Positions 1-64,000 of a DNA stretch of 64,000 bases are shown here, in pieces (the first letter of the stretch is position 1; each line of letters starts with the position of its first letter). The notes below the pieces were generated by a model. The model saw only the letters and a program-made list of their open reading frames with translations, made no database searches and was not told where the DNA came from. The DNA lies in NCBI RefSeq assembly GCF_018866305.1, contig NZ_CP076456.1:2914001-2978000 (forward strand). The letters run 5' to 3'. The translations under genes were made by a program, and so were the position numbers. This DNA is from Arthrobacter sunyaminii (GTDB lineage: Bacteria > Actinomycetota > Actinomycetes > Actinomycetales > Micrococcaceae).

Positions 1-293
1 GGCATGACGTACTCCGGCCGGAGCCCCACCTGCCAGTGGACTCCGAGAAGCCGGGCAACGGCGTCGTCATCGCCCGCGGTGATGAAGCCCGATGGGTGGG
101 CTGTGCCGATATTGGAGAAAAGGCTCACAATGCGGGTCTCGCCCACGTCGTGCATGGGATCAACGTAGGGCACCTCGGTGCCCGGCTTCAGCGCTTTGAG
201 TGAGTCGCAGAGCTGATTGACCTCAGCTACGTTGTCGTCATAGCGACGGTTCCAGAGTTCTTCGGATTGTGTTCCATTGTCCAGGCTTTGCAT
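1..293 (-). CDS. Uracil-DNA glycosylase-like protein, N-terminal part (runs off window)
   Basis: The visible 97 residues begin MQSLDNGTQSEELWNRRY and contain a VPYVDPMHD segment, then FSNIGTAHPSGFI and VGLRPEYVMP. This pattern resembles the N-terminal part of uracil-DNA glycosylase superfamily proteins of Arthrobacter-type actinobacteria, where DP and a Gly/Pro-rich loop lie in the uracil pocket. If so, it acts in base-excision repair by removing uracil from DNA. The ATG at 291-293 is preceded by an AGGAGA ribosome site about 10 nt upstream on the minus strand, so the start is well supported. The catalytic C-terminal half is outside the window, so the family assignment is tentative. It lies downstream of the tmRNA gene, separated by a strong terminator, and probably has its own promoter. 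Confidence 0.55.
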   Translation of the reverse strand, partial: MQSLDNGTQSEELWNRRYDDNVAEVNQLCDSLKALKPGTEVPYVDPMHDVGETRIVSLFSNIGTAHPSGFITAGDDDAVARLLGVHWQVGLRPEYVM

Positions 294-589
294 AAGGTGG
301 TGCGTCTCCTACAGGGTCGTATCGACCGGTTATAGCTCATGTGCCCGGACGGAGCGCGTACGGGCGGATGCTGCCGTATCCCGCAGCGCCGTGAGGCGGC
401 GGCATTCACGACCGCCGACAGCGGAAGGCCGGACGCGGTTCCTGGCAACAGGTTTCCGGCTCCTGCCAGTCTAGCAATTCCTGTGGTCCCTCCTTCCCGG
501 CTCTGCAGACCGGGGACTGAAAAACCGGGGTGCTGTGACCAAGAACTCCCCGCAGTCCGGCTAATCGCCCGACGCCGGGACAAAGAAGT
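294..589. other. Intergenic region between tmRNA terminator and the UDG-like gene
   Basis: About 300 bases without a convincing gene. Short open frames cross it on both strands, but none has a ribosome site or recognisable protein. It should hold the promoter of the gene at 1-293. A TATAAC-like hexamer read on the minus strand near 330 is a possible -10, but I cannot support a matching -35. Confidence 0.5.
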
Positions 590-636
590 CGTTAAAACAA
601 AAACAGGGAAGCTGCCTGTGGCAGCTTCCCTGTTTT
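590..636 (-). terminator. Rho-independent terminator of tmRNA
   Basis: A perfect 16-bp inverted repeat (601-616 with 620-635, loop of 3) lies 12 bases beyond the CCA end of the tmRNA. Read on the minus strand it is followed by a T-rich tract (587-604). T residues also follow on the plus strand, so it may work in both directions. Confidence 0.85.
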
Positions 637-647
637 TTACTATTGGG

Positions 648-1014
648 TGGAGATGGGGGGAATTGAACCCCCGTCCGATGTCGTGTTGTCAGGGCTTCTC
701 CGGGCGCAGTCTGCGGTGGATTTTCTCGGCCCCAGCTGTCATGCAGACAAGCAGCTGATCCGGGCCCAGCCGTCTAAGAGTCCCGAACACGCCAACGGCG
801 AGCATGTTCAGCAGTGGCCCTCTAAATGACGCCAGGATCCGGGACGAGAGCATTCCCGGGCTGACGGACTATGCCCGCTGCTTAGGCAGCGAGAGCGAAG
901 TCAGTGCGCTTTGAATCGGCACTTATTGTTTTACAAGGAGCGTTTACGAGATAACCCTGTATCCTCGGCCCGCTTCACCTGTCTCGACTAACACCGTCGA
1001 AACCTGTCATCCCC
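648..1014 (-). ncRNA. ssrA: tmRNA (transfer-messenger RNA)
   Basis: Rescues stalled ribosomes together with SmpB. The 5' end (1014) starts GGGGAUGACAGGUUUCGACG, the usual acceptor-side start. The 3' end (648) carries GGUUCAAUUCCCCCCAUCUCCACCA, assembled here from the T-arm, acceptor stem and CCA, matching a tRNA-like domain. The tag reading frame runs from the GCC resume codon at 918-920 to the TAA at 882-884 and encodes ADSKRTDFALAA, which ends in the degradation signal ALAA and resembles the mycobacterial ADSHQRDYALAA tag. At about 367 nt it has normal length. smpB lies directly upstream on the same strand, as is common in actinobacteria. No tRNA or integrase sits beside it, so it is not visibly used as an integration site. 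Confidence 0.96.
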
Positions 1015-1099
1015 AATGTATTGCTAACCCATATGTACTTTTCAAACCGGCCCCATGAACCGGACCGGTGCGTTAAGTGTAGCCCATGAGCGAAGCGGG

Positions 1100-1573
1100 T
1101 CAGGCGCCGCGGTTTTTCTCCCGCATGTCCCGCAGGGCTTCCCTGTTGTCCTGCTTTTCGCGCAGCGTCTGGCGCTTGTCGTAGTCTCGCTTGCCGCGCG
1201 CCACGGCGATCTCCACCTTGGCCCGGCCGTCCAGGAAATACAGCTGCAGCGGAACGATGGTAAAGCCGGATTCCCGTGTCTTCTGCATGATCTTGTCCAG
1301 CTGCTCCCGGTGCAGCAGGAGTTTCCGGCGCCGGCGGGCCGAATGGTTGGTCCAGCTCCCGTTGAGATACTCCGGAATATAAGCTGCCTCGAGCCAAAGC
1401 TCATCGTTGTAGAAGGTGCCGAAGCCGTCCACCAGGGACGCGCGGCCTTCCCGTAGTGACTTGACCTCGGTACCCATCAGAACCATGCCGGCCTCGTAGG
1501 TATCGAGGATTTCATAGTTGTGCCGGGCCTTGCGGTTGGTGGCCACAACCTTACGGCCACTTTCTTTGGGCAC
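1100..1573 (-). CDS. smpB: SsrA-binding protein SmpB
   Basis: 157-residue RNA-binding protein that brings tmRNA to stalled ribosomes. It begins MPKESGRKVVATNRKARHNY, and the core AGMVLMGTEVKSLREGRASL is the diagnostic SmpB OB-fold stretch. The C-terminal tail is basic (DYDKRQTLREKQDNREALRD), as expected for the helix that enters the empty mRNA channel. Length is normal for the family. The gene is 85 bases upstream of ssrA on the same strand and 42 bases downstream of the M23 peptidase gene, so it may be transcribed with the ftsEX group as well as from a local promoter. Confidence 0.97.
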   Translation of the reverse strand: MPKESGRKVVATNRKARHNYEILDTYEAGMVLMGTEVKSLREGRASLVDGFGTFYNDELWLEAAYIPEYLNGSWTNHSARRRRKLLLHREQLDKIMQKTRESGFTIVPLQLYFLDGRAKVEIAVARGKRDYDKRQTLREKQDNREALRDMREKNRGA

Positions 1574-1615
1574 GGGGGAACTCCTTGTCGATAAACGGAA
1601 AACTCTATTGTAGGC

Positions 1616-3016
1616 CTACAGCAGGCCCATGGGGTCAACCAGCGCACCGTTCAGCACCGTCTCGAAGTGCAGGTGGCAGCCCGTGGAGTTGCCGGTGGTG
1701 CCGACGTAGCCAATGAGCTGGCCGGCATTGACCCACTGGTTAACGGAGACCACAAAGCTGGTCAGGTGGTAGTAGTTCGTTGCGAGGGCACTGTTTCCGA
1801 TGACGCCGTGGTCGAGGACCACGCGGTTGCCGGTTCCGATCATGCCGTCGGGCTGGCCCTGGTCGGCGCGGTAGACCTGGCCGGCTGCCGGAGCGTAGAC
1901 GGGTGTGCCGCAGCTGGCGGCGAAGTCGATTCCTGAGTGCAGGTATCCGCCGGTGCCGAAGAAGTCGATGCTGCCCGGAGGCGTGGCCCGCCAACCAAAC
2001 CCGGAGGAAATGGAGGCCTGCACGGGGTGGCTCAGGCCGAAGGCAGACGGATTGGTAGGCGTAACGGAGGGCACTTCAGCCACAGGCGCCGGTCGGTTGT
2101 TGCGTGCCGCTTCTTCGGCGGCTCGGCGGTTCGCCTCAGCGATCCGGGCTTCCTCTTCCTTGCGTGCCTTCTCAAGGAGGGCGCGCTGGCGTTCAGCGAT
2201 ATCAGCCGTTGCCTTGGCCTTGGCCGTTTCCAGGGAAGCGAGCTGCGCCTGGATGACCGGCTTTCGGGCTTCCAGCGCAGCGTTCGCTGCCGCGGTCTGC
2301 TCGATCAGGGCATCCACCTTGGCCTTTTCAGCCGCAGCGGAGTCTCTGGCTTCCTGTTCCAGGACCAGTGCCGCTTCCGCCTGGGCCTTGAGGTTGGAGA
2401 TCTCCTCTTCAACCGCGGCGAGGCGAGCTTCAGAGTTCACGTTGGTGGCGTTCTGCTGGGACAGCTGCTGCATGGCGGCGTTCTGGTTGCGCAGTACCTG
2501 TTCCGCCAGCCCCATGGAATCAGTCAGGCTGTCCGCACCGTCTGCTCCCAGCATCAGCGAAAAGCTGGAGGGCACCCCGCCGCTCTTGTAAGCCTGCGCG
2601 GCAATTTGGCCAATCACTTCTTCCGTGTCATCCATGGCCGCCTGATCCTGCTGGATCTGGGCAGCTATGGTGTTGCGGGTTTCCTGCGCCAACGCAACCC
2701 GGTCGGTAAGGGCGCTGACTTTACCCGCAGCTGCAGAAACTCTGCCTTCAGCATCAGCCAAGGCCTGCTGGGCTCCGGGAAGCTGCTGCTGGTAGATCGC
2801 CAGCTCGGCGACCTTCCTGCTGGTTTCGGCGTCCAGATACTCGTACGTTTCCTGCACCTTCTGCTGCTCGGCCTCGATGGCTGCCTTGCGGTCATCCAGT
2901 TCGTCAGCAGAGGCGGTTCCGCTGAAAGCAAGCGTCAACGCGAGTACGGCGGAGGCAACCACGCCTGCGGTGGTTTTGCGCAGGACCGGCCTCGCTGCCG
3001 GCTGGGCACTAACCAT
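1616..3016 (-). CDS. Secreted coiled-coil M23 (LytM) peptidase, probable FtsEX partner
   Basis: 466 residues. An N-terminal signal peptide (basic start, hydrophobic core about 14-33, cut near AFSGTASA) is followed by a long Ala/Glu/Gln-rich coiled coil (about 40-300), a short Pro-rich linker, and a C-terminal LytM domain (about 330-466). The zinc ligands appear intact: HSGID (His360, Asp364) and HLHF (His448, His450). M23 enzymes cut peptidoglycan cross-bridges. The coiled coil and position right after ftsX (53-bp gap) match the EnvC-type arrangement, in which FtsEX on the membrane opens the hydrolase during division. Unlike E. coli EnvC, whose LytM domain is catalytically dead, this one looks active. 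The start codon lacks a strong ribosome site, so the exact start is moderately sure. Confidence 0.88.
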   Translation of the reverse strand: MVSAQPAARPVLRKTTAGVVASAVLALTLAFSGTASADELDDRKAAIEAEQQKVQETYEYLDAETSRKVAELAIYQQQLPGAQQALADAEGRVSAAAGKVSALTDRVALAQETRNTIAAQIQQDQAAMDDTEEVIGQIAAQAYKSGGVPSSFSLMLGADGADSLTDSMGLAEQVLRNQNAAMQQLSQQNATNVNSEARLAAVEEEISNLKAQAEAALVLEQEARDSAAAEKAKVDALIEQTAAANAALEARKPVIQAQLASLETAKAKATADIAERQRALLEKARKEEEARIAEANRRAAEEAARNNRPAPVAEVPSVTPTNPSAFGLSHPVQASISSGFGWRATPPGSIDFFGTGGYLHSGIDFAASCGTPVYAPAAGQVYRADQGQPDGMIGTGNRVVLDHGVIGNSALATNYYHLTSFVVSVNQWVNAGQLIGYVGTTGNSTGCHLHFETVLNGALVDPMGLL

Positions 3017-3069
3017 TGATGGAACCGTCCATGGAGTCTGTCAGCTTTCTCTTCAAAGTGAGCAACACT

Positions 3070-3981
3070 CTAAACCTTTAAGTAGCGTCTAAGCGTTAGT
3101 AGTGAGGATCCTCCGGCCAGCAAAGCCCCAATAACAAGTAGAACAGGGCTCAAGACCAGTACCTGTTGTGCGGAAATGAAAGCAGTCGCGGGGTAGGCCT
3201 CGGCAAGTGCACCGATAAAGAAGTGCGCCACTGCCCACAGCGTACCCGATGCCAGGACGGCACCAATGACGGCTGCGATGACCCCCTCCAAGATGAACGG
3301 CAGCTGGATGACGGCCTTGGACGCTCCCACCAGCCGCATAATACCGGTCTCGCGCCGCCTGCTGAAGGCAGACAAGCGGATTGTTGTGGCAATCAGCAGA
3401 ATGGCGCAAACCAGCATCACCGAGGCAATAATGAGTGCGATCAGTGACGCCATGTTCATGAACGAGAAGACCTTCTCCAAAAGCTCACGCTGGTCGCTGA
3501 CGGTCTCCACGCCGGGCATCGACGAGAATGCTTCATCAATAACCTCGTACTTTTCCGGATCAACCAGGGATACGCGGAAGGATTCGGGCAGCTGCTCAGC
3601 CGTCACGGAATCAACGAGCGGAGAGTTGGCGAACTGCTCACGGAAATGGCTCAGCGCCGTCGCCTGGTCCTCATAGTCAACCGACGCCACGTACTGGGAG
3701 AACGCCGGTGACTGAAGCTGGTCTTCAATGGCCTCCCGCTGCTCATCCGTCACAGCCCCGGCTGCGCAGGAGGCGGTGGTAACAGTGTCTCCGCAGAGGA
3801 AGATCGCCACCTGCACCTTGTCGTACCAATACCCCTTCATCTGGCCGATCTGCAGCTGCAGGAGTCCGGCAGCACCGACAAAGGTGAGGGATACAAAGGT
3901 CACCAGAATGACGGAGACCACCATGGACAGGTTTCGGCGGATGCCGGAACCGATTTCGCCCAGGACAAATGCCAGTCTCAT
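3070..3981 (-). CDS. ftsX: Cell division protein FtsX
   Basis: 303-residue permease-like partner of FtsE. A cytoplasmic N-terminus leads into TM1 (about 19-42), then a large extracellular loop of about 130 residues with a [11 protein letters not shown] stretch, then three further membrane segments (about 173-195, 225-250, 272-292). This four-TM layout with a big first loop is the FtsX pattern. The complex moves no solute; it passes ATP-driven changes to periplasmic or surface wall hydrolases during division. It overlaps ftsE by 4 bases, indicating translational coupling, and precedes the M23 peptidase that it probably controls. Confidence 0.96.
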
Positions 3982-4787
3982 GCCATGTCCCCCGTTCCCG
4001 CCGCGCCGGTCCCGCCCGGTGAACGGACGCCGTCGGCCTTGACTCCGTCGGCGGTCTTGATAACTGCGGGCTGCGGGATCACAGGTCCCTGCTGTGTCTG
4101 GGGCGCGCCCAAGTAGATGCCTTCACGCTCGTCGCGCACTATCTTTCCGTGGTGCAGCTCAACCACGCGTTTGCGCATCGTGTTGACGATGTCGTCATCG
4201 TGGGTGGCCATCACCACGGTGGTTCCGTTCTGGTTGATCCGGTCCAGGACCTTCATGATCCCCAGCGATGTGGTGGGATCCAGGTTTCCCGTGGGCTCGT
4301 CGGCAAGGAGAATTCCGGGCTTGTTGACGATGGCGCGCGCAATGGCCACCCGCTGCTGCTCACCGCCGGAGAGCTCGTGCGGCAAGCGGTTGTCCTTGCC
4401 CTCAAGGCCCACGGTTTTCAGGACCTCGGGAACGGAATCGCGGATAACGGCCCGGCTGCGTCCAATCACCTGCATGGCAAAGGCCACGTTGGCAAAGACC
4501 GTCTTGTTCGGCAGCAGGCGGAAGTCCTGGAAAACGACGCCGATTCCCCGGCGCAGGCGCGGAACGCGCCAGCTGGGGATTTTCGCCACATTGGACCCGG
4601 CCACGTAAACGGTGCCCCGGGACGCGTGCTCCTCCTTGAGGACCAGGCGGATGAAAGTCGATTTGCCGGACCCGGATGCCCCGACCAGGAACACGAACTC
4701 GCCGCGGTCCACTTCGAGGTTCACGGAATTCAGTGCCGGCCTGGAATTGCGGTCGTAGACCTTGGTGACGTTGTCGAAAGTGATCAT
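3978..4787 (-). CDS. ftsE: Cell division ATP-binding protein FtsE
   Basis: 269-residue ABC ATPase. Walker [10 protein letters not shown] (36-44), Q-loop in VVFQDFRLL, signature LSGGEQQR (139-146), Walker B LLADEP (160-165) and an H-loop in ATHDDD are all present. The start [19 protein letters not shown] is characteristic of actinobacterial FtsE. A Pro/Ala/Gly-rich tail of about 40 residues follows the core domain, a common actinobacterial extension. It pairs with FtsX (4-base overlap). The upstream 127 bases before the SDR gene contain nothing I can call, so a promoter may lie there. Confidence 0.97.
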
Positions 4788-4914
4788 GTCTGCTTAGCGC
4801 CCATCAATCGGCCGGAACACGGGCCTTGGTTTGGGAAAAGGGCGCCGGCTGTTCGACTATATCGGCGGTTCCCTCGACAAACGGCGATTAGGGCCGGTGT
4901 GTCGCCACAGGCGC

Positions 4915-5688
4915 TCACCGTCCGGACCATCCGCCGTCCATGGTGTAGGAGGCTGCAGTGACCATGCCTGCGTCTGCACCCGCCAGCCAGCCGGCGAGGG
5001 AAGCCACTTCAGCGGGCTCGACCAATCGCTTCACCGCCGGTTCGGTCAGCAAAACCGAGGAAAGTACCTCTTCCTCAGTAACACCGTGAATCCTGGCCTG
5101 GTCCTGGATTTGGGCTTCAACCAAAGGGGTGCGCACGTAGGCGGGGCAAATGCAGTTGGAAGTTACTCCGTGCGGACCGCCTTCGAGAGCTGCCACTTTG
5201 GACAACCCTTCCAAGCCGTGTTTGGCACTGACGTAGGCACTCTTGAAAGCCGAAGCCCGCAGGCCGTGGATGCTGGAAATGTTGATAATGCGGCCATAAC
5301 CCCGGGCGTACATGCCCGGGAGCACAGCCCGGATCAGCAGGAACGGCGCCTCGAGCATTAGGCGCTGGATCAGCCGAAACGCTGCGGGATCGAAGTCCTC
5401 GATAGCGGCGATACGTTGAATTCCGGCATTGTTGACCAGGATGTCCGTGTCCAAATCCAGCTCGTCGAACGCGGCGGTATCGCTCAGGTCCACCTGCCAA
5501 AACGCGCCGCCGATGTCGTCTGCAACCCTGCCGGCGGCCTCACCGTTGATGTCAGCAACAGTGACTTTGGCACCCTGAGAAGCAAGTTGCCGGGCACATG
5601 CCTCTCCGATGCCGCCGGCTCCACCGGTGACTACCGCCCGAAGTCCGCTGAGATCGCCGCCGTTGCCCGGCTTGCCCGCACTTGCCAC
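4915..5688 (-). CDS. Short-chain dehydrogenase, 3-hydroxybutyrate dehydrogenase-like
   Basis: 257-residue classical SDR with a Rossmann fold. The NAD-binding motif TGGAGGIG (21-28), the NNAG motif (86-89), and the catalytic Ser (138/139), Tyr152 and Lys156 (ISSIHG ... AYVSAKHG) are intact. The C-terminal segment NCICPAYVRTPLVE followed by EEEVLSSVLL and KRLVEPAEVASL closely follows D-3-hydroxybutyrate dehydrogenases, which interconvert 3-hydroxybutyrate and acetoacetate. The start is a GTG with an upstream GGGGGCGG stretch. The gene sits between prfB and ftsE, which are usually direct neighbours in actinobacteria, so it looks like an insertion into a conserved block. Substrate is inferred from motif likeness only. 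Confidence 0.8.
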   Translation of the reverse strand: MASAGKPGNGGDLSGLRAVVTGGAGGIGEACARQLASQGAKVTVADINGEAAGRVADDIGGAFWQVDLSDTAAFDELDLDTDILVNNAGIQRIAAIEDFDPAAFRLIQRLMLEAPFLLIRAVLPGMYARGYGRIINISSIHGLRASAFKSAYVSAKHGLEGLSKVAALEGGPHGVTSNCICPAYVRTPLVEAQIQDQARIHGVTEEEVLSSVLLTEPAVKRLVEPAEVASLAGWLAGADAGMVTAASYTMDGGWSGR

Positions 5689-5798
5689 GAAACCGCCCCC
5701 TGAGCCAGGGCTGTGCCGTCCGCCCAGCCTCTAGGCCAGCATCATGCCATCCGACCCGCAAATTCGCGAGCTTCCCCCGCGAAAGTGCCGGACCTGCG

Positions 5799-6917
5799 CT
5801 ACTTCCGGGCGGATACGCTCCCGTGGGCGCGCCAGCGAATGCCGGCGTCGATGAAGTCGTCAATCTCGCCGTCGAACACCGCTGAGGTGTTGCCGACCTC
5901 GTGCTCAGTGCGCAGGTCCTTCACCATCTGGTACGGATTGAGCACATAGGAGCGCATCTGGTCTCCCCAGGAGGCTTTGACATCCCCGGCGAACGCCTTC
6001 TTCTCGGCGTCCTCCTGTTCCTTCTTCAATAGCAGCAGGCGGGACTGCAGCACCCGCATGGCCGCGGCACGGTTCTGCAGCTGCGACTTTTCATTCTGCA
6101 TGGAGACCACCGTCCCGGTGGGGATGTGGGTCAGGCGCACAGCCGAGTCCGTGGTGTTCACGGACTGTCCGCCCGGGCCGGAGGAACGGAAGACGTCCAC
6201 GCGGATCTCATTGTCCGGGATTTCGATGTGGTCAGTGGGCTCGATCAGCGGGATCACCTCGACTGCCGCAAACGACGTCTGGCGGCGGCCCTGATTGTCG
6301 AAGGGGCTGATGCGGACCAGGCGGTGTGTGCCGGCCTCCACCACCAGCGTGCCGAAGGCGTAGGGCGCCTTGACCTCGAAGGTGGCCGATTTCAGGCCGG
6401 CCTCTTCGGCGTAGGAGGTGTCCAGGACCGTGGTGGGGTAACCGTGGCGCTCGGCCCAGCGCAGGTACATGCGCAGCAGCATTTCGGCGAAGTCGGCCGC
6501 ATCCACTCCCCCGGCGCCGGAACGGATAGTCACCACGGCCTCGCGGGCGTCGTACTCACCGGAGAGCAGGGTGACCACTTCGAGCTGGGACAGGGACTTG
6601 CGCAGTGATTCCAGTTCCGTCACGGCTTCGGCCTTGGAGTCGGCATCGGCCTCGTCCTGGGCGAGTTCCACCAGCACCTCGAGGTCATCGATGCGTGACT
6701 GGATTCTCTCCAGGCGCTCCAACTCCGACTGGCGGTGCGAGAGCTTGGAAGTAATCTTCTGCGCCTCGGACGGATCATCCCAGAGGTCCGGAACGCCGGC
6801 CATTTCACTGAGCTCTTCGATGTCCTCTTTGATTTTGGCTACATCGGAGACCTCCTCGATGGAAGCAAAAGTGGACCTGAGGGCGCGGATCTCCGCGGGA
6901 AAATCTATTTCAGCCAT
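5799..6917 (-). CDS. prfB: Peptide chain release factor 2
   Basis: 372-residue class I release factor. The stop-codon reading tripeptide SPF (204-206, in [11 protein letters not shown]) marks RF2, which reads UGA and UAA. The GGQ motif (249-251, in [16 protein letters not shown]) triggers peptidyl-tRNA hydrolysis. The N-terminal domain is a helical coiled coil. The whole frame is continuous, so there is no programmed +1 frameshift such as enterobacteria and many Firmicutes use; that is normal in actinobacteria. Its nearness to ftsE and smpB is a conserved actinobacterial arrangement, here interrupted by the SDR gene. Confidence 0.97.
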
Positions 6918-6974
6918 GGTTCTTACAGCCTACGCCATGCGCCCTGCCGGCCGCCTCCGGGCATTGCGTCCGGG

Positions 6975-8633
6975 CTAGTGCCCCTCTGTACCGGATTCAC
7001 GGTGCCGCCCGGCGGTCCCGGCAGAACCTGCCAGCACGCCCGCAGCAGGACTCGCGTTTGCCGGCGGCGACACAACAGGGTTTTCCGCACCTGACCCGCC
7101 GTCGGCGTCCGCCGCCGCAGCGGGATCGGGCGTCGGCCGGAACAGCGCCCGGTGAGCCAGGACGGCGCCGGCGGCCAGCACCAGCGCATACAGTGTGACG
7201 AGCACCGGCCACGTGAACGGCGGCTGCCAAGCCGTGTCCTTGAACATGCCAGCCCAGCGGATACTCTCCTCCAGCCCGACTGTGTAGCGGCGGAGTACGT
7301 AAATGAAAGCGTAGAACTGCGCCGCAGCCGTGCCGGCGAGCAGCCATGCCCCGGCCCTGCGGGCTACCGGGCCCGTGGGGAAGGGAACAGTGCGGAAGGC
7401 TACGCCGCAGGCCAGAAGCAACAGTACGATGACGGCCAGCAGGTAGCGTCCCTGCCAAATCCAGCCAAGCTGCGCAATGACCTGTCCCTGGAGGATGGGC
7501 GGCAGTGCTATGGCCGCGGCCACCAGAACCAGTACTGCCAGCCGGTCCCGCCGTTTGGGGGCTGCCAGCCCCAACAGCAGGACTGCTCCCATGGCCGCGT
7601 GCCAGAAAATGTAGACGCCCGCGGGAAGAGGTGTGTCCAGCCACCCCATATAACCGATGTAACCGGACACGTAATCGAAGCTTCGATCCAGCATGATCTG
7701 GGCCGCGTCCCACCGGCTCAGGTCCACGGGACGGCCGGTCAGACTCTTGAGACTGTCTGCCTGAAGCACCCAAAGGAGGCCCAGTACGCAACCCACACCG
7801 ATCAGGGCGGTCATGGCTATGCCGAGCCGGTTCCGGAGGATGGCGAACATCGGTTTCCACCCGTACATGATGAGCGGAACAACTACGGCCAGGGCCAGCC
7901 AGACCAGTGACAGCGAACGGGTATTGGCGAGTACGGCTCCTGAGACTCCCACCAGGACGATGTTGCTCCGCACTGACCTCAGCGCCGCACTGTTCTCGAG
8001 GACAACACACAAATTGAGGAACAGCGCGGCTGTGGTGACGATTTCCAGGGCATTGGGATTAATCGACCCGTTCAGGAACAGCACCATGGGAGTGATCGAA
8101 ACGATCGCGGCGGCCATCGGCCACCGGGGGCGGCGGAGGCGCGCCGCAGCCCCCAGCGACACCGCGAGGAAGGCAGCCCCGATAAGTCCGCTGACGATAC
8201 GCATGGCGTAGACTGCCGGCGCTCCTGACATGAACAGGGAGGGCCAGCCCACCAGGAAGTAATACATCGGGTTGTAGTTGCCCGCGCTCGTTTCGGCTGC
8301 TGTCAGTGACGTGTCATCAGCATCGACCACGGGGGCGCAGTCGGCGGTAATCCGTCCGTCGTACGCGTGGCAGGCCTGCGCCGGGAGGCTGGCGATATAG
8401 CCCGGAACCTGAACGGTGGCCCGATCACCCTGTTCGCCGCCGGACACCCCGAGTAGCTCACCGCGGACCACAGACGCTGCCTTGATGGCGTGTGCCGGCT
8501 CGTCCGGTACTGCCATCAGCGGAGAGGCCAGCGCCCACAGGGTAGACAGCGCGGCGAGGACCAGGAAGGCCAGGGGAAGGAAAAGCCGCCCGGTAAAGGG
8601 CAGTGGGCGCGCACGGCGGTGCAGCACATTCAT
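6975..8633 (-). CDS. DUF2142 polytopic membrane protein
   Basis: 552 residues with many hydrophobic segments spread from about residue 15 to 500 and a Pro/Ala/Gly-rich hydrophilic tail. The first extracytoplasmic loop has a MAVPDEPAHAIKAASVVRG motif, the signature of DUF2142 proteins, which are often encoded in surface glycan loci and look like GT-C type polyprenyl-phosphate-sugar transferases. The acidic-proline DEP motif after TM1 would fit a GT-C metal/donor site, but the reaction is unproven. It is divergent from gtrA across 205 bases, so the two may form a glycan-modification pair. The start is ATG in front of a basic RRARPLP stretch. Confidence 0.82.
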   Translation of the reverse strand: MNVLHRRARPLPFTGRLFLPLAFLVLAALSTLWALASPLMAVPDEPAHAIKAASVVRGELLGVSGGEQGDRATVQVPGYIASLPAQACHAYDGRITADCAPVVDADDTSLTAAETSAGNYNPMYYFLVGWPSLFMSGAPAVYAMRIVSGLIGAAFLAVSLGAAARLRRPRWPMAAAIVSITPMVLFLNGSINPNALEIVTTAALFLNLCVVLENSAALRSVRSNIVLVGVSGAVLANTRSLSLVWLALAVVVPLIMYGWKPMFAILRNRLGIAMTALIGVGCVLGLLWVLQADSLKSLTGRPVDLSRWDAAQIMLDRSFDYVSGYIGYMGWLDTPLPAGVYIFWHAAMGAVLLLGLAAPKRRDRLAVLVLVAAAIALPPILQGQVIAQLGWIWQGRYLLAVIVLLLLACGVAFRTVPFPTGPVARRAGAWLLAGTAAAQFYAFIYVLRRYTVGLEESIRWAGMFKDTAWQPPFTWPVLVTLYALVLAAGAVLAHRALFRPTPDPAAAADADGGSGAENPVVSPPANASPAAGVLAGSAGTAGRHRESGTEGH

Positions 8634-8838
8634 TCGTCGGTGTCCTACTCAGTGAAATGGTCCGGTCGACCCCGGCGCTGGGAGCCGACGCCTTTGAGGA
8701 TGTCCAGTCTACTTGGCCACAGGGTCACGCTTTCGGTTCAGTGAATTTCCGGGCAGGCGTTAGTCTTAGTGCACTCCAGAGGTCTGTTTGCCGGTCCGTG
8801 GAGGGATCAGATCCGGTTTGGCGAGTCAGAAAGATGCA

Positions 8839-9345
8839 ATGGTCCAAAGCAGAATGCACCGCGTGAACTCGGCGGTGGCTACTTTTCTGAGGCACCGGGT
8901 CGTCAGGTTCCTTATTGTCGGAGGACTCTCCTTCGCCATCGATCTGGGCCTGCTGATGATCCTGCATGAGGCGGCAGGGGTTGCTCTGTGGATCGCCACG
9001 CCCGTCGCCTTCATCACCAGCCTGGTGTTCAATTTCCTGATGCAGCGCATCTACACCTTTAGGGCCACGAACAAGGGTCACGTCAGCGCCGCAAAGTACG
9101 GGACGCTCGTGGTGTTCAACATCCTCGCCACTGACGCCATTGTGCTGCTGTTCGCCCAAACCGAGTTCACATACGCCGTCGGCAAGGTGGTCTCTACCGC
9201 ACTCACGATGGTGTGGAACTTCTTCATCTACAAGTACTGGATCTTCCCCGCCGCAAAGTCCGACGCCGCGGCCTCCGCAGCCGTTTCGACTGCACCTGTC
9301 GAGCCTGATGCCCACGGGCCGGGTGTCCGGAACCGCCTCCCCTGA
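8839..9345 (+). CDS. GtrA family membrane protein
   Basis: About 168 residues with four membrane segments; the opening FLRHRVVRFLIVGGLSFAID and the later NFLMQRIYTFR and VWNFFIYKYWIF are typical GtrA motifs. GtrA-like proteins are thought to move or present polyprenyl-phosphate-linked sugars for glycosylation of surface polymers. The start is uncertain. The frame stays open upstream to a TTG at 8788, a GGAGGG lies at 8800-8805, and ATGs occur at 8839 and 8854; I chose 8839. It is divergent from the DUF2142 gene. A hydrophilic Ala/Pro tail of about 30 residues follows the last TM segment. Confidence 0.85.
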   Translation: MVQSRMHRVNSAVATFLRHRVVRFLIVGGLSFAIDLGLLMILHEAAGVALWIATPVAFITSLVFNFLMQRIYTFRATNKGHVSAAKYGTLVVFNILATDAIVLLFAQTEFTYAVGKVVSTALTMVWNFFIYKYWIFPAAKSDAAASAAVSTAPVEPDAHGPGVRNRLP

Positions 9346-9454
9346 GCTGTTGTCCACCGCCCGTCCGGTGCCCGACATGCGCACTCCCGCTTTCAGGCTT
9401 TGCCGGGGGATCGAAGTAAATTAGAACTGTCAGCACATGCCGAAGGAGCCAAAT

Positions 9455-9787
9455 GTGAGCAACCGGAACGCAACGAAGACAGCCACCAAAGACGCTAAAT
9501 CCCTGCCCGTCCGCCACCCCGAATCTGGGCGCCGATACTCCTTGGAAGAGCTTGAGGCGCTGGCCGCCGAAGGTGATCCCTGGGCCCTGGGAAAGATGGA
9601 CGATTGGGACCTGTCCTTCTCCAACGAGTACAAGGGCTCGCTGACGGACCGCTGTCCCGATCCGGAGTGCGACCAGTACGGCGAGCCGGTGACCCTGTGC
9701 TACGGAGAAGACGGCGAACTGCTCGACGTCGACCACGGCGGCTGGGGCCACCCGCCCGCCGCTGAGGTCCAGGCCAAGGCGTCCTAG
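9455..9787 (+). CDS. Conserved-looking small hypothetical protein
   Basis: 110 residues, soluble, no signal peptide. I do not recognise a characterised family. A basic N-terminus rich in Lys/Thr is followed by SGRRYSLEELEALAAEGDPW, then an acidic part with three cysteines in DRCPDPECDQYG and TLCYG, which could bind a metal. The GTG start at 9455 has an excellent AAGGAG site 6 bases upstream, better than the ATG at 9437, which lacks one. It stands alone between gtrA and the convergent Tad operon. Similar proteins seem to occur in Micrococcaceae, but I cannot verify that here. Confidence 0.75.
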   Translation: MSNRNATKTATKDAKSLPVRHPESGRRYSLEELEALAAEGDPWALGKMDDWDLSFSNEYKGSLTDRCPDPECDQYGEPVTLCYGEDGELLDVDHGGWGHPPAAEVQAKAS

Positions 9788-9808
9788 CCGCACTGGATTA
9801 TCCTGCCG

Positions 9809-10294
9809 CTACTGGCTGAGTTGCGCCCTTGCCTCGCTCACCGCGGTGATCGGAATTCCGTCCGGCACCAGAAAATTCACCAGCGGCGGATGCACGACGC
9901 CGGTCAGCACAACCTTGGCGGTGCGGCCGTCAACCGTTCCGGTCTCAGAGTCAACGGCCAGACCAGGAAGCCGTTCTGCGGCGTCCGTCAGCGACAGATA
10001 ACGGTTCACCTCGGCCTGGACCGCTACCGGGGCCAGCACAGCCGCCGGTCCCTCCCCCGGCGCGGCAACATCCCCCAGCGAAAAAGTGTCGGCGGCCGCG
10101 AGCGCGGCTCCGTCCGCTGCGGAGAGCAGTTTCTTGTGTCCCAGATAGAGGGCAGAGGCGCCCATGACCACCGACACCACCAGCAGGCTCACCAGCATGT
10201 ATCCGATGATCAGAACGCCGATTTGGCCTTCCTCTCCCCGAAGAAGGAACCGTTGGCTACCCGTTGGTGCGGCAGCATCCGCAGTTCTCCTCAT
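9809..10294 (-). CDS. TadG-like / TadE-like pilus assembly protein
   Basis: 161 residues. The N-terminus carries GEEGQIGVLIIGYMLVSLLV, a single membrane segment preceded by a short acidic-Gly motif, then an extracytoplasmic part with AADGAALAAADTFS, the hallmark of TadG-type and actinobacterial helicase/secretion-neighbourhood TadE-like proteins. It is probably a minor pilin or assembly factor of the Tad machine. It overlaps the preceding TadE-like gene by 4 bases and is the last gene of the operon, convergent with the hypothetical gene at 9455. Confidence 0.82.
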   Translation of the reverse strand: MRRTADAAAPTGSQRFLLRGEEGQIGVLIIGYMLVSLLVVSVVMGASALYLGHKKLLSAADGAALAAADTFSLGDVAAPGEGPAAVLAPVAVQAEVNRYLSLTDAAERLPGLAVDSETGTVDGRTAKVVLTGVVHPPLVNFLVPDGIPITAVSEARAQLSQ

Positions 10295-10752
10295 CCGTAG
10301 CGCTCCACTATCTGGGTGGACGACGAGTCCACAGTCACGGGCGCAAAATCCATTCCCGGAACTCCCGGTGCCAGCGGCAGGGGAACGTCAAAGCGCACCA
10401 AAGCGGTCACCGTCGACCCCGCTGCCAGGCATTCTGCCGAACAGGAAATGTCCAACAGCATTTCCTCCGGCTCGAACCCGAAATCAGTGAACGCCAGCTC
10501 AGCCGCCGCCCTGGCCCGCTGTTCGCCGCTGACCGGGTCCTCCGCATCCACGTACACCCTCGCAGCCGCTTCAGCAGCGCCCACTGCGGCAAACGCTGCG
10601 CCCTGGACCTGCCCGGCCGTGACGATGAGATAGACCACGGGCACCAGCAGCACCAATCCGAGGAAGATGAACTCCACCACCGCGCTGCCTTCTTCACCGC
10701 TGCCGGCTGCGGCGTAGATCTGCTGCGGCTCCCTCCTACCCCCAGAATCCAT
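10291..10752 (-). CDS. TadE-like minor pilin
   Basis: 153 residues. A Gly/Ser-rich start leads to GSGEEGSAVVEFIFLGLVLL, a class III prepilin-like motif (Gly, then Glu at the fifth or sixth position and an aromatic residue) with a single TM helix, then an extracytoplasmic domain. Two cysteines (CSAEC) could form a disulfide. TadE-type proteins are processed minor pilins or initiation factors in Tad systems. It overlaps the previous gene by 17 bases and the next by 4, which implies coupled translation. Confidence 0.84.
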   Translation of the reverse strand: MDSGGRREPQQIYAAAGSGEEGSAVVEFIFLGLVLLVPVVYLIVTAGQVQGAAFAAVGAAEAAARVYVDAEDPVSGEQRARAAAELAFTDFGFEPEEMLLDISCSAECLAAGSTVTALVRFDVPLPLAPGVPGMDFAPVTVDSSSTQIVERYG

Positions 10753-11128
10753 GACCGGTCACCTCCAATCCGTCACTCGGGCCCAGGAAACCGATCACGG
10801 GAAGCGGAGCCCGAACCGTGACCTGCAGCGTCCGGACGCCGCTGACCGTCGTTTCCTCGTACGTCACGTTTTCCGCCAGCGAGTCATTCAGTGCAAGTCC
10901 GATCAGTTCTGCGGTGCGCTGCGCGCCGTCGGCCGGGGTGCGGTCAGCCAGCGTGCCGTACCGTGCGCCGGAAGCCGCTGCGTCAATCAGCGTATTGCGC
11001 ACATGCAGGACCAGGGCCAGCTGGATGATCGACATGAACAGCAGAGTCACCAGGGCGCCCACCATGACAAAGTCCACTACGGCTGATCCTGATTCCCGGC
11101 TGTGTGCGCCGGGAGGCGAGACCGTCAG
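10736..11128 (-). CDS. TadE-like minor pilin with probable CTG start
   Basis: About 130 residues. The core RESGSAVVDFVMVGALVTLL is a TadE-like prepilin motif and TM helix; VRNTLIDAAASGARYGTLAD after it is also typical. No ATG, GTG or TTG lies in frame between the pilin gene's stop and the motif. The only suitable codon is CTG at 11126-11128, which overlaps the TGA of the preceding gene (CTGA). Starting at the next in-frame GTG would cut the membrane motif. The frame extends open far upstream to 11362, but that part is an off-frame reading of the pilin gene. Start confidence is low; gene reality is high. Confidence 0.78.
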   Translation of the reverse strand: MTVSPPGAHSRESGSAVVDFVMVGALVTLLFMSIIQLALVLHVRNTLIDAAASGARYGTLADRTPADGAQRTAELIGLALNDSLAENVTYEETTVSGVRTLQVTVRAPLPVIGFLGPSDGLEVTGHGFWG

Positions 11129-11346
11129 GGGTTGACCTTGGCGATCGCCGCGTTGAACATGTTGCGGAGGGCATCTTCTGCCAGAAACAGGATCATAGCG
11201 ACCAGCGTGGCCGACATCAGGGTGATCATGACCCAGCCGGGGACGTCGCCGCGTTCGCGGTCCTCGCTCCTGAGCGTCTGTCCGAGACGTACGATCAGCG
11301 AGGTGCCGAGCAGAAGCAGGAGCCGCGGTGCGTGAATGGTGCGCAT
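11125..11346 (-). CDS. Small Flp-type pilin candidate (DUF4244-like)
   Basis: 73 residues placed where the major pilin sits in actinobacterial Tad operons. A basic leader of about 33 residues with a hydrophobic stretch (LLLLLGTSLIV) is followed by RGDVPGWVMITLMSATLVAM, a single long hydrophobic helix, and a short tail ending AAIAKVNP. Flp pilins are about this size, with cleavage after a Gly. The usual Gly-X4-Glu-Tyr site is not present, so processing is uncertain. No TadV prepilin peptidase is in the window. It lies 26 bases after tadC and overlaps the following TadE-like frame. Confidence 0.75.
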   Translation of the reverse strand: MRTIHAPRLLLLLGTSLIVRLGQTLRSEDRERGDVPGWVMITLMSATLVAMILFLAEDALRNMFNAAIAKVNP

Positions 11347-11372
11347 GGGATGTTCCTTTCATTGGGGTTGTC

Positions 11373-12314
11373 CTAGAGTCCGATTCCCAGGAGGGAAAGA
11401 CCGGGGAAAATCGAGAAGAGCACTGTCAGCGGAAGGACCCCGAAAACCAAGGGGATCATCATCGCGATCTCCTTCTTGCCGGCGCTTTCCATGAGTTCGC
11501 GTTTGGCCAGGTCCCGCACGTCCTGGGACTGTGCCCGCATGACGTCCGCCAGAGGGGTGCCGCGTTCGATCGCCACAGTCAAGCCGTCCACAAACCGGGA
11601 CAGCGGTGCGAGCCGGACCCGGTCCGAGAAATGCTGCAGCGCGTTGGTCAGGGGCACTCCGGAACGGGTTTCACCGAGGATGCGGGCAAACTCCCCGGCC
11701 AGTTCACCGTGGGCTGTGCGGGCGATCCGCTCAAGGGCGCCGTTGGCGCTTTCTCCGGCGCCCACGGCAAGGGCCATCATCTCCGCCAGGCTGGGAAACT
11801 CGGCGAGCATACGGGTCTCGCGGCTCGAAATCTGGGAGCTCAACCGGTAGTCGCGGAGGACGAACCCCAGGACCGCCCCCATGACGGTGCCGAAAATGAC
11901 ACCGGCCACGCCTAACCGGTCTATGCTGGCCAACCACACCGAAGCCACGCCGCCGCACAGGAAACCTCCGCCTGTCCACACCACCTGTTCGGCCCGGAAA
12001 TCCAGCACGCTCAGGCCCTGCCCAGCGCGTTCCAGACGGCGTTCAAGGTCCCGGGTGACCGGGTTGATCCGGTTGAGCCGGCGAACTGCCAGGTGCAGGG
12101 CCGGACGCAGGATCCGCTGCAGCGGGCCGAACGGTGTGAGGTCGCCTGCCGGCACAATCAGGAGGCGGGATCCCTGGCCGCCCGTGCGCAGCTGCGGAGC
12201 AATCCGTTCGCTGAATGTCACGGGCCGGAGCCAGGGCACCCGCAGGACGGCAAACCAGAGGGAGGCCCCTAGGGAGATACCCAAGGCGACCGCCAGGAAC
12301 CACGGCGCGCTCAC
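11373..12314 (-). CDS. tadC: Tad pilus inner-membrane platform protein TadC-like (T2SF domain)
   Basis: 313 residues with TM segments near both ends and in the middle. The cytoplasmic T2SF domain includes EFPSLAEMMALAVGAGESAN and VDGLTVAIERGTPLADVMRA, the conserved GspF/TadC signature. With TadB it forms the platform through which pilins are pushed by the TadA ATPase. It ends with a hydrophobic LTVLFSIFPGLSLLGIGL helix. The gene overlaps tadB by 4 bases. Confidence 0.9.
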   Translation of the reverse strand: MSAPWFLAVALGISLGASLWFAVLRVPWLRPVTFSERIAPQLRTGGQGSRLLIVPAGDLTPFGPLQRILRPALHLAVRRLNRINPVTRDLERRLERAGQGLSVLDFRAEQVVWTGGGFLCGGVASVWLASIDRLGVAGVIFGTVMGAVLGFVLRDYRLSSQISSRETRMLAEFPSLAEMMALAVGAGESANGALERIARTAHGELAGEFARILGETRSGVPLTNALQHFSDRVRLAPLSRFVDGLTVAIERGTPLADVMRAQSQDVRDLAKRELMESAGKKEIAMMIPLVFGVLPLTVLFSIFPGLSLLGIGL

Positions 12315-13165
12315 CGCAGCACCCGCTCTTCTTCGGGGAGCGCCCCGATTCTAAGCATGAGCCGGTAGCAGATCACGGAAATGACAATGCCGGCCGCCAG
12401 CACGGTTGCCCCGCCGGCAGTGTTGTAGGCGGCAACGGCTTCCGGACGGGCGGCAAGCAGAATCAGCACGATCCATGGGGCGGCGACGGCGAGCCGTGCA
12501 GCGTTGACTGTCCAGGACTGGCGGGCCAGAAGTTCGCTGCGGGTTCTCGCGTTGTCCCGCAGGAACTCGTTCAGGGTGCCGAGCAGACGTCCAAGGTCTG
12601 AGCCTCCCACCTCGCGGGTGAGGCGCAGTGCTTCGACGATGCGGTCTGCCACCGGATCCGCCAAGGTGGCTTTCAGCCGTGTCAGGGAGTGATCGAACTG
12701 TCCTCCGGATCGGTAATCTGCTGCAAACTCACGGAAAGGCTGCCTCAGCTCTTCCGGACCGTTCTCCCCCAGCTGGATCAATGCCTCCGGCAGGGACAAC
12801 CCGGCCCGGATGGCTGACCGCAGGTGATCCACGGCGTCCGGCCACAATTCCGCACGTGAGGTTCGCTGCTTCCGCGCCTGCCAACGGATCAGGAAGAGCG
12901 GCACACCGGCACCGAACAGGCCAAAGCAGGCGGCAATGGGTACGGCGCCTGTGCCGGCCAGCACCAGCAGCGCGACCAGCAGTCCGGCGGCGACGCTGGA
13001 CCCTACTACTGCCCGCGGAGTTACCCGCTGGATTCCTGCCTGCAGCAGTTCATCCTCCAGCCGTCTGCTCCGCGGACGCCGGGCCGACACGGGCGGAACC
13101 ACCCAGAAGGACCGCCATACCAGGAACAGTCCAAGGCCCAGCAGCAATCCCGCCGCGGCGCTCAT
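12311..13165 (-). CDS. tadB: Tad pilus inner-membrane platform protein TadB-like (T2SF domain)
   Basis: 284 residues. An N-terminal TM (AAAGLLLGLGLFLVW) and two more in AVVGSSVAAGLLVALLVLAG and FGLFGAGVPLFLI precede the T2SF core DHLRSAIRAGLSLPEALIQL; two TM segments end the protein. It is the usual partner of TadC. It overlaps tadA and tadC by 4 bases each (ATGA type), so the three genes are translationally coupled. Confidence 0.9.
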   Translation of the reverse strand: MSAAAGLLLGLGLFLVWRSFWVVPPVSARRPRSRRLEDELLQAGIQRVTPRAVVGSSVAAGLLVALLVLAGTGAVPIAACFGLFGAGVPLFLIRWQARKQRTSRAELWPDAVDHLRSAIRAGLSLPEALIQLGENGPEELRQPFREFAADYRSGGQFDHSLTRLKATLADPVADRIVEALRLTREVGGSDLGRLLGTLNEFLRDNARTRSELLARQSWTVNAARLAVAAPWIVLILLAARPEAVAAYNTAGGATVLAAGIVISVICYRLMLRIGALPEEERVLR

Positions 13166-14388
13166 GGCCGCACTTCCAGCAATTCGGCCACGTTGTAGCC
13201 GGCGCGGGCGAATTTCTCCGGTGCCGGCATGGACGCGGCCGTCACTTCCAGCCGCCCGTCGGTCCGCTGGAAAATGGATGACGCTTCAATCACGCCGTTC
13301 TCCACCCTGTTGCCAAGCGCCATGATCTCCACTACCTGGCGCTTACCGGCAGCGTTGCGGGCACAATGGATGACCAGATCAATGCAGGATGCCACGGTGG
13401 GCACCACGAAGGCACTGGAAATGTTGGCTCCGGCCAACAACGGCAGCGTACAGATTTTCGTGATCGCGTCATGGGCGCTGTTCGCATGGACACTGCACAT
13501 TCCGGGCAGACCCGAGTTCAGCGCGATCAGCATGTCCAGGCTTTCGGCTTCCCGAACCTCACCAACAATGAGGCGGTCCGGGCGCATGCGCAGAGCTTCT
13601 TTGACGAGCCTGCGCAGTGGGATTTCTCCGACACCTTCCAGGTTGGACTGCCGGCACTGCAGCCCCACCACGTCCCGCAGCGGCAGCTGCAGCTCGAAGA
13701 TTTCCTCAACCGTGACGACACGTTCCCGTGGGCCAATGGAAGCGCCCAGGCAGTTCAGCATGGTGGTCTTCCCGGCCTGCGTTGCTCCGGACACCAGGAC
13801 ATTCAGGCCGCTGGCAACTGCGGCACCCAGGAACCTTGCCGCCTGCGGTGTCAGGGTCCCCAGTTCCACCAAATGTTCCAGCCGGCTGGCGCGGGCAATG
13901 AATTTGCGGATGTTGACCGCCCAGTGACGCCGGGTAATGTCCGGGATCACCACGTGCAGGCGTGAGCCGTCCGGCAATGATGCATCAACAAACGGGGAGG
14001 AAAGATCCAGTCTGCGGCCTGAACTCTTGAGCATTCGTTCCACGAGGTCCCGCACCTGGTCCGCGGACAGGACCAGAGAGGTCAGCTCCGACCGCCCGTC
14101 ACGTGCCGCATAGATCTCAGTGGGTGAATTGATCCAGACTTCCTCCACCGTGGGGTCATCCAGCAACGGCTGAAGGGCTCCGAACCCGGCTACGGCGTCA
14201 AAGACGCGGCGGCGGGCGGGCTCCAATGCGCCCAGCGGTGGCAGCGAACCGAGGAGGGAACGCTCGTCGTAATCGGTAACCGCATCCTCGACCAGGCGCC
14301 GTACCTCCGCGAGCTGGCTGGCGGGGTCAAGGCCGCGCAGACGGATCAGTTCCCGGACCTCATCCTCCACAATTGCAACGGCGTCCAC
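13162..14388 (-). CDS. tadA: Tad pilus secretion ATPase TadA/CpaF
   Basis: 408-residue hexameric ATPase that powers pilin extrusion. Walker A GATQAGKT (201-208), an Asp-box-like VVTVEEIFELQL, Walker B RLIVGEVR (273-280) and a His-box SVHANSAHDA are intact. The N-terminal domain includes DPTVEEVWINSPTEIY, characteristic of CpaF. The GTG start has a GGGGGAAG ribosome site. It is first in a seven-gene operon. A TTATCCACA box sits about 130 bases upstream. The usual CpaB and CpaE genes are missing here and are found near 41-43 kb instead. Confidence 0.94.
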   Translation of the reverse strand: MDAVAIVEDEVRELIRLRGLDPASQLAEVRRLVEDAVTDYDERSLLGSLPPLGALEPARRRVFDAVAGFGALQPLLDDPTVEEVWINSPTEIYAARDGRSELTSLVLSADQVRDLVERMLKSSGRRLDLSSPFVDASLPDGSRLHVVIPDITRRHWAVNIRKFIARASRLEHLVELGTLTPQAARFLGAAVASGLNVLVSGATQAGKTTMLNCLGASIGPRERVVTVEEIFELQLPLRDVVGLQCRQSNLEGVGEIPLRRLVKEALRMRPDRLIVGEVREAESLDMLIALNSGLPGMCSVHANSAHDAITKICTLPLLAGANISSAFVVPTVASCIDLVIHCARNAAGKRQVVEIMALGNRVENGVIEASSIFQRTDGRLEVTAASMPAPEKFARAGYNVAELLEVRP

Positions 14389-14519
14389 TAGCTTCCCCCG
14401 GACTAAGCACGGAAAGGACGGATGTTGCCATCCTTGCCGTGAGACTGGTGCAGCCTGGTTGCGGCCACGGGGGTCAGATTAGGAGACTCACTGTCCAGAT
14501 ACGAGAGTGTTTTCATAAC

Positions 14520-14528
14520 TGTGGATAA
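14520..14528 (-). promoter_or_regulatory. TTATCCACA box upstream of the tadA operon
   Basis: Read on the minus strand (direction of tadA) the sequence is TTATCCACA within TGCTTATCCACAGTTATGAA. The same box occurs upstream of cpaB (42910-42918), and TTATCCACT upstream of comF (51591-51599), in the same orientation. It is also identical to a consensus DnaA box, so role is inferred. Confidence 0.4.
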
Positions 14529-14648
14529 GCAGGTAGTTCATACCCGGGACCCGTTCCGGAGGCTGGAGCATTGCCCGGGTAGAAGCCCGCTCCTACCCTT
14601 GAATCACTCCCAGTGGGATTCTGACGCCGGAAAGGAGGGATCCCTGGC

Positions 14649-15533
14649 ATGCCTGCCGTCGATATCCTGTTGCCCTATTACGGTGACGTGGACCTTATGA
14701 AGGCCGCAGTGGGCAGCGTGTTTGCGCAGACCCGCGAGGACTGGCTCCTGACAGTGCTGGACGACGCCTACCCGGACCCGGAGCCGCAGCGCTGGTTCGC
14801 GTCGCTGGAGGATCCGCGCGTCACCTATCTGCGCAACGAAACCAACCTCGGCGCCAATGGTAACTACCGGAAGGCCCTGGACATGGCCCAGGCCCCGGTG
14901 GTCGTTATCATGGGGGCCGACGACGTCATGCTGCCGTCCTATCTGGAGCACGTTACGGCCCTCCTGGACGAGTATCCGGAAGCCTCAGTGGCACAGCCTG
15001 GCGTGGAGATCATCGACGGCACGGGACATCGGGCGAAGACTCTGACCGACTCGGTGAAGTCCCTGACCGCCCCCTCCGGTCCGTATCCGGCGCTGGTTGG
15101 CGGTGAGCGGATGGCCGCCAGCCTCCTGCGGGCCGGCTGGCACTATTTCCCCGCCCTGGCCTGGCGCCGGGAAGCCATAGCGCATTTTGGGTTCCGCCCC
15201 GAGTTTGACGTTGTTCAGGACCTCGCGCTCCTGATGGACATCGCCGCCGCCGGCGGATCCATAGTGGTGGACGGCCCGGTTTCCTTCCAGTACCGGCGCC
15301 ATGCATCTTCGGACTCATCTGTGCGGGCAGCAGACGGTCGACGCTTCGACGAAGAGCGCCGGTACTTTCGGGAACAAACCAACCGATTCCGGGACCTGGG
15401 CTGGCCTCGTGCGGAACGGGCGGCCCGCTTCCACTGGACTTCAAGACTGAACGCCCTGACGGTGCTTCTGGCGTCCCTGCGGCATCCCTCCGTGCGCACG
15501 GCACAGAACATGACCCGTCACATCGTGGGATGA
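14649..15533 (+). CDS. Glycosyltransferase family 2
   Basis: 294-residue GT-A fold enzyme. The start VDILLPYYGDVDLMKAAVGS and the metal-binding region VVIMGADDVMLPSYLE (ADD motif) define GT2. The C-terminal part has FDVVQDLALLMDIAA and VSFQYRRHASSDSS, which closely resemble the minus-strand enzyme at 17997-18902, so the two are paralogues. It probably adds a sugar to a wall polysaccharide or lipid-linked intermediate; donor and acceptor are unknown. A good AGGAGGG site precedes the ATG. It is divergent from tadA, with which it shares 260 bases of regulatory DNA. Confidence 0.9.
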   Translation: MPAVDILLPYYGDVDLMKAAVGSVFAQTREDWLLTVLDDAYPDPEPQRWFASLEDPRVTYLRNETNLGANGNYRKALDMAQAPVVVIMGADDVMLPSYLEHVTALLDEYPEASVAQPGVEIIDGTGHRAKTLTDSVKSLTAPSGPYPALVGGERMAASLLRAGWHYFPALAWRREAIAHFGFRPEFDVVQDLALLMDIAAAGGSIVVDGPVSFQYRRHASSDSSVRAADGRRFDEERRYFREQTNRFRDLGWPRAERAARFHWTSRLNALTVLLASLRHPSVRTAQNMTRHIVG

Positions 15534-15555
15534 CGACGGCGGCTTGAAGGCGGCG

Positions 15556-16620
15556 CTACCGGGCCGGGTAGCCGGGAGCAGCAGGAAGATGGAAGTACTC
15601 CTCCAGCGTGCTGACACCTGATGAGTGAACGGCGAAGGCCAAGTCGACACCCACGAAACGCAGGTGCCACGGCTCATAGGCATAGCCGGTCACGGCAGAG
15701 GCTCCGGCAGGGTACCGGACGATAAACCCAAACCGATGGGCATTTTCTGCCGCCCACGCCCCGGCCGGGGTGTCTGCAAAGCAGGCCTGCAAAGAGCAGG
15801 CGCCATCCGCGGCGGCAATGTCCACGGCCAGTCCGGTCTGGTGCTCGCTGTAGCCCGGCCGGGCGGAGATGGCATCTGCCTGTTCCTGGCCGTACTGCGA
15901 GGTGTAGCCGCTGTACAGCTCGAACTGTGTCTCGAAGGGACGGTAGCCGCTGATGGCCCGGACCGTCACTCCGTCGGCGGCGGCCGCCTGCTGCAGGAGG
16001 ATCAGCGCTTCCGCCGGTTCAGCGCGCAGAAGCTGTCCGTCGACGCTCAGGAGATCCTCCGGAGCATAATCTTCCGGCTCCAGCGGGCGTTCTTTGTTGA
16101 CGACGACGGCGGTGTTCTTCGGGTTGTCGATGTCCAGGTCCACTGTGGCCGGCTCGGCAGGACGCCACGAAATGGTGCCGCGCTGGAAGCTTTGCGAACA
16201 GGTACCGCCGCTGCAGGCCGGGCTGGCAACCGGATAACCCAGCGGGCCATTCTCGAAGGAATACGTGGCCCAGGCCTCGCGGATGGCTCCCCACGAGGGC
16301 TGGGCGCCCGTGGCCGGGGACCACACAATTCCGCCGTGTTCATAGTTGCGGTAACAGCCGCCGTCGCGCAGGCCGCAGGTCTCTGCCCCCGTGGGCCTGC
16401 CAAGCCCGCTGTCCGTTCCACCCAACCGCTGATACTCCCGGTCGATGGCTGTTTCTGCCCGCTCAGCGCCTGTTTGGGCTGCCGGTGAAGCGACGGCGGC
16501 AGGAGCTCCGCCCAGAATCAGGACCAGGGCACAGACCGCTGCGGACAGGACCGAGAACCTCGGTCCTGTCCGGGCGGTCACTGGTGTCTTAGCCGTGGCG
16601 CGGTCCCTGCAGGCCGTCAC
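15556..16620 (-). CDS. LGFP-repeat D-alanyl-D-alanine carboxypeptidase (VanY family)
   Basis: 354 residues from the GTG at 16620. A signal peptide (RFSVLSAAVCALVLILGG, then ASPAAQ) is followed by two LGFP repeats (about 55-150; YQRLGGTDSGLGRPTG, then FENGPLGYPVASP) and a VanY domain (about 200-330). Zinc and catalytic residues are visible: SEHQTGLAVD (His260, Asp267) and EPWH (Glu316, His319). VanY enzymes trim the terminal D-Ala of peptidoglycan stems. LGFP repeats are associated with wall-anchored proteins in mycolate-containing actinobacteria, where they may contact arabinogalactan. The start overlaps the DUF2304 gene by 32 bases, and another GTG at 16581 is possible. Confidence 0.88.
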   Translation of the reverse strand: MTACRDRATAKTPVTARTGPRFSVLSAAVCALVLILGGAPAAVASPAAQTGAERAETAIDREYQRLGGTDSGLGRPTGAETCGLRDGGCYRNYEHGGIVWSPATGAQPSWGAIREAWATYSFENGPLGYPVASPACSGGTCSQSFQRGTISWRPAEPATVDLDIDNPKNTAVVVNKERPLEPEDYAPEDLLSVDGQLLRAEPAEALILLQQAAAADGVTVRAISGYRPFETQFELYSGYTSQYGQEQADAISARPGYSEHQTGLAVDIAAADGACSLQACFADTPAGAWAAENAHRFGFIVRYPAGASAVTGYAYEPWHLRFVGVDLAFAVHSSGVSTLEEYFHLPAAPGYPAR

Positions 16621-17032
16621 CGTGATGAGGCGCCGGTGAACTTCCGTCCGCAGTCCCGTCCTGGCCGGACGACACAGACAGGGCTTCGACACGGGCGGTG
16701 AGCTTGTCCAGGGCGGCTCGAAGGATGGCTGCCTCTTCGGCCAGCGCTCTCGTTTCGTCCTCGACCACCGAAATTTCCAGAGACAGGTGCAGGCACACAC
16801 CCAGGACCAGGAAGATCGCCAGGGTAAAGAGGAGGTTGGCCGGAATAGCGAACCCTGCCAGATCGGATGCCCAGCCCAGGAGTTGCGGGAACCCTGCCAG
16901 GACGATGATCAGCAGGCCGACAATGACCCACAGGACAGCGTATTTTTCTTTCAGCTTGCGCTGGCGCAGAAGCAGGACCACCCAGCAGACCACTGCCAGG
17001 GCAAGGAGGAACGGTAAGAGGGTGGTGGTCAT
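16589..17032 (-). CDS. DUF2304 membrane protein
   Basis: 147 residues. It has TM helices at about 3-22, 32-52 and 67-87, separated by LRQRKLKEKYAVLWVIVGL, the DUF2304 core, and ends in a coiled-coil-like acidic helix. DUF2304 proteins are almost always coded beside a DPM1-like GT2, as here (4-base overlap with 17029-17823), and are thought to help anchor or regulate it. No enzymatic residues are obvious. Confidence 0.88.
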   Translation of the reverse strand: MTTTLLPFLLALAVVCWVVLLLRQRKLKEKYAVLWVIVGLLIIVLAGFPQLLGWASDLAGFAIPANLLFTLAIFLVLGVCLHLSLEISVVEDETRALAEEAAILRAALDKLTARVEALSVSSGQDGTADGSSPAPHHGDGLQGPRHG

Positions 17033-17823
17033 TTCGCTGCGCTCCGGTCGGTTCCCACGCTGGTCTTCTTGCGTGACATGGCAATGAGCAGGGCGAAGCC
17101 GCTGCGTGCCAGGTAGATGGCCGCCTTGGCCGGGTTGTGGCTGGGCTGCCCGCCCTGGCGGGGCCGCATTTCCACCGGCACCTGGGTAACGGTCAGTCCG
17201 GACCGGACGGCAACAACCAATGAATCAATCGTGTCACCCAGGTACTCGGCCGGATAATGCTCACAGTACTGGTCGATGGCGCGCGCGTTGCCCGCGCGGA
17301 ATCCGGACGTGACGTCGGTGAGGCGGGTTTTGGCGATCTTGGAGATGGACCACCCGAGAAATGACATGGCCCACTTCCGCGGGCCGCGCACTTCGTAGCT
17401 GCCCTTGTCCGCAAACCGCGCGCCGATGGAAATGTCCGCGTGCTGCAGCCCGTCTACAACGTTGATCAGGTCCTTGGGATCATGCTGGCCGTCTGCATCG
17501 ACCTGGATGACCCGTTCATAACCGTGCCTCTTGGCATATTTGAAGCCGGCCCGCATGGCTCCGCCCACGCCGAGGTTGAACGGCAGCCGCAGCACGGTAG
17601 CACCGGCTGCTTCAGCGATATCGGCTGTGCCGTCCGCAGATCCGTCATCGACGACAAGGACGTCGGCGTTGGGGACGGCGCCAAGGACTTCCGTCACTGT
17701 GTTGCCGACGGACTCTGACTCGTTCCATGCCGGCATGATGACCAAAATACGGTCTTCAACGGCCGGAAGACTAAGCCTGTCCGTGGCTGTCTCGTGATTA
17801 TTCTGCCCGCTCAGTGGTTCCAA
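17029..17823 (-). CDS. Dolichol-phosphate-mannose-synthase-like glycosyltransferase (GT2)
   Basis: 264-residue GT2 with the DPM1-type signature: IMPAWNESESVGNTV, VVDDGSADGT and the VIQVDADGQHDP motif holding the metal-binding DAD. It likely transfers a nucleotide-activated hexose to polyprenyl phosphate, giving the lipid-linked donor for GT-C enzymes or GtrA-type transfer. No C-terminal TM segments are seen, so membrane placement may depend on the DUF2304 partner. The TTG start immediately follows an AGGAG sequence with no spacer, and a CTG 9 bases further could be the real start. Start confidence is therefore low. Confidence 0.9.
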   Translation of the reverse strand: MEPLSGQNNHETATDRLSLPAVEDRILVIMPAWNESESVGNTVTEVLGAVPNADVLVVDDGSADGTADIAEAAGATVLRLPFNLGVGGAMRAGFKYAKRHGYERVIQVDADGQHDPKDLINVVDGLQHADISIGARFADKGSYEVRGPRKWAMSFLGWSISKIAKTRLTDVTSGFRAGNARAIDQYCEHYPAEYLGDTIDSLVVAVRSGLTVTQVPVEMRPRQGGQPSHNPAKAAIYLARSGFALLIAMSRKKTSVGTDRSAAK

Positions 17824-17996
17824 CTCCTACATAGTGCTGAAAGCGTGATCAAACCCGCCGCATCCCAAAAGCTTGTGCGACGTCGCCTCATTATCTGTGG
17901 TGTCCCCTTATTAAGGTATCCCAGGTCTGTCCGGGCCGCTGCCATAGCGTGGGGAACCGGGGGGGCACCCTCTCTCCGGGCAGGCCCGAAGAGCAG

Positions 17997-18902
17997 TTAG
18001 CTGCCGAAGGCGTGCCGCAGCAGAATCGGAACCGCACGGGTGTTCCCCGAGCGCAGGGCTCCGGGAACCAAGACAAGAGCGTGCGCACGCGAGGTGAGGT
18101 GCAGCCGGGCGGCCCGCCGGGTGCGGGACCACCCCTTGTCTGCCGTCAGGCTGGCTGCCAGGGAGAAGAACCGGCGCTCCCCCTCGAACCGGCTGCCGTC
18201 CACCAGTTCCAGTGAAGACGCACTGGAACTATGTCGGCGATAACAAAATACGGGGTCCGGAAGCACCATCAGGTCTTCGCCGTCCATGACCAGGTCCAGA
18301 ATGAGGGCGAGGTCCTGAATCACGGAAAAATCGTCACGGAAATCATGGGTTTGGACGGCGTCCCGCCGGAAGGCCAGAGACGGCCAGTACAGCCAGTTTC
18401 CATGCATCAGGCCCGCCATCAGGCGGTCTCCGTGGAGCGTACGGACGGGCGGAGTCCGCGGCCGAAGCATCTTCTGCTTGACGCTGTCCGCCAGCGTGGC
18501 GGACTGTTTACCGTGCTCATCCACCACCTGGACCCCGGGCTGAATGATCCCGACCCGTGGAGCCGCCCGGTGAGCCGCCATCACCGTCTCGACGTAGCCG
18601 GGCAGCATGAAGTCGTCGCAGCCCATAATGACCAGCCGCGGCTCGGTGGCCATCTGCACGCACCGGCGGAAATTCTCGGTAATGCCGCAGTTTTCCGGAT
18701 TGCGGATGTACCGGATTCGCGGTTCCTCCGCCAGCCCGGCAAAGTACTCGTCAACGGCGCGGTCCGGGTAATCATCGTTGATGACGGTCAGGCGCCAATG
18801 GGGGCTTGTCTGGCTGCGCACACTCTCCACCGCGGTCCGCAAATAGCCAAGGTCTCCCCAGAACGGGATGTAAATGCCCAGCACTTCCGGCTCGGCGGTC
18901 AT
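17997..18902 (-). CDS. Glycosyltransferase family 2, paralogue of 14649-15533
   Basis: 301 residues; start EVLGIYIPFWGDLGYLRTAV and LVIMGCDDFMLPGYVE (CDD metal site). Layout and several blocks (DSVKQK, FSVIQDLALILDL, VFCYRRHSSSASS) parallel the plus-strand enzyme at 14649. It overlaps rmlCD by 4 bases, so it is probably the rhamnosyltransferase-type enzyme using dTDP-rhamnose; that is inference from linkage. Confidence 0.9.
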   Translation of the reverse strand: MTAEPEVLGIYIPFWGDLGYLRTAVESVRSQTSPHWRLTVINDDYPDRAVDEYFAGLAEEPRIRYIRNPENCGITENFRRCVQMATEPRLVIMGCDDFMLPGYVETVMAAHRAAPRVGIIQPGVQVVDEHGKQSATLADSVKQKMLRPRTPPVRTLHGDRLMAGLMHGNWLYWPSLAFRRDAVQTHDFRDDFSVIQDLALILDLVMDGEDLMVLPDPVFCYRRHSSSASSLELVDGSRFEGERRFFSLAASLTADKGWSRTRRAARLHLTSRAHALVLVPGALRSGNTRAVPILLRHAFGS

Positions 18903-20326
18903 GATTCTTCTCCCAAATCCCGGACATAGCTCTCCAGGCGCTTGGCCGCGGTCTCGGGCACAAACCCGGCGGCCTCAAGTTTGCCCAGGTCCAGGGTGGA
19001 GAGCAGCGGCCGCGGAGCCACGCCCTCCTTGCCCGCGAAGTACTCCGCCGTGGACACACCCGTCACGGACTCCGGTGCCGCCTCGCAGAGACGGAACACC
19101 TCCCGTGCAATCTCCGCCCAGGAAACAGCGGGCCCGGTGTTCGTGAGGTTGTACGTACCGTACGGGGCACCGGATTCCAGCAGATGCCGGATACCTGCGG
19201 CCAGGTCCTCGGTGAACGTGAGCCGGCCGATCTGGTCATCCACCACTGACGGTGTAATCCCCCGGGCGGCCAGGGAGGCCATGGTCTTCACAAAGTTGCT
19301 GCCGTCCCCGATCACCCAGGACGTGCGGACAATATAGTGCGCCGGCACGGCCCCCGCCACGGTGTCCCCGGCGGCCTTGGACTGCCCGTACACGCCCAGC
19401 GGCGAGAACGGTTCATCCTCGCGGTGCGGCTCAACAGTGCCGTCGAAAACATAGTCCGAGGAAACCTGCACCAGCGTGATCCGGTGTTCCACGGCAACCC
19501 GGGCCAGCCGGGCCACGGCTTCGGCGTTGATGGCCCAGGCCGCCGCCCTGCCCTCGGCTGTTTCAGCGGTGTCCACGGCCGTGTACGCGGCCGCGTTGAT
19601 CACCGCTGAGTAATTCTTCCAGTTCCGTGACGCGAAGGACGCGGGATCGGTGAGGTCAAAGTCGGTGCGGGCAGCGAACTCAACGTTCCCGGCGCCGTCG
19701 TACTCAGCGCGCAGGGCACGGCCCAGCTGTCCGTCCGCCCCGAGGACCAGGATCTTCTTCGGCGGCATCGGCACCACATCGGCCAGCCGCGGATGGGCCT
19801 TGTCCTTGTCCGAGAGCTCCGCCTGTTCCAGCGGGATCGGCCACTGGATGGCCGCGGTCTCGTCAGCGAGGTTCAGGAACGTGTACTGCCCCTGGGCACC
19901 GGCGCTCCAGTGGTCATTGACCAGGTACGTGTAGGCGGTGTTGTCCTCCAGGGTCTGGAAGGCGTTGCCCACCCCCCGCGGGATGAAGATGGCCGTATCC
20001 GGGCCCATCTCGGCGGTAAAGACCGTGCCGAAGGACGGGCCCTCGCGCAGGTCCACCCACGCGCCGAAGATTCGGCCTGTGGCCACGGAAATGTACTTGT
20101 CCCAGGGCTCGGCGTGGATGCCGCGGGTGGTGCCGGCCTTTTCGTTGAAGGAAATGTTGTTCTGCACCGGCCCGAAGTCTTCCAGCCCCAGCGCAAGCAT
20201 CTTTTCCCGCTGCCAGTTTTCCTTGAACCAGCCGCGGTTGTCGCCGTGGACCGGGAGGTCATACAGGACGACGCCGGGAATGGGCGTGGAGCGGGCAGCC
20301 AGCGGCTTGGAGAATTCTACGGTCAT
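18899..20326 (-). CDS. rmlCD: Fused dTDP-4-dehydrorhamnose 3,5-epimerase / 4-reductase (RmlC-RmlD)
   Basis: 475 residues. Residues 1-185 form a RmlC-type cupin with the catalytic His in TTRGIHAEPW (His71) and FIPRGVGNAFQ; residues 188-475 form a RmlD-type SDR with GADGQLG (196-202), AAYTAVDTAE and VQVSSDYVFDG. The protein would convert dTDP-4-keto-6-deoxyglucose into dTDP-L-rhamnose in one chain. The fusion is a known variant in Arthrobacter-type bacteria. The ATG at 20324-20326 was chosen because the frame upstream is a shadow of rmlB. The start lies 4 bases after rmlB's stop, and the end overlaps the next glycosyltransferase. Confidence 0.95.
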   Translation of the reverse strand: MTVEFSKPLAARSTPIPGVVLYDLPVHGDNRGWFKENWQREKMLALGLEDFGPVQNNISFNEKAGTTRGIHAEPWDKYISVATGRIFGAWVDLREGPSFGTVFTAEMGPDTAIFIPRGVGNAFQTLEDNTAYTYLVNDHWSAGAQGQYTFLNLADETAAIQWPIPLEQAELSDKDKAHPRLADVVPMPPKKILVLGADGQLGRALRAEYDGAGNVEFAARTDFDLTDPASFASRNWKNYSAVINAAAYTAVDTAETAEGRAAAWAINAEAVARLARVAVEHRITLVQVSSDYVFDGTVEPHREDEPFSPLGVYGQSKAAGDTVAGAVPAHYIVRTSWVIGDGSNFVKTMASLAARGITPSVVDDQIGRLTFTEDLAAGIRHLLESGAPYGTYNLTNTGPAVSWAEIAREVFRLCEAAPESVTGVSTAEYFAGKEGVAPRPLLSTLDLGKLEAAGFVPETAAKRLESYVRDLGEES

Positions 20327-20330
20327 GGCG

Positions 20331-21350
<1,020 letters not shown>

Positions 21351-21395
21351 TCAGGGCGCCGTTGTCCGAGTCTGTACAGGCCTGCAGTCCTTCGC

Positions 21396-22721
21396 TCAGG
21401 GGGCTGCAGTGCTGCGCTTTGTGCCGCCGGCGGCACCGGACGCGGGCGCTGAGCGAACGATGACCCACAGGTGCACCGCGATGCCGCAGAGCGGACCCGC
21501 GGCAAGGCTGATAATCGTCCGTGTCTCGATGTCCAGCGGCAGCCACAGCAGGGCAAAGGACACCACGCAGGCCGTAACCCAGCCCAGCGAGTAGGCACGG
21601 TGCCGGTTACTGGCGATGGTCAGCGCACCGGTCAGGGTGAGCAGCGCCAGGAATCCGGCGTCGAACGTCAGTGCAGCCAGCACCGCCGGGGACATGTCAT
21701 AGTGTTCGCCGAAGAAGGCCACCATGAGCCAGGGGCCAAGAAGCCACGCCGCCGCAGCACCCACCACGGCGACTCCAATCACCAAACCAAAAATGGGAGC
21801 CACTGCTTTCAGCCCCTCCGATCGCCGGGACATGAAATGGGTGATGGCGACGCCCTGGTAAGCCTGCAGCGGGATCATAAGCGGTGCCCGAGTCAGCGAC
21901 AGCGCCATCAGGAGGGCAGCAGATTCCAGATACACGGAATCCGTGGTGGTCAGGCGCAGCAGGACGGGAAACCCAACCACCAGTGATGCACTGGCCGCCG
22001 CGGCCATGCAGGCATGCCACACGGTGCGCAGGTAGGGCCGCAGGCTCGTATCGGACCGCTGCAGGAAGGCTCTGCGGCTTTGGGGTGAGAGGAGCATGAA
22101 CAGCAGCCAGGCAGCGGTGCCCGCGGCGGTTGCCCAGGCCAGTCCCGCTACCGTTGCCCCGATCAGCACCACCACAACCAGGACGGCGAGACGGACCGCT
22201 GACTCGGAGGCGATCATTCTCGAATAAGTCCCCCAGCGTCCCAGCCCGCCGAACTGACCCATCATGACAGCATGGCCGGCGTAAAACACCGCGGTCACAC
22301 AGACCACGGGGACGAGTGCGGTGGCGTAGGTGCCAAAGACCGGCGGTGCCCACAGAGGGGACGCTGCGGCGAGGACAAGGCCCGTCCCCAGGCCCACAGC
22401 CAGAGCAACCGGGCCCATGCGGGGCCGGCGCCGGCCGTCAGGCGTTTCTGCCGGCACGGAACCGGAAACCTCGAGATTGCGTGCGGTCTTGGCGGCACGG
22501 GTGGTCTCGACGGCGATGCCGCCCAGCACGCCGATAACAAGGAACACCACAGACCAAAAGGTCAGGAAGGCAGCGTTGTCCTGCTTGTCCAGCGTGCGGG
22601 CCGCCACCACGATCACGACGTAACCCACGGCGGCGGAGGCCAGCGAGGCAGCTCCCACGCCGGCGGCCGAAGCCTGGCCCATGCCCTTTTCAGGGGTTTG
22701 AGCCCCCGTAGTTTTACCCAA
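21396..22721 (-). CDS. Wzx-like polysaccharide flippase / MATE-type membrane protein
   Basis: 441 residues with about 12 hydrophobic segments. An N-terminal AASLASAAVGYVVIVVAART followed by FLTFWSVVFLVIGVLGGIAV fits MOP-superfamily lipid-glycan flippases that move undecaprenyl-linked repeat units outward. No polymerase of recognisable Wzy type is nearby, though the DUF6541 protein is a possible partner. The start is TTG with a weak ribosome site; an ATG 39 bases later is an alternative. It is upstream of rmlB on the same strand and divergent from rmlA over 258 bases. Confidence 0.8.
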   Translation of the reverse strand: MGKTTGAQTPEKGMGQASAAGVGAASLASAAVGYVVIVVAARTLDKQDNAAFLTFWSVVFLVIGVLGGIAVETTRAAKTARNLEVSGSVPAETPDGRRRPRMGPVALAVGLGTGLVLAAASPLWAPPVFGTYATALVPVVCVTAVFYAGHAVMMGQFGGLGRWGTYSRMIASESAVRLAVLVVVVLIGATVAGLAWATAAGTAAWLLFMLLSPQSRRAFLQRSDTSLRPYLRTVWHACMAAAASASLVVGFPVLLRLTTTDSVYLESAALLMALSLTRAPLMIPLQAYQGVAITHFMSRRSEGLKAVAPIFGLVIGVAVVGAAAAWLLGPWLMVAFFGEHYDMSPAVLAALTFDAGFLALLTLTGALTIASNRHRAYSLGWVTACVVSFALLWLPLDIETRTIISLAAGPLCGIAVHLWVIVRSAPASGAAGGTKRSTAAP

Positions 22722-22979
22722 CTTGAACCTGATTGCTTTTCACCTCGTGTCAGCCGCTCCTTCCGGCCCGCAGCGGGACGGAGAAGATTATGCGGAGGAT
22801 GCCGGGCAGAGATGCCGCCCCGGAGACAAAACTCCCACCGATCAACCCTACCGGAGCTTCACCCGGGGCACACTGCGTCCTGTGCGTGCTCTGCGCTCGG
22901 AACCTCTGTGCTCGAAACACCGCGGCCTGTCCGCGTCCTGTGATTTTGCCGGTGCCAAGGGCTGGGAGAAGATGATTCC

Positions 22980-23849
22980 ATGCGCGGAATAATACTGGCC
23001 GGCGGCACGGGATCCCGGCTGCACCCCATCACCCACGGCATCAGCAAGCAGCTTGTCCCTGTCTATGACAAGCCGATGATCTATTACCCGCTGTCCACTC
23101 TGATCCTGAGCGGCATCCGCGACATCCTCATCATCACCACCCCGTACGACGCCGATCAGTTTGAGCGCCTGCTCGGAGACGGCAGCCAGTTCGGCATAAA
23201 CATCACTTACGCCCAGCAGGCTTCCCCGGACGGGCTGGCCCAGGCCTTCATCCTGGGTGAAGAGCACATCGGCAGCGATTCCGTGGCTTTGGTGCTCGGT
23301 GACAACATCTTCTACGGACACGGCATGGGAACCCAGCTGCGCCGCTTCGAAAACGTGGACGGCGGCGCCATCTTCGGTTACTGGGTCCAGGACCCCAGCG
23401 CCTACGGCGTGGTGGAGTTCGACGCGGCCGGCAAGGCGCTGTCCCTGGAAGAGAAGCCCGCACATCCCAAGAGCAACTACGCCGTTCCCGGCCTGTACTT
23501 CTACGACAACGACGTCGTGGAGATCGCCAAATCGCTCAAGCCCTCCCCCCGCGGCGAACTGGAAATCACCGACGTCAACCGGGTTTATCTCGAACGCGGC
23601 AAGCTGAGCGTGGACATCCTTCCCCGCGGAACGGCATGGCTGGACACGGGAACCTTCGATTCCCTGAACGACGCCTCAAACTTCATCCGCACGGTGGAGA
23701 GCCGGCAGGGCCTGAAGATCGGTTCGCCCGAGGAAGTTGCCTGGCGGCTCGGATTCCTTTCGGACGATGAGCTGCGCAAGCGGGCGGAACCGCTGGTTAA
23801 GAGCGGCTACGGGGATTACCTGCTTAACCTGCTAACTCACGGGAAATAG
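22980..23849 (+). CDS. rmlA: Glucose-1-phosphate thymidylyltransferase
   Basis: 289 residues. The N-terminus [20 protein letters not shown] is the nucleotidyltransferase signature, followed by [30 protein letters not shown] and the catalytic region [20 protein letters not shown]. It joins glucose-1-phosphate and dTTP to give dTDP-glucose, entering the rhamnose pathway. It is separated from rmlB/rmlCD and reads the other way, with the flippase divergent, so the two halves share the 22722-22979 control region. Confidence 0.97.
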
Positions 23850-23953
23850 GGCTTTGCTCACAACCGTTCAGTAGTGAGCTTGGCTCCGGGAGCAACCGGC
23901 TAAACTGGCCCTTGGCCTTTTCAGGCCGGATTTTATGCACTCAAGGAGGCCAC

Positions 23954-25957
23954 TTGTCCTGGATACCCGCACTACCTGCCCTGCTGACAACGGCGGGGCT
24001 GGTGCTCATACCGGGGCTGGTCGTTGCGTTCTGCCTCCGCTTTAAGGGCTTTTCGGTCCTCGCCCTGGCGCCGGCCTTTTCAGCCGCGATCGTTGGTGCT
24101 TTCGGCGTCCTCGCCGGGATCCTGAACATCAGCTGGAGCATCTGGGTCTATCTCGCGGGAACGGCCATCACCGCCGTTGCTGCCTACCTGCTCACCATGA
24201 ACAAAGGGCGGCAGGCGCCGGACACCGCGATTGCGGACGATGTTTCGCCCCAGGCTGAGCCCGGCAGTCCCTGGCGCGGTGTCTGGCTGCCGATTGCAGC
24301 TGCCGGGCTAGCTGCGGCCATGGTGGCCCGACGCCTGCAGCAGCTCATTGGCCAGCCGGATAACTTTGCCCAGAACTTCGACAATGTTTTCCACCTCAAT
24401 GCCATCCGGTACGTGCTGGAAACCGGCAACGCCTCCTCGCTCACTCTTGGCCAGCTTCAGGGGGAAGGCTCCCTGGGCGTGTATCCGGCAACCTGGCATG
24501 CCTTTGCCGCCCTGACCGTCCAGCTCACCGGTGCGTCGGTGCCTTTGGCTGAAAACTCCATCAACATCGTCGCCGCCAGTATCATCTGGACGTTGTCCTG
24601 CATTTTCCTGGCCCGGACGCTCTTCGGGCGCAGCCCGGTTGTCACTCTGGCCGCCGCTGTCCTCTCAGCAGTCCAGATTGCTTTCCCCTTCATGCTTCTG
24701 GTGTGGGGACCGTTGTTCCCCAACACCCTGGCGCTGAGTATGATCCCCCTGCTCATCGGCATCGTGGTCATGCTGACCCGCGGAGCCCGGCTGGACAGTG
24801 ACCAGTCGCTCCGCCGGTCCTGGTGGTTCGCGCTCCTGCTGGGTCTCGCCGGCATGTCCACGGCGCACATGAGCTCCGTGAATGCTCTTCTCGTGTTCGT
24901 CCTCCCGTTGCTCCTCGCTGTGTGGTGGCAGGAACTGCGCAAACTGATCAGTACGGGCGCCAACGCCCGAAAGCTGACAACGTTCTCGGTGCTGTCCGTA
25001 GCCGGTGCAGCAGTGGCGCTGGCCCTGTGGGTTTTCCTGCGGCCTGCCTTCTACGATTCCTGGGGAACTTCCCAAACCATGGGCGGAGCAATTGGCGAGG
25101 CCCTGACCAACGGCCCCATGGGCACACCGGTCAACTGGCTGGTTACCATCCTGGCCTTTGTCGGCATTGTCCATCTGTTCCGTATCCGCCAGCACCGCTG
25201 GCTGGTGGTCAGCTATGCCATTTCCGTGACCCTGTACGTGGTCGATGCTGCAGTGGAGCGCGGTTTCCTGCGCAACTTCCTGACCGGAAACTGGTACCAG
25301 GACACCTACCGGCTGGCCGGGTTCCTCCCGATCTTCGCAACAGTGCTGGGAGCCGCAGGTGCATGGGCCATCGCGCAGTACCTGATGAAGGCTGTCGGGG
25401 AGCGCAACGCCCGGCTGCGCCGCCCGGTCCCGGCACGGAACCTCAGGGCGCTGGGCGCCGGCACTCTTGCCGCGGCCACGGCCGGTGTTGCGCTCCTTGG
25501 CTACTTTGGCCCGGTCCAGCAGTACATCCAGGAAAAGATGTCTCTGTACTACTTCAATGAGGCATCGCCTTTGGTCACTCCCGAAGAGCTTGAGCTTATT
25601 GAGCAGCTGGATGAGTACGTTCCTGATGGCACCGTACTGGCCGTCAATCCCTGGAACGGCAGCTCCATGGCCTATGCCCTCGGCGGCGAGGAAGTCCTCA
25701 CGCCGCATCTGTTTGCTAATCCGGACCCCGAACGCAGACTCATTTCGTATGACCTCGACAGCTTCTCGCCGGAGGTCTGCACCGCCGTGGAGGATGAAAA
25801 TGTTGGCTATGTCCTGGACTTCGGCAGCCAGGTCCTGGCCGACCTCGCCGGAGACGAGTACATCGGTGTGACCGATGTGGCCGGTGAACCGGGCTTCGAA
25901 CTCGTTGCCTCCACGGGCGAGAACGCAAACCTCTACCGTATTACGGGCTGCGACTGA
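23954..25957 (+). CDS. DUF6541-type large membrane protein, possible GT-C or polymerase
   Basis: 667 residues from a TTG at 23954 that follows an AAGGAGG site; 12-14 hydrophobic segments cover about residues 5-500, and a soluble extracytoplasmic domain makes up the last 150 residues. This resembles DUF6541 proteins found in actinobacterial envelope glycan loci. The loop with PDNFAQNFDNVFHLNAIRYV may hold an acidic donor-site motif of GT-C type. It is 104 bases after rmlA and followed by a very strong terminator. Function is not proven; a role in transfer or polymerisation of rhamnose-containing units is inference. Confidence 0.78.
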   Translation: MSWIPALPALLTTAGLVLIPGLVVAFCLRFKGFSVLALAPAFSAAIVGAFGVLAGILNISWSIWVYLAGTAITAVAAYLLTMNKGRQAPDTAIADDVSPQAEPGSPWRGVWLPIAAAGLAAAMVARRLQQLIGQPDNFAQNFDNVFHLNAIRYVLETGNASSLTLGQLQGEGSLGVYPATWHAFAALTVQLTGASVPLAENSINIVAASIIWTLSCIFLARTLFGRSPVVTLAAAVLSAVQIAFPFMLLVWGPLFPNTLALSMIPLLIGIVVMLTRGARLDSDQSLRRSWWFALLLGLAGMSTAHMSSVNALLVFVLPLLLAVWWQELRKLISTGANARKLTTFSVLSVAGAAVALALWVFLRPAFYDSWGTSQTMGGAIGEALTNGPMGTPVNWLVTILAFVGIVHLFRIRQHRWLVVSYAISVTLYVVDAAVERGFLRNFLTGNWYQDTYRLAGFLPIFATVLGAAGAWAIAQYLMKAVGERNARLRRPVPARNLRALGAGTLAAATAGVALLGYFGPVQQYIQEKMSLYYFNEASPLVTPEELELIEQLDEYVPDGTVLAVNPWNGSSMAYALGGEEVLTPHLFANPDPERRLISYDLDSFSPEVCTAVEDENVGYVLDFGSQVLADLAGDEYIGVTDVAGEPGFELVASTGENANLYRITGCD

Positions 25958-25979
25958 CAGGTCCCGCTGCGGAAAGCGG

Positions 25980-26023
25980 GCATAAGAAAGGGCGGGCCCC
26001 GCGGGGCCCGCCCTTTCTTATGC
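25980..26023. terminator. Strong bidirectional terminator
   Basis: Perfect 21-bp inverted repeat (25980-26000 with 26003-26023, 2-base centre) between the convergent genes DUF6541 and the ABC ATPase. The outer parts are AT-rich (AAGAAAG on one side, CTTTCTT on the other), so U-rich ends form in both directions. Confidence 0.9.
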
Positions 26024-26057
26024 CGTCATGGCCGGGTGTGCGCTGTTCGGCGGCCTG

Positions 26058-26789
26058 CTAGCCCTGGCCGCGCAGGCGGGCGACAACGTCGATCACCGGC
26101 CCGTCCATGACCACCTGGCCGTGTTCAAGCAGTACGCCGCGTTCACAGATCTTGGACACCAGGTCCAGGTCGTGGCTCACGACAACAAGGGTCTTGCCCT
26201 CATCAGCCAGCTCACGGATCTTGGCGATGCACTTCTTTTGGAACGGTTCGTCTCCCACGGCGAGGATTTCATCGACGAGGAAAACCTCGGGGTTGGTATG
26301 CACCGCCACCGAGAAGGCCAGCCGGAGATACATTCCCGAGGAGTAGAACTTCACCTCGGTATCAATGAACTGGCCAATCTCCGAGAACTCAACAATCGAG
26401 TCGAACTTCTCATCGATCTCCTGCTCGGTCATCCCCAGGATGGCGCCGTTCAGGTAGACATTGTCCCGGCCGCTGAGGTCGTGGTGGAAACCTGCTCCCA
26501 CCTCAATGAGCCCGGCCACCCGTCCCCTGGTCCCCACGGATCCGCTGTCGGGGCGCATGACGCCGGAGATGTGCTTGAGCAGGGTGGACTTGCCGGACCC
26601 GTTCAGGCCCAGCAGTGCCACCGTCTCGCCCTGCTCAATATTGAGCGAGACACCCTTGAGCGCGTGGAACTTCTCGGACAGGTCGCCTTTTCGTCCTTTG
26701 ACCAGCCAGACGAACGCTTCTTTCATGGAGCGGGTGTGCCGCAGGACGAACTGCTTGTTGATATTGCGTACTTCAATGGCATTTACCAC
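26058..26789 (-). CDS. ABC exporter ATPase, Wzt/TagH/RfbE-type
   Basis: 243-residue ATPase with Walker A GLNGSGKST, the modified signature YSSGMYLRLAFS typical of polysaccharide exporters, Walker B VFLVDEILAVGD and H-loop VVVSHDLD. The chain ends just after the core domain, so it lacks the C-terminal carbohydrate-binding domain of O9a-type Wzt and resembles TagH, RfbE and Rv3781. It partners the permease coded 3 bases upstream. Substrate is probably the galactofuranose polymer made by the adjacent GlfT2-like enzyme. Confidence 0.93.
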   Translation of the reverse strand: MVNAIEVRNINKQFVLRHTRSMKEAFVWLVKGRKGDLSEKFHALKGVSLNIEQGETVALLGLNGSGKSTLLKHISGVMRPDSGSVGTRGRVAGLIEVGAGFHHDLSGRDNVYLNGAILGMTEQEIDEKFDSIVEFSEIGQFIDTEVKFYSSGMYLRLAFSVAVHTNPEVFLVDEILAVGDEPFQKKCIAKIRELADEGKTLVVVSHDLDLVSKICERGVLLEHGQVVMDGPVIDVVARLRGQG

Positions 26790-26792
26790 GGT

Positions 26793-27665
26793 TTACAGCT
26801 CCTGCGCGAAACGGCCTTCAAGGCGACGGAAGACTAGCTGGCCCAGCAGCAGCACAGCTGCCGAAATGGCTAGTGCAACGGGAATCCACACGGAAAGCAG
26901 ATGCGGCGGAATTGCCTCGGCACCGTCCGTGGTGGGAAGCCAGAACGCGTAGTGGAAGGTTTCCACGCCTACTGTGATCGGGTTCAGCTGGTAGATGTTG
27001 AAGTAGGTCTCCCCCAGCTTGTCCCGCACCATAATCCAGGAATAAAGCACCGGCGAGGCCCAGGTGGCAATCATGAGGAGCATGTCCACCAGGTTCTCCG
27101 CATCGCGGAAGTAGACATTCACCGCTCCGAAAAGCAGGCCCAGACCGGTCGCAAGCAGGGTCACGATGATGAATCCTGCCGCCGCGGCCGCCAGCTGCAG
27201 TAGTGATGGCCGCCAACCGTTGAACAGGCACGCGACCACCAGGATGACTATCTGCGGCACAAAGTGCACTCCGGAAACCCACACGGAAGCCATCGGGAAA
27301 AGTTGGCGGGGAAGGTAGATCTTCTTGATCAGGCCTCCGTTGCCGACGATGGATCTGGACGCGTTGCCGAGCGCTTCGGTGAAGAAGTTGATCAGGACAA
27401 TGCCGGAGAACAGGTAGATTGCGTAGTTTGGCAGGCCGTCGGGGTTCCGGTCGCTTTCCTCAAGTCCGAGGAAGACGCCCAGGGCAATGTAGAAGACCAC
27501 AAACTGGACGCCGGGCTTCACATAGGACCACAGCAGCCCCAAAACCGATCCTCGGTACCGGACCTTAAGTTCCTTCGAAACCAGCAGTTTGAGCAGGAAG
27601 CGGGACCGGAAAATATCAGCCAGTCCTGCTCCCCGCCCCGGGGTTTCAAGCGCGCCGGTGGACAA
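26793..27665 (-). CDS. ABC-2 type permease, Wzm/TagG/Rv3783-type
   Basis: 290 residues with six predicted membrane helices. The cytoplasmic start FLLKLLVSKELKVRYRGSVL and WSYVKPGVQFVVFYIALGVF are typical of polysaccharide ABC-2 permeases; later AVNVYFRDAENLVDMLLMIAT is the second hallmark. It exports a complete lipid-linked glycan in one step. Gene order ATPase-permease-GlfT2-Glf matches the Mycobacterium Rv3781-Rv3783/glfT region, which exports galactan. Confidence 0.93.
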   Translation of the reverse strand: MSTGALETPGRGAGLADIFRSRFLLKLLVSKELKVRYRGSVLGLLWSYVKPGVQFVVFYIALGVFLGLEESDRNPDGLPNYAIYLFSGIVLINFFTEALGNASRSIVGNGGLIKKIYLPRQLFPMASVWVSGVHFVPQIVILVVACLFNGWRPSLLQLAAAAAGFIIVTLLATGLGLLFGAVNVYFRDAENLVDMLLMIATWASPVLYSWIMVRDKLGETYFNIYQLNPITVGVETFHYAFWLPTTDGAEAIPPHLLSVWIPVALAISAAVLLLGQLVFRRLEGRFAQEL

Positions 27666-27667
27666 GC

Positions 27668-30921
<3,254 letters not shown>

Positions 30922-30970
30922 TTATCCGAGAATCGGCACACCGGCACTTTTTGGCAACACGACTCCGGCG

Positions 30971-33031
30971 CTACCAGTTCAGAGCTGCATGGAATCGGCT
31001 CTCGAATGCGTCAATCATTGAGGCGGTATAGGTGGTTGTGAGGTGATTGTCGTCCAGGTAGACGTAGACGTTGCCCACCGTTGGGACGCAGGTGCCGTAG
31101 GGGCAGATCAGGTCCGTCATATCCATCAGCTCTACCCCCGGCACCGATGCGAAGTAAGAGGCAGTGGAGACGGGATCTGAGAGTTTCTCACTCACATCGG
31201 CGCTGCATTCTTCGGAATGCGGGCCATTGGCCTCGGCGCATCGGAGCATATCGAAGCTGTACCGAGGATTGTCACGGACGCCCACCATTGGAATCCCGGC
31301 CTGCCGCAGCACCTCGGATGCTTCCGGCAGCCCGTCGACGGGCGGATCGGCAGCCTCCACCGGGTCAGCGGCCGTCGCCACGGTGAAGACGGCGTCGGGA
31401 TTAAGCTCCAGTGCGTAGTCCAGCGCTGCAGCGTTAAAGTCATTGCATCCAGGGCTCCGGCCCTCGGAGGACTCCCCGAATGAGCAGGCGCCCATCAGCA
31501 GAGAGATCAGCTGGTAGTTGTGCTCCTTCGCCATCGGCTCCAGCACCCCAAGCCACTGCTCGGTATGGGAATCCCCGATGACGAGAACAGTTTTCTCTGC
31601 CTCGCCCTTCGGCACCGATGCCATGCAGGAGTCCAACAGCACGGGATCGGACGGCCGTGTATCAAGGTCCGAACAGTCGGTTTCCAGGACACCCCATTCT
31701 TTGCCCAGCGCGCTCAGCAACGGAATGGGCTGGGCATCCGGAGTACTCATGTCATTGAAGCCTGCCAGCAACACACGCGCCCCGGGATTGTTCTTGAGCG
31801 CCTCGGCTTCAAGCCGCTCGGCCTGGACCTTCAGCCCGTACTGCCAGCCGGCTACCGGGGCTGCCACCAGGGCGACGCACAAACCAATCACTACGGCGGC
31901 CCGCATCGAGTTTCGATTGACCCAGGCCGAGGAACGAAGCGGGCGTTCAACCAGCTTGGTAGTCAGGTAGGCCAGGACAAGGGAGAGCATGATGATCGCT
32001 GTTCCGCCTACCGGTCCCACTTCCTGCCTGTCACGCCAGATCAGGTAGATCACCAGGACGGGCCAGTGCCATAGATACAAGGCGTAGGACATGTCGCCCA
32101 GCCGCATCAACGGCTTCCAGGACAGGAACCGGTCTGCACCGATTCGGCTGCCTGTCTGCCCGGCCACGATCACCAGCGATGCCGCCATCAGCGGCATCAG
32201 CGCGACATAGCCGGGGAACTGCCCCTGCACGTCCAGCAGGAAGCCGACGCTGAGCATCGCGGCCAGCCCCAGCCACCCGGCGACAACCCGCAGACCCCGG
32301 GGCAGCTTCAGATACGGCAGGGCCAGTGCAAGCAGGGTTCCGAAAGCGAATTCCCACAACCGGGTGCGGGTGTCGAAGTAGGCGTGCGCCTGGTTTCCGT
32401 AGGTCTCAATAACGGAAAAAGTAAAGGAAGCGGCGAAAACTGCACCAAAGACGGCCAGCACCACGGCACGGAAACGGAGCCTAAAGGCTTTGGCCAAAAG
32501 CGCCGACGCGGCGAGCAGCAGGGGCCACAGAATGAAAACCTGGCCTTGAATGGACAGCGACCAGAAATGCTGCAGCGGACTCGCGGTGCTGTGGTCCGCA
32601 GCGTAGTAGTCCACGGATTCGGCCGCCAACAGCCAGTTCTGGAAATACAGCAGCGAAGCCCAGCTCTGGGACAGAATCTCGGTCCACCTGCTTTGCGGAA
32701 CAAACAGCGCCGTTGCCGTCAGTGTTCCGAGCAGCACCACCACCACGGGCGGCAGCAGGCGCTTGAATTGGTGCAGCCAGTATCTTCCCAGCTGGAGGGC
32801 CCGCCCACCCTCCACCTTGCGGATAAAAGAGAGGGTCAGCAGGAAGGCGGAGATCAGGAGGAAAACATCCACACCGCCGGAGACACGCCCAAACCAAATG
32901 TGATAGGTGACGACCATCAGCACTGCGAGGGCCCTGAGTCCCTGCACTTCGGGGCGGTAGGTGGACTTTACTGCCGACGGAGCCGGGGTGTCAGGGGAGA
33001 CCGGTACGGTTTCCGTTTCTAGCCTAGACAC
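30971..33031 (-). CDS. OafA-type acyltransferase with SGNH domain
   Basis: 686 residues. The N-terminal acyltransferase-3 domain (about 25-385) has ten or so membrane segments and the motif VQGLRALAVLMVVTYHIWFG with its catalytic His-like region. The C-terminal domain (about 430-686) is an SGNH hydrolase: VLVIGDSHTEQW carries the Ser block and LDDNHLTTTYTA the Asp/His block. Such proteins O-acetylate peptidoglycan, lipopolysaccharide or capsule sugars. It probably decorates the rhamnose/galactofuranose polymer coded around it. It lies 106 bases upstream of glf on the same strand. Confidence 0.93.
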   Translation of the reverse strand: MSRLETETVPVSPDTPAPSAVKSTYRPEVQGLRALAVLMVVTYHIWFGRVSGGVDVFLLISAFLLTLSFIRKVEGGRALQLGRYWLHQFKRLLPPVVVVLLGTLTATALFVPQSRWTEILSQSWASLLYFQNWLLAAESVDYYAADHSTASPLQHFWSLSIQGQVFILWPLLLAASALLAKAFRLRFRAVVLAVFGAVFAASFTFSVIETYGNQAHAYFDTRTRLWEFAFGTLLALALPYLKLPRGLRVVAGWLGLAAMLSVGFLLDVQGQFPGYVALMPLMAASLVIVAGQTGSRIGADRFLSWKPLMRLGDMSYALYLWHWPVLVIYLIWRDRQEVGPVGGTAIIMLSLVLAYLTTKLVERPLRSSAWVNRNSMRAAVVIGLCVALVAAPVAGWQYGLKVQAERLEAEALKNNPGARVLLAGFNDMSTPDAQPIPLLSALGKEWGVLETDCSDLDTRPSDPVLLDSCMASVPKGEAEKTVLVIGDSHTEQWLGVLEPMAKEHNYQLISLLMGACSFGESSEGRSPGCNDFNAAALDYALELNPDAVFTVATAADPVEAADPPVDGLPEASEVLRQAGIPMVGVRDNPRYSFDMLRCAEANGPHSEECSADVSEKLSDPVSTASYFASVPGVELMDMTDLICPYGTCVPTVGNVYVYLDDNHLTTTYTASMIDAFESRFHAALNW

Positions 33032-33287
33032 ATAGTCCTCTCGTCAGTACAGGCATTCCAGCCATAGACAATACCCTCAAAGCCTTGCGGCCTGAGCTTA
33101 GGCTTCGGCCGCGGGACCGCCCACAGTCCCCGCCAGCTTCCATTTTATGCGGCTTGCTGACCCGGTTTGACGGCCAACACGCGAGGAACCGGCCAACAGA
33201 GGATGCTCCCCGGCTCTCGGCGGAACGCCGGCGCCTGTGTCCGATCAGACAGCGGATACCGCCTTTGGGCCCCGCTTGAGATCGTTC

Positions 33288-33725
33288 CTAGAAGGCCTTC
33301 GGCTCGCCCGAGATCCGGCTGGTGTGTTCCAGCACCGGGCGGGTGAACAGCAGCAGCAGCACAACTGCCGCGGGCAAAAGCAGGAGCAGGCCAATGAGGA
33401 CCACTCCGCCCTGCAGAGTTGGAACGGCAAGGACTATCGCGAACAGCTGGAACACCAGCGCTCCGGCACGGGTCCAGCGGAAGCCGCGGAAGAAAAAATG
33501 GCCGAGGACCAGCAGCCACACACCTGCGGCGGCAAGGATGACTGCCGTGAAAACCGCTCCGCCCAGGGATGCCGCCTCGGTGGTGAAGAGACTGTAGACA
33601 AACCAACCTGCCAGCGCCAGCAGGGCCGCTGCTTCGAGGACGAGGACTGCCGAAATAACAATGACGGCCGCCGGAACGGACGCAGGGCGACCGGCCGGGG
33701 GCTGTGGTTCTTGGGGTCTTGACAC
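33288..33725 (-). CDS. Small four-TM hypothetical membrane protein
   Basis: 145 residues. A Pro-rich cytoplasmic start is followed by four hydrophobic helices (about 18-45, 52-75, 82-103 and 108-130) and a short acidic tail (EHTSRISGEPKAF). No family recognised. The third loop includes FFFRGFRWTRAGALVFQ. It begins with GTG and is divergent from whiB1 over about 250 bases. 256 non-coding bases separate it from the acyltransferase; those hold only shadow frames and probably that gene's promoter. Confidence 0.7.
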   Translation of the reverse strand: MSRPQEPQPPAGRPASVPAAVIVISAVLVLEAAALLALAGWFVYSLFTTEAASLGGAVFTAVILAAAGVWLLVLGHFFFRGFRWTRAGALVFQLFAIVLAVPTLQGGVVLIGLLLLLPAAVVLLLLFTRPVLEHTSRISGEPKAF

Positions 33726-33880
33726 ACTGGCACACTACCGGACATAGTCGGAGAGCGTCCGGCCCATGGGGCCCGGATAACGGATGCTGTGACGCATCCC
33801 TCACGCCTTTGGCCAGATTGAGGGCAGATTAACCCTTGTCTGAGTTTCCGTAACGTGGAATCCTAGTAGTTGGGGAAATC

Positions 33881-33900
33881 AGGGGCCGGAACTGGCCCCT
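33881..33900 (+). other. Terminator-like hairpin in the whiB1 leader
   Basis: AGGGGCC and GGCCCCT (33881-33887, 33894-33900) form a 7-bp stem with a 6-base loop followed by TTTCGTTT. It lies about 75 bases before the whiB1 start and could act as a leader attenuator or the end of a short upstream RNA. Confidence 0.35.
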
Positions 33901-33973
33901 TTCGTTTGCAGTTGCTCGTGAATGTTTTCACAAACACGTGGGAGTCAACTATTTAGAGGAGATTGTGATTAAC

Positions 33974-34222
33974 ATGGATTGGCGGAGCCGCGCAGCGTGT
34001 CTGGACAAGGATCCGGAGCTGTTCTTCCCTGTGGGCAACACCGGCCCGGCTCTTCTTCAGATTGAAGAAGCCAAGAGTGTGTGCCGGCGGTGCCCGGTCA
34101 TGGATACCTGCCTCCAGTGGGCCATCGAAACAGGCCAGGACGCAGGCGTCTGGGGCGGTATGAGCGAAGATGAGCGCCGCGCACTGAAGCGTCGTGCCGC
34201 ACGAGCACGCCGCGCTTCGTAA
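33974..34222 (+). CDS. whiB1: WhiB1-type iron-sulfur transcription regulator
   Basis: 82 residues. Four cysteines bind a [4Fe-4S] cluster: Cys9, Cys37, Cys40 and Cys46 (C-X27-C-X2-C-X5-C), followed by the GVWGG turn (58-62) and a basic ALKRRAARARR tail. The opening MDWRSRAACLDKDPELFFPV matches mycobacterial WhiB1 nearly word for word, including GQDAGVWGGMSEDERRALKRR. WhiB1 in Mycobacterium is essential, NO-sensitive and binds SigA. The ATG at 33974 was chosen because GAGGAG lies 11 bases upstream; earlier GTG codons lack that support. A PdtaS-like kinase follows convergently, as in M. tuberculosis. Confidence 0.97.
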   Translation: MDWRSRAACLDKDPELFFPVGNTGPALLQIEEAKSVCRRCPVMDTCLQWAIETGQDAGVWGGMSEDERRALKRRAARARRAS

Positions 34223-34276
34223 TTCAGCACGGACGCTTGGCGGTCCCACGGGACTGATCTCGTCTACAAGACTTCA

Positions 34277-34313
34277 GAATGGCCGCTGCCACGGGCAGCG
34301 GCCATTCCTGTTT
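34277..34313 (+). terminator. Terminator of whiB1
   Basis: A 14-bp inverted repeat (34277-34290 with 34294-34307, 3-base loop) is followed by CTGTTT on the plus strand, 54 bases after the whiB1 stop. It lies between convergent genes and may also stop reading from the pdtaS side. Confidence 0.75.
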
Positions 34314-34351
34314 AACCCCGGGTGCTCCGTAGCGCACCGTCCGCCGGGGCG

Positions 34352-35833
34352 TCAGCTCCTGCGTGACTCATTGTCCAGTCCCATTTCAATCCGAACCTCT
34401 GTGCCTCCGCCCGGACGGGCAGACCATTCAATGGTGCCGTCCAGTTCGCTTTGGACGAGGGTGCGCACAATCTGCAGCCCCAGCCCCTCCCGCCGCGGCT
34501 CCGGCGGCAGCCCGGCGCCGTCGTCGGCCACGGTGACCGTGAGGATTTCCTCGGCGTAGGCGCCCCTCTGCCGGGCGGCACTGAGCCACACCGTACCCTT
34601 GCGGTCCGAAAGTCCGTGCTCGACGGCGTTAGTCACCAGTTCATTGATCACCAGGGCCAGCGGTGTTGCAAAATCGCTGGGCAGCTCTCCGAAAGAGCCT
34701 TCCTTCTCAGTGCTCACCTCTTGCGTGGGGGAAGCGACCTCCGCGGCAAGCCGGAACTGCCGGTCGATCAGCTCGTCGAAGTTCACGTTCTGTGTCAGTC
34801 CCTGGGACAGCGTTTCATGCACCAGCGCAATCGTGGCGACCCGGCGCATTGCCTGCGCCAGCCCCTGTTTGCCTTCTTCGCTCTCCATCCGCCGCGACTG
34901 CATCCGCAGCAGGGCTGCCACGGTTTGCAGGTTGTTCTTTACCCGGTGGTGGATTTCACGGATAGTGGCGTCCTTGGACACCAGTTCCATTTCCCGGCGG
35001 CGCAGCTCGGAGACATCCCGGCACAGTACCAGGGCACCAAAGCGCTCCTTCTCGTCCCGCAGCGGAATGGCACGCAGGGAGAGGCTTACCCCGCGGGACT
35101 CGATCTCGGTGCGCCACGGCATCCGGCCGGTCACCACCAGCGGCAGTGTCTCGTCCACCATGCGGCGGTCCTTAAGCAGCGCCGTCGTAATCTCCGCGAG
35201 GGCCCGCCCCTCCAGGCTCTCCATCTCCCCCAGCCGGCGGAAGGCGGAGACTCCGTTGGGTGAGGCGTACTGCACAATGCCGTCGGCATCCATTCGGATG
35301 AGTCCGTCCCCTACCCGCGGAGCGCCGCGGCGGGAACCGGTGGGTGTGGCAAAGTCCGGCCAGAGACCCAGCGTGCCCATCCGCAGCAGGTCATAGGCAC
35401 ACTGCCGGTAGGTCAGTTCCAGCCGTGAGGGCATGCGGGAGGAGGACAAATCCATGTGACTGGTGACCACGGCAAGGGTTCGGCCGTTGCGGACAAAGGG
35501 GATGGCTTCCACCCGCATTGCCGTCTCCGCGGTCCAGTTTGTTTCGGGTGAACGCTCGATGACCTGGCTGGTCCAGGCCCTGTCGACCAGCGGCTGAAGA
35601 TCGGCACGGATCCGCTCCCCGACGAAGTCACTGTGGAATACAGTGTGCGACGTCGAGGGGCGGGCGTGTGCCAGGGCCACGTAACTTCCGTCCGGAACCG
35701 GAAACCAGAGCGCCAGATCGGAGAACGCCAGGTCGGCGACCAGCTGCCAGTCGCCGACCAAGAGGTGCAGCCATTCCGCGTCTCCCGGTCCAAAATCGGC
35801 ATGATCCTTGATGGGGTCGGTGAATATGGCCAC
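34352..35833 (-). CDS. pdtaS: PdtaS-like sensor histidine kinase
   Basis: 493 residues, soluble. A GAF-like sensor (about 1-140, starting near DAEWLHLLVGDWQLVADLAF), a PAS domain (about 165-275), a HisKA_2 segment with REIHHRVKNNLQTVAALLRM (phospho-His 295/296) and a HATPase domain (VINELVTNAVEHG, VADDGAGLPPE, GLGLQIV). This order, together with the whiB1 neighbour, matches Rv3220c PdtaS, which phosphorylates the RNA-binding antiterminator PdtaR. No response regulator is next to it, as in Mycobacterium, so it is an orphan kinase locus. Confidence 0.92.
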   Translation of the reverse strand: MAIFTDPIKDHADFGPGDAEWLHLLVGDWQLVADLAFSDLALWFPVPDGSYVALAHARPSTSHTVFHSDFVGERIRADLQPLVDRAWTSQVIERSPETNWTAETAMRVEAIPFVRNGRTLAVVTSHMDLSSSRMPSRLELTYRQCAYDLLRMGTLGLWPDFATPTGSRRGAPRVGDGLIRMDADGIVQYASPNGVSAFRRLGEMESLEGRALAEITTALLKDRRMVDETLPLVVTGRMPWRTEIESRGVSLSLRAIPLRDEKERFGALVLCRDVSELRRREMELVSKDATIREIHHRVKNNLQTVAALLRMQSRRMESEEGKQGLAQAMRRVATIALVHETLSQGLTQNVNFDELIDRQFRLAAEVASPTQEVSTEKEGSFGELPSDFATPLALVINELVTNAVEHGLSDRKGTVWLSAARQRGAYAEEILTVTVADDGAGLPPEPRREGLGLQIVRTLVQSELDGTIEWSARPGGGTEVRIEMGLDNESRRS

Positions 35834-35854
35834 AGTCTCGTCTTCTTTTCGTTT

Positions 35855-38800
35855 CTAGCGTCGAACGATGGAGCGCAGCAGACGCAGGGCAACCGAGAGG
35901 GATGCCATGTCTTCGTGCTCCAGCTTGTTCACATCTTCGAACATGACACGGGCGCGTTCCAAATTGTCGGCGTTCTGCTCTTCCCACAATTCCACCCGCT
36001 TCAGCGGGTCCTGCTCCGCCTGCCCCGCGGTTGCCGTCAACGCGGCCACCGTCATGTCAGCCACCGTCGAATACAGGTCATCACGCAGCGCTGCCCGGGC
36101 CAGAGCCTGCCAACGGTCACCGCGCGGCAGCTTGGTGATCCGCTCCAGCAGGTCATCCACGCCGAACCGCTCATAGAGGGCGAAGTACACGCCGGCAACG
36201 TTCGCAGCCGGTTCATCCACCCGCTTGGCGGCCAGCAGCGCGATGTCCAGCAGGCCGAAGCTCTCGAACAGCTCAGCCCAGTAAGTGCCCAGGCCTTCGG
36301 GGAGCTCCCACTGGCGGGACCGGTCAAGTGCGCTCCGGAACCGCTCCAGGTCCTCTCCCTGCAGGTACTCGAGCAGGTCTGCGCGAAGCGGGGTCATGAC
36401 GGGCTTGAACGCTTCGATGTCCTCGTCGATGGAGCTTCCGCGTCCCACATGGTTAATGAACCAGCGCACGGCACGGTCCAGCAGCCTGCGCATGTCCAGG
36501 TGGATGGTGGTCCAGTTCTCCGTGGGGAAACTGGCCGGCAGGTGGTTCAGCTCCTTCACGACGCCGTCGATCTCGTAGATTTCCCGCAGTGCGGTGAAGG
36601 CCCGGGCCACCATGGATTCGGTGGCCGAGGTCTCTTCGATGACACGGAAGGCAAACGTGATGCCGCCGATGTTGATGATGTCGTTGGCCACCACCGTGGA
36701 GATGATTTCCCGACGCAGCGGGTGGGTGTCCAGCTGGTCCTCGAACCGCTCCACGAGCTGCTTGGGGAAGTACCGGCGCAGCGTGCCGCTGAAGTAGGGG
36801 TCATCGGCCAGATCGGAGTTGGTCAGGGCCTTGGTCAGCTCGATTTTGGCGTAGGCCGCCAGCACCGACAGTTCCGGGGAGGTCAGACCCTCGCCGGCCG
36901 CCACCCGGGCGCGCAGCTCCTCGTTGGAGGGCAGCGCTTCCAGCTCGCGGTTCAGGTCCGCGTGCTTTTCGAGCCAGTCCATCAGCCGCTCGAAGCTCGG
37001 GTTCCATTCAATGACATGCCGGCGGTCGTTGAGCAGGAGCATGTTCTGGTCCTTGTTGTCCTGCAGAACCAGGCGCCCAACTTCATCCGTCATGGAATGC
37101 AGGAACTCGGCGCGCTCTGCCGGGTCCAGCCGCCCGGCGGCAACCATCCGGTCCACAAAGATCTTGATGTTGACCTCGTGGTCCGAGCAGTCGACACCGG
37201 CGGAGTTGTCGATCGCATCGGTGTTGAGGATGACTCCGGCCCGGGCGGCTTCAATGCGGCCGCGCTGGGTCATGCCCAGGTTGCCGCCTTCACCGACCAC
37301 CTTGACCCGCAGGTCGCGCCCGTCAACTCGGATCGCGTCGTTCGCCTTGTCCCCTACCTCGGTGTGGGTTTCCGTGGAGGCCTTCACATAGGTGCCGATG
37401 CCGCCGTTGTAGAGCAGGTCCGCAGGCGCCTTGAGGATGGCGCGGAGCAGATCCGGCGGACTCATTTTGGTGACGCTGTCTTCCAGGCCCAGCACCTTGC
37501 GGACCTGGGGGCTCAGCGGAATGCTCTTGGACTGGCGCGGGAACACTCCTCCGCCCTCGCTGATCAGCGACGCGTCGTAATCGGCCCAAGAGGAACGCGG
37601 AAGCTCAAAGAGCCGCCGGCGTTCCGCATGGGATGCCGCCGGATCCGGGTTCGGATCCAGGAAAATGTGACGGTGGTCGAACGCCGCCACCAGCTTGGTC
37701 TGCTCGGACAGGAGCATGCCGTTGCCGAAAACATCGCCGCTCATGTCTCCAACGCCGACGGCGGTGAAGGGCTCGGTTTGCGTGTCGACACCCAGCTCGC
37801 TGAAGTGCCGCTTGACGGATTCCCAGGCGCCGCGGGCCGTGATGCCCATGGCCTTGTGGTCGTAGCCAACGGAGCCGCCCGAGGCGAAAGCATCGCCGAG
37901 CCAGAAACCGTATTCAGCCGACAGGGCATTGGCGATGTCGGAGAAGGAAGCAGTGCCCTTGTCCGCCGCCACTACGAGGTAGCTGTCATCGCCGTCATGA
38001 CGCACAACGCGCTTTGGCGGGACCACCTGTTCCGCGCCGTCCTCGGACAGCACCAGGTTGTCGGTAATGTCCAGCAGCGCCCGGATAAAGGTGCGGTAGC
38101 TTTCCTTGCCCTCTTCCATCCAGGCCGCGCGGTCCGCCGCCGGATCCGGCAGCTGCTTGGCATAGAACCCGCCCTTGGCACCGGTGGGCACGATCACGGC
38201 GTTCTTGACCGTCTGGGCCTTGACCAGGCCGAGGATTTCGGTGCGGAAGTCTTCGCGCCGGTCTGACCAGCGCAGACCGCCGCGGGCCACTTCGCCGAAG
38301 CGCAGATGCACGCCTTCCACCCGAGGGGAGTAAACCCATACCTCGTATTTGGGCCGCGGGAACGGAGCGCCTTCAATCGCGGCCGTGTTCAGCTTGAAAC
38401 TGACGTACGGCTTGTCCTGGTAGAAGTTGGTGCGCAGGGTGGAGTTGATCAGGTTGGCGACGGTGCGCAGGACCCGGTCCGCGTCCAGCGTGGGAACCTG
38501 TTCCAGACCCGAGTCCAGTGCGGCACGGGCCGTTTCCTCGGCTGCAGTGCGCTCGTCCTCGGACAGATCCGGGTCAAAGCGGGCTTCAAACAGGGCAACC
38601 AGAGCACGTGCCACGTCCGGATTCCGGCGCAGCGTGCCCGCCACGAAACCGTAGGAGTTGGTGTTCCCCAGCTGGCGCATGTACTTGGCGTAGCTGCGCA
38701 GGATGACCACCTGGCGCCAGGAAAGTCCCTGTTCGAGAATGAGGCGGTCGAAGTAATCAGACTCGCTGGCTCCGGACATTCCGGCGCGGAAGGCCTCGGC

Positions 38801-40699
38801 CAGCAGCGAACCGGTTTTCACCGGATCCAGCCCGGCGGGGTACTTCAGTCCCAGGTCATACAGGAACACGGTGGTGCCGTCTCCCCGGCGGATCTCGTAA
38901 GGACGTTCGTCGAGGACTTCCAGGCCTAGGTTGTGCAGGGTCGGCAGCAGCTGTGTCAGGGAGCGCGGCTCCAGAAGGTACAGCTTGAGCCGTGCGTCTT
39001 CGTCGCCGGTGACACCGGTGCGCTCCGGAACGTAGACAAACAGTTCGGGGGCGGAATCCGGCGCCGCGAGACGCGCCTCGAAGCGGGCGATGTCTTCCAG
39101 GGCGTCTTCGACTTCATAGCCCACACGGTAGTTTTCGGGGAAGGCTTCAGCCCACAGGCCGGCCAGCCTTTCGGCGTCGCTGCCGTACTTTGCCCGGACA
39201 ACTTCGCTGATCCCCTCGCTCCAGGACCGGGCGGCCTTGACCAGCCGCTGCTCCAGAGCAGCCGGATCCAGGTTCTTCATTTCGACGCCGCGCGGCAGGC
39301 GGATACGGAAAAAGAGGCGGGCCAGTGCGGACTCGGTCAACCGTGCTTCGAAGTCGATGGACTCCGCATTGAAGCTGGAGCGCAGTTCATCCTGGATGCG
39401 CAGGCGGACCGAGGTGTTGTACCGGTCCCGCGGCAGGAAGACCAGCGCGGACATGAACCTGCCGTAAACATCGGGACGGAGGAACAGCCGGGTGCGGCGG
39501 CGTTCCTGCAGCCGCAGTATGCTCTGGGCAGTCTCCAGCAGTGTTTCCACGTCAATCTGGAAGAGCTCATCCCGCGGATAGGTCTCCAGGATGGACAGCA
39601 GATCCTTTCCTGAATGCGAGTCGGCAGGAAAACCTGCACGGCGCATGACTTCGCGAACCTTGTCCCGCACGATCGGCACGTTGCGCACCGAACCGGTGTA
39701 GGCGCCCGTGGAGAAAAGCCCAATGAACCTGCGCTCACCGTTGACGTTCCCCTGCGCGTCGAATCGCTTGACACCGATGTAGTCCAGGTAAGCGGCACGG
39801 TGAACGGTGGAACGCGAATTGGCCTTGGTAATCACCAGCGCACGCTTTTCCCGTGCCTTGGCCCGGCCTGCACTGGTCAGGTGCTGAACGCGGCGGGCGC
39901 CCGAGGAGCGGCTCAGCAGCCCCAGGCCCTTATCTTCGCTGACCTGCAGCAGGTCCTCGCCGTTTTCGGTGATCAGGTCATACTCCCGGTAGCCCAGGAA
40001 GGTGAAGTTGCCGTTGTCCAGCCAGGAGAGCAGCTCGCGGGCCTGCTGAAGATCGGGAATGCTGCCTGCGTTGCCGGCAGCTTCCAGAGAGCGGGAAACT
40101 TCATGGACTTTCGCGCGCATTGCCGGCCAGTCAGTGACGGCCAGCCGCACGTCCTCGAGGACCTTCCGGAGTCCTTCAATAAGCTCGGTGCGCTGCGCTT
40201 CGTCGCTCACGCGTCCAATTTCGACGGCGATCCAGGACTCTACCCGGGTGGTCTCGTCCTGGCTGCCCAGCAGGCTGGAAAGGTTGGGCAGGGCTGCGGT
40301 GTCTCCGCTGGAAACACCGGCGGCCGAAGGAACGCGGTGCACTGACTGCAGCTCGCCGGTCTCACGGTCACGGCTGGCCAAAAAGGTTGGGTGCACCACA
40401 AGCCGGATGGCAGCATTGCGGCGCACCACTTCAGCGGTCACAGAATCCACGAGGAACGGCATGTCATCAGTAACGATCAGGATGATGCTGGAATCATCCT
40501 GATCAAACATGTCCACAGACGCCTGGCCCTCCGGCCGCACGGCGCCCAGCGCCCGGTGGCGTTGGGCTCTTTCCTGCAGTGCCGACGGCGGATATCCGTC
40601 TGCGTCTTCCCCCGCCAGATGTTCGTAGTAGTTCCCTATGAATTCGTCCAGGGAATCGTCGGTACCTGGTAGATCCGGAATACGGGATCCAGACGACAT
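35855..40699 (-). CDS. gdh: NAD-specific glutamate dehydrogenase, large (L180) type
   Basis: 1614 residues, the size expected for the about 180-kDa class seen in Streptomyces and Mycobacterium (Rv2476c). It oxidatively deaminates glutamate to 2-oxoglutarate. The N-terminal third has ACT-like regulatory segments ([20 protein letters not shown]); the catalytic dehydrogenase domain carries [20 protein letters not shown], the substrate region [13 protein letters not shown] and [17 protein letters not shown]. A long C-terminal helical region follows. The gene is unbroken. It is 21 bases upstream of pdtaS. In mycobacteria the enzyme is controlled by GarA; no GarA gene lies in this window. Confidence 0.96.
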   Translation of the reverse strand: [1614 protein letters not shown]

Positions 40700-40784
40700 G
40701 TAATACGCCTCCGTTGTAGCCTTCTTTGCGACCCGCTTCTTTGCGGATGGCCTTACCCGAGCCTATCCCGCAAGAAAGAAAAGG

Positions 40785-42152
40785 TCACTTTGCCGCGGCC
40801 GCCGCCTTCCTGGCACGCCGCCGAGTGGAGACCCGCACGTTGGCGAGCGCTGCTATCGCGTGTCGCAGCGGCGATGAGGGCGCCGTTTCCAGCAGCGCCG
40901 ATCCCGCCAGCAGCGCCGCATCAACCGTGGCGAACTCTGCCGGGAGGAAAGCCGTCACCGGGATTCCCGGACCGAAGCGTTCCCAGGCATCACGCAGCTG
41001 CCGCTCGGGGGAACGCCCCACGGAGGAAGCACGGACCTTGTTCAGCACGACCTTCGGGGCCGACCCGGGGACAGCGGATTCCAATTCGGTGAGGGCCCGG
41101 ACGAGCCGGGGCACCCCCACTGAATCCGCTGAACCGACGGCAAAGACGGTGTCAGCAAGTTCAAGGGCCCGCAGTGTGGCGCCGTTCCGCCGCGGGGCCA
41201 TGGTGTCGAAGCTCAGCTCTTCATCGGCCTCCAAGCTGAACCCGCAGTCGATGACGATCAGATCCATTGCCTTTCGTGCCTGTTCCACCACCAGGCCCAG
41301 CGCCGTGGGGCGCAGCTCGATCCAGCGGTCAGACCGGGTGATGCCCGTAAGCACCAGCAGCCGCTCCCCCTTCATCGACACGCTGAGGGTGCTGCGGAGC
41401 AGGGAATCAACATCCAGAAGTCCCTGATCCGCTAAACGGCAGGCCTGGGCCACCCCTGCGGATTCATCAAGAAGGCCAAGGTGTGCGGCAACAGAGGAAC
41501 CGTAGGTATCCGCATCAATCAGGAGCACGGTTTTGCCTGCCGCCGCGGCCTCCGCTGCCAAGTTGACGGCAAGCATGGTCCTGCCCGGTGCTCCCGCCGG
41601 ACCCCAAACTGCAATCACCGAACCGTCCACGCGGCCGCCGCCGGGCACGCTTTCCTGTCCGTCTTCCCAGTTGTTCCCTGCCGCGCGGTATCCCGGTGCC
41701 CGTTCCGCCGTCCCCGTACTGCGGCTCCCCCCGCCGTCGGCTTCCACCGCCCAGGTGTCCAAGGCTGCCGCCGGATCGGCCGGAACGGAAGAACCGCCGC
41801 CGGCTTTCATCCGGTCCACTGCATCCGCGACGAGGTCAGAGAGCATCTCGGGGGCCGAGCCCCTTGGTGCATGGACGATGTTCAGTGCGTCAAGGCGGCG
41901 CAGGGCACCCTCCTCATCTGCCAGCACCAGCAGTGCCACACCCGATGCCGCCAGCCGCTCTGCCAATGCCGCAGTGACTTCTCCGGCGTCGTCGGACACG
42001 ATGGCTGCCCGCGCTATCCCGCTCTGGCACGCTGCAATCAGTTCGGGCAGCTCGGCGCAGCGGCGCACCACGGTGACCGGCCCGTGCAGCCGCTCCAGGT
42101 CCTGCACAAGGTTCCCGACGCCGCTGCCCACCGTCACGACGGGAATATTCAT
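40785..42152 (-). CDS. cpaE: CpaE/TadZ-like pilus localisation ATPase
   Basis: 455 residues. An N-terminal receiver-like domain (about 1-115), a flexible Gly/Ser-rich linker (115-175) and a C-terminal MinD/ParA-type domain. The P-loop is deviant: GPAGAPGRT (184-192), with Arg where the Walker Lys belongs, and no signature Lys near its start; the second block LLIDADTYGS (Asp213) and LIVIDCGF are preserved. TadZ proteins are known to have atypical Walker A motifs and to position Tad pili at poles or foci. It overlaps the cpaB-like gene by 4 bases. It stands 26 kb from the remainder of the Tad genes. Confidence 0.85.
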   Translation of the reverse strand: MNIPVVTVGSGVGNLVQDLERLHGPVTVVRRCAELPELIAACQSGIARAAIVSDDAGEVTAALAERLAASGVALLVLADEEGALRRLDALNIVHAPRGSAPEMLSDLVADAVDRMKAGGGSSVPADPAAALDTWAVEADGGGSRSTGTAERAPGYRAAGNNWEDGQESVPGGGRVDGSVIAVWGPAGAPGRTMLAVNLAAEAAAAGKTVLLIDADTYGSSVAAHLGLLDESAGVAQACRLADQGLLDVDSLLRSTLSVSMKGERLLVLTGITRSDRWIELRPTALGLVVEQARKAMDLIVIDCGFSLEADEELSFDTMAPRRNGATLRALELADTVFAVGSADSVGVPRLVRALTELESAVPGSAPKVVLNKVRASSVGRSPERQLRDAWERFGPGIPVTAFLPAEFATVDAALLAGSALLETAPSSPLRHAIAALANVRVSTRRRARKAAAAAK

Positions 42153-42796
42153 GACCCGGCAGCCGGGTTGAGGACCACCGAAATCTTGGCGCCATTGGAC
42201 TGGGCGCTGAGCAGCGACGGAAGATCGTCATCCTCTACGAGAACCAGTATCTGCATGGCGCGGTTGGCTCCCAGTACGGATTCGTCAACGCTGAGCTCGG
42301 AGATTTCTGCTGCCGTCAGGATCTGCTTGGGCTCTTTGAATCCGTTTCGTTCATCCGGCATGGAAACCCACACATCGACCCGCGACCCCGCCTCGGTTCC
42401 CGCCGGCAACGGATCATCAATGCGAAGGCCCACCGGCTTCCGGTCCAGCTCATCCGCTTTGCCCAGGTCCGCCCGGGAAAGCAGTTCGCCCTTCCTCAGC
42501 AGGGACGAAGCCACCATGTTTTCAGGAATGCCGTCTGCCGCCGGCAGATAGGCCCCTGAAACCTCGCCGAGCCGAACCGGTACCACCGCGAAGTCCTCTG
42601 CGGTGACCCGTGTTCCCAGCGGGATCGCCTCCTCTACGGCGAACACATCGGTGGTTTCGTCCGCTGCACCGACAAGCCCAACGACTCCTGCCGTTGAGGC
42701 AAGCACCAGCAGTATTCCCAGCAGAAGCCGGGGATCCTTCCACGACGGTTTTTTCAGACGCGGCGCGGACGCCTGCATGCTTGTTGCGAGACTCAT
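42149..42796 (-). CDS. cpaB: SAF-domain protein, CpaB/RcpC-like
   Basis: 215 residues. One N-terminal TM helix (about 22-42, LLLGILLVLASTAGVVGLVG) then a SAF domain with VEEAIPLGTRVTAEDFAVVP and KGELLSRADLG. CpaB proteins assist Tad pilus assembly and in some cases bind peptidoglycan or glycans. The ATG at 42794-42796 was chosen because GGGGGAAG precedes it; an earlier in-frame ATG at 42847 has no such site. It is the first gene of a two-gene operon with cpaE and has a TTATCCACA box about 115 bases upstream. Confidence 0.85.
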   Translation of the reverse strand: MSLATSMQASAPRLKKPSWKDPRLLLGILLVLASTAGVVGLVGAADETTDVFAVEEAIPLGTRVTAEDFAVVPVRLGEVSGAYLPAADGIPENMVASSLLRKGELLSRADLGKADELDRKPVGLRIDDPLPAGTEAGSRVDVWVSMPDERNGFKEPKQILTAAEISELSVDESVLGANRAMQILVLVEDDDLPSLLSAQSNGAKISVVLNPAAGS

Positions 42797-42894
42797 TCTT
42801 CCCCCTGGTGGCACCGGAATCCGGGCTGCAGAGCTCCGGATTGGCAATCGGTGCCATTGTTAACCACAATTCCGTGGAAGAACACGGTGTTTCT

Positions 42895-42918
42895 GCGAAA
42901 AGTTCAAAGTGTGGATAA
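42895..42918 (-). promoter_or_regulatory. TTATCCACA-N9-TTTCGC composite box upstream of cpaB
   Basis: Read on the minus strand, TTATCCACA (42910-42918), nine bases, then TTTCGC (42895-42900). The same two halves at the same spacing lie upstream of comF (51576-51599), with the last base of the first half T instead of A. Confidence 0.45.
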
Positions 42919-43004
42919 CCTGCCCATCCCGGCGTTGGAGATGGGAGACTAATGGCAGCGTTCTGGAAAAGGAACACGCGCCCGAGGAATACAGAGGTAG
43001 AAAC

Positions 43005-43238
43005 GTGGATGAAAAGAGGTTCCTGACACTGGCTGATGTCGGTGAGGTGCTGAACATATCCTCGTCACAGACGTACGCCCTGGTGCGTTCCGGAGAGTTG
43101 CCGGCCATCCAGATCGGAGGACGGGGCCAGTGGCGGGTGGAATCACGGGTGCTCGAAGAGTTCATTGCCGACGCGTACCGCCGTTCGGCTTCCGGTCTTC
43201 GCGAGGAAGCGTCCCAGGGCCAGACTGCCAAGCAGTAG
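43005..43238 (+). CDS. Small winged-helix/excisionase-like DNA-binding protein
   Basis: 77 residues. The helix-turn-helix lies in FLTLADVGEVLNISSSQTYA followed by LVRSGELPAIQIGG and a wing residue group GRGQWRV, the layout of MerR/BldC/excisionase small regulators. Its tail is hydrophilic. The GTG at 43005 has AGAGG about 8 bases upstream; the frame is open to 42909 but the earlier part lacks any domain. It is divergent from the cpaB-cpaE operon, so it is a candidate regulator of that operon. Confidence 0.82.
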   Translation: MDEKRFLTLADVGEVLNISSSQTYALVRSGELPAIQIGGRGQWRVESRVLEEFIADAYRRSASGLREEASQGQTAKQ

Positions 43239-43241
43239 CCC

Positions 43242-43793
43242 TTACGAAGAGACGACGGCGACCGATTGCAGGGGCACTACGTAAACGCCCCGCACGTTTT
43301 CCTGCCTGCGCGCTTCTCCGCGGGGTATTAGCGACAGCTCAAAAAAGTCCTTGCCCACCCGGTCCACGCTGCCGTCCAAGGCTGCAGCCGGCGGCTGTCC
43401 TGCCGGATAGACCCGTACCGACGCACGGTCCCGGGACAATCCCCTGAGCGCGGATGCGAGACCCAACCGGGGCACGGGTGCCCCGGAGGTGGAGAAACGA
43501 TCCATTCCAGCGATGAACACCGTGTGAGCGAGGGCAATGACGGACGATCGTCCGCCGCCTTCCAGGACCAGCCAACCGCGGCCCACGTGGCTCAGTACTC
43601 CCTGAAAGGATCCGGGAAGCCCAAGATCCACTTTCAGCGGCCTGCCCATCTGGCTTTGCAGCCGTCCCGACAGCTCCATTCCGGCAAAGTCCGTCCGGAG
43701 CCGTTCCGAAACCTCGGATTCCTGGACAGCATCCCGGGCGGAAGCCAGTTGGGCCTCCATGTCGGCAAAAAGGGCATCCCATCGCATGTGCAC
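43242..43793 (-). CDS. Hypothetical protein with beta-rich (SH3/Sm-like) C-terminal part
   Basis: 183 residues, soluble, no signal peptide. A helical start (WDALFADMEAQLASARDAVQ) precedes a part with regular small hydrophobic strands (GSFQGVLSHVGRGWLVLEGG, SVIALAHTVFIAGM, DFFELSLIPRGEARR) that suggests a barrel. I do not recognise the family; it may be conserved in Micrococcaceae next to the HTH gene, with which it converges at a 3-base gap. An ATG 6 bases in is an alternative start. Confidence 0.72.
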   Translation of the reverse strand: MHMRWDALFADMEAQLASARDAVQESEVSERLRTDFAGMELSGRLQSQMGRPLKVDLGLPGSFQGVLSHVGRGWLVLEGGGRSSVIALAHTVFIAGMDRFSTSGAPVPRLGLASALRGLSRDRASVRVYPAGQPPAAALDGSVDRVGKDFFELSLIPRGEARRQENVRGVYVVPLQSVAVVSS

Positions 43794-43910
43794 AGGCTAA
43801 CGGCTCTCATCGATGTCACCCAGTGCAGAGCGCGACAAACATTCTCCAAATCACCCTAGACACACTGCTTCCGGACCTGTAGACAAGTCCCACCAAACGA
43901 AGTTACTGAG

Positions 43911-43960
43911 TTCAAAGCGCATCAAACAACACCAAATGACATCAAACAACATCGGATAGC
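43911..43960 (+). repeat. Five 10-bp-phased AT-rich direct repeat units
   Basis: Consecutive 10-base units: TTCAAAGCGC, ATCAAACAAC, ACCAAATGAC, ATCAAACAAC and ATCGGATAGC. The second and fourth are identical (12 matching bases CATCAAACAACA, exactly 20 bp apart). The stretch is AT-rich in GC-rich DNA, one helical turn per unit, and lies 50 bases upstream of the LysM gene. It looks like an operator array or bent DNA. Confidence 0.55.
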
Positions 43961-44009
43961 GGCTGACCTGGTCATCCAACGGGTCAGCGACGGCGGAAGG
44001 AAGGCAGCT

Positions 44010-44816
44010 GTGCGCAACCATGGAAAGGACCTGCTCACTTTTGCCGCCGTCGGGGCTGCGGCAGCAATTCTGATCTGGGCTGGACTGGCAACCCGGCCGG
44101 ACCCGGCAACTCTGTTCAGGGGTTCCGTTTCCTCCCTGCAGGACGCCGCCGGATTCGCCGCCGCCGCCTTCGGCCTCGTCGTCGCCCTGTGGTGGAGTCT
44201 GGGAATGATCCTGGCTGTGGTATCCGCAGCACTGCACAAGGCGGGGCACGCGGCAGCCGCAGCGGCCGCGGGGGCCCTGGCCCCCTCGTTTATGAAACGG
44301 CTGGCCGCAGCCGCGATCGGGCTAAACCTCGTTTCCGGGATGGGAGCAGCCGCTGCCGCTGAATCCCTCGCTCCCGCCAGCCCGCCGCAAAGCATCTCCG
44401 CACTGCAGCGGCCGGGTGATGCTGCGGTTCATCCCCAGTGGGAACCAACCGCGCAGCTGCGCGCAGGAACGGACCCTCAGCAACCGGCAGACGGTTTGAG
44501 TGCTGCAGCGGAGGCAGACCAGAGCGGCGAGCCGCCCTCTGCGCACTGGAAGCCGCGAACTGCGCCGTCCGCAGAGAACGTTTTTATCCGTCCGGGCCGG
44601 TCTGACACCCCGGAGCAGGCCGTAGTCCAGGCGGGCGATTCGCTGTGGAGCCTGGCCGCGGCCCAGCTAGGCCCTCTCGCCACTGACACCCAGATCGCTG
44701 CCCATTGGCCCCGCTGGTACGAGCTCAACCGGACGATCATCGGTGATCATCCTGACCTGATTCTTCCCGGTCAAGTTTTGGAAGTTCCGGAAGTCCCGGA
44801 AGTTCCCCGGCAGTAA
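44010..44816 (+). CDS. LysM-domain membrane/cell-wall protein
   Basis: 268 residues from a GTG. Two hydrophobic helices near the N-terminus (about 8-27 and 45-75, with an Ala-rich AGHAAAAAAAGALAP stretch) precede a disordered Pro/Ala/Glu linker and a C-terminal LysM domain, VVQAGDSLWSLAAAQLGPLA to DLILPGQVLEV. The LysM repeat binds N-acetylglucosamine-rich glycan. It could tether the membrane to peptidoglycan. Short Val-Pro-Glu repeats end the protein. It comes just before the Rv3235-family gene and likely shares its operon; the repeat array at 43911-43960 probably belongs to its control region. Confidence 0.84.
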   Translation: MRNHGKDLLTFAAVGAAAAILIWAGLATRPDPATLFRGSVSSLQDAAGFAAAAFGLVVALWWSLGMILAVVSAALHKAGHAAAAAAAGALAPSFMKRLAAAAIGLNLVSGMGAAAAAESLAPASPPQSISALQRPGDAAVHPQWEPTAQLRAGTDPQQPADGLSAAAEADQSGEPPSAHWKPRTAPSAENVFIRPGRSDTPEQAVVQAGDSLWSLAAAQLGPLATDTQIAAHWPRWYELNRTIIGDHPDLILPGQVLEVPEVPEVPRQ

Positions 44817-44901
44817 CAAGCGCGGTTGCGTGAACCACCAGTTTCGACGTACATCCAATCACTGCCGCTCCGTGGAGCAGCCTGCAGGAAAGGACAGTTC
44901 C

Positions 44902-45510
44902 ATGACCACCGTGATCACGTTTCCCGTCCAAGAAGAAGCCGGCGAACTGGCTGCCGCTTCCGGCGCGCCCCGTCCGCTCACCGTCCACCGAATTCCCGTT
45001 ACCGGCTATGCGCCGCTGGGTGCGCCTCCGGTCAAGCTGCGTCCGCGCCCCGCCGCGCAGCCTGACTGCTCCGAGGCAGTGCCGGCTCCGGAACCCTTGG
45101 AGCAGCAGCATTGGCACAGCGAACCGGTTGATGACGCACGGGTGGACGCGATCGCACGATCCGTCACCCAGGCCGCGCTGGAAGTGCTTGGCGGAACCCG
45201 TCCGCTGCAGCAAATGGTTCGCTGGCTGGATCCGGAAAGTTACGAACGGCTTCAGCTGCGGGCTAACCTCGTTCGCAGCAGGGAAGCGGCGCTTGCGGGC
45301 CGCAGGAACACCCGGGGAGGAACCCCCGCTCCCGCGCCGCTGCGCCTGCACCGCCAGGTTGTGATCCGATGCTGCCGGCTATGCCCTGTTTCGGAGGGGG
45401 TCTACGAAGCATCTGTCGTAGCGGCAGAACAAAACAGAGTCCGCGCCGCGGCTCTGCGTATAGAGCTGCGGCGCGGACTCTGGAAGATCACCGTCCTGGA
45501 GATCGCCTAA
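44902..45510 (+). CDS. Rv3235-family protein
   Basis: 202 residues from the ATG at 44902. The C-terminal half contains AIARSVTQAALEVLGGTRPL, then QMVRWLDPESYERLQLRANL and CPVSEGVYEASVVAAEQNRV, which follow the Rv3235 family of unknown function found next to secA in actinobacteria. The N-terminus is Pro-rich and disordered. An in-frame GTG at 44830 exists but has weaker support than the ATG with upstream GGAAAGGAC. It converges with secA over a 24-base gap. A long inverted repeat lies within its 3' end. Confidence 0.82.
   Translation: MTTVITFPVQEEAGELAAASGAPRPLTVHRIPVTGYAPLGAPPVKLRPRPAAQPDCSEAVPAPEPLEQQHWHSEPVDDARVDAIARSVTQAALEVLGGTRPLQQMVRWLDPESYERLQLRANLVRSREAALAGRRNTRGGTPAPAPLRLHRQVVIRCCRLCPVSEGVYEASVVAAEQNRVRAAALRIELRRGLWKITVLEIA
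45435..45482 (+). repeat. Long inverted repeat inside the 3' end of the Rv3235-family gene
   Basis: 15-bp arms (45435-45449 and 45468-45482) are perfect; one G/T pair and five more pairs (45451-45455 with 45462-45466) extend the stem to 21 pairs with a 6-base loop. It lies 28 bases before the stop and lacks a T tract. It could end transcription on either strand or stabilise the mRNA. Confidence 0.7.
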
Positions 45511-45534
45511 GCGGCCCTCCGGAGGTTTTCGGAC

Positions 45535-48288
<2,754 letters not shown>

Positions 48289-48379
48289 TGATTTGCTCCC
48301 AATCTAGTGTTGCCTAATTCTGGCGTCCCCAGTCTACGTGAGAGACGTTTGGCAAGGTGCCGGAATTCCCGCAGCGGGG

Positions 48380-49588
48380 CTATTCCCGGCATACTGCCAG
48401 TTTCAGTTCCTCCGCAAGATTCCCCAACGGTTTTACAATAACGTCCTCAAGCCCCAGCCAATCTGCCATCATACGTAGTTCCGCGGCAAGCTCAACGGCA
48501 GTGTGGGCCGGTGCGTCCGGTTCCCGGTGGGCAGCCTGCACCAGCAGGACCCTTCTCTCCCGGTCCGCCTTCAGATCTACCCGGGCCGCGATTTGCTCTC
48601 CCAGCAGGAACGGCAGCACATAGTAGCCGTACCGGCGCTTGGGCAGCGGGGTGTAGATCTCCAGCCGGTAGCGGAAGCCAAAGAGGGCCTCGAGGCGTTT
48701 CCGTTCAAACACCAGGGAATCGAAGGGACTCAGGAGGGCACGGGCCGCGGAGCGGCGCGGAATGACGGTGTCTGCATGCAGGTAGGCCGGCGTGTTCCAG
48801 CCCGCCACCTGCACCGGGCGCAGTGTCCCGGAACGGACAAGGTCAGCGACGGCGGTGGCGGTGTCGCGCTGCGGAAGCCGGAAATAATCGGCGAAACAGC
48901 GCACGGAGCCCACGCCGTGCGCCTGGGCCGCGAGCTCGGTCAGACGCAGCACCGCTTCCTGCGGATCGGAGGCTTCCAGCGCAGCTTCTCCTGCGGGATG
49001 CACGCAGGCCGTTGGAGCGTACTGCCGCTCGAACTGCTGCGTACGCCCGGCAGAACTGATGGTTCCGGCCGCGAAAAGGTCCTCCAGCACCCGCTTGGAA
49101 GCGCTCCAGTTCCAGCCCCAGTTGCCGGAGTCCTTGGCTTTCCCTCCGTCGAGCCTGAGTGCAATCTCCCTGGAGGTCAAAGGCGGACCGCCGTCGAGGA
49201 CCGCCATAATTTCTTCGCTGAGCCTGTTCCGAACCTCGGCGGGAAGAGAGTGCGCCGTCATCCAAACGCGCCGCTGGACCGCCCGCAGATCCGCGAAAAG
49301 TTCGGGGCGGATATAGCTGGCCTCGTGGGCCCAATACTCCACCATCCGTCGCGGGGCCCGGGAGGCCAGTCTGTCGGGGATGGCGGTGTCATAGGGACCA
49401 AGCCGTGAGAAAAGGGGTAGATAGTGGCTTCGGGAAAGGACGTTCACAGAGTCGATCTGCAGCAGCTGCAGCCTCTGCAGCGTCCGCTCAACCGATCTGC
49501 CGGCAGGGTTTTCCGGCCGCCGCCTGACCAGCCCCTGCGCCCCAAGCGCTGCCAGCCGCGCCTGCCTGAGCGTGAGGGTGGTTTTCAT
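48380..49588 (-). CDS. YcaQ-family winged-helix DNA glycosylase (HTH_42)
   Basis: 402 residues from the ATG at 49586-49588. The start TLTLRQARLAALGAQGL, then LQLLQIDSVNVLSRSHYLPL with the QIDSVN motif shown to be catalytic in AlkZ/YcaQ DNA glycosylases, places it in that family. Later FDSLVFERKRLEALFGFRYR and YGYYVLPFLLGEQI are conserved. YcaQ unhooks interstrand DNA cross-links; other members remove bulky alkyl adducts. The frame upstream to 49660 is open but lacks the domain. It is downstream of hpf on the same strand. Confidence 0.88.
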   Translation of the reverse strand: MKTTLTLRQARLAALGAQGLVRRRPENPAGRSVERTLQRLQLLQIDSVNVLSRSHYLPLFSRLGPYDTAIPDRLASRAPRRMVEYWAHEASYIRPELFADLRAVQRRVWMTAHSLPAEVRNRLSEEIMAVLDGGPPLTSREIALRLDGGKAKDSGNWGWNWSASKRVLEDLFAAGTISSAGRTQQFERQYAPTACVHPAGEAALEASDPQEAVLRLTELAAQAHGVGSVRCFADYFRLPQRDTATAVADLVRSGTLRPVQVAGWNTPAYLHADTVIPRRSAARALLSPFDSLVFERKRLEALFGFRYRLEIYTPLPKRRYGYYVLPFLLGEQIAARVDLKADRERRVLLVQAAHREPDAPAHTAVELAAELRMMADWLGLEDVIVKPLGNLAEELKLAVCRE

Positions 49589-49700
49589 ACGCCCCATCCT
49601 AGGTCCATGGCGGAAACCTGCTGCCGGCAGCAAAAGACCCCCGGGCCGGTGGACCGTCAAAACGTCCAGCTGCTCCGGAGGCCTTTTGCTGCATTACGGT

Positions 49701-49725
49701 GGTGAGCGCCTGTCAGGCGCTCACC
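49701..49725 (-). terminator. Hairpin terminator of hpf
   Basis: 12-bp perfect inverted repeat with a 1-base centre (49701-49712, 49714-49725), only 3 bases after the hpf stop. No T-run follows on the minus strand, so it may protect the mRNA end rather than stop transcription. Confidence 0.5.
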
Positions 49726-49728
49726 GCG

Positions 49729-50457
49729 TCAGGCGGTCTTGGCGGACCCGGCAGACGCGCGGTAAGGCCGAATTTCTTCCTTGATGTCCTCAGCGCCCTC
49801 CGCGCACCGGGAATCGAGCGTAATCACGCCGTAGGTCCAGCCGCGGCGCCGGTACACGACCGAAGGTGCTCCGGTGGCGGAATCCACGAAGAGATAGAAA
49901 TCGTGGCCGACCAGCTCCATGTTGTCCACGGCATCGTCAAGGCTCATGGGGGCACCCGGGAAAACCTTGCGCCGGATCAATACAGGGCAGTCATCCGCGG
50001 CTTCCGCGGCATCGTTCTCTTCGGTCACGGCATCGGCCGAAGCTTCAGCCTCAGCGGCGGTTTTTTCCAGCTGAACATGGAGCGGTTCGCTGGTGCTGAC
50101 CGTGTCCAGGTCTGCGGTAGCAATCCGTACTGCTACCGGGGTATGGCGGCCATGATGGACCTTGCGGCGGTCGCTGGCCCTGCGCAGGCGTTCAAGGAGC
50201 TTGGCATAGGCAAGGTCAAAGGCTGCGAATTTGTCCCCGGAGGTGGCTTCGGCCCGTACCACGGGTCCCCGGCCCACAACGGTCAATTCCACGGTGAGAG
50301 AGCTGTCGGCCTCACGGACGTTGGGCTGCTTGGTAACGCGCGCATCAACACGCTGGACCTTGTTCGCCAGGTTTTCCACCTTGGCGATTCGTTCTTCGGC
50401 ATACTCCCGGAACCGGTCGGATACTGCAACGTTGCGTCCGCTGATCATGAATTCCAT
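49729..50457 (-). CDS. hpf: Ribosome hibernation-promoting factor, long form
   Basis: 242 residues. The N-terminal RaiA/HPF domain (about 1-105) starts MEFMISGRNVAVSDRFREYA and has RRASDRRKVHHGRHTP; after an acidic linker the C-terminal domain (about 175-235) has VLIRRKVFPGAPMSLDDAVD, NMELVGHDFYLFVDSATGAP and VVYRRRGWTYGVI. Long HPF dimerises 70S ribosomes into inactive 100S particles in stationary phase. The ATG at 50455-50457 follows GGAGGG; the open frame upstream to 50562 has no coding likeness. Confidence 0.96.
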   Translation of the reverse strand: MEFMISGRNVAVSDRFREYAEERIAKVENLANKVQRVDARVTKQPNVREADSSLTVELTVVGRGPVVRAEATSGDKFAAFDLAYAKLLERLRRASDRRKVHHGRHTPVAVRIATADLDTVSTSEPLHVQLEKTAAEAEASADAVTEENDAAEAADDCPVLIRRKVFPGAPMSLDDAVDNMELVGHDFYLFVDSATGAPSVVYRRRGWTYGVITLDSRCAEGAEDIKEEIRPYRASAGSAKTA

Positions 50458-50585
50458 GGTGCCCTCCAATAGATTTCGGTGACACAGCAACGGCCGCTGC
50501 CAAAACCCTTGCGACCGCTGCCGCAGGACAGCTCCGCTTCTTGAAGCTGTCCATACCAACACGTTAGATCACTGCCGGACGTTAT

Positions 50586-51539
50586 TCACCTCCGGACATT
50601 CCGATTACCTAAGACGCCGGAAACTGGATTAGGATCCTCCCTTGTGTTAGATGCGTCATATGAGGGTGGTGTGGTTGCAGCCAGTACAACAGCGCCCTCA
50701 ACCCGCGCTCCAGCAGCCCTTAGCGCACGAGTGGCTTCCGCTATGGTTGCCCCGGTAGTCAGGACGTCATCAACTACCAGGCATCGTGTTCCGGCCAGCG
50801 ACCCCTTCTCCCCGGCCGTCATAGTCCCGTAAACATTTCTGCGGCGCCCGCTGCGTCCCAGTGTCTTTTGGCTTCGCACCCCGCCGGCAGCCGCAGCCGG
50901 GGCGGAGGGACGCACAAGGTCCCGTGGACGCCGTCCTCTGAATCTGACCAAAGGTTCCAGGGCTGTTCCGGCCGGCAGGAGACTCTTGGATTGGAGAGTG
51001 GAGAGGAGCATGCCAAGCGGGTTGTAGCCCCGCCGGCGGCGCGCACGCCCCGTTGCGGGGACCGGGACCAGGACGATCTCGGTGTTATCACCGCCCGTCA
51101 GGCCACCGACGTCGGCCGCGGCCTGATGCAGTGCACCGGCGAGCATCGGACGCAGCACATCCGCGAGATCAGTATGGCCGTGATTCTTATAGGCAAGGAG
51201 CACTCTCGCCAGGCTGCCGGCATAGCGGCCGGCAGCGGTGACGGGCAGCGGCGCCGGCTCATCGGCCTCCAACCCCTGGGCGCTGTCCGCCGAGTTTTCC
51301 CTGCCGGGCAGCAGTTCCGCTGCGTCCTGTGCATAGTAGGGGCGCGTTCCGCTGCGCCGGACCACGCGGCGGCAGCCGGGGCAGAGTGAACAATCCGCGG
51401 TTTCGCAGACCACGCAGGACGTTGGCAGGAGCACCGCCAGCAGGTCTGCCCACGCGGCTCCAACCGAGGCTGCCCATGGTTGAAGCCGCCACCGGTCAGC
51501 ACGGCGGGCCAGGTCCGAAAAGCAGGAAAACACGCTCAT
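50586..51539 (-). CDS. comF: ComF family phosphoribosyltransferase-like protein
   Basis: 317 residues from the ATG at 51537-51539. The N-terminus has four clustered cysteines (CVVCETADCSLCPGC), a zinc finger typical of ComF. The C-terminal PRTase fold has RRRRGYNPLGMLLS and the PRPP loop CLVVDDVLTTGATIAEA. ComF is needed for natural DNA uptake in many bacteria, and related GntX-like proteins serve other roles. It lies 91 bases after lpqB's stop. A TTATCCACT-N9-TTTCGC box occupies that gap 36 bases before the start, the same composite found upstream of cpaB. Confidence 0.93.
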   Translation of the reverse strand: MSVFSCFSDLARRADRWRLQPWAASVGAAWADLLAVLLPTSCVVCETADCSLCPGCRRVVRRSGTRPYYAQDAAELLPGRENSADSAQGLEADEPAPLPVTAAGRYAGSLARVLLAYKNHGHTDLADVLRPMLAGALHQAAADVGGLTGGDNTEIVLVPVPATGRARRRRGYNPLGMLLSTLQSKSLLPAGTALEPLVRFRGRRPRDLVRPSAPAAAAGGVRSQKTLGRSGRRRNVYGTMTAGEKGSLAGTRCLVVDDVLTTGATIAEATRALRAAGARVEGAVVLAATTPPSYDASNTREDPNPVSGVLGNRNVRR

Positions 51540-51575
51540 CCGCCCAGCATCCGCCTGGATCTGCGCCGAAGCTGG

Positions 51576-51599
51576 GCGAAACGGCCCGGCAGTGGATAA
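51576..51599 (-). promoter_or_regulatory. TTATCCACT-N9-TTTCGC box upstream of comF
   Basis: On the minus strand TTATCCACT (51591-51599), nine bases, then TTTCGC (51576-51581). It is in the 91-base gap between lpqB and comF. Base for base it shares GCTTATCCAC with the tadA upstream box. Confidence 0.45.
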
Positions 51600-51630
51600 G
51601 CGGCGCGGGCGCCGGCCTGTGCAGGAGCGC

Positions 51631-53391
51631 CTACCCCGGGAACGCCGGGTCCAGCAGCCCCTCCCCCACCTCGTACCAGCTGTTACCCATGCGTTTGTAC
51701 ATTGCAGCTTGGGTTTGTACGTAGATTTCCTGCTCACCCTTGCCGACGCTCAGACCGGTAATCCCGGTCAGACCGGCCAGAGGCTCGGGATCGGCACCGA
51801 GCCTGAGGATCAGCGGAGTCACCTGGCCTTCGGCAGAGGTCTTCAGGACTGCAATGGCATCCTCGGAGACCCACTTGGCGCGGTCCACCGGCTGTGTTGC
51901 CGGAATTCCCGAACCTGACTCGGTGGTAACAGCGAGTTCCAGCGGAGTCGTGAGAGTTTTCGGAACCCCTCCCGCATCCCGAACAACGCCGGCCACCAGG
52001 ACGTGGCTGCTGCCGCCGGAGTTCGTGACCAGCAGCGCGCGTGCACCGTCGCGTGAGATCCGAAGCTCGGAAATGGTTGCCTCATCCAGCCACGGAACGG
52101 ACAGCGTCAGGATTTGGTCGGCGTCGCCGCCCGGCGGCAGGGCCAGGATTCGAGCGGCCGTTCCGGTGTTCGAGGCAGTCCAGGTCCACTTTTCAGGATC
52201 AATACTGGGCGCGGTCAGGGACGCGCCGTCGGCCGCTTTTCGCACCTCCTGATTGGGCCCCGTCAGGAACAACGAGGTCCGGTCCGCGTTGAGGAACGCA
52301 ATGGTGGCCAGGTCCAATGACAGGGCCGGATCCCGGGGACCGTACTCCGCCACGCTCGGGATGCCCTCGATGGCCTGTGGTTCCACTCCCTTGAAGTAGG
52401 CCAGTTCGTTCTGGTAAACGGCTATCTGTGTGCTTCCCGCTTCGGGGTCCGCCACGGCCTCCACCAGGGCGCCGCTTTCCTTGCCGAGATCCACATCCCG
52501 CTGGTTGACGGTCATGCTGACAGTATTCACGTTGTTGAGGTGGGTCAGGTTCTGCTGCAGCTGCAGGGCCATCTGCTGCCGGTTCAGGTCGCTGGAATCC
52601 TGCAGGACGTCCGCGGAAAGATCCACGGTGGCCACCCCGGAGACCACCGGCACGGCATCCCGGGCAAGCGCGGTGCCCGCCGGGAATGCGCTGCTTACGG
52701 CCCCCTGAAGGTAGGGAGCCGGGCCCTCGAGCATTGCTTTGACCACATTGGCGGCGATTCCGGATTTCTGCACGAACCAGCGCGTGTCCGGCACCCAGAA
52801 CTCAAAGTTGCTCGAATAGAAGTACAGGTTGTGGGAAAGGAACAGCCAGGAAAAATTGACTTCGGACATCATGATGCCGTGCGGAATGGCGCTGATGCGC
52901 CATTGCCCGTCCACCTGCTCCATGGAGGCGGAGAGGGTTTCCGTGGTGCCTGATGCCTTGTCGGTGCGGATTCCGCGGGCATCGAGGGCGCCCACCACTT
53001 CGAGCTGAATGGAGTAGGTGTTGCCGTCCCGCGCCGCCACAATGTTGGGATCCGCGCCGTAGATCAGCACACGGTCGGTGGGGTTCCAGGTGTCGGCGAG
53101 GCTGTCGGTGAGGAACTCGCGGGCAACACTGTAGTCGTCTGCGGCCCCCGTTCCCGCAGTGATGAAGCCCTGCAGGATTTCTTCCGGCGTTTCTCCCCCG
53201 TCTTGGCCGGGGCCGCGCGGAGCCACGGCAAAGGTGTCTACCAGCGAACTGCCGTCACTGTCCGCAGAGGCTGTTCCCACCGGGCCTGTGGTGGGAATGG
53301 ACGAGCATCCGGACAGCACAGCCAGTACCAGTGCTGCCATCAGGATCAGGCGTGCGAACGGCCGCTGGCGGGCCGGACTGTTACCCTTCAT
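51631..53391 (-). CDS. lpqB: Lipoprotein LpqB (MtrAB accessory)
   Basis: 586 residues. A signal peptide with lipobox LAVLSGC (Cys29) will be lipid-modified. A GerMN domain and a beta-propeller-like C-terminal LpqB domain follow (about 200-310; 330-580). In mycobacteria LpqB binds the MtrB sensor and alters its output. It overlaps mtrB by 11 bases, giving the conserved order mtrA-mtrB-lpqB, then comF. Confidence 0.96.
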   Translation of the reverse strand: MKGNSPARQRPFARLILMAALVLAVLSGCSSIPTTGPVGTASADSDGSSLVDTFAVAPRGPGQDGGETPEEILQGFITAGTGAADDYSVAREFLTDSLADTWNPTDRVLIYGADPNIVAARDGNTYSIQLEVVGALDARGIRTDKASGTTETLSASMEQVDGQWRISAIPHGIMMSEVNFSWLFLSHNLYFYSSNFEFWVPDTRWFVQKSGIAANVVKAMLEGPAPYLQGAVSSAFPAGTALARDAVPVVSGVATVDLSADVLQDSSDLNRQQMALQLQQNLTHLNNVNTVSMTVNQRDVDLGKESGALVEAVADPEAGSTQIAVYQNELAYFKGVEPQAIEGIPSVAEYGPRDPALSLDLATIAFLNADRTSLFLTGPNQEVRKAADGASLTAPSIDPEKWTWTASNTGTAARILALPPGGDADQILTLSVPWLDEATISELRISRDGARALLVTNSGGSSHVLVAGVVRDAGGVPKTLTTPLELAVTTESGSGIPATQPVDRAKWVSEDAIAVLKTSAEGQVTPLILRLGADPEPLAGLTGITGLSVGKGEQEIYVQTQAAMYKRMGNSWYEVGEGLLDPAFPG

Positions 53392-55120
53392 CGTTCATCT
53401 CCTGTGTGACAGGTGCAGGTGCGGCCAGTGCCCTGGTCCCGGAGGCGCCGTCGTACGGCGACAGCGGCACCGGGAAATCGGAGAACGGAACTCCGTGCCG
53501 GCGGGGCAGCGTGAGACGGAAACAGGCTCCGTCTCCGGGTCGCCCCCATGCTTGAAGCAGGCCGCCGTGCAGCAGCGCGTCCTCGACGGCGATGGAGAGG
53601 CCAAGTCCGCTGCCGCCCGTGGTCCGGGCGCGGGCCGGATCGGCACGCCAGAAACGGTCGAACACCCGGGAGGCTTCGTCGTCGGTCATGCCAATGCCGT
53701 GGTCGCGGACGGCAACCGCGACGGCGTCAACGTTGGAGCCGATGGCAATCTCGATGGGCTGCCCCTCGCCGTGTTCCAGGGCATTGACCACCAGGTTGCG
53801 GATGATCCGCTCGATCCGCCGCGGATCAGCGTCCACCATGCAGCTGACTTCCTTCGAGACCACGGTGATTTCGGACCCGATGTTCAGGGCCAGCGGTTCC
53901 GTGGCGTCGATGACGTCGCGCACCACGGTGAAAATGTCGGTGGGTTCCAGATCCGGTGACGCGGCACCGGCGTCGAACCGGGAAATCTCCAGCAGGTCCG
54001 CCAGCAGCGCCTGGAAGCGCTCGACCTGGTGGTAAAGCAGTTCTGTGGACCGTTTGCTGATCGGATCGAAGCCGTCCCGCGCGTCGTAGAGCACTTCGGC
54101 AGCCATCCGCACCGTGGTCAGCGGGGTGCGCAGTTCGTGGGAAACATCGGAAACGAAGACCTGCTGCATGCGTGAGAGCTGGGCCAGCTGGGTGATCTGG
54201 TCCTGGAGGGTGGCGGCCATGCGGTTGAAGGACGCAGCCAAACGCGCCACGTCATCCTCGCCCTTGACCACCATGCGTTCCTGCAGCTCACCGTTTGCCA
54301 GTTTCTCAGACACCGCCGCGGCGTCACCGACGGCGCCCACACCGGCCTTGGTGACCAGCCATGCGATGGTTCCGATGATGACCATGAGCAGCCCGCCGGC
54401 GATCCACATGATGCGGTGGATGTCATCGAGAGTGTGCTGCATGGACGACAGATCGTAAATCAGGTAGAGCGCGTACTCGGCGCTGTCCGGCGGCAGCGTG
54501 ACCTTGGTGCCAAAAGCCAGGCCGGGCTCCCCATGGGAGAGCGCGAGCGGGGACCAGTGGATGGTGTCCAGGTCCTCGTTGACGTTGATGCTGCTCACGG
54601 ACTCGCTCAAGGCCAGCGGAATGCTGCCGGCGGTGATGCCTTCTCCGAGCGTTTGGGAGACGAACAGGTTCTGTTCCTGGTCCGGCAGGGGCGTGAGAAG
54701 GTACAGCCGCCGTGCATCGGCGCCCTGCCCTTCCAGCAGCGACAGGGTGTTCGAGACGAGCCGTTCAGTGCCTTCACGGTCAGTTGCCGCGGTGGTCCGG
54801 AAGTTTTCCTTCGCCGAAATCAGTCCGGCTGTGGCTTCGGACTGGAACTGGTTTTGCCGCTCTTCATAGAGCGCGCCGGCAATCTGGTGGGAAAGGAAAG
54901 CACCCACGCCGCCGCAGGCAAGGGTCACCAGCAGCAGCGTGGAGACCACGGTCTTGAACAGCATGGAACGCCGCCAGAGGCGGGCAACCCGGTGGAACGT
55001 CGCTTTTCGCAAACCGTTGCGGAGACGCCGAAGCGTCCGCAGTACCACCGGCAGGATGTCATGTTTTAGGACCGCAGTCCGTGAGCGCCTAGCTCTGACC
55101 GGCTTTGTAACCGACACCAC
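53381..55120 (-). CDS. mtrB: Sensor histidine kinase MtrB
   Basis: 579 residues. TM1 (about 52-75), an extracytoplasmic sensor (75-235), TM2 (about 240-262), a HAMP domain, HisKA with VSDVSHELRTPLTTVRMAAE and a HATPase domain with NLVVNALEHGEGQPI, DHGIGM and TGGSGLGLS. It controls envelope and division genes through MtrA. The chosen GTG start overlaps mtrA by 32 bases, and a later start is possible. Its C-terminal 60 residues are Pro/Ala-rich. Confidence 0.95.
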   Translation of the reverse strand: MVSVTKPVRARRSRTAVLKHDILPVVLRTLRRLRNGLRKATFHRVARLWRRSMLFKTVVSTLLLVTLACGGVGAFLSHQIAGALYEERQNQFQSEATAGLISAKENFRTTAATDREGTERLVSNTLSLLEGQGADARRLYLLTPLPDQEQNLFVSQTLGEGITAGSIPLALSESVSSINVNEDLDTIHWSPLALSHGEPGLAFGTKVTLPPDSAEYALYLIYDLSSMQHTLDDIHRIMWIAGGLLMVIIGTIAWLVTKAGVGAVGDAAAVSEKLANGELQERMVVKGEDDVARLAASFNRMAATLQDQITQLAQLSRMQQVFVSDVSHELRTPLTTVRMAAEVLYDARDGFDPISKRSTELLYHQVERFQALLADLLEISRFDAGAASPDLEPTDIFTVVRDVIDATEPLALNIGSEITVVSKEVSCMVDADPRRIERIIRNLVVNALEHGEGQPIEIAIGSNVDAVAVAVRDHGIGMTDDEASRVFDRFWRADPARARTTGGSGLGLSIAVEDALLHGGLLQAWGRPGDGACFRLTLPRRHGVPFSDFPVPLSPYDGASGTRALAAPAPVTQEMNDEG

Positions 55121-55766
55121 GCACCGTCAGAACTATCTCGGGTGCTTCGGGGTCGCGCTCGATCTTGGAACGAAGCCGCTGCACATGGACGTTGACCAGC
55201 CGGGTATCCGCGGCATGGCGGTAACCCCACACCTGTTCCAGCAGCATTTCACGGGTGAAAACCTGCCAGGGTTTCCGGGCCAGGGCCACCAGGAGGTCAA
55301 ATTCCAGCGGGGTCAGCGAAATGATGTCGGTGCCGCGCGTCACTACGTGTCCGGCGACGTCGATGGTGACTTCTCCGATGCTGAGCGTTTCAGGGGACTT
55401 CGTGTCGCCGGGACGCAGGCGGGCACGCACGCGGGCCACGAGCTCTGCCGGCTTGAACGGCTTCGGCACGTAGTCGTCCGCGCCCGATTCCAGGCCGCGC
55501 ACAACATCGGACGTGTCAGACTTCGCAGTCAGCATGACAATGGGAACATCGGATTCACCGCGGATTTGGCGGCACACCTCGATGCCGTCAATGCCGGGCA
55601 GCATGAGGTCCAGCAGGACCAGATCCGGCTTGGAACTGCGGAAGACCTCTAGAGCCTTCGAGCCGTCCGCGCAGAAGACAGGCTCAAACCCGTCGTTGCG
55701 GAGCACAATGCCAATCATCTCGGCCAGTGCTTCGTCGTCATCCACGACCAGAATGCGTGCCTTCAT
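55089..55766 (-). CDS. mtrA: Response regulator MtrA
   Basis: 225-residue OmpR-family regulator. Receiver domain with phospho-Asp53 in LVLLDLMLPGID, KPFKPAELVARVRARL, and a C-terminal winged-helix domain with LTPLEFDLLVALARKPWQVF and RLVNVHVQRLRSKIE. In actinobacteria MtrA governs division, wall hydrolase and osmotic genes. It is first in the mtrA-mtrB-lpqB operon and divergent from the DUF58/MoxR operon across 261 bases, which could be a shared control region. No textbook MtrA box was found by eye. Confidence 0.97.
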   Translation of the reverse strand: MKARILVVDDDEALAEMIGIVLRNDGFEPVFCADGSKALEVFRSSKPDLVLLDLMLPGIDGIEVCRQIRGESDVPIVMLTAKSDTSDVVRGLESGADDYVPKPFKPAELVARVRARLRPGDTKSPETLSIGEVTIDVAGHVVTRGTDIISLTPLEFDLLVALARKPWQVFTREMLLEQVWGYRHAADTRLVNVHVQRLRSKIERDPEAPEIVLTVRGVGYKAGQS

Positions 55767-56027
55767 ATCTCCCTGTCCCCGGATGACTTCTCACACCGGT
55801 CCATCGTTGCGGTGCCGGACGAATTTCCGGCTGCCCGGTGCCTGCACCGCGCTTCAGCCCGCTGTCCGGAAAAGGTGGTTCCCCGGGTGCGTCCCGGGAC
55901 ACCGCGACAGCTGGCAATATCCCTATCATCCTAAGGGACGGAGTTTCCGGCTATTTCTACAGGGGCTGTCCGGACTGCTCTGGAACTATGGTGGGATAAG
56001 GCCAAACAACTCTTTTGGGGGGACACC

Positions 56028-57371
56028 TTGGGTCAGGACAATCACAGCGGCGGAGATCCGCGGGAGCAAAATGACGACGGCGGGATCCCCGGCATCCCGC
56101 CGGCGCCGCGTCCGGGCGGCTCCCCGGAATGGCAGCCGCCGCAGTGGAACCAGCCCCCGCAGCCGCAAAACCCGTGGAACCAGCCCCCGCAGCAGAACCA
56201 GTGGAACCAGCCGGGCACACAGTGGAACCAGCCCGGCGGCTTCCCGCCCCACCAGCCCAACCAGCCCTGGGGGTTCCCCGGCGCCCTGCCGCAGGGCGGC
56301 TGGACGCCTCCGCCCAAACCCGGCATCATTCCGCTGCGGCCCCTCGGCCTGGGCGAGCTTTTGGACGGTGCTTTCCAGGCCTGCCGGAAGAACCCTGCCG
56401 CAACGTTCGGAACGGCACTGCTGATCCAGGCCGTCATCTCACTGCTGACGTACCTGTTTATCGGCAGCCTTGTGCCCGATGCCTTGTTCAGTCCGGACTT
56501 CGACGACACCGACTTTGAGTCCGTCGAGTCGAACGCTGCCTGGTCCGTGACCGGTTTGTCCCTTTTGGGTGTTATCTCCGTAGTGGGAGTCCTGCTGTTG
56601 CAGGGAGTGCTGGTGGTGCCCCTCGCGCGGTCCATCCTGAATCTCAAGACCGGCTTCGCGCAAACGTGGAGGCTTTGCCGCTCCCGGCTGCTTGCGCTGG
56701 CAGGAATGGGGCTGCTGCTGACCGTGGCCTTCGTTATCGGGCTCGCGGTTTTCGGTGTGCTGGTGGGACTGCTGGTAAGTGTCCTCGGCGCAGCGGGCGT
56801 TCCTGTCCTGATTCTGGGCTTCCTGGCCCTGATCGCCGTGTTCGTCTGGCTGGGGGTCAAGCTGGCCTTTGCTCCGGCGGCACTGGTCCTGGAACCCGCG
56901 GGGATCTTCGCGTCGCTTCGCCGTTCCTGGCAGCTGACCAACCGCAACTTCTGGCGTTCTTTCGGGATCCTTGCGCTGACTGCCATTCTGGTCTCCATCA
57001 TCTCCTCGGTCATCAGCGTTCCGGTGCTCCTCATCACCAGCCTTGCCGGAGCTTTTGGCAGCGGCTCCGGCACAGATGCCGGAACAGTGGTGGCGCTGTT
57101 TGCCTTGAATGCGGCCCTCACCACCTTCTTCAGCGCCATCGGTTACGCCTTTCAGGCCGCGGTGACTTCGCTGCTGTATGTTGATCTCCGAATTCGGCGC
57201 GAGGGCTTTGACCTCACCCTGATGAAGGAGCAGGAGATTGCCGGGGTCACCCCGGATTTGGTGCCCGGACGGCACAGCGGCAAGCCCGGTGACGGCTTCG
57301 GCGGAATAACACCGCCCGGAGCGGGACCGGCACCCTACGGCGGACCTCCCGGCACGGGCTACGGCGGATGA
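56028..57371 (+). CDS. Pro/Gln-rich polytopic membrane protein (Rv3689-like)
   Basis: 447 residues. The first 100 are disordered, rich in Pro, Gln, Asn and Trp with WNQPPQ repeats; then about seven hydrophobic segments (130-410) and a Gly/Pro-rich tail. RPLGLGELLDGAFQACRKNP is shared with the membrane-domain family to which Rv3689 belongs. The TTG start has a GGGGGG stretch 5-10 bases upstream. It is first in an operon with DUF4129, DUF4350, MoxR and DUF58 genes; the stop overlaps the next start by 4 bases. Confidence 0.85.
   Translation: MGQDNHSGGDPREQNDDGGIPGIPPAPRPGGSPEWQPPQWNQPPQPQNPWNQPPQQNQWNQPGTQWNQPGGFPPHQPNQPWGFPGALPQGGWTPPPKPGIIPLRPLGLGELLDGAFQACRKNPAATFGTALLIQAVISLLTYLFIGSLVPDALFSPDFDDTDFESVESNAAWSVTGLSLLGVISVVGVLLLQGVLVVPLARSILNLKTGFAQTWRLCRSRLLALAGMGLLLTVAFVIGLAVFGVLVGLLVSVLGAAGVPVLILGFLALIAVFVWLGVKLAFAPAALVLEPAGIFASLRRSWQLTNRNFWRSFGILALTAILVSIISSVISVPVLLITSLAGAFGSGSGTDAGTVVALFALNAALTTFFSAIGYAFQAAVTSLLYVDLRIRREGFDLTLMKEQEIAGVTPDLVPGRHSGKPGDGFGGITPPGAGPAPYGGPPGTGYGG
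56145..56233 (+). repeat. WNQP-coding degenerate repeats
   Basis: TGGAACCAGCC occurs four times (56145, 56175, 56202, 56223), the first two as longer 18-base copies. It encodes WNQPP or WNQPG in the disordered N-terminus of the membrane protein. Confidence 0.8.
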
Positions 57372-58051
57372 TGCTGCGGGCGGCGGGGCCGGTGCAGGGG
57401 TTTGGGGTGCGGGAGGTCCCGGTGCTTCCCGATGCGGATCAGGGCCGGGAATGGGCTGAGCAGGAATTGTCCCGGCCCGTGTACCAGGCCGCCGAGCCCA
57501 CCCTTCTGGAGCGTTTCTGGCGGTGGGTGGGCAACTTCTTTATCGAGCTCCTCAACGGCATTGCCGGTTTCGATCCCACCGTTGGCGTGGTTCTCCTGGC
57601 TGTCGGGGCGGCAGCGGTGCTTGCCGCAGCGGTGTTCCTGGTCCGCCCGCGGTTGAATGCGCGGCGCCGCCGGGAGGTTTTCGACTCAGGCGAAGTCCGG
57701 ATCGCAGTGGATCACCGCAGGCTCGCCGAGGAGGCAGCCGCCCGCGCTGAATGGGACACGGCGGTGACCGAACGTCTGCGTGCCATCATCCGTTCGGCCG
57801 AGGAACGTGTTGTCCTCGAGCCCCGTCCCGGCCGCACGGCTGCAGAGGCGGGACATATCCTGGCCGGGTCTTTCCCCTCAGCCTCGGACGAAATCATCTG
57901 GCTGGCCCGGCGGTTCGACGACGTCCGGTACGGCCATCTGCCGGCCACCTCCGGTGACGCGGAGCGGGCCGGCGTTCTGGATGCTTTGCTGGAACGCCTG
58001 TCTCCCGCAGTTCCCTCCCCGGCCCGTAACACGTTGGCGGTTCCACGGTGA
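57368..58051 (+). CDS. DUF4129 membrane protein
   Basis: 227 residues. The first 70 are probably extracytoplasmic (LPDADQGREWAEQELSRPVY), followed by one TM (about 73-97) and a cytoplasmic helical domain (RRRREVFDSGEVRIAVDHRR, VTERLRAIIRSAEERVVLEP). DUF4129 is commonly coded with DUF4350, MoxR and DUF58. It overlaps genes on both sides by 4 bases. Confidence 0.88.
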   Translation: MMLRAAGPVQGFGVREVPVLPDADQGREWAEQELSRPVYQAAEPTLLERFWRWVGNFFIELLNGIAGFDPTVGVVLLAVGAAAVLAAAVFLVRPRLNARRRREVFDSGEVRIAVDHRRLAEEAAARAEWDTAVTERLRAIIRSAEERVVLEPRPGRTAAEAGHILAGSFPSASDEIIWLARRFDDVRYGHLPATSGDAERAGVLDALLERLSPAVPSPARNTLAVPR

Positions 58052-59268
58052 GCGCCCCGCACGCGGGCACCGCACCCCCGGAAGCCGTTCCGGTACCCCC
58101 GGCAGGTCCGGACCGCAGTCCGACGCTCAGCGAAACCGTGCGGACCCGGCTGCGGGCGTGGCGACTGTGGATCATTTTGGGCCTGGTGCTGTGCTTCGTT
58201 GTCCTCCTGGCCGTCCTCGGGAGATCCGGCGATGACGATACAGCGCTCTCCCCCGCAAACCCCGCCCCCGCCGGTGCACAGGCAGCGGCAACGATCCTGG
58301 GCAACCGGGGCGTGGACGTTCAAGTTCCGGACTCCTATCAGGAAGCCGTTGACATGCTCCAACGCCGGGGCGGGCAGTCAACGCTGTTTCTGTACGACCC
58401 CAACGGCTTTCTGGGGCCGGACCAGCTCGCGGAGTTGAACGGCCTTGCCCGTAGGCAGGTGCTGGTGGAACCCGGCTTTGTCCAACTCACCGAGCTCGCC
58501 CCGGAGATCCGCTCCGCCGGGGTGCTGCCGGAGCAGGACGCCGGTTTGGAGGCGCAGTGCGATGCTGCGGACGCCTCCGCCGCCCAAAGCATCGACGCCG
58601 GCGGTTTGGCCTACCGCGGGCCGGTCACCTGTTTCCCCGCCGCCGACGGCGGTACCGGGGCAGGTTCGTACGCGGGCAACGACGACGGCAGCGTGATTGT
58701 CCTGGGTAATTCCGCGCTGCTGGCCAATGAGTCCCTCGCCAACCGGGGCAATGCGGCACTGGCGCTGCGCACCCTGGGTTCCACCGAGACCCTGGTCTGG
58801 TTTTTGCCCACTGTCTCGGATGTGCCGCCCGCGGAGGCACCTGCCGATTTCCGCACGCTGCTGCCCGGATGGGTGGATCCGCTGCTGCTGTGGCTGCTCG
58901 TCGTGGCGGCACTGGCGATGCTCTGGCGCGGACGCCGGTTGGGGCCTCTGGCCGCCGAACCGATGCCCGTGGTGGTACGGTCCGCAGAGACGGCGGAAGG
59001 CCGCGCCCGGCTGTACCAGGACGCACGTGCAACGGACCGCGCGGCCCAAACACTTCGCGCCGCCGCGCTCACCCGCCTTGCCGCCCGGCTGCGGCTGGGA
59101 CCCGGAAGCAGCACCGACACGGTGGTCCGGGCGGTCGCCGCGTCCACCGGCCGGCCCGAGGACGAGGTTAATTCGCTGTTGAACGGGGCTCTGCCTGCAG
59201 GCGATGCCGCGCTTGTTCAGTGGTCACAGGATTTGCAAGCCCTAGAGGAAGAGGTCACCGCATCATGA
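58048..59268 (+). CDS. DUF4350 membrane protein
   Basis: 406 residues. One TM near 30-52 (LWIILGLVLCFVVLLAVLG), an extracytoplasmic domain of about 210 residues resembling a glutamine-amidotransferase-like fold (VLGNSALLANESLANRGNAA), a second TM (about 275-292) and a basic cytoplasmic tail. Cysteines at about 171 and 192 may pair. The locus is in the order of Rv3691. It overlaps moxR by 4 bases. Confidence 0.88.
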   Translation: MSAPHAGTAPPEAVPVPPAGPDRSPTLSETVRTRLRAWRLWIILGLVLCFVVLLAVLGRSGDDDTALSPANPAPAGAQAAATILGNRGVDVQVPDSYQEAVDMLQRRGGQSTLFLYDPNGFLGPDQLAELNGLARRQVLVEPGFVQLTELAPEIRSAGVLPEQDAGLEAQCDAADASAAQSIDAGGLAYRGPVTCFPAADGGTGAGSYAGNDDGSVIVLGNSALLANESLANRGNAALALRTLGSTETLVWFLPTVSDVPPAEAPADFRTLLPGWVDPLLLWLLVVAALAMLWRGRRLGPLAAEPMPVVVRSAETAEGRARLYQDARATDRAAQTLRAAALTRLAARLRLGPGSSTDTVVRAVAASTGRPEDEVNSLLNGALPAGDAALVQWSQDLQALEEEVTAS

Positions 59269-60374
59269 GCCAGCAGTACCAGCCGCAGCCCCCGGGTTCC
59301 CCGCCGTCACCCACGGCCCAGGTCAGTGCCGAAGAAATCAGGGCCGGGGAAGCGCCGGGAGCCGGAGTTGCGGAGCAGGCCGCTTCCTCAGGGCCGGACG
59401 CCGGCCGGGATGTTGACCCGGGCACCGATCCGGTCCGCCAGGCCCTGCTTGACGTCCGCCGGGAAGTGGCCAAGGCCGTAGTGGGCCAGGATGCCGCGGT
59501 GACGGGGCTGATCATTGCGCTGCTGGCGCGGGGGCATGTGCTCCTGGAGGGGGTTCCGGGCGTCGCAAAAACTCTGCTGGTGCGTTCCCTCTCCGCCGCC
59601 CTGTCCCTGGATACCAAGCGGGTGCAGTTCACCCCTGACCTCATGCCCGGAGATGTCACCGGCTCGCTGATCTATGACGGCCGCACTTCGGAATTCTCCT
59701 TCCGGGAAGGACCTGTTTTCACCAACATCCTGCTGGCGGACGAAATCAACCGCACCCCGCCCAAGACCCAGGCATCGCTGTTGGAAGCCATGGAGGAGCG
59801 GCAGGTGTCAGTGGACGGAGTGTCTCGTCCGCTGCCCGATCCGTTCATTGTGGCGGCCACCTCCAATCCCGTGGAGTACGAAGGCACGTATTCCCTGCCG
59901 GAGGCCCAGCTGGACCGGTTCCTGCTCAAGCTGACCATGGACCTGCCCGGGCGGGACGACGAAATTGAGATCATCCGCCGGCACAGCGGCGGTTTCGATC
60001 CCCGGAACCTTGGTGCCGCCGGAGTCCGTCCCGTTGCCTCTGCTGCCGATCTGGAGTCAGCCAGACGCGCCGTCGCCGAGGTGGAGGTCTCCCCCGAAGT
60101 CCTCGGCTACATCGTGGACCTGGTCCGGGCAACCCGGAGTGCGCCGTCGTTCCAGCTTGGTGTCTCCCCGCGCGGCGCCACGGCACTGCTGAACACTTCC
60201 CGCGCCTGGGCCTGGCTCTCGGGGCGGCCCTTCGTCACGCCGGACGACGTCCAGGCACTCACATTGCCGGCGCTGCGGCATCGGGTGTCGCTGCGCCCGG
60301 AGGCACAGATGGATGGTGTCTTAGTCGACGGCGTGCTGGGCAGCATCCTGGCCACCGTTCCGGTACCGCGCTAG
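59265..60374 (+). CDS. moxR: MoxR-type AAA+ ATPase
   Basis: 369 residues from the ATG at 59265. A disordered Pro/Ala-rich start of about 55 residues leads to an AAA+ module: Walker A GVPGVAKT (96-103), Walker B LLADEINR (156-163), sensor 1 ATSNP, an arginine finger in LPEAQLDRFLLK, and sensor 2 region. MoxR proteins serve as chaperones for vWA-domain clients, probably the DUF58 protein coded 14 bases downstream. An earlier GTG at 59220 lies inside the previous gene. Confidence 0.95.
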   Translation: MSQQYQPQPPGSPPSPTAQVSAEEIRAGEAPGAGVAEQAASSGPDAGRDVDPGTDPVRQALLDVRREVAKAVVGQDAAVTGLIIALLARGHVLLEGVPGVAKTLLVRSLSAALSLDTKRVQFTPDLMPGDVTGSLIYDGRTSEFSFREGPVFTNILLADEINRTPPKTQASLLEAMEERQVSVDGVSRPLPDPFIVAATSNPVEYEGTYSLPEAQLDRFLLKLTMDLPGRDDEIEIIRRHSGGFDPRNLGAAGVRPVASAADLESARRAVAEVEVSPEVLGYIVDLVRATRSAPSFQLGVSPRGATALLNTSRAWAWLSGRPFVTPDDVQALTLPALRHRVSLRPEAQMDGVLVDGVLGSILATVPVPR

Positions 60375-60388
60375 GTCGCCGGTCTCTG

Positions 60389-61681
60389 ATGGCGATCTCC
60401 GGCCGGCTGGTCTTCCTTGCCGCAGCGGGTTCCGTGGCGGTCCTGCTCTTTCCGGGCGCTGCCTCGATCACGCTGTGGCTGGTGTTTTTGTGCGCCGCTG
60501 TCGGCGTTGATCTGGTGGCGGCTGCATCGCCGCGCTCGCTCACCCTCGAGCGCACCGTTCCGGGAAGCGTTCGACTGACCGAGCCTGCCGCCGCGGTCCT
60601 GACTGTCCGCAACACCGGCCCCCGTCCCCTTCGCGGCAGCTTCCGGGACGGCTGGCAGCCTTCGGCCGGAGCCCTGGACCCTGTGCAGCGGATGCAGATA
60701 CCCGCGCATGAAGCCCGCCGCTTTGAGGTGCGGCTCCTTCCGGAGCGCCGGGGGGACCTGCACAGTGAATCCGTCACTGTACGCAGCTTCGGTCCGCTGG
60801 GTCTGGCCGCCCGCCAGCGCACCCTGCCGTGCCCCGCAGTGCTGCGGGTGCTCCCCCCGTTCCACGCCAAACGTCACCTGCCGTCGAAACTGCGGCGGCT
60901 GCGGGAGCTGGACGGCAACACCACGGTGCAGATGCGGGGTGCAGGAACGGAATTCGATTCCCTGCGTGACTATGTGCGCGGGGACGACGTCCGGTCCATC
61001 GATTGGCGTGCCACTGCCCGCCGGCGGGACACCGTGGTGCGGACCTGGCGTCCGGAGCGTGACCGGCGCGTGGTGCTGCTGCTGGATACTTCCCGCACGT
61101 CAGCTGCCCGGATTGGCGATGAACCGCGGCTGGACACCGGCATCGAAGCCGCTCTGCTGCTGGCCATGCTGGCTTCCGGCGGTGCCGACCGGGTGGACTT
61201 CCTGGCCTTTGACCGGCGGATCCGGGCACGTGTCCAGTCCGGGGGAAAGGGCAACCTCCTGCACCGCCTCGTTTCGGCGATTGCCCCGCTGGACGCCGAG
61301 CTGATTGAAGCTGACTTTTCCCTGGTGCCCGGTGCCGTCCAATCCGTTTCCACCCGCCGTTCGCTGGTGGTGTTGATAACTGCCCTGGATTCCGGCGCAC
61401 TCGAAGAGGGGCTGCTGCCGGTGCTGCCGCAGCTGCTGGACAAGCATGTGGTGGTGGTTGCCTCGGTCCGGGACCCGGAGCTGGAGGAACTGCGGCGGCA
61501 GCGGACAACGGCCACCGAGGTGTTCCGCGCAGCAGCGGCGGAGCGTGCCCTTCTGGACCGGGCAGCGGTCAGCGCCCAGCTGCGGTCCATGGGTGCCGAG
61601 GTGGTTGACGAAACCCCGCACGAGTTGCCGCCCAAGCTCGCGGACCTCTATATCCGGCTCAAAGCTTCCGGAAGGCTCTAG
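60389..61681 (+). CDS. DUF58 protein with vWA-like domain
   Basis: 430 residues. Two N-terminal TM helices (about 5-24, 27-47), a beta-rich segment, the DUF58 motif DYVRGDDVRSIDWRATAR and a vWA-like fold with a metal-site DTSRTS, in VVLLLDTSRTSAARIG. It likely acts with MoxR in a membrane-linked complex, but no substrate is known. Gene order matches Rv3693. Confidence 0.92.
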   Translation: MAISGRLVFLAAAGSVAVLLFPGAASITLWLVFLCAAVGVDLVAAASPRSLTLERTVPGSVRLTEPAAAVLTVRNTGPRPLRGSFRDGWQPSAGALDPVQRMQIPAHEARRFEVRLLPERRGDLHSESVTVRSFGPLGLAARQRTLPCPAVLRVLPPFHAKRHLPSKLRRLRELDGNTTVQMRGAGTEFDSLRDYVRGDDVRSIDWRATARRRDTVVRTWRPERDRRVVLLLDTSRTSAARIGDEPRLDTGIEAALLLAMLASGGADRVDFLAFDRRIRARVQSGGKGNLLHRLVSAIAPLDAELIEADFSLVPGAVQSVSTRRSLVVLITALDSGALEEGLLPVLPQLLDKHVVVVASVRDPELEELRRQRTTATEVFRAAAAERALLDRAAVSAQLRSMGAEVVDETPHELPPKLADLYIRLKASGRL

Positions 61682-61684
61682 ATC

Positions 61685-62386
61685 ATGGCTCCAGTCGAAC
61701 CAGCAGCGGTTCCCCGCTCCGTTTACCGCCAGGTCCTCGGAGCGGACTTCGAGCGGCTCCAGCCCGCGCTGCAGGAGTACTTCTCAGCAGCGGCCGGCGG
61801 CGGCGTGTACGGCGAGGGAGAGGGCGTTTTCGAAACCGCCGGCTGTCCCCGGCCCTGGCTGCGGCCGCTGCTCAAACTAGTTCCGGTATCGAATGCGTTC
61901 TTCCCCGATTACGGCACCGGCGTTCCCTTTACCATCCGCAACTACCCGCATCAGGATCCACAGGGCAGGCCGTCGCTGACCGCGGTGCGGACCTTCCGGT
62001 TTCCCGGCGGCAACCGGACCTTTGAGGACACCACCACGCTGACCGGTCCGGGGCATCTGACTGATTATCTGGGACGTAAACGAAATCTGGCCACTGATTT
62101 GGTGCTGTCCGTGACCGGGGAAGGGCATCTGCTCATGGATTCTCCGCGCGGCCGGCTGTTCCTGGGCCCGCTGCGGCTTCCGCTGCCTGGCTTTGCTGCT
62201 GCGGACGCACATGTGGAGCAGCGGTACGACGACGGCGAGGGCGTCTTCCGCATCCGCACGCGGGTGGTGCAGCGGCAGGTGGGTACCATCTTCGTCTACG
62301 AAGGAAGCTTCACTTACCGGCAGCAGCCCTGGGACGGCGAACTTCCGGCCGAGGCCGTGCCTTCCCGCTGGGAGCGGCGGGTATAA
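61685..62386 (+). CDS. DUF4166 protein
   Basis: 233 residues, soluble, no signal peptide. SVYRQVLGADFERLQPALQE is the start of DUF4166, which elsewhere is found alone or fused to SDR domains. FTIRNYPHQDPQGRPSLTAV and FEDTTTLTGPGHLTDYLGRK are also typical. Function unknown. It follows DUF58 by 3 bases and is convergent with the MetE-like gene, so it is the last gene of the operon. Mycobacterial counterparts have SpoIIM and RDD genes here instead. Confidence 0.82.
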   Translation: MAPVEPAAVPRSVYRQVLGADFERLQPALQEYFSAAAGGGVYGEGEGVFETAGCPRPWLRPLLKLVPVSNAFFPDYGTGVPFTIRNYPHQDPQGRPSLTAVRTFRFPGGNRTFEDTTTLTGPGHLTDYLGRKRNLATDLVLSVTGEGHLLMDSPRGRLFLGPLRLPLPGFAAADAHVEQRYDDGEGVFRIRTRVVQRQVGTIFVYEGSFTYRQQPWDGELPAEAVPSRWERRV

Positions 62387-62393
62387 GAGCCGG

Positions 62394-63503
62394 TTAAGTT
62401 CCGGTGCCCCAGCCCTCGGCGGCCACCTGGGACAGCGCCTGCGCAGTCTGCGTGAGCCGGCTCAGGACCTTCCGGGCGGACGACGGCGATACCTCCGCCA
62501 GCTCGGCGGCCGGTGTCAGGCGAAGCGCCGGAAGCGCGTTGGCTGACAGGCCGATTTTGGTCCACGGCCGCAGTACATCCTCCACCAGGGCTTTCACTTG
62601 GCGGGGCTCAGCGTTCCCTGCCGGTTCCGGCAGTATTCCCAGCCACAGCGACTTTCCGCTTTCGACCGCTTCCGCAATTCCTTCCCAATCCGCTCCGGTA
62701 AGCCCGGCGGCAGGCAGGGCCGCGCCGGTTGCGCCCGCCCCCAGTGCCAAGGCAAAAGGTGTCTGGGCTCCGGGGCGAAGCACCGCGGAGCGTCCGGTCT
62801 CCGGCAGGCGCAGGACGATCTGCTCAGCCCCCGCAAGGGTCAGTGCCTCCATGAGCTGGGCCCAGGCGGATGACACTTCCGTGGCCGGCACGGAGCGCAG
62901 TGTCCGGTAGCCGCTGGCCGTGGGAATGGCGCCGCCGAGAATTTCGGCGATGTCGGGCTCATCGAGCTGGACGATAATGCCGGCCTCCGGTGCGGCTGTG
63001 CGTGCACGCGCCACATAGTCCACTGCGCCTGCGGTAAGTGACTGCAGCAGTTCCCGGCGGGCTCCGGCGTCAGAGAGGGCACGTTCGCCGTTGTGCAGGT
63101 AGAGACCGGCGGCCAGGGACAACGGACCGCGCAGCGAAATCTTCAGCTGCCTGCCCGGGGATTCCTCGGCACCAACAACATCGGCGAGGGCATTGAGATC
63201 CTGGCTCAGCAGGGAGACTGCCCTGCGGTGGTCCTTTCCGGGCCGGGGCACCAGGCGCCAACCGTGCGGCTGGAGGTCCACGGCGAGCTCCACGAGCAGT
63301 GCGGCCGTCCGCCCCAGGGCGTCGGCGCCCGGACCGCGGTGCGGCAGTTCCACCAGGAACGGAAGATGCGGCGCACCGAGCTCACCGCGGATGATTCGGG
63401 TGGCTTCCACCGGGTCATCGCCCGGCCACGAGCCTAAGGCAGTGGCCGTGACGGTGGTGGATTCCGGCTGCTTAGTGTCCGTCTGGTCAGAGTCCTGCTG
63501 CAT
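62394..63503 (-). CDS. MetE-like (UROD/MetE fold) protein without zinc cysteines
   Basis: 369 residues. The fold is recognised from TALGSWPGDDPVEATRII, LPFLVELPHRGPGADALGRT, ISLRGPLSLAAGL and IIVQLDEPDIAEILGGAIPT, as in the vitamin B12-independent methionine synthase family protein next to ligA and mnmA in Mycobacterium (Rv3015c). True MetE uses a zinc bound by His-X-Cys and another Cys; this protein has no cysteine at all, so it should not be a conventional methionine synthase. It overlaps the chorismate mutase gene by 17 bases. Confidence 0.8.
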   Translation of the reverse strand: MQQDSDQTDTKQPESTTVTATALGSWPGDDPVEATRIIRGELGAPHLPFLVELPHRGPGADALGRTAALLVELAVDLQPHGWRLVPRPGKDHRRAVSLLSQDLNALADVVGAEESPGRQLKISLRGPLSLAAGLYLHNGERALSDAGARRELLQSLTAGAVDYVARARTAAPEAGIIVQLDEPDIAEILGGAIPTASGYRTLRSVPATEVSSAWAQLMEALTLAGAEQIVLRLPETGRSAVLRPGAQTPFALALGAGATGAALPAAGLTGADWEGIAEAVESGKSLWLGILPEPAGNAEPRQVKALVEDVLRPWTKIGLSANALPALRLTPAAELAEVSPSSARKVLSRLTQTAQALSQVAAEGWGTGT

Positions 63504-63867
63504 TGCTGTTGCCGCCGTTGTGGTTGTCGGAGATCGCCTGGTGGTGCCGGATGACCTCGCTGATGATGAAGTTCAGGAACTTTTCCGCGAAGGCCGGATC
63601 CAGGTGGGCGTCCTCGGCGAGCCGGCGCAGCCGGGCAATCTGGGCCACTTCCCGTCCCGGGTCAGCAGGCGGCAGATCGTGCTCCGCTTTCAGGTACCCC
63701 ACCCGCTGGGTGGCCTTGAAACGTTCCGCGAGGAGATACACCAGAGTTGCATCGATGTTGTCGATGCTGCTGCGGACAGCCAGCAGTTCCTGCATAACGT
63801 CGTCGGAAATTTTACCGGCGAGGGAACTGGCAGCGGGGTCGAACTCATCTGCGGATGTTTCAGTCAT
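63487..63867 (-). CDS. Chorismate mutase, AroQ class
   Basis: 126 residues, all helical. LAVRSSIDNIDATLVYLLAE is the first AroQ motif, then RFKATQRVGYLKAEHDLPPA with the Arg and Lys of the active site, and EVAQIARLRRLAEDAHLDPA and FLNFIISEVIRHHQ. It turns chorismate into prephenate for Phe/Tyr synthesis. It is an intracellular single-domain enzyme, not the secreted type, as it lacks a signal peptide. Confidence 0.93.
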   Translation of the reverse strand: MTETSADEFDPAASSLAGKISDDVMQELLAVRSSIDNIDATLVYLLAERFKATQRVGYLKAEHDLPPADPGREVAQIARLRRLAEDAHLDPAFAEKFLNFIISEVIRHHQAISDNHNGGNSNAAGL

Positions 63868-63926
63868 GGCTCCAGTCTAGAGTCCGGCCCGCGTGCGGCA
63901 GAGCACGTTACGCCGGCCCGCCCGGA

Positions 63927-64000
63927 TCAGGACACCGCGGCGGGATCCCATTCCAGCGAACGTGCCGAATCGATCGTGGCCTGGCCCAGGACGCGGGTGC
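63927..64000 (-). CDS. mnmA: Probable tRNA 2-thiouridylase MnmA, last 23 residues (runs off window)
   Basis: The visible end reads TRVLGQATIDSARSLEWDPA and a short tail to the TGA at 63927-63929. TRVLGQATID matches the closing strand of MnmA (compare the VCLGGGIIEQ end of E. coli MnmA). MnmA thiolates U34 of some tRNAs. The MetE-like gene beside it supports this, as in Mycobacterium. Only the tail is visible. Confidence 0.6.
   Translation of the reverse strand, partial: TRVLGQATIDSARSLEWDPAAVS

Follow-up and report, generated by a model that had tools for sequence, protein, structure and literature searches.

The 64,000-nucleotide stretch of the Arthrobacter sunyaminii genome analyzed here, referred to below as the window, carries two operons for Tad (Flp) pili as well as comF, and one short box lies upstream of all three. 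The question raised by this locus is whether pilus and competence genes are read from a common regulatory site, as the original prediction had it, and, if so, which genes belong to it and which protein binds there.

The box at the two Tad operons

The window contains exactly three copies of the 8-mer TTATCCAC, all on the minus strand (14521-14528, 42911-42918, and 51592-51599), and every copy is located upstream of tadA, cpaB, or comF and points at that gene; places and orientation are as had been predicted. The chance figure of about two 8-mer matches that accompanied the prediction was too high, with 0.47 copies expected in the window by dinucleotide shuffling and three or more reached in 2 of 100 shuffles. 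At the Tad operons the copies are part of the 9-mer TTATCCACA. The conserved part of the finding is the box of the cpaB operon at 42910-42918 (minus strand), with the predicted -10 hexamer AACAAT at 42856-42861 (minus strand), 57 bases from the box start. The gene cpaB itself (42149-42796, minus strand; Flp pilus assembly, SAF domain) scored above the cut-off for PF08666 and below it for TIGR03177, its start was picked by the SD-like AGGGGG, and an HTH_17 (excisionase-type) gene diverges from it at 43005-43238 on the plus strand (PF12728, E 2.7e-11, in the 62-residue version). The box of the other Tad operon lies at 14520-14528 (minus strand), followed 47 bases from its start by the predicted -10 hexamer TAATCT (14476-14481, minus strand) and by the first gene of that operon, the tadA/cpaF ATPase (13162-14388, minus strand; PF00437 above the cut-off, TIGR03819 below). 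All -10 hexamers given here and below are predictions from sequence.

Matches to cpaB and to tadA were each found in 29/29 Arthrobacter genomes, namely our own and 28 others. TTATCCACA is present upstream of cpaB in all 29, and in the aligned genus promoters the box columns are invariant and most of the flanking columns variable. At tadA, 21 of the 29 genomes carry the exact TTATCCACA, four carry TTTTCCACA, one carries TTATCCACC, and three have none, which gives 26/29 with the variants included. Because the Tad boxes are kept across the genomes of the genus while the cpaB flanks vary, they look selected, and the expectation that the boxes should be conserved in close relatives was borne out at both Tad sites but not at comF. 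As a specificity control, the 3 kb before a second TadA-like ATPase, which need not be the first gene of its operon, contained TTNTCCACA in 0 of 12 genus genomes.

For the wider family, which Rothia, Kocuria, and Micrococcus among its members indicate to be Micrococcaceae, cpaB was matched in 143 of 149 genomes, and 94 upstreams from 30 other genera, picked to cover genera, were read in addition to the 29 of the genus; tadA was matched in 59 of 60, and after the partial match in G032 was dropped, 58 upstreams from 29 other genera and the 29 of the genus made a set of 87. Of the 94 cpaB upstreams, 54 (22/30 genera) carry the pattern TT[AGT]TCCACA on the coding strand, as do 45 of the 58 tadA upstreams (25/29 genera); the other strand carries it in 2/94 and 11/58, respectively. 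Control stretches farther upstream were empty on the coding strand (0/94 and 0/58) and had one match at cpaB and none at tadA on the opposite strand, and the reversed motif was found at most once in the family upstream stretches. The signal at the level of the family, across approximately 30 genera, is TTNTCCACA reading towards the gene. Since the genomes are related, these counts are not independent, and genus weights and the control stretches serve as the guard. The cpaB box is absent from six of the 30 other genera (g6, g12, g19, g22, g23, and g31) even with a looser pattern.

Complementary scans covered 48 of 80 named loci (19 from the family and 29 from other actinobacteria, with short loci and other phyla left out), the gene start being inferred where the match begins late in the protein (e.g., L430-L439, L440). 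Within the family, 17 of the 19 named loci have the box. Among the 29 tadA upstreams from outside the family, eight have both the box and a -10 hexamer at 47-49 (Humibacillus, Serinicoccus, Ornithinimicrobium, Brachybacterium, and four Nocardioides), six have the box without this spacing, Bifidobacterium breve among them, and 15 lack the box in the tad orientation, two of these carrying it on the other strand.

The distance from the box start to the -10 hexamer is also constrained. At tadA, TANNNT stands at +47 to +49 in 23.0 of 26 genus-weights, with a shuffle maximum of 4.9; when the box was picked by its core TCCACA alone, TANNNT was found at 47-49 in 72 of the 87 upstreams and 27 of 30 genera, and in no more than four upstreams for any other 3-base bin tested between 20 and 61 after the core. 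Promoters of cpaB fall into two spacing classes one helical turn apart, with TANNNT at +46 to +48 in 8.5 of 23 genus-weights (shuffle maximum 5.2) and NA[CG]AAT at +57 to +59 in 5.9 of 23 (shuffle maximum 2.0). With wider bins of 46-49 or 56-60, 73 of 123 cpaB upstreams fit and 50 fit neither; the clade with A. citreus, for instance, has its -10-like hexamer at +50, outside both classes. A candidate -35 element at tadA, TTG placed +24/25 relative to the box (10.8 of 25 genus-weights), is not backed by a control, since shuffles were compared from +25 onwards and no bin there rose above them.

Further elements were seen around the tadA box. In the promoters of G000, G019, G002, G003, G008, and G025, a palindrome-like GGGTA...TACCC stretch, imperfect in some, adjoins the box upstream and TACYCTCG lies below it; another factor may act at these stretches.

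The comEA-comEC promoter and a candidate shared operator

The gene comEA was taken with TIGR00426 in 109 of 110 family genomes; G140 gave no match at the cut used, and L335 is a paralogue. A first look at its upstream region was negative, with exact TT[AGT]TCCACA in 3 of 29 and none in our own genus, and tests of the spacing to the -10 hexamer, which constituted a second look, reversed this result. Judged from its sequence, comEA looks leaderless: in 73 of 109 an in-frame ATG lies 11-13 bases from the first base of TANNNT, four altered hexamers meet this rule in 1/109 each, and a looser leaderless rule accommodates 101 of 109, the remaining eight staying outside the anchored count. This -10 anchor was chosen blind to the box, and a few of the 101 starts look wrong (e.g., G042, G115, and the g6 genomes).

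The core TCCACA lies 43-46 bases before the anchor in 47 of the 101 anchored genomes (19/30 genera), as compared with 42 cores across the other 106 offsets, 32 of which fall at 71-75; a second core approximately 28 bases upstream of the first is often present. Hexamers of the same composition at offsets 43-46 were either shifted frames of the box (23, 21, and 8) or single occurrences. Exact TTNTCCACA was found upstream of comEA on the coding strand in 21 of the 109 family genomes and on the other strand in one, and the comF and comEA loci together (421,194 strand-bases) contain eight TTNTCCACA, of which the three with a -10 hexamer at 46-50 are all upstream of comEA. Because the core recurs at the shared spacing and TTNTCCACA occurs there with a -10 hexamer, the operator is common to comEA-comEC as well at the level of the family. 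Within our own genus, exact TTNTCCACA is found before comEA in 0/9 genomes, and the copy of our own genome is the degenerate TTCTGCACA at +47 before TAGTTT. The comEA boxes have TT at positions 1-2 in 15 of 47 cases vs. 66 of 72 for the tadA boxes, and the factor or its affinity may differ between the two promoters.

Taken together, these results make it very probable that operons for DNA uptake, namely both Tad operons and, in many genera, comEA-comEC, share a directional, activator-type operator. The comparisons of promoter sequences above demonstrate that the site is conserved, oriented, held at a fixed distance from a -10-like hexamer, and shared between operons. At both Tad operons TTNTCCACA would span approximately -60 to -52 relative to the predicted start of transcription, and a looser version, reduced to the core TCCACA and often present in two copies about 28 bases apart, would occupy the equivalent place before the leaderless-type comEA-comEC promoter in many genera. 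The bound protein would reach RNA polymerase along a single face of the helix and would activate the pilus and DNA-channel genes at the same time; the start sites, activation instead of repression, and co-regulation are what we infer. An activator that contacts RNA polymerase, at what is called a class I site, would need its box centred near -56, pointing mainly one way, and in phase with the helix. The Tad and comEA promoters display a fixed distance, a helical phase to the -10 hexamer, and one orientation, with the other-strand boxes of 11 of the 58 tadA upstreams and the single cpaB clade at +50 as exceptions. The pilus/competence regulon originally proposed is in this respect upheld for both Tad operons and extended, for the family, to comEA-comEC, and loses comF.

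Candidate proteins

DnaA is the likeliest single candidate for the bound protein, albeit a tentative one, with the HTH_17 protein encoded beside cpaB ranked behind it and some other factor taking up what is left. We suggest, still more guardedly, that DnaA might act as an activator of DNA uptake in Actinomycetes through one box near -56 at each Tad operon and through weak boxes in tandem at comEA-comEC. Pilus assembly and competence would then follow the level or the nucleotide state of DnaA, and the HTH_17 protein and CpaB would be feedback inputs.

Actinobacterial DnaA boxes vary at the first three positions. Within 1500 bases downstream of dnaA, 30 genomes contained 43 TTATCCACA, 22 TTGTCCACA, 7 TTTTCCACA, and 4 TTCTCCACA, and core-selected tadA boxes begin with TTA in 43 cases, TTG in 14, TTT in 6, and TTC in 3; by the base at position 3 the two sets are not distinguishable (p = 0.73). 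That these are DnaA boxes, as already raised with the original prediction, is a plausible reading, with the same variants in tadA boxes and dnaA-adjacent boxes and with the identical 9-mer TTATCCACA, which one source gives as the DnaA consensus (PMC8203912). The same source describes DnaA as both an activator and a repressor (PMC8203912). The boxes at Tad and comEA differ from the DnaA box as otherwise known in being single or tandem, locked to the promoter, and mostly in one orientation. The comEA boxes keep mainly the core, which counts against DnaA, and by eye there is no visible co-variation by genus at position 3 between the cpaB box and the dnaA-adjacent boxes, which does not help it. 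Among the literature matches listed, from a coverage that excludes most subscription journals, no title or abstract connects DnaA with Tad or com genes or describes this operator.

The operator would be the same if the bound protein were the HTH_17 (excisionase-type) protein, a possible reading that we place below DnaA. In 101 of 123 genomes a relative is encoded divergently from cpaB at a distance of at most 900 bases, and 77 of these genomes also have the box; 24 have the gene without the box, 12 the box alone, and 10 neither. Small winged-helix proteins of this kind are able to occupy short asymmetric sites either alone or in head-to-tail arrangement, which would fit the single tad boxes and the tandem comEA boxes. 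The HTH_17 gene of the window is the counterpart of Mlut_14660 of Micrococcus luteus, and the stretch 42149-43238 resembles M. luteus cluster 13 (Mlut_14650/14660) in its combination of cpaB and a divergent HTH_17 gene, a locus that affects comEA/EC expression in that organism (PMC8467076). In support of the HTH_17 protein, an EMS screen in M. luteus gave comEA/EC up-mutants almost all of which were changed in a 550 bp stretch comprising the HTH_17 gene and cpaB; in the same work, deletion of cpaB raised comEA/EC activity in rich medium, and the HTH gene could not be deleted (PMC8467076). Three of nine single changes, when re-inserted, were enough to reproduce the parental activity, namely one in cpaB, R64W of the HTH protein (13-M93), and one in the Shine-Dalgarno region of its gene (13-M1090); the other six, among which 13-M89 lies close to where the HTH begins, were without significant effect on their own, which weighs against the HTH_17 protein (PMC8467076). 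The model put forward by Torasso Kasem et al. (2021) for cluster 13 is that the two divergent transcripts interfere with each other, and they called for binding to be tested; an operator is not named in the part of the article at hand (PMC8467076).

In the M. luteus-like genome G042, the intergenic length equals the published one to within one base, which places the box at approximately 1607030-1607038 by the published coordinates, and neither of the M. luteus intergenic changes falls in the box by these inferred coordinates. The predicted start sites at the G042 locus are 99 bases apart, and the published wording of 97 bp can be read in several ways (PMC8467076). Relative to the promoter of the HTH gene the box is not in register. 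Additional points against the HTH_17 protein are the 12 of 123 genomes that have the box and no such gene within 900 bases, where the gene may lie elsewhere, the lack of a solved relative findable by sequence, and the coincidence of a second protein having the preferences of DnaA.

An improbable further reading is that the sites are DnaA boxes that serve replication control, through titration of DnaA, and not transcription of pilus genes. Apart from the match to the DnaA consensus, it is favored by the distribution in our own genome, where 27 TTATCCACA sites, vs. 2 for the reversed pattern, include a cluster close to dnaA and two more, one at 16 kb and one at -44 kb. Titration, however, does not need one main orientation and one -10 spacing at two or three unrelated operons across many genera. 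Of the 27 sites, three have TANNNT at 46-50: the one at tadA, the one before a DUF6507-like gene, and one within the 16 kb cluster.

Several sites outside the window were also observed. Two clusters of DnaA boxes, at C1:16031-16376 and C1:3870127-3870204, are present by coordinates in G007, G019, and G028 as well (three to four boxes, and a facing pair), and are possibly DnaA titration or origin-like sites. Single TTATCCACA copies before a YgjP-like metallopeptidase gene (C1:3000784) and before lipB (C1:1599006) are each kept in 4/4 genomes, the former with a -10-like hexamer at +36 and the latter with no -10 at the tad spacing. The box at C1:3136884, with TAGGTT at +48, has the exact tad layout before the gene for the 120-residue DUF6507-like protein (just below the cut-off); by coordinates, three relatives have no exact copy there.

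comF, chance resemblance, and significance

The third box of the window, TTATCCACT at 51591-51599 (minus strand), precedes comF (50586-51539, minus strand; PF00156 above the cut-off, TIGR00201 below), a gene matched in 29/29 genus genomes. It had been noted that the cpaB and comF copies share TTTCGC nine bases further on, and this is exact at both places: TTATCCACW-N9-TTTCGC is found in the window at 42895-42918 and 51576-51599, 8.7 kb apart, and TTATCCAC-N10-TTTCGC is exact at these two sites alone in the whole 3.91 Mb genome. Two exact composites so close together in one genome would favor a regulon defined by the composite and inclusive of comF; against this, none of the 28 other genus genomes contains an exact composite, which is disrupted even in the near relative G024, TTATCCAC upstream of comF occurs in one of 29 genus genomes, our own, and the core with a -10 hexamer at the shared spacing precedes comF in none of the 29. 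A regulon so defined is very unlikely. Being kept in so few genomes, the comF box and TTTCGC both look like chance, and membership of comF was rejected together with the composite; we judge TTATCCACT a chance match, comF to lie outside the regulon, and TTTCGC at 42895-42900 (minus strand) to lie outside the element, the last also in view of the aligned promoters. In the cpaB promoters of several genera, the box is extended to TTATCCACAGTTTGA-N4-5-TTTG, whose TTTG repeats are spaced by roughly one turn of the helix, and the TTTCGC at cpaB may be a degenerate second TTTG repeat.

That chance and shared promoter ancestry could explain the matches at the Tad and comEA promoters is scarcely credible, for while orthologous promoters do share descent and the genomes are not independent, the counts are genus-weighted, the flanks have diverged, the coding-strand controls are empty, and the same layout recurs at three operons.

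In Firmicutes, late-competence regulons use ComK boxes and sigma-X sites (PMC8467076). These regulons likewise rely on one short site for pilus and DNA-channel operons, with a motif that differs from TTNTCCACA. For M. luteus, one study reports that no homologues of the ComK cascade were found (PMC4322843), and a 2026 paper states that the upstream competence signals and the cascade are still to be identified (PMC12849477). An operator common to the pilus and DNA-channel operons offers a direct handle on how competence is turned on in actinobacteria, as well as a bait with which to look for the regulator. Should DnaA prove to be this regulator, the uptake of genes would be coupled to the control of replication. 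The box may help to spot Tad pili of the DNA-uptake type in other actinobacteria.
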